Of a stretch of DNA of 43,843 bases, positions 1 to 43,843 are shown one piece after another. A model generated the notes under the pieces. That model was not told the DNA's origin. It searched no databases and saw only the letters and a list, made by a program, of their open reading frames with translations. The position numbers were made by a program, and so were the translations under genes. The stretch is taken from NCBI GenBank assembly GCA_903860745.1, contig CAIORQ010000022.1, forward strand, positions 1-43,843. The letters run 5' to 3'. Position 1 is the stretch's first letter; every line of letters starts with the position of its first letter. The stretch is from an uncultured Actinomycetes bacterium (lineage in GTDB: Bacteria; Actinomycetota; Acidimicrobiia; Acidimicrobiales; RAAP-2).

Positions 1-280
1 CGACGGTCATGTGGGGGTAGAGCGCGTAGTTCTGGAAGACCATAGCCACGTCGCGCTCCTTGGAGGTCAGGTGGTTGGCGACCCGGTCGCCGATCCTCAG
101 GGTGCCCCCGGTGATGTCCTCGAGCCCGGCCACCATGCGCAACGCGGTCGTCTTGCCGCAGCCCGAGGGTCCCACCAGGACCATGAACTCGCCCTCGGCC
201 ACCGAGAGGTTGAGCGAGCTCACGGCCTGGAAACCGTTCGGGTAAACCTTGGACATGTCCTCAATAGAGATTGACGCCAT
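1..280 (-). CDS. Sugar-type ABC transporter ATP-binding protein (N-terminal part)
   Basis: The N-terminal ~93 residues of an ABC importer ATPase; the rest lies beyond the window edge. The start ATG (278-280) is preceded by a GAGGGGAG ribosome site. The Walker A motif GPSGCGKTT lies near residues 37-45, and the Q-loop region [13 protein letters not shown] near residue 80. That Q-loop wording is typical of the MsmK/UgpC/MalK family, which energises uptake of sugars or glycerol-3-phosphate. The substrate cannot be read from this part. It lies 39 bases downstream of an IclR regulator on the same strand, so IclR control of an uptake operon is a reasonable inference. Confidence 0.9.
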
Positions 281-319
281 CGAGTGCTCCCCTCTTGCTC
301 GTAGTGGCTGTTCGACCGG

Positions 320-1132
320 TCAGCGGCACGCGAGGACCTCGCCCAGGTGCTCGCGAATCATCTCGCAAGCCCGCGGCACCGAAGGCTCCAGGCGTGACAA
401 GGGTAGACGCTGCGCCACCGCCGCCACCGACACCGCACCGTCGGGCACGGACTCGGAGGTCAAGAACAGCGGGATGGCGATGCAGTTGATCCCCTCCTCG
501 TGCTCCTCGCGGTCCACCGCGAAGCCTCTCTCACGGATCTCCACGAACTCCTCGTGGAGCCGCTCGGGGGTGGTGCGCGTGCGCGGCGTGTATTCGATCA
601 TCTCGTCGCCGTGCTCGCGCACGAAGTCCGACACCGCCTCCAGCGAGGTCAGATGGTACGCCAGCATGGCCTTGCCCACACCGGTGCAGAAAGCGGGGTT
701 GCGACCCCCGATGGCGGACTTCATCTGATAGCGCGCCGACGGGGATTGGACCTTGGCCAGGTAGACGACCTCGTTGCCGTCGAGAATGGCGTAGTGGGTC
801 GTCTCACCGAACTCGGCGGCCATGGCCGCCAGGATGGGTCGGACCCTCCCCACTTCGTCGAGCTCTTCGTAGTAGGAGAAGGCGAGACGCAGCAGTCCGT
901 AACCCAATCGGTAGTGGCTGTTGCGGTCCTGTTCGATGAGGTCCGCCCGGCGTAGGACGCTGAGGGCCCGGTGCACGCTCGAACGGGGCGAATTGACGAG
1001 ACGAGCCAAATCGTTGAGTCCGATGCCGTCGGGGTAGGTTCCCAGCAGGTTCAAGATGGCGAGGACGCGGTCCGCGCCGTTGGGGGCCTTGGTCTGCGTC
1101 GAGACGCTGATCGCTTCGTGTGACGTCACCAC
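320..1132 (-). CDS. IclR family transcriptional regulator
   Basis: A 270-residue protein of usual IclR length. Residues ~20-80 form the winged helix-turn-helix (LNDLARLVNSPRSSVHRAL is the recognition region). Residues ~95-265 form the GAF-like effector domain with the typical stretch AFCTGVGKAMLAY. The start is one of two adjacent GTG codons (1132 or 1129) after a G-rich leader. The regulator lies just upstream of a sugar-type ABC ATPase on the same strand. IclR proteins usually respond to small organic acids or sugars; the ligand here is unknown. A perfect inverted repeat upstream (1188-1200) suggests autoregulation. Confidence 0.92.
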   Translation of the reverse strand: MVTSHEAISVSTQTKAPNGADRVLAILNLLGTYPDGIGLNDLARLVNSPRSSVHRALSVLRRADLIEQDRNSHYRLGYGLLRLAFSYYEELDEVGRVRPILAAMAAEFGETTHYAILDGNEVVYLAKVQSPSARYQMKSAIGGRNPAFCTGVGKAMLAYHLTSLEAVSDFVREHGDEMIEYTPRTRTTPERLHEEFVEIRERGFAVDREEHEEGINCIAIPLFLTSESVPDGAVSVAAVAQRLPLSRLEPSVPRACEMIREHLGEVLACR

Positions 1133-1162
1133 CGATGCCCCCCCCGCAACTCACGTGAGGCA

Positions 1163-1213
1163 ACTATAGCCACCGCGTCTCAATACAGGAACACTGTTCC
1201 ATTAGTCGGAACA
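1163..1213 (-). promoter_or_regulatory. Putative IclR operator and promoter region
   Basis: A -10-like TATAGT reads on the minus strand at 1168-1163, about 30 bases before the IclR start. A perfect 6+1+6 inverted repeat, GGAACACTGTTCC, lies at 1188-1200 over the expected -35 position, and a third half-site GGAACA follows at 1208-1213. This resembles operators of the IclR/KdgR group (TGAAACA-n-TGTTTCA type). That it is bound by the adjacent IclR protein is inference. Confidence 0.5.
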
Positions 1214-1268
1214 TGGGCGACGTCGCGCCTCGATGGTGGTCGGTGCGCGACGCCCACGCCGCCCGGGA

Positions 1269-1958
1269 TCACGCAGCGATCACCTGGCCGCGCAGGACAC
1301 TGGTCGACGAATGCTGGGGACTGCCGTCGTTGTCCTGCAACGAGATGTCCACCGCGGAGAACTGGCTCATGATCGGCTTGGCGATGGAGAAGGTGCTCGT
1401 CCCCGTCACCGACAGGACCCCCAGTGGCAGCATCTTGTTCGACGTCGGGTTGAGGAGCCAGACCTCGTAGAAGTGATTGGGGGGAAGTGTCGGCAGGCCC
1501 GTCGTGACCACGTGCATCTGCAATTCCGCGGTGGTGGCGTGCACCGTCACGCGGCCCTCGGCGCTGACCGGGGCGTCCAGGTGGTGCAGGGCCGCCACCG
1601 CGGCCAGACTCGGGGCCGATCGGTGCGCCGTGGCCGACACGACGCCGAAGCCCACCGCCACCACCAGCGCGGCGGCGGCGGCCACCCTGGTCCAGACCGG
1701 CACGCGCCGGGGCACCACCAGGGTCGGCAGGGGCCGCAGGGTGGGCGCCGCCGTCTCCGACGCCGACACCGGGGAGGGCGCGGGGAGGACCGCCGAGCGT
1801 CGCGCCGCGCGCAGCGACCCGTGCGCCACGGCCACCGAGATCAGTGCCGACGTGCACTCGCCGCACTCGCGCAGGTGCGCCACGACCTCTCGCGTCTCGG
1901 CGCCCGTCAGCTCACCGGACAGCAGGGCACTCAACTGTTCTTCGTAGTGGGTCGTCAT
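1269..1958 (-). CDS. RskA-like zinc-finger anti-sigma factor
   Basis: A 229-residue membrane-anchored anti-sigma factor. The N-terminal anti-sigma zinc finger shows H28-x3-C32-x2-C35. One transmembrane helix spans about residues 88-110. The extracytoplasmic part carries FYEVWLL (163-169), a hallmark of the RskA C-terminal domain. The ATG overlaps the stop of the ECF sigma gene (ATGA, 1955-1958), so the pair is translationally coupled. By family precedent it holds the sigma factor at the membrane until proteolysis of the anti-sigma releases it. The inducing signal cannot be read from sequence. Confidence 0.92.
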   Translation of the reverse strand: MTTHYEEQLSALLSGELTGAETREVVAHLRECGECTSALISVAVAHGSLRAARRSAVLPAPSPVSASETAAPTLRPLPTLVVPRRVPVWTRVAAAAALVVAVGFGVVSATAHRSAPSLAAVAALHHLDAPVSAEGRVTVHATTAELQMHVVTTGLPTLPPNHFYEVWLLNPTSNKMLPLGVLSVTGTSTFSIAKPIMSQFSAVDISLQDNDGSPQHSSTSVLRGQVIAA

Positions 1959-2518
1959 AGCATCAACTCTTCCTGTTCAATACGTTCGGCGAGACGGGCG
2001 AGGCCTCGAGCCATTCGCGCCTTCACCGTGCCCAGGGGCAGGTCCAGACGTCGGGCGATCTCCACCTGGGTGAGGTCGTCGAAGTAGGCCAGGACGATCA
2101 CCGCCCGTTGCTCCTCGGGTAGCGAATCAAGCCCCCGGCGCACCTCGCTGGCCCACACCATTTGGTTAATTACAGCATCTCCGTCGCTGCCCACCAACTC
2201 TCGAATCTGGGCGACGTCGACCACGTCGTGACGACGCTTGCGAAGATGGTCGATCGATCTCTTGCGGGCCACACCCAGGAGGAAGGCGATGAGGGGTCGT
2301 TTCGCATCGAGACGTTCGCGCGATCGCCACACCTCGATGAAGGTCTGCTGCAGGACGTCATCGGCCTCGGAGTCGGGGACGAAGCGCAGCACGTAGGACC
2401 GCACCGAGGGTCCGTGAGCGGCGTAGGCCTCGTTGAGGGCCGACTCGTCGCCGCGCGCCAGGCGCAAGGAGAGTTCGTCCACCGGGGAGGTCGTGACCTC
2501 GATGTCGATGTTGTCCAC
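1955..2518 (-). CDS. ECF RNA polymerase sigma factor (SigK-like)
   Basis: A 187-residue ECF sigma factor if started at GTG 2518. Region 2 covers about residues 20-95 (DDVLQQTFIEVWRSRERLD for core binding and -10 recognition). Region 4 covers about 125-185 (LTQVEIARRLDLPLGTVKARMARGL helix-turn-helix). The open frame continues upstream to 2785, but that part is basic, lacks sigma homology and crosses the divergent gene. GTG 2518 has no good ribosome site but lies six bases after a predicted -10 element, which suits a leaderless message. An alternative GTG lies at about 2554. It overlaps its anti-sigma by four bases and is divergent from a secreted DUF4397 gene. Confidence 0.9.
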   Translation of the reverse strand: MDNIDIEVTTSPVDELSLRLARGDESALNEAYAAHGPSVRSYVLRFVPDSEADDVLQQTFIEVWRSRERLDAKRPLIAFLLGVARKRSIDHLRKRRHDVVDVAQIRELVGSDGDAVINQMVWASEVRRGLDSLPEEQRAVIVLAYFDDLTQVEIARRLDLPLGTVKARMARGLARLAERIEQEELML

Positions 2519-2524
2519 ACTCTT

Positions 2525-2552
2525 TCTTCGTACCGAACCGCGCTTCGGATGC
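2525..2552 (-). promoter_or_regulatory. Putative ECF-dependent autoregulatory promoter
   Basis: On the minus strand GCATCC (2552-2547), a 16-base spacer and CGAAGA (2530-2525) precede GTG 2518 by six bases. The same layout (GCAACC-N16-CGAATA) occurs on the other strand before the divergent DUF4397 gene. The similarity to SigK-type promoters (CCATCC and CGAAT elements, recalled from memory) and the identical spacing support an ECF promoter. The transcription start would fall at or next to the GTG codon. Confidence 0.5.
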
Positions 2553-2590
2553 ACCTTACGGCGCGGCGTGACAGATTTCCGCAGAATCCT

Positions 2591-2618
2591 GCAACCGATG
2601 TCGCCGCGCCGACGAATA
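2591..2618 (+). promoter_or_regulatory. Putative ECF-dependent promoter of the DUF4397 gene
   Basis: GCAACC (2591-2596), a 16-base spacer and CGAATA (2613-2618) lie about 50 bases before the ATG of the secreted protein. It matches the motif pair before the sigma gene in both elements and spacing, suggesting that the neighbouring sigma factor transcribes both genes. This is inference from sequence only. Confidence 0.5.
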
Positions 2619-2669
2619 CCTGGTGAGTTCCGCAAAGTGCGGAGCCCTCTGACACAAGGAATCCCCCTC

Positions 2670-3362
2670 ATGCGTCTTCGTTCCCGCTTCAGCGCCGCCA
2701 CCCTGGCGGTCATCATGACCGGAGCCGGTGCCTTCGCCGCCACCCCGGCGCACGCGTCGTCCATGTCCACGACCGCCGAGGTCACCGTGATTCACGGCAT
2801 CCCGAACGTCCCGGTCACCGTGTACGCCAACAACAAGGTCCTCATCAAGGACTTCAAGTTCGGCAACGTCGTGGGCCCCGTCTCCTTGGCCCCTGGCAAG
2901 TACGCCCTGGCGATCCGTCCCTTCGGCGCAGCGGCCAGCACCAAGCCGATCCTGGCCGCGAGCGTCAGCGTCGTCGCCGGCGAGAATGCGTCGGTCGAGG
3001 CCAACCTCACCGCCGCCGGCAAGCCGACCCTGAGCGTCTTCGCCAACCCGACGACCACCCTGGCGATGGGCATGGCCCGCGTCATCGTGCGCCACACCGC
3101 CCAGGCCCCCGGCGTCGACGTCTACGCCGGTCCGACCTCGAAGGCTCCGTTGGTCTCGAACCTGGTCAACGGCAAGTCCGCCACCGCGGTCGTGCCTGCG
3201 GGTAGCTACACGATCGGCGTCTACGTGCACGGCACCAAGACCAAGCCGGCCATCGGACCCGCCAAGTTCACCTTCGCCGCTGGCAAGACCTACGTCGTCT
3301 ACGCCATCGGTTCGGCCACGTCGTCTCCGGCGACCATCACCGTGGCGGTCCAGAAGTACTAG
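2670..3362 (+). CDS. Secreted DUF4397 domain protein
   Basis: A 230-residue exported protein. Residues 1-29 form a signal peptide (RLRSR, hydrophobic core, AHA cleavage box before Ser30). The mature part is rich in Ala, Val, Thr and Lys. It contains DUF4397-style phrases such as VTVIHGIPNVPVTVYAN and, later, ARVIVRHTAQAPGVDVYAG, indicating two related beta-rich halves. The ATG at 2670 has an AAGGA ribosome site nine bases upstream; the open frame reaches further back but lacks support. No enzymatic motif is visible. It is divergent from the sigma/anti-sigma pair and shares a promoter motif with it, so it is a likely regulon member. Function unknown; a cell-wall or matrix role is only a guess. 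Confidence 0.88.
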   Translation: MRLRSRFSAATLAVIMTGAGAFAATPAHASSMSTTAEVTVIHGIPNVPVTVYANNKVLIKDFKFGNVVGPVSLAPGKYALAIRPFGAAASTKPILAASVSVVAGENASVEANLTAAGKPTLSVFANPTTTLAMGMARVIVRHTAQAPGVDVYAGPTSKAPLVSNLVNGKSATAVVPAGSYTIGVYVHGTKTKPAIGPAKFTFAAGKTYVVYAIGSATSSPATITVAVQKY

Positions 3363-3392
3363 TACCCCGCCGTCGCCGTCCGCAGTAGGACT

Positions 3393-3433
3393 GACGACCC
3401 CGCGCCACTCTCCCCTAGTGGCGCGGGATCGTC
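3393..3433. terminator. Bidirectional terminator between convergent genes
   Basis: A strong hairpin: an 11-bp perfect stem (CCCGCGCCACT, 3399-3409, with its complement at 3417-3427) around a 7-base loop. It is lengthened by five more pairs after one mismatch. It sits between the convergent DUF4397 and dioxygenase genes and is followed by a short T/A-rich run on the plus side. Confidence 0.75.
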
Positions 3434-3434
3434 T

Positions 3435-4205
3435 CTATATCGCGTAGGACGTCATCGACAGGGAGCCCAGGGTGCAACCCCGGGCGAAGAGCGTGGGGGT
3501 GGCCGCCGACGCGCTCGCCAGGCCCGCGAGGTAGGCCAGGGGCAAGAAGTGGTCCGGTGTCGGCACCGCCAGGCGGAAGTCGTCGCTCGCGAGGATCTCC
3601 CCCAGTGAGCTCGGATCCTTGGTCAACAGGGAGCTCACGTCGTCGTCGAAGCGTTGGGCCCAGTCGAAGCCGTGCTCCGCGGCTCGCCAGTCCACGGCGC
3701 GCAGATTGTGCACCACGTTGCCACTGCCGATGATGAGAACCCCCTCGTCACGAAGGGGCGCCAGGCGCGACCCGAGGTCGACGTGGTAGTCGAGCGGCTT
3801 GGACGCGTCCACCGAGAGCTGCACCACCGGGACGTCGGCGTCGGGATACATGTGGGCCAGCACCGACCACGTACCGTGGTCGATGCCCCAGGTCTCGTCG
3901 TCCAACCCGACCCAGACGGGGTCGACGATCTCGCCCACGTGGCGAGCCAGCTGCGGATCGCCCGGCACCGGGTAGTCGAAGTCGAACAGCTCCTGGGGGA
4001 AGCCGTAGAAGTCGTGGATCACGCGGGGCGAGGCCATCGAGGTCACCGCGGTCGCGTTGATGTACCAGTGCGCGGAGATGGCGAGGATGGCGGAGGGCTT
4101 CTCGAAGGAGGCGGCGAACGCCGTCCAGTCGTCGGTGTAGCGATTCGACTCGAGGGTGTTCATCGGGTTGCCGTGACCGACGAACGCGGCGGGCATCGTT
4201 GACAT
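3435..4205 (-). CDS. DODA-type extradiol ring-opening dioxygenase (YgiD/LigB family)
   Basis: A 256-residue class III extradiol dioxygenase of the 4,5-DOPA dioxygenase family. Candidate metal-binding histidines are in the expected places: H11 in GHGNP, H46 in SAHWY, H166 in GNVVHNL and H219 in PDHFLP. Bacterial YgiD-type members bind zinc or iron and open catechol rings; the physiological substrate is usually unknown. ATG 4205 follows a perfect AGGAGG. A good promoter (TTGATG-17-TAGACT) lies upstream on the minus strand, overlapping repeats next to a divergent MarR gene. This suggests MarR control in response to a phenolic compound or oxidant. Confidence 0.9.
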   Translation of the reverse strand: MSTMPAAFVGHGNPMNTLESNRYTDDWTAFAASFEKPSAILAISAHWYINATAVTSMASPRVIHDFYGFPQELFDFDYPVPGDPQLARHVGEIVDPVWVGLDDETWGIDHGTWSVLAHMYPDADVPVVQLSVDASKPLDYHVDLGSRLAPLRDEGVLIIGSGNVVHNLRAVDWRAAEHGFDWAQRFDDDVSSLLTKDPSSLGEILASDDFRLAVPTPDHFLPLAYLAGLASASAATPTLFARGCTLGSLSMTSYAI

Positions 4206-4224
4206 GGGGCCTCCTGAAGGGTCG

Positions 4225-4284
4225 TTGAAACATCCACTAGTCTAGACGATTTTAGATGAAACATCAACTAAATTGAGATACACT
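4225..4284. promoter_or_regulatory. Shared divergent promoter with MarR-type operator repeats
   Basis: Two 15-base direct repeats that differ at two positions, TTGAAACATCCACTA (4225-4239) and ATGAAACATCAACTA (4256-4270), are 31 bases apart, about three helical turns. The second lies in an imperfect palindrome (4253-4270, TAGATGA...TCAACTA). The dioxygenase promoter (TTGATG 4267-4262, TAGACT 4244-4239, 17-base spacer) overlaps both. The MarR gene has a -10-like TACACT at 4279-4284. A MarR dimer here could repress both genes. Binding is inferred. Confidence 0.6.
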
Positions 4285-4290
4285 CTTCGC

Positions 4291-4758
4291 GTGACCTCCG
4301 ACACCCCATGGCTCAACGAGGACGAGTTGCGCGCGTGGAAGGGCGTGTCCCTGATGAACCTGCAACTACAGGCCCGGCTGGGACGTCGCCTCGCCGTCCA
4401 CGGTCTGTCCTACCAGGACTACCTGGTCCTCGTCTCGCTCTCGGACCAGCCCGACGGTCGCCGACGGGTCACGGAGCTCAGTGAGGAGTTGGGGTGGGAG
4501 AAGAGCCGACTGTCGCACCACCTCTCGCGCATGTGCGAGCGCGGTCTGGTGACCAAGGAGCCCTGTCCGAGCGACCAACGCGGCATCTTCGCGATCCTGA
4601 CCGAACGGGGCCGCTCCACCCTGGCCACCGCTGCGCCCGACCATGTTCGCGACGTCCGCCACTACTTCTTTCGAGGACTGAGTCGCGCCGACGTGGCCGC
4701 CCTCGCCGACGTGGCCGAGCACGTCATGAAGAATCTCTCCGACGAGAGCCCGGCATGA
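4291..4758 (+). CDS. MarR family transcriptional regulator
   Basis: A 155-residue winged helix-turn-helix regulator. Residues ~40-110 form the DNA-binding domain (RRVTELSEELGWEKSRLSHHLSRM, then the wing EPCPSDQRGIFAILTERG). N- and C-terminal helices form the dimer interface. GTG 4291 is chosen over an upstream TTG (4273) because a -10-like TACACT (4279-4284) ends six bases before the GTG, pointing to a leaderless transcript. It is divergent from the extradiol dioxygenase with palindromic repeats between them, the usual layout of a MarR repressor and its target. Confidence 0.88.
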   Translation: MTSDTPWLNEDELRAWKGVSLMNLQLQARLGRRLAVHGLSYQDYLVLVSLSDQPDGRRRVTELSEELGWEKSRLSHHLSRMCERGLVTKEPCPSDQRGIFAILTERGRSTLATAAPDHVRDVRHYFFRGLSRADVAALADVAEHVMKNLSDESPA

Positions 4759-4807
4759 GGATTCGAAAGGGCGGCCCGACGACCCCGGTAGTACGTAGGC
4801 TCACAGC

Positions 4808-5230
4808 ATGTCGCTCTCAACGGAGGTTCGCGCGGCCCTGACCGCGGGTCGTCTCGGACACCTCGTGACGATCAATCCCGACGGGAGCCCCCAGGTGTCG
4901 GTGGTCTGGATCGGCGTCGAGGACGAGCACATCGTGGTCGGACACCTCATGGGTGGCACGAAGGTCCGCAACATCGCGCGCGACCCCCGAGTCGCCCTCA
5001 CCGTCGAGGCGGAGGGGTGCAACGCCATCGGCATGGCGAACTACCTCCTCGTCCACGGTCGCGCCCACCTCACCGCCGGCGGGGCACCCGAGCTCCTCGA
5101 ACGACTGACGCAGACCTACCTCGGCCCGGGAACGGTGTTCCCGCCGATGTCCGACCCACCCGCGGGACACGTGATCCACATCGTGCCCGAGCGCTTCGGC
5201 GGCGTGGGCCCGTGGTCCTCGAACGACTGA
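4808..5230 (+). CDS. PPOX-class (pyridoxamine 5'-phosphate oxidase-like) flavin or F420-binding protein
   Basis: A 140-residue split-barrel protein. GHLVTINPDGSPQVSVVW (residues ~17-34) and GTKVRNIARDPRVALTVE (~50-67) are typical of the actinobacterial PPOX group that uses FMN or deazaflavin F420. Which cofactor it uses cannot be decided from sequence. It follows the MarR gene by 49 bases. A TAGGCT (4796-4801) ends six bases before the ATG and no clear ribosome site is present, so it may have its own leaderless transcript. The substrate is unknown; the family includes reductases acting on biliverdin and other unsaturated compounds. Confidence 0.85.
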   Translation: MSLSTEVRAALTAGRLGHLVTINPDGSPQVSVVWIGVEDEHIVVGHLMGGTKVRNIARDPRVALTVEAEGCNAIGMANYLLVHGRAHLTAGGAPELLERLTQTYLGPGTVFPPMSDPPAGHVIHIVPERFGGVGPWSSND

Positions 5231-5258
5231 CGACCCCTGGACGATGGACCCGGGGTCG
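5231..5258 (+). terminator. Weak hairpin after the PPOX gene
   Basis: CGACCCC (5231-5237) can pair with GGGGTCG (5252-5258) around a 14-base loop directly after the stop codon. There is no T-run, so this is only a possible terminator. Confidence 0.35.
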
Positions 5259-5342
5259 GGGTGCCGATCCCCCGCGTCCGCGAGGCCGTGGTCGAGCCTC
5301 GAGAAGCCCGGCTCCCCAATTGCCTATGGGTAACCTGTTGCG

Positions 5343-6914
5343 ATGGGGTGGCGCGAGAGCACGGCGGTGAGTCCTCGCCTCAGCGTCCGACCGCGATCCG
5401 TCTTCTTCTTGGTGCTGGCCCTCGCCTTCGTGATGCTGTCGTGCTGGTCCTTCGCCGACCCGCTGGTGTCGGCCCCGGACGAACAGGCCCACATCATGCG
5501 CGCCTACGCCCTCGACCACGGCCAACTGGGCAGGTCCACCACCCCACCGAGCAAGGTCCTCGAGAACGTCACCGTTCCCACCTCCCTCTACTACACCGCG
5601 ATCTACCCCATCTGCTGGCAGACCCACGACAACATCGCGGCCTCGTGCTCGAAGCCCTGGCCGACCAGTTCCGCACCGGCGACGATCGCCATCTACGTGG
5701 ACCACTACCCGCCGCTCTACTACCTCGTCGTCGGCACGGCCACCTACGTCTCGCACGAACGCGCCGGCATCTACATGATGCGACTGATCAGCGGCCTGAT
5801 GGGGGCGGTGATGTTGGCCCTGGCGGCCTACGCGATCGCTCGCTGGAGTCGGCGCAGATCGCTCTACGCGGGTCTCGTGATCGCGTTGTCGCCGGAGGCC
5901 GCCTTCTTGTCCTCCTCGGTGAACCCCGGCGGCTTCGAAATCGTGACGGGGATCTGCCTGTGGACGCTCGTGGCCATCCTCGCTCTCGAGCACCGTGAGG
6001 ACCCCCCACGGCACCTGGTGATGCTCCTGGGCGCGGTGGCGACGGTGTTCGTCCTCATCCGGGGACTCTCGCCCCTGTGGCTGGCCCTGGCGGGCGCCTC
6101 GGTCCTCACCCTGGTGGGACCGCGCGCCATGGCCGACCTCGTGGTCGCGCGCCGCGACCTGCGCATCGCCGGCGGCGTCATCGTCGCCGCCACCGTCGTG
6201 GCCGTCGGGTGGATCCTCACCCAGGGGACCTTGAACATCCTTCCCGTGGGCGCCCCCGTCCCCAAGGACGATTCCACCCTGGCGGTCCTGCACATCGTCA
6301 CTCGCTACGTCCAGGGTTGGATTCGCGAGACGGTGGGCATCCTCGGGTGGCTCGACACCGAGTTGCCCCACGTCGTCTACCTGTCCTGGTACGCCGTCGT
6401 GGCGGCCGTGGTGGCGGTCGCGCTGGTGCGGGGCAACTGGCGCGAGCGCATCGTGCTGGCCTCGCTGTGCGCCCTCAACGTGATCATCCCGGTCGCCCTC
6501 GTCACCCGCCAGGCCAAGGTCCTCGGAGTGGTCTGGCAGGGTCGCGACAACCTGCCCCTGGCCGTCGGCGCGGTGATCATGGCGTTGGCCATCGGGGGTG
6601 GCCCGGCTCGATCGACGTCGCGACGCACCCTCGGCGTGCTCGACGAGTCCCTACGCCGTCGTGTCGCTCGGATCGCCCTGGTGGCGACCATCGGCGTGAT
6701 CGCCCTCGACGACCTGGCCTCCTTCTACACCAACCTTCGCCGCTACGCCGTGGGTCGCTACGGCCCCAAGCTCTTCTTCCTGCACGCCCAGGGCTGGTCC
6801 CCGCCGACCGGTCAGTTCCTGACGCTCCTGGTCTACGCGCTCGCCACGACCGCCTTCGGGGCGGTCCTCGCCACGTGGATCTGGTTCTCGCCGCGTCCCG
6901 ACGACCTGCGCTGA
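5343..6914 (+). CDS. DUF2142 family polytopic membrane protein
   Basis: A 523-residue integral membrane protein with about ten to twelve hydrophobic helices. It carries an early periplasmic-side motif SAPDEQAHIMRAYAL (43-57), typical of DUF2142 proteins. These resemble GT-C glycosyltransferases that use lipid-linked sugar donors, where the acidic pair after the first helix is functionally important. ATG 5343 has no ribosome site but follows TAACCT (5331-5336) by exactly six bases, suggesting a leaderless message. A tandem glycosyltransferase gene follows, so a role in surface polysaccharide assembly is likely. The exact reaction is not known. Confidence 0.85.
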   Translation: MGWRESTAVSPRLSVRPRSVFFLVLALAFVMLSCWSFADPLVSAPDEQAHIMRAYALDHGQLGRSTTPPSKVLENVTVPTSLYYTAIYPICWQTHDNIAASCSKPWPTSSAPATIAIYVDHYPPLYYLVVGTATYVSHERAGIYMMRLISGLMGAVMLALAAYAIARWSRRRSLYAGLVIALSPEAAFLSSSVNPGGFEIVTGICLWTLVAILALEHREDPPRHLVMLLGAVATVFVLIRGLSPLWLALAGASVLTLVGPRAMADLVVARRDLRIAGGVIVAATVVAVGWILTQGTLNILPVGAPVPKDDSTLAVLHIVTRYVQGWIRETVGILGWLDTELPHVVYLSWYAVVAAVVAVALVRGNWRERIVLASLCALNVIIPVALVTRQAKVLGVVWQGRDNLPLAVGAVIMALAIGGGPARSTSRRTLGVLDESLRRRVARIALVATIGVIALDDLASFYTNLRRYAVGRYGPKLFFLHAQGWSPPTGQFLTLLVYALATTAFGAVLATWIWFSPRPDDLR

Positions 6915-7012
6915 GTTGGGAGCGGACTCGCCAATCGGGCGTGTTCGGTAAGATGCACCAGGTACTTTCCGCCCGTCGCGGCGATACCTAGAAGGAATGT
7001 GAGGCGAAGCCG

Positions 7013-9259
7013 ATGTCTGATGCTTACTGGTCGGAGCCCGTCTCGACGACCCACCAGGCAAACACGCTGCGCTCCAACGAGGTCACGGTCCTGCGCGAGA
7101 TCGTCAAGATCTACGAACTCGAGGCCTCCAACAACGAGATCGTGGCCGCCCAGTTCCGCGAGATCACCGACTCGCGCTTCTACCCCCTCGCCCTGATCTT
7201 CTTGAAGACGGCCAACGTCGCCGAACGCGTCGCGCGTCGACTCCTGCACCGCCCCCCGATGGCCTCGCAGTTCGCGGGCCCGCCGCCCGTCCCCGCTCCC
7301 GAGCCCGCTCCGGCCGCCGCCGCGACGGTCGACCACCGTCTGATCCTGGCGAGCCTCGACGAGGAACCCGACGACACGAACCTTCCGGTCATCGGTTCCG
7401 AGGAGATCGAGGAGGTCCCGGTCAAGCCCCAGAGTCCACGGGTCATCAAGCTCAAGCGCGGCTGGACGATCTTGAAGCACGCCCTCAAGGTGGCGCTCGT
7501 CGGCAACGGCAAGGGTCGCACCAGCCCCCGTCTGGAGGCCAACCCGTACTTCGCCTGGACCCTCGCCTACCGGCTCGAGAACGAGCACGTGCGCAATCAC
7601 CTCAAGCGGCGTATCACCCTCATCGACCCCCAGCCCCTGCTCAGCATCGTGATGGCTTCGTACAACCCCGACCACCGCTTCTTCAAGGAGGCGATCGACT
7701 CGGTGCTCGACCAGTACTACGAGAACTTCGAGCTGCTCATCGCCGACGACTGCTCACCCGACGCCGAGGTGCGCGCCATCGTCGAGGAGTACTCCCGCCA
7801 GGACTCGCGCGTGCGCCTGATCCGCTGCGACACCAACGGCGGCATCTCCGCGGCCACCAACGCCGCGATCGCCGCCGCCTCGAGCGACTGGCTGGTCTTC
7901 ATGGACCACGACGACACCCTGGTCCCCCACGCACTGCTCCACGTGGTCCTGGCGGCCCAGGAGCACCCCCAGGCCGCACTGATCTACTCCGACGAGGACA
8001 AGATCAACGAGGCCAACGAACCCTTCACCCCGTACTTCAAGAGCGACTTCGACCCGTTGCTCCTGCTCGGACAGAACTACGTGAGCCACCTCACCACCAT
8101 TCGCCGCGACCTGGTCAACGAGGTCGGCGGCCTGCGCAGCGAATTCGACGGCTCCCAGGACTGGGACCTCGTCCTTCGCGTCACCGAACGGGTCAGCCGC
8201 AGCGCGATCGTCCACATCCCTCACGTCCTCTACCACTGGCGCTCCCACGCCGGATCGACCTCCCTGGCCACCGAGGCCAAGCCGTGGGCGGTCGACGCCG
8301 GTCGTCGGGCCGTGGCCGACGCCCTGGAGCGTCGGGGGGTCAAGGCCGAGGTCAAGCGCCTGTCGGGATCGGGCTTCAACCGCGTGGTCTACGAGTTGCC
8401 GGAGAACCCGCCGATGGTGTCGGTCCTGATCCCGACCCGCGACGGCAAGTACCTCACCGACTGCCTGCAGTCGGTGCTCGACAAGACCACCTACCCGAAC
8501 TTCGAGGTCATCGTCATCGACAACGGCTCGGTCAAGCCCTTCACTCAGGCGATGTTCCACGTCCTCGCCGACAAGCTCACCGTCGTGCGCGACGACAGCC
8601 CCTTCAACTACTCGGCCCTGCACAACCGCGCCCTTCCCCAGTGCCGTGGCGAGATCCTCCTGCTGCTCAACGACGACACCGAGATCATCGACGGTGAGTG
8701 GATGACCCACATGGTCGCCCAGCTGCTGCAACCCGGCGTCGGCGCGGTGGGCGCCAAGCTGCTCTACCCCGACGGGCGCATCCAGCACGCCGGCGTGCTC
8801 CTGGGCCCCCAGGGCCTGGCGGCGCACGTCGGACAGTTCCGTCCGGCTATGGACATGGGCTACTTCGGGCGCACCCAGTTGGCGTCGGAGTACCAGGCTG
8901 TCACCGCGGCCTGTCTCGCGGTGCATCGCCACATCTGGGAGGCCGTGGGCGGTCTCGACGAGAACCTCAAGGTGGCCTTCAACGACATCGACTTCTGCCT
9001 GCGGGTCCAGGCCGCCGGCCACAAGGTCACCTACACACCGCTCGCCCAGCTCCTGCACTACGAGTCGGTCTCGCGCGGCAGCGACCAGCACGGCGAGAAG
9101 TACGTCCGCTTCATCAACGAGGTCCTCACCGTGCGCGACCGCTGGGGACTGGAGATCGCCCGCGATCCGTACTACAACCCCAACCTCTCGCTCAACCACG
9201 GCCTCTTCCAGTTGGCCTACCCGCCGCGAACCTCGCCCTGGTACACCGGCATCGAATAG
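7013..9259 (+). CDS. Large glycosyltransferase with two family-2 domains
   Basis: A 748-residue cytoplasmic protein. After ~200 N-terminal residues of uncertain role (helical, then a Pro/Ala-rich linker at ~87-105) comes a first GT-A domain. It has LLSIVMASYNPD at ~209, the metal-binding DHDD at 298-301, and then SDEDK and GSQDWDL. A second GT-A domain starts with MVSVLIPTRDGK at ~468 and has NDD at 553-555. Such tandem GT2 proteins often build rhamnose-containing or O-antigen-like surface glycans. ATG 7013 follows a GAGGCGA ribosome site. It lies 98 bases after the DUF2142 gene. Donor and acceptor sugars cannot be inferred. Confidence 0.9.
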   Translation: MSDAYWSEPVSTTHQANTLRSNEVTVLREIVKIYELEASNNEIVAAQFREITDSRFYPLALIFLKTANVAERVARRLLHRPPMASQFAGPPPVPAPEPAPAAAATVDHRLILASLDEEPDDTNLPVIGSEEIEEVPVKPQSPRVIKLKRGWTILKHALKVALVGNGKGRTSPRLEANPYFAWTLAYRLENEHVRNHLKRRITLIDPQPLLSIVMASYNPDHRFFKEAIDSVLDQYYENFELLIADDCSPDAEVRAIVEEYSRQDSRVRLIRCDTNGGISAATNAAIAAASSDWLVFMDHDDTLVPHALLHVVLAAQEHPQAALIYSDEDKINEANEPFTPYFKSDFDPLLLLGQNYVSHLTTIRRDLVNEVGGLRSEFDGSQDWDLVLRVTERVSRSAIVHIPHVLYHWRSHAGSTSLATEAKPWAVDAGRRAVADALERRGVKAEVKRLSGSGFNRVVYELPENPPMVSVLIPTRDGKYLTDCLQSVLDKTTYPNFEVIVIDNGSVKPFTQAMFHVLADKLTVVRDDSPFNYSALHNRALPQCRGEILLLLNDDTEIIDGEWMTHMVAQLLQPGVGAVGAKLLYPDGRIQHAGVLLGPQGLAAHVGQFRPAMDMGYFGRTQLASEYQAVTAACLAVHRHIWEAVGGLDENLKVAFNDIDFCLRVQAAGHKVTYTPLAQLLHYESVSRGSDQHGEKYVRFINEVLTVRDRWGLEIARDPYYNPNLSLNHGLFQLAYPPRTSPWYTGIE

Positions 9260-9287
9260 CGCCCAGGGGGGTCGAGGTGAGCCTGGC

Positions 9288-9935
9288 TCAGCCGACGGTG
9301 CGTGGGCGGGCCGCCCAGTAGTCCTCGCGCGCGCGAGCGGCCTCGAGTTCCTCGGCCGACTCCAGTCCCGGCGCCAAGGACGCCGCCGTGCCGGCCAGGA
9401 CCTGGTGGTGGTCGATGTTCAGCAGTCGGATCCAGCTCTGTTGGCCCATGGTGAGACAGATGAAGCCCGCCAGCTCCACCAGCTCCTCCTCGCGGAAGTG
9501 CTCGTAGAGACGTGCCCAGAAGGCGTCGTCGGGGTCGAGGCGCCAGGTGATGGCCTCGGCGTAGGACAGGGCCGCGCGCTCACGCTCGCTGTACACGCCC
9601 GACGTCTCGAAGTTCATCAGCGCGTCGAGCTTGCCCTCGGTCATCCCCGCCGCGCGTGCTCCCTCGGAGCGCTGGTTGCCGCAGTACTCGCACTTGACCG
9701 AGCGCGAGACGTAGACCCGGCACAGCTCCTTGAGGGAGTGGTCGACGACCCCGTGACGAAAGAGCTTATCCCAGGCGTCGTCGAAGGCCCAGAACGCCGC
9801 GCGTGAGTGGGCGCGCACCGCACTGCTCTCGGGACGCGGCGTCCCCTCGGTCGCGCAGCGGCGCATCACCGCCATCATGTCCTCGTCCATCCGCTCCAGC
9901 GGGAAATAGGAGATCCTCTGTGGTCGCTCGCTCAT
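9288..9935 (-). CDS. AhpD-like carboxymuconolactone decarboxylase family protein
   Basis: A 215-residue all-helical protein of the AhpD/CMD superfamily. The core motif is E70-x11-C82-E-Y-C85, giving the CxxC redox pair and the upstream Glu of alkylhydroperoxidase AhpD. The histidine normally four residues after the second Cys is replaced by Arg89, so the usual proton relay is incomplete. A disulfide-based peroxidase or oxidoreductase role is plausible but unproved. It is convergent with the glycosyltransferase gene; the 28-base gap has only a short GAGCC-T-GGCTC hairpin. Confidence 0.85.
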   Translation of the reverse strand: MSERPQRISYFPLERMDEDMMAVMRRCATEGTPRPESSAVRAHSRAAFWAFDDAWDKLFRHGVVDHSLKELCRVYVSRSVKCEYCGNQRSEGARAAGMTEGKLDALMNFETSGVYSERERAALSYAEAITWRLDPDDAFWARLYEHFREEELVELAGFICLTMGQQSWIRLLNIDHHQVLAGTAASLAPGLESAEELEAARAREDYWAARPRTVG

Positions 9936-10017
9936 GTCGCCCCCTCGCGTCGCGCGACCCTCAACCTAGAGCCTCGGCCCGGGGCCTTCCAGTGCGTGCG
10001 CCGAAACCTTTTCAGGC

Positions 10018-11616
10018 CTAGCGACGCTCGATGAGGTCCATGTAGTCGTCGCGCCACAGGTCGAAGTACTCCTCGGGCAACAAGACGGCGTGGGTCGGGC
10101 GCATGGCCTCGACGAACTCGCGTTCGTGGCTGACCGCCACGATCGTCCCGTTCCACTGGCCCATCATCTCGCCCAGGGCGAGCACGCTGGCCGGGTCCAG
10201 GTTGTTCGTCGGTTCGTCGAGCAGCAGCAGGTTGGCGTCGGAGGCCGCCAGGATGGCCAGGGCTAGTTTGGCCCGTTCGCCACCCGAGAGGGTCCCGGGA
10301 AGTTGGTGTGCGGCCGATCCCTTGAGGCCGAAGGCGCCGAGCAGGGCCCGCCGTTGGACCTCGGTGACCACGGTGGCGTTGTCGAGGTGCGAGAGGACCG
10401 TCTTGGAGAAGTCCAGTTGCTCGTGCTCCTGGGCGAAGTAGCCCACGGTGACGTTGGCCCCGAACTTGACGTCACCGCCCTGCGAGGCCTGGGTGCCCGC
10501 GAGGCAGCGAAGCAGCGAGGACTTTCCGGCACCGTTCTTGCCGACGATGACGATGCGGTCACCGCGGCGTGTGATGAAGTTCACGTCCTTGAGCACCTCG
10601 AGGCTGCCGTAGCGCACCGAGACGTGTTCGACGGTCATGGGCACGTCGCCGCTGCGCGGCGGCGCGGGTAGTCGGAAGGTGACCTTCTTCTCCTTCTTGG
10701 TGACCTCGACGCGATTGTCCACGAGTTTCTCCACCTTGCGGTCGAGGACCTTGGCCAGGCGGGCTCGCGCGGCCGTCTGGCCGCGCATGGAGTCGGCCAG
10801 CGTCTTCATCCGGTCGATCTGCTCGTCCTGGTGCATCGCCATCTTCTCCTCGGTGAGGCGACGGGTCTCCTCCTGCTCGAGGAACTTGGTGTAGTTGCCC
10901 CGGTACTCGCGCAATTGACCGTCGCGCAGCGCCAGGACCCGGTCGATGGACTTGTCGAGGAGGGGTAGGTCGTGGCTGATCACCAGTACGGTCCCCCGGA
11001 ATCGATCGAGCTCGTCAAAGAGCCAGCGCTTGGCGGCCTTGTCCAGGTGGTTCGTCGGCTCGTCGAGCACCATCGTCTCGGGCTGTTCGTAGAGGACGCG
11101 CATCAGGTCGACGCGTCGGCGTTGTCCTCCCGACAGCGAGTCCAGGTCCTCCAGCAGCAGGTCCTCCTTCAGACCGAGTCCGGCGGCCAGGCGAGCCACC
11201 TCCGACTCCGCCTCGTAGCCGCCGCGCTCGCGGAAGGCCTCCTCGAGGGCCGTGAATCGCTCGATGGTCTCCTCGGTGGGGTTGGCGGCCAGTTCGTGGC
11301 GCGCGTTCTGCATCTCGGCGTCGAGGGTGTCGATGCCGCGTGCCGACAGGACGTGGGAGAGTCCGATGGGTTCGACGCCCAGCCCACCGGGGACCGGCTC
11401 CTGGGGCAGGTGACTGACTCGCCCCTGTTGGTGGACCGAGCCCGAGATCCTGAGGTGCTCGGGCGTGTAACCGAGCAAGACCGACAGCAGGGTGGACTTT
11501 CCCGCGCCGTTGCGACCGACCAGCCCCACCTTCTCGCCGTTGCCCACGGTGAAGGACACTGGCTCGAGGATGCGGCGAGCACCGATCTCGATTCCCAAAT
11601 CTCGGACTATGAGCAT
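10018..11616 (-). CDS. ABC-F family ATPase (ribosome-associated type)
   Basis: A 532-residue protein with two ABC ATPase domains and no membrane segment. Domain 1 has Walker A GRNGAGKST (34-42), LSGGQRRRV and VLDEPTNHLD. Domain 2 has GKNGAGKSS, LSGGERAKL and LLDEPTNNLD. A charged helical linker (EEKMAMHQDEQIDRMK region) joins them. ABC-F proteins act on ribosomes as translation factors or antibiotic-protection proteins. No feature here separates housekeeping from resistance. The ATG at 11616 lies directly after the stop of the upstream CoA-transferase gene (which ends at 11617), so the two may be cotranscribed. Confidence 0.92.
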   Translation of the reverse strand: MLIVRDLGIEIGARRILEPVSFTVGNGEKVGLVGRNGAGKSTLLSVLLGYTPEHLRISGSVHQQGRVSHLPQEPVPGGLGVEPIGLSHVLSARGIDTLDAEMQNARHELAANPTEETIERFTALEEAFRERGGYEAESEVARLAAGLGLKEDLLLEDLDSLSGGQRRRVDLMRVLYEQPETMVLDEPTNHLDKAAKRWLFDELDRFRGTVLVISHDLPLLDKSIDRVLALRDGQLREYRGNYTKFLEQEETRRLTEEKMAMHQDEQIDRMKTLADSMRGQTAARARLAKVLDRKVEKLVDNRVEVTKKEKKVTFRLPAPPRSGDVPMTVEHVSVRYGSLEVLKDVNFITRRGDRIVIVGKNGAGKSSLLRCLAGTQASQGGDVKFGANVTVGYFAQEHEQLDFSKTVLSHLDNATVVTEVQRRALLGAFGLKGSAAHQLPGTLSGGERAKLALAILAASDANLLLLDEPTNNLDPASVLALGEMMGQWNGTIVAVSHEREFVEAMRPTHAVLLPEEYFDLWRDDYMDLIERR

Positions 11617-12915
11617 CTACTGGCCCAGGGAGTCGGCGCAGGCGGAGAGCTCGTCTCGGAAGTCGGGGTGGGCGATCGACACCATCGCCCGGGCGCGCTC
11701 GCGCACGCTCAACCCGCGCAGGTCGGCGCTGCCGTATTCGGTCACGATGACCCCGGTGAGGTGGCGTGGCGTCGTCACGACGGAATTGGGGGTCACGGCA
11801 CCAATGATACGGCTCTTGAGCTCACCCCCGACCACGGCGGTGGACTGCAGGCAGATCAACGAGGTGTGCTCGAGCGAGAGGCTCGTCCCCTCGACGAAGT
11901 CCATGTGCCCCCCGACCCCGGAGTATTGACGCGGCCCGATGGTGTCGGCGACGATCTGTCCCTGCAGGTCGACCTCGAGGGCGGAGTTGATGGAGACCGT
12001 GAGGGGGTTGCGGGCGATCACCGTGGGGTCGTTGGTGTAGGAGACGGGCGCGAAGCCCACGCTCGGGTTGTCGTCGAGATACTCGTACATCTGCGCCGAG
12101 CCCAGGCCGAAGGTCATGACGGAGATCCCGGTGTTCTCCGTCTTGCGCGCATTGGTGATCTTGCCGGCCACCGCGAGTTCGTAGAGCCCATCGGTGAACA
12201 TCTCGGAGTGCACCCCGTAGTCGCCGCCGTCACCGTGCACCAAGGCCCGCGCCACCAGGTTCGGCACCGCGCCGATGCCCGTCTGCAACGTGGCGCCGTC
12301 CTTGATGTAGGCGGCGGCGTAGCGGGCGATGGCGGCGTCTTCGTCGGTGCCCTCGTCGTTGGGCAGGACCGTGGGTTTCGCGTCGGTCACGGCGAGGACG
12401 TCGATCTCGTCGACGTGGAGGCGGTGGTCGTGACCCGCGAGGGGACGGGTGCGGGGGAAGTGCGGGGAGCACTCCAAGATGAGCAGGCGCTCGGGATCGG
12501 CCCCCGCACGCCGACACTCGTCGAAGTGGGCGCCGTTGTAGAGGGAGAAGCTCACGTAGCCGTCCTCGTCGGGCATCGACGCCTGCATCATCATCACCCG
12601 CGCCTTGATGTGCTGCACCAGGAGGCCGTAGTGCCGGAAGAAGGAGGGGACGAACTGGATGTCCGCACCCTGGTCGCGGTAGTAGCGCTCGCCCGCGCCG
12701 TAGAAGGTCGCACGGTAGTGCACGTTGGGGTGGGTGAAGACGCCGTAGGTCCCCAGCAACAGGCCGCCACTGATCGTCAGGTTCTTCCAGTCATCACGCC
12801 GGGAGAGCTCCTCGAGCAGCGTGCGCGGAGTTCCACTGACGAGACCCAGGCCGATGGAATCAACCTCTCTGACCAGGCTCACCGCCTCCGCGGCACTCAT
12901 GACTCGTGCGGACAT
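11617..12915 (-). CDS. Acetyl-CoA hydrolase/transferase family protein (4-hydroxybutyrate CoA-transferase-like)
   Basis: A 432-residue family I CoA-transferase. Visible motifs are TGIGAVPNLVA and GVHSEMFTDGL, whose Glu is the expected catalytic residue forming the glutamyl-CoA intermediate. YSGVGGHMDFVEG and EYGSADLRGLS lie in the C-terminal half. This wording is typical of acetyl-CoA hydrolases and 4-hydroxybutyrate CoA-transferases, which move CoA between short-chain acids. The frame is open to 13305, but that extension is the antisense of the DsbA-like gene. ATG 12915 is preferred; ATG 12900 is an alternative. It is divergent from the FrnE-like gene with a 45-base gap. Confidence 0.9.
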   Translation of the reverse strand: MSARVMSAAEAVSLVREVDSIGLGLVSGTPRTLLEELSRRDDWKNLTISGGLLLGTYGVFTHPNVHYRATFYGAGERYYRDQGADIQFVPSFFRHYGLLVQHIKARVMMMQASMPDEDGYVSFSLYNGAHFDECRRAGADPERLLILECSPHFPRTRPLAGHDHRLHVDEIDVLAVTDAKPTVLPNDEGTDEDAAIARYAAAYIKDGATLQTGIGAVPNLVARALVHGDGGDYGVHSEMFTDGLYELAVAGKITNARKTENTGISVMTFGLGSAQMYEYLDDNPSVGFAPVSYTNDPTVIARNPLTVSINSALEVDLQGQIVADTIGPRQYSGVGGHMDFVEGTSLSLEHTSLICLQSTAVVGGELKSRIIGAVTPNSVVTTPRHLTGVIVTEYGSADLRGLSVRERARAMVSIAHPDFRDELSACADSLGQ

Positions 12916-12960
12916 CGCAACATTCTGCACCAAAATCCACTGCTGTGCCACGATTGTGGG

Positions 12961-13626
12961 ATGACCCCAGTCCTGTACGTCGACGTCTGGAGCGACGTCG
13001 TGTGCCCCTTTTGCTACCTCGGCCTGCGCCAACTGCACGACGCCCTGGCGGCCTTCGAGCACGCCGACCACGTGGTGGTGCGCCACCACGCCTTCGAGCT
13101 CGACCCCACTGCGCCGCGGGCCTACGACGGGACCCTGGACGAGATGCTGGCCGCCAAGTACCACCTGTCGCTCGAGCGCGCCGCTGGCTTGAACCAACGG
13201 GTCGCCGATTCGGCGAGCGAGCTCGGGATGGAGTGGTCGCTCTCGCGGGCGCGACCCGCCAACACCTTTGACGCCCATCGCGTCGTGGCCCTGGCCGCCG
13301 CACACGGTCGCCAGGCCGAGATGCTCGAACGCCTCTTCCGCGCCTACTTCAGCGAGGGCCTACTGATCAGCGACCGCGACACCCTGTCGTCCCTGGCCGA
13401 GCAGGTTGGCGTGCCGGGGGCCGGGCCGATGTTGGCCCACGACACCACCTACGCCGAGGCCGTGCGCCACGATGAGGACCTCGCCGCCAGGATCGGGATC
13501 ACGGGCGTTCCCGCCTTCATCTTCGACGGGCGTCGTCACCTGGGCGGCGCCCAGGGAGCCGACGCACTACGCGAGGTCCTCGACGCGACCTGGTCCGATC
13601 TCGCGCTCCAGGTGACGACCCCCTAG
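12961..13626 (+). CDS. DsbA family (FrnE-like) thioredoxin-fold oxidoreductase
   Basis: A 221-residue protein with the thioredoxin-fold motif C15-P-F-C18 (SDVVCPFCYLG), a helical insert and the cis-Pro segment GITGVPAFIFDG near residue 182. This is the architecture of the FrnE/DsbA-like group, cytoplasmic since no signal peptide is present. A thiol oxidoreductase or isomerase role is likely; the substrate is unknown. ATG 12961 fits the family start, although a longer frame reads in from 10972 over antisense sequence. Its stop overlaps the gyrA stop on the other strand through a shared CTAG (13623-13626). Confidence 0.9.
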   Translation: MTPVLYVDVWSDVVCPFCYLGLRQLHDALAAFEHADHVVVRHHAFELDPTAPRAYDGTLDEMLAAKYHLSLERAAGLNQRVADSASELGMEWSLSRARPANTFDAHRVVALAAAHGRQAEMLERLFRAYFSEGLLISDRDTLSSLAEQVGVPGAGPMLAHDTTYAEAVRHDEDLAARIGITGVPAFIFDGRRHLGGAQGADALREVLDATWSDLALQVTTP

Positions 13627-16094
13627 AGGTCCTCGCCGGTCGGCACGACCGCCGCCGTCGCCACGGAGTGTCCCTCGTCGAGGTTCATCACCCGCACCCC
13701 GGTGGCGTCGCGCCCCTGCGAGGAGACCTCCCTGACGGTGGTGCGAATGAGCACTCCCCCGCTCGAGGCCAGCAACACCTCGTCGTCGAGGCGGACCATG
13801 AACGAGGCGACGACGAAGCCACGGGCTGCGGTCAGCTTGATCGCTCGCACCCCTTGGCCTCCTCGACCCTGACGATTGAACCGCTCGGTCTTCACTCGCT
13901 TGCCGAACCCCGTGTCGGTGACCAGGAAGAGGTCCGCGTCGTCGCGGACCACGTCGAGGGAGATGGCTCGGTCGTCGCCGACCAGCCTGATCCCGCGCAC
14001 GCCGGTGGCGTCACGCCCCATGTCGCGAACCTCGGACTCGTTGAAGCGGATCGACATGCCCCGGAAGGTCACCATCATGAGGTCGTCGTTGCCGCTCGTC
14101 GCCACGACGCGCACCAACTCGTCGCCCTCGCGCAGCTTGATGGCGATCCAGCCCTCACGGCGCGACTTGTCGTACTCCGAGAACGCGGTCTTCTTCACCG
14201 TGCCGTTGGCGGTCGCGAAGACCAGGAACTTGTCCTCGGGGAAGTCGTCGGTGGCGACGATGGCCTGGATCGACTCGTTGGGTTGAAGGTTCAACAGATT
14301 GACGATCGCGGTGCCCTTCGCGGTGCGTTCCTTGATCGGGATCTCGTGACCGCGCAGGCGGAAGACCCGACCGAGGTTGGAGAACAGCAGCAGGTAGGCG
14401 TGCGTCGTCGTGTGGATGATCTGCTCGACGAGATCCTCCTCCTTCAACTTCGCTCCCTGGACCCCTCGGCCACCTCGTGCCTGCGTGCGGAAGGCGTCGG
14501 CGGAGACGGACTTGATGTAGCCCGCCTGGGTCATGGTGATCACGACCTCCTCGTCGTCGATGAGGTCCTCCATGCCCAGTTCGCCCGGGTCGTTGACGAT
14601 GCGGGTCACGCGAGGCGTCGCGTACTTGTCACGGATCACGGTGATCTCGTCGGAGATGACCGCGCGAAGCCGCTCGTCGCTCGAGAGGATCGCCTGGAGT
14701 TCCGCGATGATCTCACGCAACTTGGCCATCTCCTCCTCGAGTTCGGTGCGACCCAGTCGCGTCAGTCGTCCCAGGGTCATGTCGAGGATGTGATTGGCCT
14801 GCTCTTCGGAGAAGTCGAAGGGGGTCGCCATCAGGGCGATGCGAGCGGCCCCGCGGTCGTCGGAGCCGCGGATCGTGGCGATGACCAGGTCCAGCATGTC
14901 GATGGCCTTGAGGAGGCCCTCGACGATGTGGGCGCGGGCCTCGGCCTTGCGCAGGCGAAAGCGCGTGCGTCGGGTCACCACGTCGACCTGGTGGGCGATG
15001 TAGTGGCCCAGGGCCTGGGCGAGGTTCAGGGTGCGGGGCACTCCGTCCACCAGGGCGAGCATGTTCACGGCGAAGGTCGTCTGCAGCGACGTGTTCTTGT
15101 ACAGCTTGTTCAGGATCACGTTCGCATTGGCGTCGCGCTTGAGTTCGATCACCAGCCGGGCCTGACGCCCCGCCGAGTCGTTCTGCACGCCCGAGATGCC
15201 GTCGAGTTCCCCGTTCTTGACCAGGTCGTGGATCTTCTCCTCGATGGACTCGACCGAGACCTCGTAGGGGAACTCGGTCACCACGATGCGCGTCGAGCGC
15301 GCCGTCTCCTCGATCTCGGCGACGGCGCGCATCTTGATCGAGCCACGTCCGGTGCGGATCGCGTCCTGAATCCCCTGGCGACCAAGGATCTGGGCGCCCG
15401 TCGGGAAGTCGGGACCCTTCACGAAGACCATAAGCTCGTCGGGGGTCGCCCCCGGATTGGCGAGGAGGTGCAACGTGGCGTTGATGATCTCGCCCAGGTT
15501 GTGCGGGGGGATCTTGGTCGCCATGCCCACGGCGATGCCCTGGGAACCGTTGACCAGCAGGTTGGGGAACCGCGACGGAAGGACCGTGGGCTGCTGGGTC
15601 GAGTTGTCGTAGTTCGGCTCGAAATCGACCGTCTCCTCGTCGATGGAGTCGAGCAACTCCAGGGCCAGCGGAGCCAGGCGACATTCGGTGTAGCGCATGG
15701 CGGCCGCGCCCTCGTCGGGGCCGGTGCCCCCGAAGTTGCCGTGTCCACTGACCAGTGGGTGACGCATCGCGAAGTCCTGCACCATGCGCACGAGCGCGTC
15801 GTAGATCGCGCTGTCGCCGTGGGGGTGGTAGGTGCCCATGACCTCGCCAACGACCTTCGCGCACTTGGTGTGCGGCCGATCGGGTCTGAGGCCCTGGTCG
15901 AACATGGAGTAGAGGATGCGCCGGTGAACCGGCTTGAGTCCGTCGCGCACGTCCGGCAGGGCACGTGAGACGATGACCGACATCGAGTACTCCAAGAAGG
16001 AGCGCTCCATCTCCAGGTTGATCTCGATGGGCTCGACGTAGCCGAGGACTTCGTCCTCGCCGCCGGAGTTGGTGGTGTTGTTGGTACGGGCCAT
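13623..16094 (-). CDS. gyrA: DNA gyrase subunit A
   Basis: An 823-residue gyrase A subunit that cuts and rejoins DNA in the A2B2 enzyme. The quinolone-determining region [10 protein letters not shown] (90-99) has Ser95 and Asp99, equivalent to E. coli Ser83/Asp87 and unlike the Ala found in mycobacteria. Catalytic Tyr135 is in AAMRYTE. The C-terminal wrapping domain has a GyrA-box-like [13 protein letters not shown] 16094 follows an AGGAA ribosome site. gyrB ends 15 bases upstream, so they form one operon. No intein is present. Confidence 0.98.
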
Positions 16095-16109
16095 GGTTTC
16101 CTAATTCCT

Positions 16110-18053
<1,944 letters not shown>

Positions 18054-18168
18054 TCAATCAGTGAGAATCCGGCGCGCCAGACGCTGCCGCGTTCGTGAAA
18101 ACCTTCTTCCATCCTACTGGTTACGCGGTGACATTCCGGTCGCCAACCAGTCCAAAAACCCTTTTATT

Positions 18169-18471
18169 TCATGCTTTCTGGATGGTTTTGAGGGAAGTGG
18201 GAGCACGGTCTCCGAGCGCGGCCAATCCACGCAATATCGTCTCGGTCTCAAAGGAGATCTCCTGTGCGAAGACCCCTGAAGGGACACTGATCACCAGCAC
18301 CCGATTCTTGACGAATTCGGGTTGGCAGGTGGTCGCCAGTTTCTCGTCGACGACGTGGGGCCAGAGCTCTCGCACCTCGTCGATCACGGTGAGATCCACC
18401 TTCTTCACCCGTCGCGCCACCACGCGCAGGACGTCACCGAGCGACTCGGGTTGATCGGAGAATCGTCTCAC
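18169..18471 (-). CDS. DciA-like (DUF721) helicase-loading protein
   Basis: A 100-residue small basic protein located between recF and gyrB, the conserved actinobacterial position of the DUF721/DciA gene (Rv0004 in M. tuberculosis). The KH-like core reads ELWPHVVDEKLATTCQPEF followed by RVLVISVPSGVFAQEI, matching the W-x3-V...A..P...G.L.V.V pattern. DciA recruits or loads the replicative helicase DnaB in bacteria lacking DnaC/DnaI; dnaB is also in this window. GTG 18471 overlaps the recF stop (GTGA), indicating translational coupling. The product is short for the actinobacterial form, which is often longer at the N-terminus. Confidence 0.82.
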   Translation of the reverse strand: MRRFSDQPESLGDVLRVVARRVKKVDLTVIDEVRELWPHVVDEKLATTCQPEFVKNRVLVISVPSGVFAQEISFETETILRGLAALGDRAPTSLKTIQKA

Positions 18472-19547
18472 GGCCCCACCGTAACGTCCACCACTACCGA
18501 TGGGGACAGCGCGTGCGGGAGGGGCGAGGCGGTGGTGACCAGGGTCTGCCCCCCGGGGAGGAGACCCAGCAGCCGGTCGCTACGGACGGGGTCGAGTTCG
18601 CTGAACACGTCGTCGAGAAGCAACAGGGGGGTGAGCGCTCGCTCGCGGCGCACGAGGTCGTGTCCCGCGAGTCGAACCGCCAGCGCGAGGGACCGCTGCT
18701 CCCCCTGTGACGCCTGTCGTCGAGTGTCACGCCCATCGAGATGGAAGACGACGTCATCTCGGTGTGGACCCACGGTGCTGTATCCGCGATACAAGTCGTC
18801 GGGGATCACTGCGTGAAGGGCTGACGCCAGGCTCCCCGTCCAGGACCTCTCGTAGTCTGTCGTGACCACCGACTCGTCGTGGGCCAGTTCGCGGTAGTAG
18901 TGGTCGACGAGGGGTGAGAGGCGCTCGACCAACGACTGTCGGGCCTCGACGAGGACCTCCGACGCCGCGGTGAACTCCGCGTCCCAGATCTCGAGCTCCT
19001 CTCGTTGTTGCGAGGAGAGGGTATTGCCCTGCCGGGCCCGCAGCCAGGCGTTGCGCTGCTGGAGCGACCTCGCGAATCGTTCCACCACCTCGCTGAGCTG
19101 CGGGGCAACGTCCGTCAAGAGGTTGGTGATCAGGGTGCGGCGATGATCAGGGCCTTGACGGATCACGTCGACGCCTTCGGGGGTGAAGACGGTGAGCGGG
19201 AGGACCTCGGCGAGGCTGGCTCGAGAGGTCGGTCGTTGTCCGTTGACCAGCATCCTCTTGGTGGTGTTTCGAAGACCCCGGTGCAGAGTGAGGTCGACCT
19301 GGATCCGCCGCTCCTCCTGAAAGAGGACTCCGTGGACCTCGGCGAGGTCGAAGTGGGTCTTGATCATGTCACTGGCCGTGGTGGTTCGAAAGGACCCCGC
19401 CGTGGCCAGGGCGTAGACCGCTTCAAGAACCGAGGTCTTGCCCGTGCCGTTGGGTGACAACAGCACGGTGACCGCCTCCGGGTCCGGATGGAGGGTGAAT
19501 TCGTCGAAGGGACGAAAGTGTCGCAGTGTGAGTTCGTGGAGCCCCAC
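18468..19547 (-). CDS. recF: DNA replication and repair protein RecF
   Basis: A 359-residue SMC-like ATPase that binds gapped DNA and helps load RecA. Walker A is SPNGTGKTS near residues 32-40. The signature is ASQGEQRSLALAVRL and Walker B is LLLLDDVFSELDPVR. LRHFRPF near the N-terminus is typical. The start is GTG 19547. It is 15 bases downstream of dnaN and overlaps the dciA-like gene by four bases, so dnaN-recF-dciA form one operon. Confidence 0.95.
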   Translation of the reverse strand: MGLHELTLRHFRPFDEFTLHPDPEAVTVLLSPNGTGKTSVLEAVYALATAGSFRTTTASDMIKTHFDLAEVHGVLFQEERRIQVDLTLHRGLRNTTKRMLVNGQRPTSRASLAEVLPLTVFTPEGVDVIRQGPDHRRTLITNLLTDVAPQLSEVVERFARSLQQRNAWLRARQGNTLSSQQREELEIWDAEFTAASEVLVEARQSLVERLSPLVDHYYRELAHDESVVTTDYERSWTGSLASALHAVIPDDLYRGYSTVGPHRDDVVFHLDGRDTRRQASQGEQRSLALAVRLAGHDLVRRERALTPLLLLDDVFSELDPVRSDRLLGLLPGGQTLVTTASPLPHALSPSVVVDVTVGP

Positions 19548-19562
19548 GACGCCCGCCGACCG

Positions 19563-20663
19563 CTACTGGACGCGGACGGGCATCAAGAGGTAACGGAAGT
19601 GCGTGTCGTCCACCCCGTGAACCATGGCGGGTCGCACCGCGTCGGACATCTCCAGGACGACCTCGTCACCGACCACCGCTTCGATCCCGTCGATCAGGAA
19701 TGACGGGTTGAAGGCGATGGTCAGTTCCTCGCCCAGGAAGTCGGCGTCGACGTTGTCCTCGATGTCGCCCGTGTCGATGCTCTGGGTGCGGATCTCCACG
19801 GACTTCTCCCTCATGGTGAGGCGCACCGATGAGGTTGAGTCCTTGGCGAGCAGTTTCGCCCTCTTCAGCGAGGTCAGCAGGGTGTCCTTGGCGATGCGCA
19901 ACTGGTTGGGGTAGCTCGCTGGGATGAGTTGGAGCACCGAGGGGTAGTTGCCGTCGATGAGTCGCGACGCGATGGTGCTCGAACCCACGAGGAAGCAGAT
20001 CTCCGCGTCGGTCAGCGTCACGCCGATCTGCGCGTCGGTGGGAAGCGACGAGGCTGCTCGCTGCAGCTCCTGGAGGGCCCGCGCCGGGACCAGGAGGTCC
20101 TGGCTTCCACCGATCCCCGCCACGCCGGGAACGTCACGAACCGCGAGTCGGTAGGAGTCGGTTGCGATGAGCCGTAAGGTCTCGTTGTCGTGGGTGAACA
20201 AGACACCGGTCAATAACGGCCGTGCGTCATCGTTGGCCGCCGCACGAACGACCTGGTTCAGACCCTGGACCAGGTCCTGGGCCACGATCTGGGTGGTGGC
20301 TCCGGACACCGGTGGGAGGTTGGGGTAATCCATCACCGAGAAGGTTCTCAACGAGAACTTCGCGCGCCCCAAGGACACCTCGACGTTCTCGTCGTGCGAG
20401 GCGATGGTCACCGCCCCTGCCTCGAGGGATCGAACCGCGTCCACGACGAGACGCGCTGGGACCACGGTGGCCCCGTCTTCGAGACCGATGACGTCGACGT
20501 GGGTTCGAACCGTGATGTCGAGATCGGTTCCGGTCACCGTCAACTCATTGCCGGTGAGGGACAACAAGATGCCCGACGAAGCCCCGATGAGGCGGGTGGC
20601 GACCACACGACTGGCTGCGCTGAGTGCTTCCACCAGAAGATCGCGCTCTGATTTGAACTTCAT
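19563..20663 (-). CDS. dnaN: DNA polymerase III sliding clamp (beta subunit)
   Basis: A 366-residue beta clamp of normal length with three repeated clamp domains. Typical segments are MKFKSERDLLVEALS at the start, TGTDLDITVRTHVD, and the C-terminal MSDAVRPAMVHGVDD...YLLMPVR. The ATG at 20661-20663 has a GAAAGAAAGG ribosome site. The open frame extends to 20759 but that part is origin DNA. It is the first gene after oriC on the minus strand, downstream of dnaA. Confidence 0.97.
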   Translation of the reverse strand: MKFKSERDLLVEALSAASRVVATRLIGASSGILLSLTGNELTVTGTDLDITVRTHVDVIGLEDGATVVPARLVVDAVRSLEAGAVTIASHDENVEVSLGRAKFSLRTFSVMDYPNLPPVSGATTQIVAQDLVQGLNQVVRAAANDDARPLLTGVLFTHDNETLRLIATDSYRLAVRDVPGVAGIGGSQDLLVPARALQELQRAASSLPTDAQIGVTLTDAEICFLVGSSTIASRLIDGNYPSVLQLIPASYPNQLRIAKDTLLTSLKRAKLLAKDSTSSVRLTMREKSVEIRTQSIDTGDIEDNVDADFLGEELTIAFNPSFLIDGIEAVVGDEVVLEMSDAVRPAMVHGVDDTHFRYLLMPVRVQ

Positions 20664-20915
20664 AGGACGGCCTTTCTTTCCTACTGAGGATACGTGTGGA
20701 TTGGTATATAGAAATTGGTTAGTAGTAGTAGGTCTGTGTGTTTGTGGAAAAAGACGCAAAATACCTGATCGCTTGTGACACTAACGTGAACGTTTCCTGC
20801 ACAGGCGTGTGCCAAATTGTTTCAAGCCTCTCATCTCAACCTTTGAGTCATGTGGACAGACGTCGTGGTTTCCCACCGTTGTCAACAAGGTCATCACCAC
20901 TTCGTCCACAGGCGC
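20664..20915. other. oriC: Chromosomal replication origin (oriC)
   Basis: A 252-base gene-free region between dnaN and dnaA. DnaA-box-like nonamers, written as read on their own strand against TTATCCACA/TTGTCCACA: CAATCCACA (20703-20695, minus), TTTTCCACA (20751-20743, minus), CTGTCCACA (20859-20851, minus), TTGTCAACA (20879-20887, plus) and TCGTCCACA (20902-20910, plus). All but the first differ from consensus at one base. An AT-rich stretch (TATATAGAAATTGGTTAG, 20705-20722) next to four TAG triplets marks the likely unwinding site. The position and box cluster match actinobacterial origins. Confidence 0.9.
20719..20751 (-). promoter_or_regulatory. DnaA-trio unwinding element with adjacent DnaA box
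   Basis: Read on the minus strand: a DnaA box TTTTCCACA (20751-20743), an 11-base spacer, then CTACTACTACTAA. The complementary strand therefore carries four 5'-TAG (3'-GAT) triplets at 20720-20731. This is the box-spacer-trio order described for the basal unwinding element of Bacillus subtilis. It faces dnaN, with the AT-rich stretch next to it. Confidence 0.75.
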
Positions 20916-22271
20916 CTACATCTCACCTTGGAGCTGCTGGGTCAAGGTATTGATCTGTGTGAGGAGCTCGAAGTTGACCGTGATTTGCTCCTTGATCTTC
21001 TCGACCGCGCTGATCACCGTCGTGTGGTTGCGACCGTCGAAGATCCGCGCGATCATCGGGTACGAGTAGTTGTCCAGCAGGTCCCGAATGAGGTACATCG
21101 CGACATGTCGGGCTTGGACGAGAGGACGCAGACGCTTCGAGCCCAAGACGTCCTCGGTGCTCAACCCGTAGAAGTCAGCCACGGCCTGGACGATGGTCTC
21201 GGGCTTCAACACCACGTGTTCGTGCCCAAGACCCGTGAGGTGCTTCTGCGCCAACTCGAGGGAGATGGGTACCTGATGGAGGTTGGAGAAGGCCCGCAGC
21301 ATCGTGATCGAGCCCTCGAGCTCCCTGATGTTGTCCCGCACCCGGTGGGCGATCCATTCAGTGACCTCGTTGGGCAGGGTGATCCCCTCGGCCTCGGACT
21401 TCGAACGCAAGATGGCGATGCGCGTCTCGAGGTCGGGTTGGTCGATATGGGTGACCAGACCCTGGAGCAAGCGACTGCGGAACCGTTCCTGGAGTCCCGC
21501 CAGGTCCCGTGGTGATCGATCGGAGGTGAGGACGATCTGCTTGCCCTCCGAGTGCAGGGTGTTATAGGTGTGGAAGATCTCCTCGTGGAAGGTCTCGCCC
21601 CGGGACTCCATGAACTGGATGTCGTCGATCAACAACACGTCGACCTCGCGATAGCGCTCGTGCAGCGCGAGTTGTGTACGGGTCTGGATGGCCCGGATGA
21701 AGTCATTCAAGAAGGTCTCGGTCGAGACGTAGAGGACCTTGCGTACCGGGTAGTTCTCCTGCACGTAGTTGCCGATGGCGTGAAGGAGGTGGGTCTTACC
21801 CAGACCCGAATTCCCGTACATCAACAAGGGGTTGTAGGCGCGGCCGGGTGTCTCGGCGGCCGCGAAGGCGGCGGAGCGGGCTAGTTGATTGGAGTTGCCC
21901 ACGACGAAGGTGTCGAAGGTCATCCGCGGATCCAGACGAAGAGGACGGTCGACGCTCGTCACTCGCACCGGCGCGACGTCGACGTCCGCGCCCGTCGGCT
22001 CAGGTTCACTGCGTCGGTCGCCGTCGTCACCGACCGTTAGCGATACTGTCACCGAGTCACCGAGAAGCTGTTGGGCCTGTTCGGTGATCAAAGGGAGGTA
22101 GCGCTGTTGCACTCGTAACAATTGGATCTGGTTCGGCGCGGAGATGATCAATTCATTGTTGTGGTAATCTACAAGTCGAAGTGCGCTAAGTCCGGCTGAC
22201 CACATCGCGTCAGAACTCTTGCCACGCAAGGAGTCTCGTAGGGCGGACCAGACCTCGTCGATACTCTGCAT
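20916..22271 (-). CDS. dnaA: Chromosomal replication initiator DnaA
   Basis: A 451-residue AAA+ initiator. Domain I is at the N-terminus (VWSALRDSLRG). A short acidic domain II follows near residues 85-105. Domain III has Walker A GNSGLGKTH, Walker B LLIDDIQF and the arginine-finger region RFRSRLLQGL. Domain IV carries the DnaA signature (ARHVAMYLIRDLL, then GRNHTTV). ATG 22271 is preferred because GGAGG lies five bases upstream; a GTG at 22283 opens the frame four codons earlier. A promoter with an overlapping DnaA-box-like site lies upstream, so autoregulation is likely. It reads toward oriC and dnaN. Confidence 0.97.
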   Translation of the reverse strand: MQSIDEVWSALRDSLRGKSSDAMWSAGLSALRLVDYHNNELIISAPNQIQLLRVQQRYLPLITEQAQQLLGDSVTVSLTVGDDGDRRSEPEPTGADVDVAPVRVTSVDRPLRLDPRMTFDTFVVGNSNQLARSAAFAAAETPGRAYNPLLMYGNSGLGKTHLLHAIGNYVQENYPVRKVLYVSTETFLNDFIRAIQTRTQLALHERYREVDVLLIDDIQFMESRGETFHEEIFHTYNTLHSEGKQIVLTSDRSPRDLAGLQERFRSRLLQGLVTHIDQPDLETRIAILRSKSEAEGITLPNEVTEWIAHRVRDNIRELEGSITMLRAFSNLHQVPISLELAQKHLTGLGHEHVVLKPETIVQAVADFYGLSTEDVLGSKRLRPLVQARHVAMYLIRDLLDNYSYPMIARIFDGRNHTTVISAVEKIKEQITVNFELLTQINTLTQQLQGEM

Positions 22272-22295
22272 TTCTTCCTCCACAGACCAAAACCG

Positions 22296-22323
22296 ACTTT
22301 ATCCTCAACCACGCGATTGTCAA
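22296..22323 (-). promoter_or_regulatory. dnaA promoter
   Basis: On the minus strand, a consensus -35 TTGACA (22323-22318), a 16-base spacer and TAAAGT (22301-22296) lie about 25 bases before the dnaA ATG. A plus-strand TTATCCTCA (22299-22307), one mismatch from a DnaA box, overlaps the -10, which would allow DnaA autorepression. Confidence 0.65.
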
Positions 22324-22484
22324 ATCGGTTGGACTGCCCGTTTGGGCTCGTAACACTACACCCTTCTTGGGGGTCGGCGCGGGGTCGCGGAGGCGGTTGT
22401 CGGGTAGCATTGTCAACACCCGCGCGCCAGCGACCCCCAGGGGGTACCGCGAAGCGTATTGACACAGCTTGAGAAGAGGATTTT

Positions 22485-22619
22485 GTGAAGCGTACCTATC
22501 AGCCAAATCAGAGGAAGAGGGCGAAGACCCACGGTTTCCGTGCGCGTATGCGCACCCGCGCCGGTCGCGCCGTTCTCAAGTCCCGTCGTCTCAAGGGCCG
22601 TCACCAGTTGACGGTCTGA
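22485..22619 (+). CDS. rpmH: 50S ribosomal protein L34
   Basis: A 44-residue, very basic protein with the full L34 pattern ([20 protein letters not shown], then [17 protein letters not shown]). It starts at GTG 22485 behind an AGAGGA ribosome site. It is divergent from dnaA in the classic bacterial arrangement and is first in the rpmH-rnpA-yidD-yidC-khpB operon. The upstream 200 bases contain TTGTCAACA (22410-22418), one mismatch from a DnaA box, but no clear rpmH promoter was identified. Confidence 0.97.
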
Positions 22620-22626
22620 GTTCTCG

Positions 22627-22953
22627 ATGCCCGGTCGGGTCTCAACCCGGCGGCAGTTCGCCGAATTCTCGACACCGACGGGCCGCGGACAGAGTGGCTC
22701 ACTACGAGTGGTCTTCGTGGAGCACCCTGGCCAAGGTTCGTGCGCCATCGCCTTCGCCATCAGTAAGAAGGTCGGCAATGCGGTGGTCCGGAATCGGATC
22801 CGACGCCAACTCCGGGCGGCGATCGACGGACTCTCTCCCGCGCCACACCCAGGATTATACCTGATCAAGTGCGCTAAAGGAACGGGGCAACTTTCTTATG
22901 ACGAAATCCAACAACACCTTCGAGCAGCCCTTGGTCGAGCCCACGCCCTCTAG
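22627..22953 (+). CDS. rnpA: Ribonuclease P protein component
   Basis: A 108-residue basic protein that assists the RNase P RNA in trimming the 5' ends of tRNA precursors. The RNR motif region reads ISKKVGNAVVRNRIRRQLRA, followed by LYLIKCAKGTGQLSYDEI, typical of RnpA. It starts seven bases after rpmH. Its 3' end overlaps the yidD frame by 56 bases. The RNA subunit gene (rnpB) is not in this window. Confidence 0.95.
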   Translation: MPGRVSTRRQFAEFSTPTGRGQSGSLRVVFVEHPGQGSCAIAFAISKKVGNAVVRNRIRRQLRAAIDGLSPAPHPGLYLIKCAKGTGQLSYDEIQQHLRAALGRAHAL

Positions 22954-23200
22954 GGCTTCGAGGGCCGCGACGGGACTGCTGTGGTCGATCTCCTGGTACC
23001 AGAAGCTTCGCGCCGGGAGAATCTCCCCTTGTCGTTTCTACCCCTCGTGTTCGGAGTACGCGGCCGAGGCCATCAGTATCCACGGGGCCCTGCGTGGCTC
23101 GGGACTGGCTCTACGGCGTCTGAGCAAGTGCCGTCCCCTGGGCCCCCACGGGATCGACCTGGTACCCGTAGCCAAGAAAGATAGGACACTCACCCCATGA
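22898..23200 (+). CDS. yidD: Membrane protein insertion efficiency factor YidD
   Basis: A 100-residue protein with the conserved YidD core: WYQKLRAGRISPCRFYPSCSEYAAEAI, here quoted only as YQ...ISP and CRFYPSCSEYA, then HG...G..L...RLSKCRPLGPHGIDLVP. It is thought to help YidC insert membrane proteins and sits directly before yidC. ATG 22898 lies inside rnpA (56-base overlap), and no good downstream start exists before the conserved core. Its stop overlaps the yidC start (ATGA, 23197-23200). The Cys triplet typical of the family is present. Confidence 0.92.
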   Translation: MTKSNNTFEQPLVEPTPSRASRAATGLLWSISWYQKLRAGRISPCRFYPSCSEYAAEAISIHGALRGSGLALRRLSKCRPLGPHGIDLVPVAKKDRTLTP

Positions 23201-24117
23201 AGTCGTTCACCCACTCCATCGGCAGCCTCTTCCAGCCGATCTTCCACCTCTTCGGTTGGCTGCTGGCCTTCTTCTACGGCCTGATCCCGAACTACGGGGT
23301 CGCGATCATCCTCTTGACCATCGTCATCATGGGGGCTCTGACCCCCTTCACCATCAAGAGCACCAAGTCCATGGCCGCCATGCAGCGCCTCCAGCCGGAG
23401 ATCAAGAAGCTCCAGCAGAAGTACAAGGGACCCGAGAATCGGCAGATTCTCAACGAAGAGATGATGAAGCTGTACCGAGAAGAGGGTGCCAACCCGCTCG
23501 GTGGCTGCCTCCCGGTGCTGCTGCAGGCCCCGTTCCTGTTCATCCTCTACAGCGTCATCAAGGGGTTGGCCTTCACGTCGGTGAAGAACAAGGTCATCAT
23601 CGCCCATCCGCGCTACATCCCCCAATCCTCGAAGATGTACAGGAACCTGGTGGCCTCACACGGCCAGATCAAGGTGTTTGGGATGGACCTTAACTTGAAG
23701 GTGTTCTCGTCCCACAGTTCAATCTGGGCTCAACTCCCCTTCATCCTCTTCGTTGCGGCTGCCGTCGGCTTGCAGTACTTCCAGATGGCCCAGTTGAACA
23801 ATCGCAGCCGCAAGGTAGGCCAGCCGATGCCCCAGCAACAGCTGATGATGCAGCGGTTCATGCCGATCTTCTTTGCATATTTCTACATCTTGATTCCGGC
23901 AGCAGTCGTCCTCTACATGATTGTTTCTACGATCATTCGAATAATTACTCAGGATTTGATGTTCCGTGCGGGAATCTCCAATCCCCACAAGAACGGCGTG
24001 AAGCAGGCGGAGAAGGAGTTGCCGGCCCCGAGCCCCAAGGCCCCCGAGGTCAAACCTTCAACCCTCAAGTCGCCCCAACCTCGCTCGAAAGCCAAGCGCA
24101 AAAGAAAGGAACGGTAA
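23197..24117 (+). CDS. yidC: Membrane protein insertase YidC (Oxa1 family)
   Basis: A 306-residue insertase of the short Gram-positive form, without the large periplasmic domain of proteobacteria. About five hydrophobic helices are seen, including YGVAIILLTIVIMGALTPF (residues ~33-51) and PLGGCLPVLLQAPFLFILY (~105-123). A cytoplasmic loop QRLQPEIKKLQQKYK and a Lys/Arg-rich tail ending KAKRKRKER are also present. It inserts membrane proteins alone or with SecYEG. It is translationally coupled to yidD, and khpB starts three bases after its stop. Confidence 0.96.
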   Translation: MKSFTHSIGSLFQPIFHLFGWLLAFFYGLIPNYGVAIILLTIVIMGALTPFTIKSTKSMAAMQRLQPEIKKLQQKYKGPENRQILNEEMMKLYREEGANPLGGCLPVLLQAPFLFILYSVIKGLAFTSVKNKVIIAHPRYIPQSSKMYRNLVASHGQIKVFGMDLNLKVFSSHSSIWAQLPFILFVAAAVGLQYFQMAQLNNRSRKVGQPMPQQQLMMQRFMPIFFAYFYILIPAAVVLYMIVSTIIRIITQDLMFRAGISNPHKNGVKQAEKELPAPSPKAPEVKPSTLKSPQPRSKAKRKRKER

Positions 24118-24119
24118 CC

Positions 24120-24995
24120 ATGGATTGGGTGGAAACCACCGGCAAGTCCATCGAAGAGGCTACTGATCGGGCGCTCGCTCACCTCGGTGTTCATCGCGAC
24201 GATGCCGAAGTCGAGATCCTGGAAGAGCCAAAGGCCGGTCTCTTCGGCCGGGTCCGTGGTGAGGCCCGGGTGAGAGCTCGGGTACGACCGACCGGACCAC
24301 GGCCCAAGCGATCGCGTCGTTCAGGCGGCCGTGAGGATCGACCGCGGAGCAGTGACGGCCGTGAAACGAAGAAGGACAGGGGCCCCAAGTCGAAGCCGTC
24401 CGAGGGCGAACGGTCCCGCGCCCCGCGCGAGACCCCTGAAGGGGGACGCCCGAAGCAGAGCCCCAAGCAACAGACGCCCAAGGCGGAGAAGGTTTCATCA
24501 AAGGAGAGCAGTATGGCTGAAGGAATCACACTGGCGGAACAGGGTGCGATTGGTAAGGGATTTCTTGAGGGTCTACTGGCCTCGATGAACATCACGGCTG
24601 AGGTGAGCGTGAAGGAGATCGACAGCGAGACCGTCGAGATCTCGGTCAATGCGAACCCCCCGACGGAGCTCGGAGTTCTGGTGGGTCCTCGGGGAACCAC
24701 TCTGCAGGCGCTCCAGGAAGTCACGCGGACGGTTGTCCAGTCGAAGAGCCCTGGACGCACCGACCGAATCTTGGTGGACGTCGCGCAGTACCGTGAGCGC
24801 CGAATCGCGGCTCTCGGTCGCTTCGCGAGCCAGGTCGCCCAAGAAGTCGTCGAAACCGGCGAAGAGCGGGCCCTCGAGCCCATGTCGGCGGCGGACCGCA
24901 AGGCGGTCCACGACGCTCTTTCCGAGGTCTCGACGGTGGTGACGCGATCAGAGGGTGAGGAGCCGCGCCGCTTCGTGGTGGTGTCTCCGGCATAA
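24120..24995 (+). CDS. khpB: RNA-binding protein KhpB (Jag, SpoIIIJ-associated)
   Basis: A 291-residue RNA-binding protein. The Jag N-terminal domain (residues 1-52) includes AGLFGRVRGEARVRARV. A long Arg/Lys/Ser/Pro-rich linker, probably disordered, spans ~57-132. The KH domain has GPRG at 189-192 as its nucleic-acid loop. The R3H domain ends with R260-x3-H264. KhpB with KhpA binds many RNAs and links to cell division in Gram-positives. It follows yidC by two bases. rsmG follows by eight bases, with a terminator hairpin just inside rsmG. Confidence 0.93.
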   Translation: MDWVETTGKSIEEATDRALAHLGVHRDDAEVEILEEPKAGLFGRVRGEARVRARVRPTGPRPKRSRRSGGREDRPRSSDGRETKKDRGPKSKPSEGERSRAPRETPEGGRPKQSPKQQTPKAEKVSSKESSMAEGITLAEQGAIGKGFLEGLLASMNITAEVSVKEIDSETVEISVNANPPTELGVLVGPRGTTLQALQEVTRTVVQSKSPGRTDRILVDVAQYRERRIAALGRFASQVAQEVVETGEERALEPMSAADRKAVHDALSEVSTVVTRSEGEEPRRFVVVSPA

Positions 24996-25003
24996 TTGGT
25001 ACC

Positions 25004-25627
25004 GTGACAACTCAATGGCTGTACCGTGCCCTCGAGGAATCGAGGGCACGGGGCTTTTTAGGCCCCCTTCCCATCGAAGTACAGATCGAGCACGCCCTGG
25101 GCTTCGAGCGTGTCTGGAACGACGTCTCGGACACTCCCCCTTCGCGCTTCCTGGATCTTGGCAGCGGAGGCGGTCTGCCGGGGCTCGTCCTCTTCGATCA
25201 CTGGAAGGTCCCGGCAACCTTCATCGATTCGATGATCAAGAGGACCTCATTCCTCTCCGAAGTCCTTTCCTCGGAGGGTTCACCCGATGAGGGTCGCGTC
25301 CTGACGGGGCGCGCGGAACAACTTTCTCGAGACGACCTCCTCGACGGCTCCTTCCCTCTGGTGACGGCGAGGTCCTTCGGTCCCCCGGCCGTCACCGCTG
25401 AGTGCGCGGTCAGATTCCTGTCCCTCGGTGGCTTCCTGATCGTCTCTGAACCACCCGACGATGACGAGACGGGCCGTTGGAACCCTGCGGCCCTCGGACA
25501 GCTGGGACTTCACTTGGAGGATCGTGTCCGCCATGGCGCGGCCTACCAGATCCTTCGCAAGGTCCGGCCCACGCCCGACCGGTATCCGCGGAGCATCGGC
25601 ACTCCCGGCAAGAGCCCACTCTTTTGA
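25004..25627 (+). CDS. rsmG: 16S rRNA (guanine-527-N7) methyltransferase RsmG (GidB)
   Basis: A 207-residue class I SAM methyltransferase. The SAM-binding loop reads RFLDLGSGGGLPGLVL (~48-63), followed by FIDSMIKRTSFLSEVL and a LVTARSFGPPAVTAECA segment, as in GidB. It methylates G527 of 16S rRNA; loss of the enzyme gives low-level streptomycin resistance in other bacteria. It starts at GTG 25004; no later start precedes the conserved GFLGP. A terminator-like hairpin lies at codons 7-19. The first parS site begins directly after its TGA. The sequence is rather divergent and lacks the usual HLL.S motif, reading EHALGFERVW instead. Confidence 0.9.
   Translation: MTTQWLYRALEESRARGFLGPLPIEVQIEHALGFERVWNDVSDTPPSRFLDLGSGGGLPGLVLFDHWKVPATFIDSMIKRTSFLSEVLSSEGSPDEGRVLTGRAEQLSRDDLLDGSFPLVTARSFGPPAVTAECAVRFLSLGGFLIVSEPPDDDETGRWNPAALGQLGLHLEDRVRHGAAYQILRKVRPTPDRYPRSIGTPGKSPLF
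25024..25059 (+). terminator. Intrinsic-terminator hairpin inside the start of rsmG
   Basis: A perfect 12-bp stem (CCGTGCCCTCGA 25024-25035, complement 25040-25051) with a GGAA tetraloop is followed by GGC and five T residues (25055-25059). It is the best terminator-like structure in the window, yet it lies 20 bases into rsmG. A competing short pairing, GGGGC (25050-25054) with GCCCC (25062-25066), would disturb its base. It may end the rpmH-khpB transcript or attenuate rsmG. Confidence 0.7.
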
Positions 25628-25643
25628 TGTTTCACGTGAAACA
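25628..25643. other. parS: parS site 1
   Basis: Perfect 16-base palindrome TGTTTCACGTGAAACA, beginning immediately after the rsmG stop codon. Confidence 0.95.
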
Positions 25644-25848
25644 TCAACTTCCAACTCGAACATTCCGTTCCTGCGGCGCTCGTCCATGGGGCTCGCCAGT
25701 CGGCGTGGTGTTCGCCGGCTTCTAACCCGAGTCCCCACCGGACGCGCATGTGTCCTGATCAAACTTGTCGCGACGCGGAGTGACGAATGACTCCCCCGAG
25801 GATTCGGTCGTGGGCTGGTTCCGCACGAGGCTCCTCGAGAAAGTGCGA

Positions 25849-25864
25849 TGTTTCACGTGAAACA
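25849..25864. other. parS: parS site 2
   Basis: Perfect 16-base parS palindrome, 221 bases after site 1. Confidence 0.95.
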
Positions 25865-26013
25865 CGCCTCCTGTGCAGTGTGGTTGCGGCGAGCCGAGTG
25901 TGGCGATTGTGGTGTGAGCACAGACCCGGCGAAAGGGCAGAGCTCCCGACTTCGCGCTGCGTCGAACCCCTTCACCGAGGGACCCACGATGACGTTCCCG
26001 TCCCGGCCCTCAA

Positions 26014-26029
26014 TGTTTCACGTGAAACA
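26014..26029. other. parS: parS site 3
   Basis: Perfect 16-base parS palindrome, 165 bases after site 2. Confidence 0.95.
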
Positions 26030-26385
26030 ACGGCGGTGTCGCCGTGGGGTCATGGCGAGCGGTGACGGGCCTCGGAGTTGCGCTGAACACCTGGGAAAGG
26101 CCGCCAGACGTCAATGCGAACCACTCCCGCCCTGGGCGACGCTTGGTGAGCAAAGGAAGCGAAGGATCGCGGCCAAGAGTTCCTCTTGCGGGCTGGGACG
26201 TGCTGCCTTTGGGCCGTGGGATCCGTTGTCGTCATGATTGCCCTGACGCGAAGGATTCCCTCGCGGGCGGACAGTGATGCACTGCCCAGACGGTCACCGT
26301 CGGTCGGAGCGAGTCCCTCTACGATGCAGATTGGACGACTCAAAGGCGGACGCCGGTTTCGTTGAGAATTTCGGAGAGTTGACGG

Positions 26386-26401
26386 TGTTTCACGTGAAAC
26401 A
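26386..26401. other. parS: parS site 4
   Basis: Perfect 16-base parS palindrome, 372 bases after site 3; this is the largest gap in the array. Confidence 0.95.
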
Positions 26402-26553
26402 TCGCTGTGCTTCGAGAGTCTCGAAGCTCCGGTGTCGCCACCGACTCCGACCCCGCGTGTGCCGCAGCGGAGAATACGAGAACCCAAGCCTGTCCACTGG
26501 TCGAAACGGTCGAATTGTTCACCGTGAAGACCAGGGGGTGTGCATGTCTGGGA

Positions 26554-26569
26554 TGTTTCACGTGAAACA
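26554..26569. other. parS: parS site 5
   Basis: Perfect 16-base parS palindrome, 168 bases after site 4. A decayed parS-like sequence lies shortly before it (26515-26531). Confidence 0.95.
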
Positions 26570-26778
26570 TCGCCCGACAAGGCTCCCAACGGCTGCTCGA
26601 GGAGGGAGTGGGTTCCTTCGAGGAATAGCTACCGTGGGACTCGGGCTGGCCGGGTCGGACGGTCCAGATCGGTCCCGTTCGCCGTCCGAAGACGATGTGT
26701 CGAGTTTGAGGGGGGAGTCGACGTCTCTCAAACAGGTATTTCATTCGTGCGGTGAAGCGGAGTAGTCTTATTCGCAGA

Positions 26779-26794
26779 TGTTTCACGTGAAACA
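26779..26794. other. parS: parS site 6
   Basis: Perfect 16-base parS palindrome, 225 bases after site 5 and 85 bases before the parA start, where bound ParB could also affect parAB transcription. Confidence 0.95.
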
Positions 26795-26878
26795 CCAGAA
26801 CTTGACGACAAATGCAAATCCAAGGTGAATATCCTTGAGTTGTCCGAGGGTAGGAAGTCAACTACGGGGAAGTGGCAA

Positions 26879-27652
26879 ATGGCAGACGCCGCCAAAATGA
26901 CGATATTTGCTGTGGCCAACCAGAAGGGTGGGGTGGGAAAGACCACCACCACCACGTCCCTGGGCGCCGCACTGGCGGAGGCGGGCAAGAGGGTCCTGAT
27001 CGTCGACCTCGACCCCCAGGGGAACGCCACTACCGGCCTCGGTGTGGACGGACGGCGCTTTGAGAAGTCGGTCTACGACGTCATGCTCAATGACGTTCCC
27101 ATGGTCGATATCGTGGAGCCGACCGGTTTCAACAACCTTTTCGTGGCTCCCGCGACGTTGGACCTGGCTGGGGTGGAGCAGGAGTTGACGGCTGTCATCT
27201 CCCGGGAGCTCCGTCTGAAGAAGGCCCTCGCCTCCGTGGAGGGCGACTTCGACTACGTCTTCATCGACTGCCCACCCTCGTTGGGCCTCATCACCATCAA
27301 CGCCTTCGCCGCGGCGACCGACATCATGGTGCCGGTTCAGACCGAGTTCTACGCCCTGGAGGGTCTGACGCAGTTGCGGGCCATCATCGATCTGGTTCAG
27401 AAGAACCTCAATCCTGACCTGAAGATCACCAAGGTCGTCTTGACGATGTACGACGCCCGCAATACGCTGTCCCAGGACGTCGCGCTGGAGGTGCGGCGCC
27501 ACTTCACCGAGGAACTGTGTCGTACGAAGATCCCTCGGACCGTTCGACTCGCCGAAGCACCTTCCTTCGGACAACCGATTACCGTGTTCGATCCCCAATC
27601 CAAGGGTGCGAAGGCGTACCGCCAACTAGCAGAGGAGATCATGAATGGCTAG
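26879..27652 (+). CDS. parA: Chromosome partitioning ATPase ParA (Soj)
   Basis: A 257-residue deviant-Walker ATPase that moves ParB-parS complexes over the nucleoid. The motif KGGVGKTTT (17-25) contains the signature lysine, and later motifs are VDLDPQGN and VFIDCPPSLG. ATG 26879 is chosen because GGGGA lies eight bases upstream and the family begins shortly before the Walker motif; a GTG at 26825 would add 18 residues. It overlaps parB by eight bases. It lies directly after the parS array, as in other actinobacterial origins. Confidence 0.95.
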   Translation: MADAAKMTIFAVANQKGGVGKTTTTTSLGAALAEAGKRVLIVDLDPQGNATTGLGVDGRRFEKSVYDVMLNDVPMVDIVEPTGFNNLFVAPATLDLAGVEQELTAVISRELRLKKALASVEGDFDYVFIDCPPSLGLITINAFAAATDIMVPVQTEFYALEGLTQLRAIIDLVQKNLNPDLKITKVVLTMYDARNTLSQDVALEVRRHFTEELCRTKIPRTVRLAEAPSFGQPITVFDPQSKGAKAYRQLAEEIMNG

Positions 27653-28571
27653 GAAGCCCGGACTCGGCAAGGGACTCGGTGCCCTGATCCCCGAGGGACA
27701 AGAAGTCGTGGAGGAGGTCACGGTCGTCGCAAGCCAGGGACCGCTGCGACAACTCCCCATCTCCGCGATCATCCCCAATCAGTTTCAACCGCGCAAGTCA
27801 TTCAATGACGAGAGTCTCCAGTCCCTCGCGTCCTCGGTGCGCGAACTCGGAGTCCTCCAGCCCATCATCGTGAGGCCCCTCGAGGGCGAGCCGGGTCGCT
27901 TCGAGCTGATCGCCGGCGAGCGCCGCTGGAGAGCCGCCGGCCTGGCGGGGTTGGCCACGGTACCCGTCCTGGTCCAGGATTCCGTCAACGACAGGCTCTC
28001 CCTCGAACAAGCGGTCGTTGAGAACCTCCACCGCGTCGATCTCCATCCTTTGGAAGAGGCTGCGGCGTACCAACAGTTGATCGACGAGTTCGACCTCACC
28101 CATGAGCAGGTCGCCCTGCGGGTGGGCAAGAGCCGGGCCAACATCACCAACACTCTTCGTCTCCTCCAGTTGGGTGAAGCCGCGCAGTCCGCCTTGGCCC
28201 AGTCCCAGATATCGGCAGGTCACGCCCGATCGCTGCTGGCCATCAGCGACCCGGAGGCGCAGGCGACGATGCTGGCACGGGTGATCAAGAACGAGCTGTC
28301 CGTGCGGGCAACCGAGGAGGCCGTCAAGGCATTCCTGGAACCTCGCCCAGTGGACACACCGTCCACAAGTGTTTCGGACATCTCAGGCCGCCCGCCTCGT
28401 CTGCGTCCCGTCCCGGATGCGAGCGTCGCGGAGTTGGAGCAGCTGCTCGAGGACTATCTCAATACCCGGGTCCACGTGGACCTGAAGGGGCGTAATGGGC
28501 GCATCATCATCGATTTTGCCGACCTTGATGACCTCGAGAGGATCTACATCGCCATCTCACAGGTCAGGTAA
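27645..28571 (+). CDS. parB: Chromosome partitioning protein ParB (Spo0J)
   Basis: A 308-residue CTP-dependent DNA clamp. MARKPGLGKGLGALIP at the N-terminus is the ParA-stimulating segment. The CTPase motifs are GERRWRAA (91-98) and ENLHR (126-130). The helix-turn-helix LTHEQVALRVGKSRANITN (~151-169) reads parS. The C-terminal part (VHVDLKGRNGRIIIDFADLDDLERI region) is the dimerisation and DNA-binding domain. It overlaps parA by eight bases. Six cognate sites lie just upstream of parA. Confidence 0.96.
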   Translation: MARKPGLGKGLGALIPEGQEVVEEVTVVASQGPLRQLPISAIIPNQFQPRKSFNDESLQSLASSVRELGVLQPIIVRPLEGEPGRFELIAGERRWRAAGLAGLATVPVLVQDSVNDRLSLEQAVVENLHRVDLHPLEEAAAYQQLIDEFDLTHEQVALRVGKSRANITNTLRLLQLGEAAQSALAQSQISAGHARSLLAISDPEAQATMLARVIKNELSVRATEEAVKAFLEPRPVDTPSTSVSDISGRPPRLRPVPDASVAELEQLLEDYLNTRVHVDLKGRNGRIIIDFADLDDLERIYIAISQVR

Positions 28572-28705
28572 GTCTCAACCTTCAAGATAACCTTCTCCTT
28601 GAAGTTATCCCCAAGTTGTGGATGAACCTGTGGGTTTCCGCCCTCGGGACTGAAAATCCACTGAAAATGGGGTATTCAAACGGTTCCGGACGGGGCGGTC
28701 CAGGC
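28572..28705. promoter_or_regulatory. parB-cwlM convergent gap with hairpin and DnaA-box-like sites
   Basis: A 134-base gap after parB. GATAAC(C)TTC (from 28586) can pair with GAAGTTATC (ending 28609) with one bulge, a possible terminator. Two sites one mismatch from a DnaA box follow: TTATCCCCA (28605-28613, plus) and TCATCCACA (28625-28617, minus). A third, TTTTCCACA (28719-28711, minus), overlaps the cwlM end. Confidence 0.45.
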
Positions 28706-29644
28706 TCAGCTGTGGAAAAAGTCCCGAATCGCCTGGGAAATCGCCCTCGTCAGCTGTTGGGCCTCGAAAGGCGTCAGCACGCCATGCTCCAGGTGCAGCG
28801 TGGTCATCTGCGTTTCGCGCAAGATGGGCAGCGCCATGCCGGTCACTTCGATGCGCTGGGCGACGTCATCACGCGACACCGCGTTCGCGACGGAGCTGGC
28901 GAGCTGCTCACCGCGACGTGAATACGACCGGTAGCTCGACCAATAATGCAGGTGAATCCCCTCCCAGTCAGGCTGCTGGCTCAGCGAGATCACGCCAATC
29001 GCGTTGACCGAGTTCGCGTGGGACGCGAGCTGCTCGACGCTCCAGCCAGAGCGTGCCTCGTCGAAGTCGCCCAAGGGGAGCGACGACGCGAGTGTGGACG
29101 CGAGGGGGCTGGGGCCCCACACCACGATGGGACCAGGCTGGGTCCGTCCGAATCCGGCCTCGTCGCGGGCGTCACTGACGAGGGTGCGCGAGCTCAGGGG
29201 GGAGAAGCGCCGCAACTCGTTGAGGGTTCGCTGCGTCAGGGTGCCGTTGGTCTCGAGACCGCAGTTTCGTTGGAATTCGCTCAGGGCTCGATCGAGCAGG
29301 GGGCCGAAGACGCCATCGACACGACCCGGATCGAAGCCCAGTTGGGACAGTCGCACCTGGAGCTCCGCGACGTCGTCACCACGTAGATACGGCGTGACCA
29401 GGTAGAGAAGCCGGTCGCCGAGTCGCCAACCGGCCTCGAGAAGCCGGTTCCAGGTGACCTGGTCCACCACTCCGGTGATGGCGAGTCCCCGGGAACGCTG
29501 GAAGGCCTCGACCGACGCCCCGGTCGCTTCAGAGAAGGTGTCGCCCAGGCTGTCGACCGGCACGAAGCCGAGCGAGGTCAAGCGATCGTGAAGCTCACGA
29601 ACGAGCCGATCCGATGCCCCGAGGGAGAGAGTGATGTTGTCCAG
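28706..29644 (-). CDS. cwlM: CwlM-like peptidoglycan-synthesis regulator (degenerate amidase)
   Basis: About 312 residues. Two peptidoglycan-binding domains are seen (~6-70 and ~88-145; RGDDVAELQVRLSQLGF and VDGVFG are typical). An amidase_3-like domain follows (~172-312). The order and the phrase WRLGDRLLYL...LRGDDVAELQ match mycobacterial CwlM as recalled. The amidase metal site is lost: WGPSP (176-180) stands where DPGHGG is expected and SLSQQPD where SLHAN is expected; only E286 of LHLEHGV remains. It is thus probably a non-catalytic regulator, as CwlM is in mycobacteria (MurA activation, MurJ contact). The start is uncertain: CTG 29644 is used because no ATG, GTG or TTG lies between the trxA stop and the first domain. 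It follows trxA. Confidence 0.8.
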   Translation of the reverse strand: MDNITLSLGASDRLVRELHDRLTSLGFVPVDSLGDTFSEATGASVEAFQRSRGLAITGVVDQVTWNRLLEAGWRLGDRLLYLVTPYLRGDDVAELQVRLSQLGFDPGRVDGVFGPLLDRALSEFQRNCGLETNGTLTQRTLNELRRFSPLSSRTLVSDARDEAGFGRTQPGPIVVWGPSPLASTLASSLPLGDFDEARSGWSVEQLASHANSVNAIGVISLSQQPDWEGIHLHYWSSYRSYSRRGEQLASSVANAVSRDDVAQRIEVTGMALPILRETQMTTLHLEHGVLTPFEAQQLTRAISQAIRDFFHS

Positions 29645-29655
29645 AAGTCGAAGGA

Positions 29656-29982
29656 CTAGAGGTTGGCGGTGATCTCTTGGAGCAGCGCACCCTTGGGCTT
29701 GGCGCCGACCAAGCGTGCGACCACTTCGCCATCCTTGAACAGCAACAGGGTCGGGATGCTCATCACCGAGTACTTGGTGGCGGTCGCCACGTTCGAGTCC
29801 ACGTCGAGCTTGCCGATGACGAACCTCTCGGCCTGCTCGTCGGCGAGTTCTTCGAGGATCGGGGCGATCATCTTGCAAGGCCCGCACCACTCCGCCCAGA
29901 AGTCCACCAGCAGCGGCTTGTCGGACGAACGCACGACTTCGTCGAAGGTGGCGTCGGTCAGGGTCGTGATCTTGTCGCTCAT
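29656..29982 (-). CDS. trxA: Thioredoxin
   Basis: A 108-residue thioredoxin of standard length with the active site W32-C33-G34-P35-C36 and the conserved cis-Pro segment [14 protein letters not shown]. It reduces protein disulfides using electrons from thioredoxin reductase, whose gene trxB lies 61 bases upstream. ATG 29982 has a GGAGG ribosome site; the frame extends 13 codons further but without support. It is syntenic with trxC next to cwlM in mycobacteria. Confidence 0.97.
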
Positions 29983-30043
29983 AACTACCTCCAACAGTGG
30001 CGTCGGACAGTCACGACGCACAGTCCACCTTAGTCAGGCGGGG

Positions 30044-30994
30044 CTAGAGACCCTGCGCCTCGAGCCAGCGCTCAGCGTCGATCGCCGCGACACAACCCGA
30101 TCCGGCCGACGTCACGGCTTGACGATAGACGTGGTCCTGGACGTCGCCGGCGGCGAAGAGGCCGTCGATCGAGGTGTACGAGCCCAGCCCGGTGCGCACG
30201 TACCCTTTCTCCTCGAGGTCAAGGTCGTCCTGGACCAGTGCGGTATTGGGAACGTGGCCGATCGCGACGAACACCCCCGTGACGTCGAGGACCCGCTCCT
30301 CACCGCTGTGGGTGTCGCGCAGGCGGAGCCCGCTGACTCGGTCGTCGCCGAGGACTTCGAGGACCTGGGAGTTCCAGGCGAAGGTGATCTTGTCGTTGGC
30401 GAAGGCGCGCTCCTGCATGATCTTCGAGGCTCGCAGGGCGTCGCGGCGGTGCACCACGGTGACCGAGGTGGCGAACCTCGTCAGGAAGAGGGCCTCCTCG
30501 AGCGCCGAATCGCCGCCACCGACCACGGCGATATCGTGGCCCCGGAAGAAGAAGCCGTCGCAGGTGGCACAGGTCGAGAGGCCGTGACTCAGCAGACGCT
30601 CCTCGCCCGGCACGTTCATCATCAGGGACTTTGCCCCGGTGGCGAGAATCACCGTGTCGGCGCTGACGCTGGGCTCCTCGTCGCCGGTGAGCCACGCGCG
30701 GAAGGGACGCGTGGTGGTGTCGAGGCGCTGCACCTTGGTCGTTCGAAGCTCGGCACCGAAGCGAACGGCCTGTTCACGCATGCGCGCCATCAGCTCGGGT
30801 CCGGTGAGGGCCTCGGGAAAACCAGGGAAATTCTCGATGTCGGTGGTGAGCATCAACTGACCACCGGGTTGATCGGTCGTCGAGGAGGGCTCACCCTCGA
30901 TGACCAGGGGGTGGAGTTGCGCTCGTCCGGTGTAGATCGCCGCGGTCAGGCCCGCGGGGCCCGAACCGATGATGAGGACACGGGTGTGGGTCAT
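30044..30994 (-). CDS. trxB: Thioredoxin reductase (NADPH)
   Basis: A 316-residue FAD/NADPH enzyme. The FAD motif is GSGPAG (10-15), the redox site is C142-A-T-C145-D, and the NADPH motif is GGGDSA (159-164). [12 protein letters not shown] and a C-terminal [10 protein letters not shown] complete the family pattern. It passes electrons from NADPH to thioredoxin, encoded next. The ATG at 30994 overlaps the stop of the upstream small membrane protein by four bases. Confidence 0.97.
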
Positions 30995-31311
30995 TGCTTC
31001 CTCGGGGTGATGGGGCGACGCTTGCGCCAGATGAACAGGCCGACCCCGATGGAGAGGGCCCCGATCACCAGGTAGGTGATCCAGACGTGGTGGGCGAAGA
31101 GGTAGATCGTGGAGAAACGCACGAGGGCGATGACCAGCGCGGTCACCACCACCAGGGTCACGAGCAGGATGATGAAGCCGTAGGCGACGAAGCGTCCGGC
31201 GAGCAGGATGGGCCGCAGCACCCGGTCGTGCAGGGTGTCCATGAAGCGGTCGAAATATGAGAACAGCGTGTCGACGACATCGGGTTCGTGCTGGTCGGGT
31301 CCTTCGTTCAC
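30991..31311 (-). CDS. Small two-helix membrane protein of unknown function
   Basis: About 106 residues. An acidic N-terminus ([13 protein letters not shown]) and an amphipathic segment are followed by two transmembrane helices (~42-66 and ~75-93) and a basic tail ending [14 protein letters not shown] 31311 is used; a TTG at 31317 just after the degV stop would add two residues. No clear ribosome site exists for either. The stop overlaps trxB by four bases, indicating coupling. In mycobacteria this position holds the sigM/anti-sigma pair; nothing here resembles those. Function not recognised. Confidence 0.75.
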
Positions 31312-31320
31312 ACTCAAAAC

Positions 31321-32178
31321 TTAGTGGTCATTCGACCGTGGCGCCTCCAGCCAGGTCAAGCCGATGAGTCCGGGTCCGCCGTGGGTGCCGACGGTGGGGC
31401 CCATGTCGGCGACGATGAGGGGAAATTCGGAGGGGAGGTCGGTCAGGAGCGAGCGCAGGTTCTCGACCTGCTGCGATTGGGCCTGGATGATGGCCAGTCG
31501 ACGCAGCGGGGCGTGGGAGGTGGCCGTGGCGGCCAACATCGCCAAGCCTCGCGCGGTCGTGCGCTGGCGCCCGGCCTCGGCCACGAGGCCGTCGCGCAGT
31601 TCCAGGAGTGGCTTGATGGACAGCACTTGTCCGATGAGCGCTCGCGCGCCACCGATCCGACCACCCTTGATGAGGTGGTCGAGCGTGTTGAGCATGCCGA
31701 TGACCCCGACGCGCGAACGGATCTCGAGAGCGTGGGCCTCGAGGGCGTCCAGGGTGGCGCCAGTGCGGGCCATCTCGGCGACGTCGATCACCAGGAGGCC
31801 CTGGGCCATCGAGACGGCCTGGGTGTCCACGACGCGCACGTCGATCAGCTGGGCGACGGCGTCGCGGGCCACGACGGCTGACTGATAGGTGCCCGAGAGT
31901 CCCGCCGACAGGGTGAGCACGATGACCCCGTCGCAGCCGTCGGCGGCGGCGGCTTCGTAGGCGCTCTGGAAGGAGCCCGGGGAAGGAGCGGAGGTCTCCG
32001 GCAGCGTGCGCGACTGCGCGCAGCGTCGCCAGAACTCGTCGATGGACAAGGTGACGCGGTCGACGAACTCCTCGTTACCGAAGCGAATCGACAGCGACAC
32101 CATGGTGATGCCGAGCCGATCGAGTTCCGATGTCGGTATGTCGCTCGCACTGTCGCACATCACGCGGATCTTCGTCAT
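31321..32178 (-). CDS. DegV family fatty-acid-binding protein
   Basis: A 285-residue two-domain DegV protein. The N-terminus [15 protein letters not shown], the substrate loop [15 protein letters not shown] and the motif [12 protein letters not shown] are diagnostic. C-terminal features include [27 protein letters not shown]. DegV/FakB proteins bind one fatty acid and in Firmicutes present it to the kinase FakA. No FakA gene is visible here. It lies 15 bases after murJ and 9 bases before the small membrane protein, so it is in the same likely operon. Confidence 0.93.
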
Positions 32179-32193
32179 ACGCCCCCCTAGGCC

Positions 32194-33786
32194 CTAGCCT
32201 CGCACCTTTTTGCGCTGGACCTCCGTTCCCCGTTGAGCGACGAGGACGAAGAGGACGTAGGTTACCCCGCCGAGCGTGGCGGCCAGGCTTCCGCGGATGA
32301 CGAGACCCGTGCCGTGGGTCGAGGTCAGGGTGGACCAGGAGGCCGCCATGACCAGGCCCATCGCCAATGAGGCGTAGACGCTGCGACGCACGTGGACGCT
32401 CCAGATGGTCGAAGCGATCGGGACCTGGCGTAGCGCGAGCACCGCCAGTGCGCAGACGGCGGCACCGGCGTAGGCGAGCGAGACGCTGGCGGTCAGTCCG
32501 GCCAGTGAATGGCGGCCCAGCGACACGCACAGCGCGATGGTCGCCGCGTTCTGCAGCGCGTAGAGCGCGAAGACGTCGGCGGCGCGCTGCATCGCCTGCA
32601 GGCCGCGCACGCAGAGCTGGAAGACGGTGAAGCCCGGCAGGCCCGCCGCGAGGATCGCCAGCACGGTTCCGGCGGGGAGGTCGGTGGCGTCGTTGAGGTG
32701 GTTGAGCAGGATGCCGACGAGGGGCTGAGCGAGGATCACGAGGGCGACGGTGCAGGGGATGATGATCACGAGCGATTGGCGCAGGCCGAATCGAAGTCGC
32801 TCGGCGAGGCCGAAGAGGTCGCGACTGGTCGCCAGCGACGCCAGTTGGGGGGTGAGGACGCCGAGGACCGACACCACCACGACCGCGTAGGGCATCTGCA
32901 TGAACGACCATCCGTAGGTGTAGGCGCTGACCGGTCCGGAGCCACCGGTCCCGAAGGCGAAGGCCAGCAGGACGTAGAGGGACGCCTGGTTCGCGACGAC
33001 GACCAGGAGCGTCCAGGACCCGAGTCGCCCGATGGTGCGCAATGCGGGGTCGTGGACGTCGAGGCGAAGGCGTAGACGTCCCAGGTCGCTGCGCGCGAGG
33101 GAGGGCCACATGACGACGAACTGCACCGCCACGCCCGCCGTCGTCCCCAGCGCCAGCCACAACAAGTCGTGCGAGCCCACGAGTGACGCCACCGAAGGGG
33201 TCGGGTCGACCAGGTGGAACCAGATGAGCACCACGATGCAGATCATGTTGTTGGCGACCGGGGCCCACGAGCCGATGGCGAACTTGTTGCGCACGTTCAA
33301 CAGGGCCGTCGCGATCCCGATGACGCCGTAGAAGAAGATCTGGGGGACGAACCAACGAAGGAACTCGGTCGCGACCTGGCGTTGCGCGTGCAGCGAGTGC
33401 GTCTGGCTGGATGTCGAACTGTGCTGGAGGAAGGTGAAGCCCTCGATGATCCAGGGCGCACAGAGCCACGCGACGGCGCAGGAGGCGAGCAGGACGAGGA
33501 CCGCCGCGGTGACGACGGTGGAGATCGAGCGCCAGGCTCGTCGCTCGCCGTCCAGGGCGAGACGCTCGACCACCACGGGAATGAACGTGGCGCTCAAGAT
33601 ACCGCCGATGACCAGGTCGAAAAGCATGTTGGGGATCGTGTTGGCGAGGTTGAAGGCGTCGGCCAGGGGTGTGAATCCCAGGACCCAGGCGAGGACGAGT
33701 ACCCGCAGGAGCCCGGTGGCCCGAGACGCCGCGGTCCCTCCCGCCATGGAGAGGACGCGGCGACCGTGGGTCAGGCTCGGCGTCAT
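32194..33786 (-). CDS. murJ: Lipid II flippase MurJ (MviN)
   Basis: A 530-residue polytopic membrane protein of the MOP superfamily with about 14 hydrophobic helices. The N-terminus SMAGGTAASRATGLLRVLVLAWVLG and the later NTIPNMLFDLVIGG match the MurJ pattern. It moves lipid II to the outer face of the membrane for peptidoglycan synthesis. ATG 33786 overlaps the stop of the upstream DUF6049 gene (ATGA), so the pair is coupled. It lacks the long C-terminal pseudokinase and sugar-binding extension of the mycobacterial protein. cwlM, a proposed MurJ partner in mycobacteria, lies four genes downstream. Confidence 0.95.
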   Translation of the reverse strand: MTPSLTHGRRVLSMAGGTAASRATGLLRVLVLAWVLGFTPLADAFNLANTIPNMLFDLVIGGILSATFIPVVVERLALDGERRAWRSISTVVTAAVLVLLASCAVAWLCAPWIIEGFTFLQHSSTSSQTHSLHAQRQVATEFLRWFVPQIFFYGVIGIATALLNVRNKFAIGSWAPVANNMICIVVLIWFHLVDPTPSVASLVGSHDLLWLALGTTAGVAVQFVVMWPSLARSDLGRLRLRLDVHDPALRTIGRLGSWTLLVVVANQASLYVLLAFAFGTGGSGPVSAYTYGWSFMQMPYAVVVVSVLGVLTPQLASLATSRDLFGLAERLRFGLRQSLVIIIPCTVALVILAQPLVGILLNHLNDATDLPAGTVLAILAAGLPGFTVFQLCVRGLQAMQRAADVFALYALQNAATIALCVSLGRHSLAGLTASVSLAYAGAAVCALAVLALRQVPIASTIWSVHVRRSVYASLAMGLVMAASWSTLTSTHGTGLVIRGSLAATLGGVTYVLFVLVAQRGTEVQRKKVRG

Positions 33787-35735
33787 CTCGCGTGTCGCCC
33801 CCGCGACTTGCGGCGGTACGTCCGTAGCCACCACCACGCGAGGACGACGAGCGACGCGATGCTGAGGAGGTAGCCCACCACCGAGGTACCTGCTTCACGG
33901 ACCTGGATGGCCGCGTGGGCGAGTTCGATGTTCCCGTCGGGGGTCGTGAGCTCGACTTGGAGGGTCAAGGACTGGCCATGGGGGTTGGTGGTGGGGATGC
34001 GCAGCGACTTGGTGGACGCCGACAGGGTGACGGCCTGGGGGTTCGAGTTCTTGGGGAAGCGGAGTCGATCGGTGATGAGGTGCAGCACCACGGTGACGGG
34101 ATAGCGCGCCGTCGAGAACAAGGTGATGGGCAGGTAGTTCCCCGATCCGGTCAGGGTGATCGCGGAGTCGTCGATGCGAAAGTCGTGCAATTGCCTCTCG
34201 AGGTAGGCCATCGCACGTGAGAGGGCCGCCTGACGGGCGTCGGGATCGCCCAGGGTCTCCGTCTCGGCTGAGTAGCTGTTGAGAGCGACGGTCTGCAAGG
34301 GGGAGGCGATGGCCTGGAGGTAGGAGTCCGTGCGACCCAGCAGGGCCGAGAGCGTCGCGATGTTGGCGCTCGACCACGCCGAGGCCGCGACCGGCGCGAG
34401 TTGGCGTGACGTGGGGTTGTCGTCGGAGCCGATGAGCGAGGTGTTGAAGGACGCCGAGAGCGTGCTCGGCGTGATGAAGGGGTTGAGGACGCTCTTGCCG
34501 AGGAGGCCGTTCAAGTAGGCGGGGGACACGGTACCGAGGTCGAGGGGGACCACGATGGTGCGAACCGTCGGTGCGTTAGGGGCCTCGAAGTGCAGAAAGG
34601 CCAGGGTGGCCAGGGTCATGGCGACTCGCCGACCGGTCTCGATCGCGCCGTCGGAGGCCAGCTGCTGAAGGCCGCTGTCGGTGGCCAGAGCGGTGACGCC
34701 GGTGACGCCCGACAGGGCGAAGGGTTCGCCCCAGCCCAGAGTCGTCGAGGGCGTCGGGGAGAACGCCGTGTCGGGCATCACGTCCTCCTTGAAGCCTGCG
34801 TGCGTCAGGGCGTCGAGGGACGCCACGGAGGTCGGATCCTCGATGAACAGGGGTCCGTCGGTGTAGCGACCGGTGATCGACCGAAGGAGCTGGTTCGCCA
34901 AGTTGATCTGGCGGGGCACCTCCGAGGCGAATCCGTTGGCGGCGAGGCCACCGAAATCGACCGATGACGATGGCGCGACGATGGCGCGATGCTCCGCACT
35001 CGCGAGGGCGCTGGTCAGGTCCTGGCGCCAGGCGCGGCTGGTGGCGCTGAGAACGGCGCGACTGAGGGGTCGGTAGTCCACGGCCAGGGTCAGTGGCGTG
35101 GACGCGGCGTGGGCGATCGCGACGAGGTTCGCCTCGGCCAACGCGGCGTCGGACCAGGAGGTGGGGTCCACCACGGGCACGAAGTCGACTCGCAGCGGCT
35201 GAAGGACCGTCGACGAGTGCACGGCGAGCATCGACCACTCGATGTGGCGGGTGCCGCCGATGGTGACGGCGATGCCCAGCGGGTAGACGTTGTCGCAGGC
35301 CGCGGTGTCGTAGGGAAGACGCAGGTGCAGGGCCTGGGTCCCGCAGTGGTGGCTCGTCCCCGTGCCGTGGGCGCTGAAGAGCGAGACGTTCAGGTCCAAC
35401 CTGGTGCCCGTGGCGCAGGTCGGGTCGACGAGGGCGGTGGTGGCCAGGGCTGCGCTCGAGGGCCCCACCCCGTCAATCAGGGAACTCACCTCGGAGCGGT
35501 ACACGATGGGCGAGTAAAGCGAGAGGACGACGGAGGACACGCCGCCGCGCGGTACCGCGAGATCGAGCGCGAAACTCGAAGCTCCGTCGGCGCTGAGCGT
35601 GGCAACGGAGCCTTGGGACACGACCGAGAACGAGGGGGTCGTCGCGGCTTGCGCGGCCGAAGGCCACGTCAGCGTTGCGAGGCCGAGGAGTACGACGCTG
35701 AGCGCCCGCCACCAGGAGGAAAATTGGTGGAACAT
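33783..35735 (-). CDS. DUF6049 family exported protein with C-terminal anchor
   Basis: A 650-residue protein with a signal peptide (residues 1-30, cleavage box AQA before Ala31). A large extracytoplasmic part follows, then one transmembrane helix near residues 620-637 (VVGYLLSIASLVVLAWWWL) and a basic tail RKSRGRHAR. Length, topology and position directly before murJ match the actinobacterial DUF6049 family (Rv3909 in M. tuberculosis), whose function is not established. The ATG at 35735 lacks a ribosome site but TAGCCT lies eight bases upstream. Coupling with murJ suggests a role in envelope assembly. Confidence 0.85.
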   Translation of the reverse strand: MFHQFSSWWRALSVVLLGLATLTWPSAAQAATTPSFSVVSQGSVATLSADGASSFALDLAVPRGGVSSVVLSLYSPIVYRSEVSSLIDGVGPSSAALATTALVDPTCATGTRLDLNVSLFSAHGTGTSHHCGTQALHLRLPYDTAACDNVYPLGIAVTIGGTRHIEWSMLAVHSSTVLQPLRVDFVPVVDPTSWSDAALAEANLVAIAHAASTPLTLAVDYRPLSRAVLSATSRAWRQDLTSALASAEHRAIVAPSSSVDFGGLAANGFASEVPRQINLANQLLRSITGRYTDGPLFIEDPTSVASLDALTHAGFKEDVMPDTAFSPTPSTTLGWGEPFALSGVTGVTALATDSGLQQLASDGAIETGRRVAMTLATLAFLHFEAPNAPTVRTIVVPLDLGTVSPAYLNGLLGKSVLNPFITPSTLSASFNTSLIGSDDNPTSRQLAPVAASAWSSANIATLSALLGRTDSYLQAIASPLQTVALNSYSAETETLGDPDARQAALSRAMAYLERQLHDFRIDDSAITLTGSGNYLPITLFSTARYPVTVVLHLITDRLRFPKNSNPQAVTLSASTKSLRIPTTNPHGQSLTLQVELTTPDGNIELAHAAIQVREAGTSVVGYLLSIASLVVLAWWWLRTYRRKSRGRHAR

Positions 35736-35794
35736 GCTGACACAGGCTACCTGGGGCGGCGGCGGTGCGTCATCTCTCCTAACCTTGCTTCGCA

Positions 35795-37222
35795 GTGCTT
35801 TCCTTTGACGACTTCCCTCAACGCCTCGCGCGCCTCGCGCAGTGGTCGGCGCCCCTGGCCCTCGCCTTCGACGAGGCGGGATTTCGGCTCTACGCCGTCG
35901 GCGGCGCCATTCGTGACGCCATCTTGGGTCTCGAGGAGGGCGAGGACTTCGAGATCGACTTCACCACCGACGCGCGACCCGACGACATCGTGCGGCTGAT
36001 GACCCCCTTGTGCGGGACGCTCTGGGAGCAGGGTCGGGCCTTCGGCACGATCGGCGGCGTGCTGCGCGCCAACGGCCTCAAGGCCGAGGTGACCACCTTT
36101 CGCTCCGAAGAGTACGTCGACCATTCCCGCAAGCCGGCCGTTCAGTGGGGTGATTCCCTCGAGGCCGACTTGAGTCGACGCGACTTCACGATCAACGCCC
36201 TGGCTCTCGACGTGATGAACCTGCTCGCCCAGCCCGAAGGGGTGCAGACCTTCTTCGATTACTTCGGGGGCTTCGCCGACCTCCAGGACCGTCTGTTGCG
36301 CACGCCGATCGACCCCGAGGTGCTCTTTTCCGACGACCCGCTGCGCATGCTGCGGGCCGCGCGCTTCGCCGCGCGCTTCGACCTTCGCATCGATCCAGCC
36401 GTCGAGGCCGCGGCCTCGACGATGGCCGAGAAGCTCACCATCGTCTCCGAGGAGCGCCTTCGCTCCGAACTGGACCTCTTGATGATGACGGCACAGCCCT
36501 CCCTCGGCCTCGACTTCATCGTGCGCACGGGGCTCGCGCAGTTCTTCTTGCCCGAGCTGCCCATGCTCCAACTCGAGCAGGACCCGATCCATCGCCACAA
36601 GGACGTCCTCAAGCACACCTGGGCGGTGGTCGACAAGACATCGCCACGCCTGCGCCTGCGTCTGGCGGCCCTCTTCCACGACGTCGGCAAACCCCCGACG
36701 CGCGCCATCACGCCCGAGGGCGTGACCTTTCGCTTCCACGAGGTGGTGGGCGCGAAGATGACCCGTAAGCGCATGACGGCCCTCAAGTACTCCAAGGACA
36801 TGATCGACGACGTCTCGACGCTGGTCGAGCTGCACCTTCGCTTTCACACCTACAAGCTCGGCTGGAGCGACTCGGCGGTGCGCCGCTACGTCAACGACGC
36901 CGGCGAGCTGCTCGAGGACCTGAACGAACTGACCCGCTGCGATTGCACGACGCGCAACTGGCGCAAGGCCCAGGAGTTGGCGGCGCGCATGGACGACCTC
37001 GAGGTGCGCATCGAGGAACTGCGCGCGCAGGAGGACCTCGACAACCAGCGTCCCGCCCTCGACGGCGTCGAGGTCATGGAACTGCTCGAGCTCGGCCCCG
37101 GACCCGTCGTGGGGCGCGCGATGCGCTTCCTCATGGAGATCCGTCGCGAGGAGGGCGAGATCTCCAAGGCGGAGGCGGCCCACCGACTTCGCGAATGGTG
37201 GGACGAGGAGACCGGAAAATGA
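35795..37222 (+). CDS. pcnA: CCA tRNA nucleotidyltransferase
   Basis: A 475-residue class II nucleotidyltransferase. The head domain has VGGAIRDAILG (~29-39) and EDFEIDFTTD with the catalytic aspartates. TVQW-type specificity and RRDFTINALA segments follow. A C-terminal HD domain includes HRHKDVLKHTW and FHDVGKP. It adds or repairs the CCA end of tRNA. GTG 35795 is used; TAACCT ends nine bases upstream, suggesting an almost leaderless message. It is divergent from the DUF6049 gene, as in mycobacteria, but without the mutT4 gene between. It ends at a strong shared terminator. Confidence 0.95.
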   Translation: MLSFDDFPQRLARLAQWSAPLALAFDEAGFRLYAVGGAIRDAILGLEEGEDFEIDFTTDARPDDIVRLMTPLCGTLWEQGRAFGTIGGVLRANGLKAEVTTFRSEEYVDHSRKPAVQWGDSLEADLSRRDFTINALALDVMNLLAQPEGVQTFFDYFGGFADLQDRLLRTPIDPEVLFSDDPLRMLRAARFAARFDLRIDPAVEAAASTMAEKLTIVSEERLRSELDLLMMTAQPSLGLDFIVRTGLAQFFLPELPMLQLEQDPIHRHKDVLKHTWAVVDKTSPRLRLRLAALFHDVGKPPTRAITPEGVTFRFHEVVGAKMTRKRMTALKYSKDMIDDVSTLVELHLRFHTYKLGWSDSAVRRYVNDAGELLEDLNELTRCDCTTRNWRKAQELAARMDDLEVRIEELRAQEDLDNQRPALDGVEVMELLELGPGPVVGRAMRFLMEIRREEGEISKAEAAHRLREWWDEETGK

Positions 37223-37223
37223 C

Positions 37224-37251
37224 GAATCCCCCGCCCGAGGGCGGGGGATTC
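37224..37251. terminator. Bidirectional terminator between pcnA and ino1
   Basis: A perfect 13-bp inverted repeat (GAATCCCCCGCCC and its complement) separated by two bases starts one base after the pcnA stop and lies before the ino1 stop on the other strand. It should serve both convergent genes. Confidence 0.8.
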
Positions 37252-37270
37252 CATCGGCGAAGCGAGTGGA

Positions 37271-38362
37271 CTACGGCCAGACCGGGTTCTCGGCTCCGGC
37301 GGCGAACTCCTCGATCATGTTGTGGGCGACGTCGTCGTGGAACTGCACGGGCGGCGACTTCATGAAGTAGGCGCACGGTCCCAGGACGGGTCCGCCGATG
37401 CCACGGTCGAGGGCGATCTTGGCGCAGCGGACCGCGTCGATGATCACTCCGGCTGAGTTGGGCGAGTCCCATACTTCGAGCTTGAGCTCGATGTTGAGGG
37501 GAACGTCACCGAAGTTGCGCCCCTCCATGCGGATGTAGGCCCACTTGCGGTCCTTCAGCCACGGCACGTGGTCGCTGGGGCCGACGTGTACGTCGTCGGC
37601 GTCGAGGACGTAGTTCTCGATCTGCGAGGTCACGGCCTGGGTCTTGGAGACCTTCTTCGACTCGAGCCGCTCACGGTCGAGCATGTTCTTGAAGTCCATG
37701 TTGCCACCGAAGTTCAGCTGGTAGGTGTGGTCCAGGGCGAGACCGCGGTCCTCGAACAGGCGGGCCAGGAGACGGTGCGTGATGGTGGCGCCGACCTGGC
37801 TCTTGATGTCGTCACCGATGATCGGCAGTCCGGCGTCGGCGAACTTCTTCGCCCAGACCGGGTCGGAGGCGATGAAGACGGGGATGGCGTTGACGAAGGC
37901 GCATCCGGCGTCCAGGGCGGCCTGTGCGTAGAAGCGCTGGGCGTCCTCGGAACCGACCGGCAGGTAGGAGACGAGGACCTCGGCACGTGCGTCACGCAGG
38001 GCCTGGGCGACGTCGACGGCCTCCGCCGGGGACTCGTCGATCATGGCGCGGTAGAACTTGTTGAGACCGTCCATGGTCGGTCCACGCTGGACGGTGATGC
38101 CCAGCGCCGGAACGTCGGCGAACTTGATCGTGTTGTTCTGCCCACCCTCGATGGCCTTGCTCAGGTCGCTGCCGACCTTGGTGGCGTCGACGTCGAAGGC
38201 GGCCACGAACTCGAGGTCGCTGACGTGGTAGTCACCGAGCATCACGTGCATCAGTCCCGGGACATTGTCCTCGGCCTTCGCATCCTTGTAGTACGTCACA
38301 CCCTGGATGAGTGAACTGGCGCAGTTTCCGACGCCGGCGATGGCCACGCGAATCTTTTCCAT
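37271..38362 (-). CDS. ino1: Myo-inositol-1-phosphate synthase
   Basis: A 363-residue NAD-dependent enzyme of the short actinobacterial type. It converts glucose-6-phosphate to inositol-1-phosphate for mycothiol and phosphatidylinositol. The NAD motif is [13 protein letters not shown] (6-18). [25 protein letters not shown] and [12 protein letters not shown] are hallmark segments. ATG 38362 follows AAAGGAG. It lies 12 bases after a PadR regulator gene on the same strand, the same pair as Rv0047c/Rv0046c in M. tuberculosis. Confidence 0.96.
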
Positions 38363-38374
38363 GGCTCTCCTTTC

Positions 38375-38998
38375 CTACTTCGCTTCCGACGCGAAGTTGT
38401 GCTGATTGTTCCGTTCGGTGGACAACAGGGTGTCAATCCACTCGAGGTCCAACTCCACGCCCTTGGCCGCATGCGCCATGACGCTGCGGGCGTAGGTGTC
38501 GAGTTGCTCATTGCGAGCACCGGCCTGCATTTCGGCCAGTCGCTCCACAAGATCGCTTCGGCGGCGCTCGAGCAGCGCCACCCGTAGAGAAGGGGTGAGG
38601 TACTTCGCCAGCGCCATGCGCAGCGAGAAGTTCCTCGAGTCGTCCAAGGTCGCGGGGTCCGCCAGCAGTGCGACGAAGGCTTCGCGGCCCCTGGGCGTGA
38701 TGCGGTACACCTTGCGGGAGCGTCGGCCGAGACCTTGTGAGGAGCGCAGCGCCCGCAGGGAGGCGCGCTCACCCGAGAGCGAACCGGTGGACAGGGTGCT
38801 GCCACGCGTCTCGGTGGCCACGACGGCCTCGACGAGACCTTGGCGCTCGAGTCGGTTCAGGGCGGGGTAGATCGAGCCGAAGGAGATGTTGGAGGCGACG
38901 GCCAGGCGATCACGGACTTGGGTGCGAATCTCGTAGCCGTGGTGGTCACGGTCCATCAGAAGGCCCAAGATGGCGATATCCAACATGTGTTTCATCAT
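38375..38998 (-). CDS. PadR family transcriptional regulator
   Basis: A 207-residue PadR regulator. The winged helix-turn-helix (residues ~5-95) begins MLDIAILGLLMDRDHHGYEI and has SFGSIYPALNRLERQGLV as the recognition part. The longer C-terminal domain (~110-205) is helical, as in PadR subfamily 2. ATG 38998 is used; in-frame ATGs at 38995 and 38986 are possible, while the open frame to 39061 has no support. It is directly upstream of ino1 and probably controls it and itself through the palindrome at 39005-39016. Confidence 0.9.
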   Translation of the reverse strand: MMKHMLDIAILGLLMDRDHHGYEIRTQVRDRLAVASNISFGSIYPALNRLERQGLVEAVVATETRGSTLSTGSLSGERASLRALRSSQGLGRRSRKVYRITPRGREAFVALLADPATLDDSRNFSLRMALAKYLTPSLRVALLERRRSDLVERLAEMQAGARNEQLDTYARSVMAHAAKGVELDLEWIDTLLSTERNNQHNFASEAK

Positions 38999-39004
38999 AT
39001 CAAA

Positions 39005-39016
39005 TCGATATATCGA
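39005..39016. promoter_or_regulatory. Putative PadR operator
   Basis: A perfect 12-base palindrome TCGATATATCGA lies seven bases before the padR start, in an AT-rich pocket. GATAT recurs beside it (38997-39001 region). It is well placed to control padR-ino1 and perhaps the divergent DUF5318 gene. Binding is inferred. Confidence 0.45.
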
Positions 39017-39084
39017 ATGCGACGGTGTAACGAAAAGGTGACGAAAAGCGGTGTCTGACACGGCGATTGCTAGTGTCAGCGCTA

Positions 39085-39504
39085 ATGGATTCCAAGTTTC
39101 GTGCCACTACCGCCGACGGGGCGGTCGTCGAGTTCGGCTTGGTCCGTCACGCCCTCTTGGCCAGATTGGCCGCCGGTGTGCTGCGCGCCGCGGACATCTG
39201 CGACGCTCATCCGGAACTGATGCGCGCCGCCCGCAACCTCGGCCGCTCGACCGGCGAGACCTGCCCGGTCTGCTCCGACGTGGAGCTCGTCGAGGTGACC
39301 TACGTCTTCGGGGCCCGGCTGCCCGCGGGGGGAACCTGCCCCAGCACACGGGCCGAACTGCTCGAACTCGAGCGGCGTGCCGACCCGGTGCAGTGCTACG
39401 CGGTCGAGGTCTGCACGGGTTGCTCGTTCCACCACCTGGCGCGCAAGTGGATCGCCGGAGGACGGCCCGCACGGCGCGCGGCGGCTCGTCAGAGCCGCTC
39501 ATGA
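39085..39504 (+). CDS. DUF5318 family protein with paired Cys motifs
   Basis: A 139-residue cytoplasmic protein. C60-P-V-C63 and C110-T-G-C113 (with C104 nearby) could bind one zinc. A helical N-terminal part precedes them, and a basic tail (RPARRAAARQSRS) follows. It matches DUF5318 (Rv0049 in M. tuberculosis) in length, cysteines and neighbourhood. ATG 39085 has no ribosome site, but TAGTGT (39071-39076) ends eight bases upstream, so it may be leaderless. It overlaps panB by four bases (ATGA). Function unknown. Confidence 0.85.
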   Translation: MDSKFRATTADGAVVEFGLVRHALLARLAAGVLRAADICDAHPELMRAARNLGRSTGETCPVCSDVELVEVTYVFGARLPAGGTCPSTRAELLELERRADPVQCYAVEVCTGCSFHHLARKWIAGGRPARRAAARQSRS

Positions 39505-40325
39505 CCGCGACCAGCGTGCCGTCGCTGCGGGCGCGCAAGCGCCGCCTCGGGGCGCCGCCCCTGGTGATGATCACCGCCTACGACGAACCCACCGCCCGCT
39601 ACGCCGACGCCGCGGGCGTGGACATCCTGCTGGTGGGGGACTCGCTGGCCAACGTGGTCCTCGGCCACGAGGACACGCTGCACGTGAGCGTCGCGGAGAT
39701 GGCCCACCACGTGCGCGCCGTCGCGGCGGCCTCGCCGCGGGCCCACGTCGTGGCCGACATGCCCTGGTTGAGCTACCACGTGGGGACCGAGGCCGCGGTG
39801 GCCAACGCCGGCGAACTCATCCGTGCCGGGGCCCAGAGCGTGAAGCTCGAGGGCGGGGCCGTGCGCCGCGACGTCGTGCGGGCCCTGCTCGACGCCGAGA
39901 TCCCGGTCATGGGGCACCTGGGCCTCACTCCCCAGAGCGTCCTGGCCTTCGGCGGCTACAAGGTCCAGGCCAAGACGCGTGACGCCGCCAAACTGCTCCT
40001 CGAGGACGCCCTCGTGCTGCAATCCGAAGGCGTGTACGCCATCGTGGTGGAAGGGGTTCCACCCCTGGTGGGGTCGCAGCTGACCGAGGTCCTCGACATC
40101 CCGACGATCGGCATCGGTGCCGGACCCGACACCGATGGACAGGTCCTGGTGATCCACGACGTCCTCGGCCTCACCAAACGGGCGCCCGCCAAGTTCGTGC
40201 GCCGCTACGCCGACCTGGGCTCGGCCATCACCGAGGCGGTGTCGCAGTACGCACGCGACGTGCGCGACGGGTCCTTCCCGAACGCGGCCGAGTCCTACGA
40301 CAACCCCGAAGAACTCCTGGACTAG
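39501..40325 (+). CDS. panB: 3-methyl-2-oxobutanoate hydroxymethyltransferase (ketopantoate hydroxymethyltransferase)
   Basis: A 274-residue TIM-barrel enzyme, the first step toward pantothenate and coenzyme A. It transfers a hydroxymethyl group from methylene-tetrahydrofolate to ketoisovalerate. Candidate Mg ligands are D47 (VGDS), D86 (DMP) and E117 (KLEGG). The candidate catalytic Glu is E184 in VVEGVP. IGIGAGPDTDGQVLVIHD is also typical. ATG 39501 is coupled to the DUF5318 gene. A longer open frame starting at 39051 is a shadow of that gene. Confidence 0.96.
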   Translation: MTATSVPSLRARKRRLGAPPLVMITAYDEPTARYADAAGVDILLVGDSLANVVLGHEDTLHVSVAEMAHHVRAVAAASPRAHVVADMPWLSYHVGTEAAVANAGELIRAGAQSVKLEGGAVRRDVVRALLDAEIPVMGHLGLTPQSVLAFGGYKVQAKTRDAAKLLLEDALVLQSEGVYAIVVEGVPPLVGSQLTEVLDIPTIGIGAGPDTDGQVLVIHDVLGLTKRAPAKFVRRYADLGSAITEAVSQYARDVRDGSFPNAAESYDNPEELLD

Positions 40326-40345
40326 CCATTTTCAAGGCCTTCGGG

Positions 40346-40440
40346 TAGACTCTTCACTCCCGCAGAAGCGGGGAAGTGCAACGACACCCTGCTCCGTGTT
40401 CCGCGGAGCCCGGACTTGTCCGGTCCAGAGGGAAAGGAAA
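40346..40440 (+). promoter_or_regulatory. Structured leader upstream of rpsF
   Basis: A -10-like TAGACT (40346-40351) is followed by three hairpins. The first is CACT/CCCGC-AGAA-GCGGG/AGTG (40355-40378). The second is GCTCCG...CGGAGC with a TGTTCCG loop (40391-40409). The third is CCGGAC-TT-GTCCGG (40410-40423). The ribosome site of rpsF follows. Such a leader may be an S6:S18 autoregulatory element, which in other bacteria uses an unpaired CCG. This assignment is tentative. Confidence 0.5.
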
Positions 40441-40446
40441 GTGGCC

Positions 40447-40767
40447 ATGAGGCCTTATGAGACCATGATTGTGTTCGACACGGCCGTCGACGCACAGTCC
40501 ATCCAGGTTGCTCTCGACCGAGCGCTCGAGACGATTCGATCGAATTCCGGAAACCCGGGAAGCATCGACCGTTGGGGCAAGCGTCCCTTGGCGTACGAGA
40601 TCAATAAGCGCAAAGAGGGCTACTACGTCCTCGTGGAGTTCACCGGTGAGACGACCACGGTCGACGAGCTGGACCGCATCCTCACGCTGTCCGACGAGGT
40701 GCTGCGCTTCAAGATCCTGCGACGCAACGAGCGAGCCAACGCCAGCCGTGTCACGGCCCAGGCCTAG
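40447..40767 (+). CDS. rpsF: 30S ribosomal protein S6
   Basis: A 106-residue S6. MRPYETMIVFDT at the start, RWGKRPLAYEINKRKEGYYVLVEF in the middle and a tail with VLRFKILRR are typical. ATG 40447 fits the family start and has AAAGG nine bases upstream; GTG 40441 would add two residues. It is first in the rpsF-ssb-rpsR-rplI operon, the classical order. S6 pairs with S18 in the small-subunit platform. Confidence 0.96.
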   Translation: MRPYETMIVFDTAVDAQSIQVALDRALETIRSNSGNPGSIDRWGKRPLAYEINKRKEGYYVLVEFTGETTTVDELDRILTLSDEVLRFKILRRNERANASRVTAQA

Positions 40768-40797
40768 GTTCGGACGCTTCGCGACTAAGGAGAACTA

Positions 40798-41250
40798 ATG
40801 GCCGATAACACCATCACCGTCGTGGGCAACGTCACCCGCGACCCCGAACTCAAGTTCCTGAACTCGGGTCAGGCGGCGCTGCGCATGTCAGTGGCCGTGA
40901 GTCGACGCTGGCAGAACCGCCAGACCCAGGAGTGGGAGGAGAAGACCTCGTTCTTCGACGTCTCCTGCTATGGGCCGATGGCCGAGAACGCGGCGTCATC
41001 GATTTCCAAGGGCGCCCGTGTCGTCGTGACCGGTCGCATGGAGCAGCGCTCCTGGGAGACCGAGAGCGGCGAGAAGCGTAATGCCTTCGAGATCGTCGCT
41101 GACGAGATCGCCCCGTCCCTGCGCTGGGCGACCGCGGTCGTCACTCGCACGCCGCGCGCGGAAGGTGGGTCGTCCAGCTACGGCGATCGTCCCGCCCCCG
41201 CCCGCACCCCTGAACCCAGTCCCTACGCCTTTGATGAGGAGCCCTTCTAA
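40798..41250 (+). CDS. ssb: Single-stranded DNA-binding protein
   Basis: A 150-residue SSB. The OB-fold (~1-110) includes [15 protein letters not shown] and [15 protein letters not shown] Ser/Pro-rich linker follows, and the acidic tip DEEPF is the docking site for partner proteins. It has a strong AAGGAG ribosome site. It lies between rpsF and rpsR; its TAA overlaps the rpsR ATG by one base. Confidence 0.97.
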
Positions 41251-41675
41251 TGCCCCGTAAGAATATGCCCACCCTGCCCAAGAGGGCACCGAAGATCGAC
41301 ACTCGTCGTGGCGCGAAGAAGAAGCCGTGCTCCTTCTGCCAGCACGGCGTCGGGACCGTCGACTACAAGGACCTCGCGCAGTTGCGCAAGTACATCTCGG
41401 ACCGCGGAAAGATCCGTGGTCGCAAGGTGTCGGGCAACTGCCAACAGCACCAGCGCGACGTGACCGACGCGATCAAGACCGCTCGCGAACTGGCGCTGCT
41501 GCCCTACACGCAGCGCACCGTGACCGAGCGTCGTGGTGGCCGCGGCCGCGACGACCGGGGTCCGCGTGGCCCGCGTCCCGACCGTGACAACGCCGAGCGT
41601 TCCAGTGAGGTCGGAGCCAGCGTCGCCGACGAGGTCGTCGCGTCCGACGTCGAGGTCGAGGAGGTCGCGGAATGA
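41250..41675 (+). CDS. rpsR: 30S ribosomal protein S18 with long C-terminal extension
   Basis: A 141-residue S18. The core (~20-90) has C27-S-F-C30, then C64 and H67, a zinc-binding form. It ends with [12 protein letters not shown]. The remaining ~50 residues form an unusual tail: first Arg/Gly/Asp-rich ([11 protein letters not shown]), then acidic (EVEEVAE). Usual S18 proteins are about 75-95 residues. The tail keeps reading frame up to the coupled rplI start (four-base overlap), and the rplI ribosome site is embedded in it. Confidence 0.94.
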
Positions 41676-42118
41676 AGGTCCTGCTGAGAAACGACGTTCG
41701 CGGCGTGGGGCGTCGCGGCGACATCGTCGACGTGAAGTCGGGTTACGCCCGCAACTTCCTCCTGCCCACCGGTGCCGCACTGGTCGCCAACGACTCCATG
41801 GAGTTGCAGGCCGCGTCGATGCGCAAGGCCCGCGACCTGCGTGACGCGCAGAGCCGCACCGCCGCCGAGACCCAGCGTGGCGTCATCGAGGCCGCCAAGG
41901 TCACCATCGCGGCGCGCGCCGGAGCCAACGGCCGACTCTTCGGTTCGGTGACCGAGGCCGACATCGTCAACGCCCTGCGCACGGCGACCAAACTCTCTCT
42001 CGACCGCCACGCGATCCACATGGACGAGCACCTCAAGGAGGTCGGCACGGCGACCGTGTCGGCACACCTCTTCGAGGGCGTCACCGCGACCATCACCGTC
42101 GAGGTTGTGGCGAAGTAG
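41672..42118 (+). CDS. rplI: 50S ribosomal protein L9
   Basis: A 148-residue L9 of standard length. The N-terminal domain has [21 protein letters not shown] and [15 protein letters not shown] connecting helix and the C-terminal domain with [13 protein letters not shown] follow. It is translationally coupled to rpsR, with GAGGAGG upstream inside the rpsR tail. It is last in the rpsF operon, before a long hairpin. Confidence 0.97.
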
Positions 42119-42131
42119 TCACCGCCAGCTT

Positions 42132-42169
42132 GCGACGAGACCGGGGCCTCAGGGCCCCGGTCTCGTCGC
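42132..42169 (+). terminator. Long hairpin after rplI
   Basis: A perfect 17-bp stem (42132-42148 with 42153-42169) and TCAG loop lies 13 bases after rplI. No T-run follows (GTCCGGGCGAA), so it may stop transcription without a U-tract or protect the 3' end. Confidence 0.7.
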
Positions 42170-42284
42170 GTCCGGGCGAATGTCACAGCCACTTGTCACC
42201 ATGTCGCCATGCGTTACGCACAGGGATTTCCCCACGTTGTTGTTCTTGTCAGCCACAGGCGATTTCGACGACCGTTGAAGTCTC

Positions 42285-43658
42285 ATGACCCAGCTTGATC
42301 CTCAGCACGACCGCCACGTCTCGCCACCAACGGTGGGACGGGTGCCACCGAACGCGATCGAGATGGAGGAATCCCTGATCGGAGCGATGCTTCTGTCGCC
42401 CGAGGCGGTCTCCATCGCCTACGAGACCGTCGAGCCCGAGGATTTCTACCGTCCCCTGCACGCACAGATCTTCTCGGCCATCTTGGCCCTGGCGAACGCC
42501 GGTGAGCCGGTGGACTACGTGACGGTCCAGGCGAAGCTCCAAGAGCAGGGTGCCGCCGCGGTCGAGGTGGGACTCCTCTCGTCGCTGCAGATGAACACCC
42601 CCTCGGCGGCCAACGCCCGCCACTACGCCGAGATCGTGCACGAGAAGGCCCAGCAGCGTCGCCTCATCGCCGTGGCCGGCGAGATCGTCGACGACGCCTA
42701 CGTGGCCACCGACGACGTGGTGGGGCTCATCGACGACGCCGAACGCAAGATCAACCAGATCGGTGACACGAACCGGATCGACTCGGTCTCACCCCTGCAG
42801 CGTCTGCTGGTGGCCGAGGCCAACATCCTCGAGGAGCGTGGTGAGACCCGCGGTCAGTTCAACGGCCTCGAGACGGGGTACCGCTCCTTGGACCTCGTGC
42901 TCCAGGGCCTCCAACCCCACAGCCTCACCATCGTCGGCGCGCGTCCGGCCATGGGTAAGACGGCCTTCGCCCTGGGCATCTTGACCCACGTGGGCGCCGT
43001 GGTGAACCGTCCGGCGCTCTTCTTCTCCCTGGAGATGAGCCGCCAGGAGCTCGCCGAGCGCATCCTCGCCTCCACGGCCAAGATCGACTCCTCGAAGCTG
43101 CGCACGGGAGACCTGAGCGACGCCGACTGGAATCGGGCTCAGGACGCCTTCGGCTACCTGCAGTCGGCCAAGGTCTTCATCGACGACAACCCCAGCCTGA
43201 CGGTGATGGACGTACGCTCGCGGGCCCGACGGATCAAGCAGCAGAACGGTGACCTCGGGGTCATCATCATCGACTACCTGCAGCTGATGAGTTCGCGCGG
43301 CAAGTCCGAGAACCGGCAGGTCGAGGTCTCCGAGATGAGCCGGTCGCTCAAGATCCTCGCCCGCGAGCTGGGTTGCCCGGTCATCGCCCTCTCCCAGCTC
43401 TCGCGAAAGCTCGAGGAACGCTCCGACAAACGCCCGATGATGAGCGACCTTCGTGAGTCGGGCTCCCTGGAACAGGACGCCGACGTCGTGTTGTTCCTCT
43501 ACCGTGCTGAACAGTACGGCGTGGTGCCCAACGACAAGAAGTCCGAGGCGGAGATCATCGTGGGCAAGAACCGCAACGGTCCCACGCGAACGGCGCACCT
43601 GACCTGGCGAGGAGAGTTCGCCCGCTTCGACAACGTGGCCGACACGAGCAACTTCTAG
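42285..43658 (+). CDS. dnaB: Replicative DNA helicase DnaB
   Basis: A 457-residue hexameric helicase. The N-terminal domain starts PNAIEMEESLIGAMLLS. The RecA-like motor has Walker A GARPAMGKT, FSLEMSRQELAERIL, and Walker B-like IIIDYLQLM. ALSQLSRKLEERSDKRPMMSDLRESG and VGKNRNGPT close the pattern. Unlike many mycobacterial dnaB genes it has no intein. It lies after the rpsF-rplI operon, with a 166-base gap containing the long hairpin and no clear promoter. The ribosome site is weak (TTGAAG). Confidence 0.97.
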   Translation: MTQLDPQHDRHVSPPTVGRVPPNAIEMEESLIGAMLLSPEAVSIAYETVEPEDFYRPLHAQIFSAILALANAGEPVDYVTVQAKLQEQGAAAVEVGLLSSLQMNTPSAANARHYAEIVHEKAQQRRLIAVAGEIVDDAYVATDDVVGLIDDAERKINQIGDTNRIDSVSPLQRLLVAEANILEERGETRGQFNGLETGYRSLDLVLQGLQPHSLTIVGARPAMGKTAFALGILTHVGAVVNRPALFFSLEMSRQELAERILASTAKIDSSKLRTGDLSDADWNRAQDAFGYLQSAKVFIDDNPSLTVMDVRSRARRIKQQNGDLGVIIIDYLQLMSSRGKSENRQVEVSEMSRSLKILARELGCPVIALSQLSRKLEERSDKRPMMSDLRESGSLEQDADVVLFLYRAEQYGVVPNDKKSEAEIIVGKNRNGPTRTAHLTWRGEFARFDNVADTSNF

Positions 43659-43843
43659 GGGGCCGGTGTTCGTGACCACTGGATAGGTGGTGCGATCGAC
43701 GGGTGACCGTCCCTTCGCCACACCCGGCGACAGGCTTCGTCGGGCGTGAGGTCGACGTGCAGGTCCTTGCCGTCGGGGCCGCGCACCAGCTTGAAGTCCT
43801 TGGTCCCCACGCGCACGTGTTCGAGCGTCGGACCGGCCTTGGC
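43655..43843 (-). CDS. C-terminal fragment of an unrecognised protein
   Basis: An open frame of 62 codons enters from the window edge and stops at 43655. It reads with coding-like composition (LEHVRVGTKDFKLVRGPDGK, later DLTPDEACRRVWRRDGHP and PPIQW). No family was recognised. Its stop overlaps the dnaB stop through a shared CTAG (43655-43658). The gene start lies beyond the window. Confidence 0.55.
   Translation of the reverse strand, partial: AKAGPTLEHVRVGTKDFKLVRGPDGKDLHVDLTPDEACRRVWRRDGHPSIAPPIQWSRTPAP

Follow-up and report, generated by a model that had tools for sequence, protein, structure and literature searches.

The window (the whole 43,843-nucleotide stretch of DNA that was analysed) carries rsmG (gidB) on its plus strand, with a GTG start codon and a product of 207 amino acids. 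The product scores 44.3 bits with profile PF02527 (cut-off 27) and is the single match to that profile in the genome. With the NCBIfam model TIGR00138 the score is 46.3 bits, below the equivalog cut-off of 99.5, so the window RsmG is a divergent member. A GSGGGLPG stretch is present in the divergent RsmG of this lineage. The gene follows khpB (jag/eloR) after a gap of 8 nt (Table 1). On the plus strand before khpB lie genes that we take, from their translations, to be rpmH (22485-22619), rnpA (22627-22953), yidD and yidC (23197-24117). The genes on the minus strand and downstream of rsmG are, again by translation, presumably dnaA and parA plus parB, respectively. Both dnaA and a cluster of six perfect parS sites lie within 5 kb of the hairpin described below, and the first of the six abuts the rsmG stop codon.

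A terminator-like hairpin in the first codons of rsmG

Codons 7-19 of rsmG read CCGTGCCCTCGA-GGAA-TCGAGGGCACGG-GGC-TTTTT. The two arms form a perfect 12-bp stem at 25024-25051, after which comes GGCTTTTTAG, and the khpB stop codon ends 28 nt 5′ of this stem. The preliminary description had T5 coming after a perfect 12-bp stem whose loop is GGAA. The stem and the loop are as stated, but the T5 run does not follow directly, being set off from the 12-bp stem by GGC. In the window this GGC extends the helix by pairing with 25021-25023, giving 14 of 15 pairs. The RNA of 25000-25080 folds at -36.2 kcal/mol (z = -3.9), and none of 200 shuffled sequences folded as well.

Table 1. Features around the 5′ end of rsmG (window coordinates)
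Feature	Position	Strand	Remarks
khpB (jag/eloR)	24120..24995	+	NF041568 164.8 bits, cut-off 145; R3H and Jag_N domains
CATAAT, -10-like; putative leaderless promoter	24991..24996	+	7 nt before rsmG start
rsmG (gidB)	25004..25627	+	
Outer stem extension, 5′ side (pairs 13-15)	25021..25023	+	one mismatch in window
Terminator stem, 5′ arm	25024..25035	+	
Loop GGAA	25036..25039	+	
Terminator stem, 3′ arm	25040..25051	+	
GGC, outer stem extension, 3′ side	25052..25054	+	
T5 tract	25055..25059	+	codons TTT TTA (Phe-Leu)
GCCCC, candidate alternative-pairing partner of 25050-25054	25062..25066	+	not conserved
parS, six perfect sites (TGTTTCACGTGAAACA)	within 25628-26794		rsmG-parA gap

The codons chosen here are unusual for the genome. 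In a sample of 295 kb that includes the window (66% GC, 159 ORFs), Phe is written TTT in 6.6% of cases, Leu TTA in 0.5% and Arg AGG in 3.9%, and the hairpin and T-run use all three of these rare codons. When the hairpin peptide was redrawn 200,000 times with synonymous codons at the usage of this genome, a stem of at least 10 pairs arose in 0.27% of the draws, and a stem with a T-rich tail in 0.014%.

Terminator-like sites as a class are not in excess in this region, with 7 listed in 20000-30000 against a shuffle mean of 6.9, and the rsmG hairpin is the strongest of the 7 listed. Across the 295 kb, four hairpins including that of rsmG reached a score of at least 34 with at least five T in 8, and only the rsmG hairpin among these four has a T5 run. 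Another of the four (L068) also lies near an ORF start and has a weaker tail. On the opposite strand of the window, no T-run was found after the rsmG palindrome. Rfam families gave no match to 24500-25700 up to E = 1.

Conservation and covariation within the genus

Relatives were drawn from a search of 61 genomes (the genome itself and 60 others), and 172 genomes of the family were covered by protein search. The genus is represented by 99 genomes, mostly drafts in many contigs; the named ones among them are metagenome-derived. We dropped 15 genomes in which RsmG had no match, one with only the end of the gene (G035), and two with an assembly gap in the hairpin (G028 and G350). The remaining 81 genomes provide 80 distinct rsmG 5′ ends, as the stretch in G368 equals that in G021. 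Apart from those based on a tree, the counts that follow are of related sequences and not of independent events.

Conservation in close relatives had been named beforehand as a test that could refute the signal. The hairpin is kept at the same rsmG codons in 75 of the 80 distinct readable 5′ ends. The inner 11 pairs form in every one of these 75 members; the outermost of the 12 fails in 7, leaving 68 with all 12. Of the outer pairs, 13 forms in 65 members, 14 in 57 and 15 in 61. The GGC is fully paired in 40 of the 75, and in those the stem is therefore 15 bp long and abuts the T-run. The median folding energy of the 75 hairpins is -30.9 kcal/mol. A covariance model built from 29 sequences and run on the 99 genus genomes gave strong full-length matches in 77 (29 of which had trained the model, and one of which, G028, has the gap inside its hairpin), or 82 counting weak matches.

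The T-run is conserved along with the stem. It has at least five T in 62 of the 75 members, and its codons are TTT TTA in 48 and TTT TTG in 14; in the rest of the same rsmG genes, TTA accounts for 4.8% of Leu codons and TTT for 38.5% of Phe codons. The terminator d-score is above 0 for 62 of the 75 in a free scan and for 64 with a hand-set stem, whereas d exceeded 0 in 0 of 72 at a control position elsewhere in rsmG. Five genus genes are without the hairpin, four of them from a single clade (G178, G356, G360 and G369) and the fifth from G367. All five also have no T-run, with TTC CTG or TTC CTC in its place, which indicates that stem and T-run are kept or lost together. The gaps in G028 (L015) and G350 (L137) are both runs of NN inside the hairpin, suggesting that the hairpin may disturb sequencing or assembly.

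Covariation was assessed in an alignment of 29 of the 80 distinct 5′ ends. In these 29 rows, 99.4% of the cells pair, as opposed to 25-65% for slid pairings. The preliminary description had asked for compensatory changes in relatives, and these exist: two-sided changes occur at 7 of the 12 pairs (9 of 15 with the outer three counted), a number that 0 of 500 shuffles equalled. We built an RsmG tree without the first 25 codons (178 columns, by a quick method that leaves many open forks). On this tree, pairs 2, 3, 4, 5 and 10 need 1, 1, 4, 2 and 4 changes, respectively, and each alternative state at these pairs is a full two-sided swap. Some of the swaps alter the protein, with RALEESRAR becoming SSLEKSREL (L031), RSLEISRER (L033), RVLEESRTR (L016) or LALEESRAR (L139), and the inner 11 pairs are intact in all four despite the changed peptide.

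The compensatory changes, the rare codons of the T-run and the joint retention or loss of stem and T-run indicate that, judged from the sequences, the rsmG hairpin is under selection as RNA. Since the inner 11 pairs persist through swaps that alter the protein, it is the RNA that is selected and not the peptide alone. One could suppose instead that the codons are self-complementary by chance, as the peptide LE.SR..GFLGP has counterparts in families with no hairpin and its codons can be complementary. Given compensatory changes that alter the peptide, this is so very unlikely as to be nearly negligible; the yields of the synonymous draws, the shuffled alignments, the rare T-run codons and the control place all speak against it as well.

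The same data bear on the idea that the palindrome acts as DNA, as a site for an origin-proximal protein, with no RNA signal. In its favor, the palindrome is strong and has dnaA and six perfect parS sites nearby. However, the T-run is conserved on one side only and is lost with the stem, and base swaps at outer and inner pairs alike leave the pairing intact. Nor is the core repeated: 23 genus genomes have a match to it with at most one mismatch, and in 23 of 23 it lies at rsmG. We regard a DNA site as highly improbable. An extra core match elsewhere occurs once in G017, and a one-mismatch match off rsmG occurs in G040, which belongs to another family. A repeat family or regulon motif was considered and rejected, because the core palindrome is mostly confined to rsmG and two-mismatch matches elsewhere are sporadic.

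Other genera, the reading frame and the upstream region

Outside the genus this signal is nearly absent, as a T-tailed hairpin with d above 0 occurs at 1 of 74 loci of other genera and families (68 + 6). That locus is L054 of G059 (family f24), where the first rsmG codons contain an independent 16-bp hairpin with TTTT behind it; it looks like a second arrival at the same solution, on the evidence of one genome of that family. In G415 (genus g176), a strong hairpin at the same place is followed by GGGTTTCTTGG, and the GGG between stem and T deprives it of a terminator score. Strong GC-rich hairpins without a T-run occur in three other families (G043, G050 and G038; loci L036, L037 and L044), placed 25-30 nt past the khpB stop codon and before the conserved part of rsmG, in an apparent intergenic gap. 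The khpB ends of L042, L048 and L054 were excluded as apparently wrong.

A terminator within a reading frame raises the question of whether the gene start is correct. Recognisable counterparts of the hairpin-encoded peptide LE.SR..GFLGP are present in other genera and families lacking such a hairpin (LLEVLDRSRTLGFLGPGPV in L085 is one example). These counterparts make a misplaced rsmG start an unlikely explanation, and we reject it, in agreement with the preliminary description, which had held that a wrong start would not easily account for the hairpin. Its placement of a terminator-type signal inside the true rsmG reading frame is supported. On the simplest reading, the coding sequence is the older of the two and the signal was added to it later.

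The upstream layout is nearly fixed. Across the 75 hairpin-bearing genus members the khpB-rsmG gap ranges from -4 to 11 nt, the stem starts 27-28 nt past the khpB stop codon in 67, and it starts 20 nt past the rsmG start codon in 71. A Shine-Dalgarno core before rsmG was found in 0 of the 75. In two hairpin-less genes (L083 and L134), the start codon is preceded by AGGAG or GGAG.

A -10-like CATAAT overlaps the khpB stop codon in the window. It agrees with TATAAT at 5 of 6 positions but does not fit TANNNT, and it occurs 7 times on both strands of the 295 kb. The element stands at a spacer of 5-8 in 48 of the 75 members, with a weaker 4-of-6 match in 4 and none in 23. If any position within the 36 nt ahead of the Trp codon is allowed, it is found in 51 of the 75 hairpin-bearing members and in 0 of the 5 hairpin-less ones. 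Among 646 start candidates in the 295 kb, TANNNT lies 6-7 nt before starts 24 times, against 1.5 per position elsewhere, and leaderless transcription therefore seems common in this genome. The position of CATAAT suggests that a leaderless promoter specific to rsmG may well exist. In that case both the transcript starting there and the one coming from rpmH-khpB would be subject to the signal.

A promoter-like element at nearly fixed spacing from a terminator would also suit a stable small RNA of about 55 nt, running from the CATAAT start to the stop at the T-run and possibly bound by KhpB. ORF-derived and 5′-derived small RNAs are known in E. coli, according to the accessible part of PMC7815308. 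Against a small RNA, the stretch of ~20 nt leading up to the stem differs from species to species, except for the Trp-Leu codons, and this means that no conserved pairing region is seen by eye. We give this reading only a small chance.

Probable attenuation of rsmG

We consider it likely, from the sequence comparisons, that codons 7-19 of rsmG embed an intrinsic terminator working as an attenuator of rsmG. The argument for attenuation is that every full-length rsmG transcript must read through the hairpin. RNA polymerase would arrive from the rpmH-rnpA-yidD-yidC-khpB operon or start at the putative leaderless promoter overlapping the end of khpB. The hairpin would form about 20 nt into the rsmG message, and polymerase would stop at the T-run in some fraction of its passes, so that RsmG would be encoded by read-through transcripts only. 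That termination takes place in the cell is something we infer from the form of the signal.

Findings from E. coli help to gauge how strong such a signal could be. In the accessible part of PMC4824070, the terminator tR2 is nearly silent a few bases past a stop codon and reaches ~90% efficiency from ~28-30 bp onwards. For a terminator located 30 bp within an ORF, translation of that ORF lowers the efficiency by only ~10%, according to the same paper. The rsmG stem lies from the khpB stop codon at close to the distance at which tR2, as given there, is ~90% efficient. By these figures, much of the transcription from khpB and a good part of that of rsmG should stop at the signal, and rsmG would then be made at a low level or conditionally.

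Several findings do not fit the attenuator uniformly. The T-run is shorter or broken in 13 of the 75 members, and d is 0 or less in 11 of the 75 even with the hand-set stem. CATAAT is missing at the leaderless spacing in 27 of the 75, including the 4 with a weaker match. One clade of four genus genomes and one further genome have no hairpin. Finally, a conserved antiterminator was not seen. The preliminary description had proposed that pairing of 25050-25054 with 25062-25066 could prevent termination. This pairing can form in the window, but all five pairs are present in only 20 of the 75 genus members, which does not support a role as an antiterminator. No other conserved antiterminator emerged either, the terminator being the only substantial helix in the RNAalifold consensus of 74 sequences.

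How read-through might be controlled is a separate matter. Gating of the rsmG terminator by translation is a plausible hypothesis. An early-loading ribosome on the putative leaderless transcript might raise read-through; the first ribosome would have to load and move a few codons before polymerase meets the T-run, or else the message would end. The fuller proposal, in which a leaderless rsmG message uses its own first codons as a sensor of translation, is tentative and, in our judgement, rather unlikely. The small loss under translation in E. coli weakens simple ribosome gating. If the proposal is true, output of the 16S rRNA G527 methyltransferase would follow the supply of free, fast-initiating ribosomes, and rsmG would be a self-attenuator with no leader peptide, antiterminator or ligand.

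The signal could also be mainly a terminator of the rpmH-khpB operon that was squeezed into rsmG in a compact genome, with its effect on rsmG a tolerated side effect. The nearly constant distance of the stem from the khpB stop codon in 67 of the 75 members, near the distance from which ribosomes cease to repress a terminator in E. coli, fits such a role, as do the hairpins past khpB in G043, G050 and G038, which have no T-run and whose rsmG starts are unsettled. The near absence of T-tailed hairpins at the 74 loci of other genera and families does not. In addition, the transcripts that could yield the RsmG protein must all pass the signal, so it would be an rsmG attenuator whatever its origin. 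An operon terminator in this sense is possible, and we lean against it.

A last alternative is that the hairpin insulates the parS centromere array downstream of rsmG from the polymerase traffic of the rpmH operon. This was examined at loci with at least 300 nt downstream, the loci without the genus hairpin being 20 of L075-L102. With up to 2 mismatches allowed, at least three parS sites lie downstream in 43 of 47 hairpin-bearing genus loci and in only 3 of the 20 others, all 3 of the same family. However, five parS sites are likewise present at the single readable hairpin-less genus locus (L083), and in genera g26 and g27 there are 3-4 parS sites but not this terminator. We think insulation of parS is improbable.

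Attenuation of rsmG, the reading we favor, would have consequences beyond this gene. A terminator that overlaps the coding start of its target and is preserved by compensation even where the protein changes as a result points to selection for premature termination, of a strength sufficient to mould a housekeeping enzyme. Were the signal gated by translation, this would be a very simple attenuator, tying an rRNA-modifying enzyme to ribosome supply. The case also shows that hairpins at gene starts in high-GC genomes are not to be written off as noise or wrongly placed starts.

The rsmG signal resembles an intrinsic (Rho-independent) terminator in its GC-rich stem of 12-15 bp, short loop and one-strand T-run, and in its d-score, which is above 0 in most genus members once the stem is set by hand. 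It differs in lying within the 5′ codons of its own target, rather than after a gene or in a leader. The ribosome-mediated attenuators trp, pyrBI and C. glutamicum ilvBNC, which have a leader peptide, likewise place a terminator early in a translated stretch, and by analogy formation of the rsmG terminator could depend on the ribosome. Unlike them, rsmG has no separate leader ORF, its terminator being in the target ORF itself, and no conserved antiterminator. Mapping of 3′ ends in E. coli has revealed premature termination and ORF-internal 3′ ends (accessible part of PMC7815308). The rsmG signal is like the ends described there in lying inside a coding sequence, and unlike them in being known from genus-wide compensatory changes instead of mapped ends.

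A survey of premature-terminator attenuators in 302 genomes treated the stretch from promoter to first start codon, as set out in the accessible part of PMC2965389. The signals it describes there are of the same type as that of rsmG and also near the gene start; gidB is absent from the text of that survey (PMC2965389). A literature search by title and abstract opening found no terminator described inside rsmG, which is no proof of its absence in print. Messages for rsmG probably have to get past a stop signal to be completed, as judged from the genus-wide sequences. The rsmG case is most likely a new variant of transcription attenuation.
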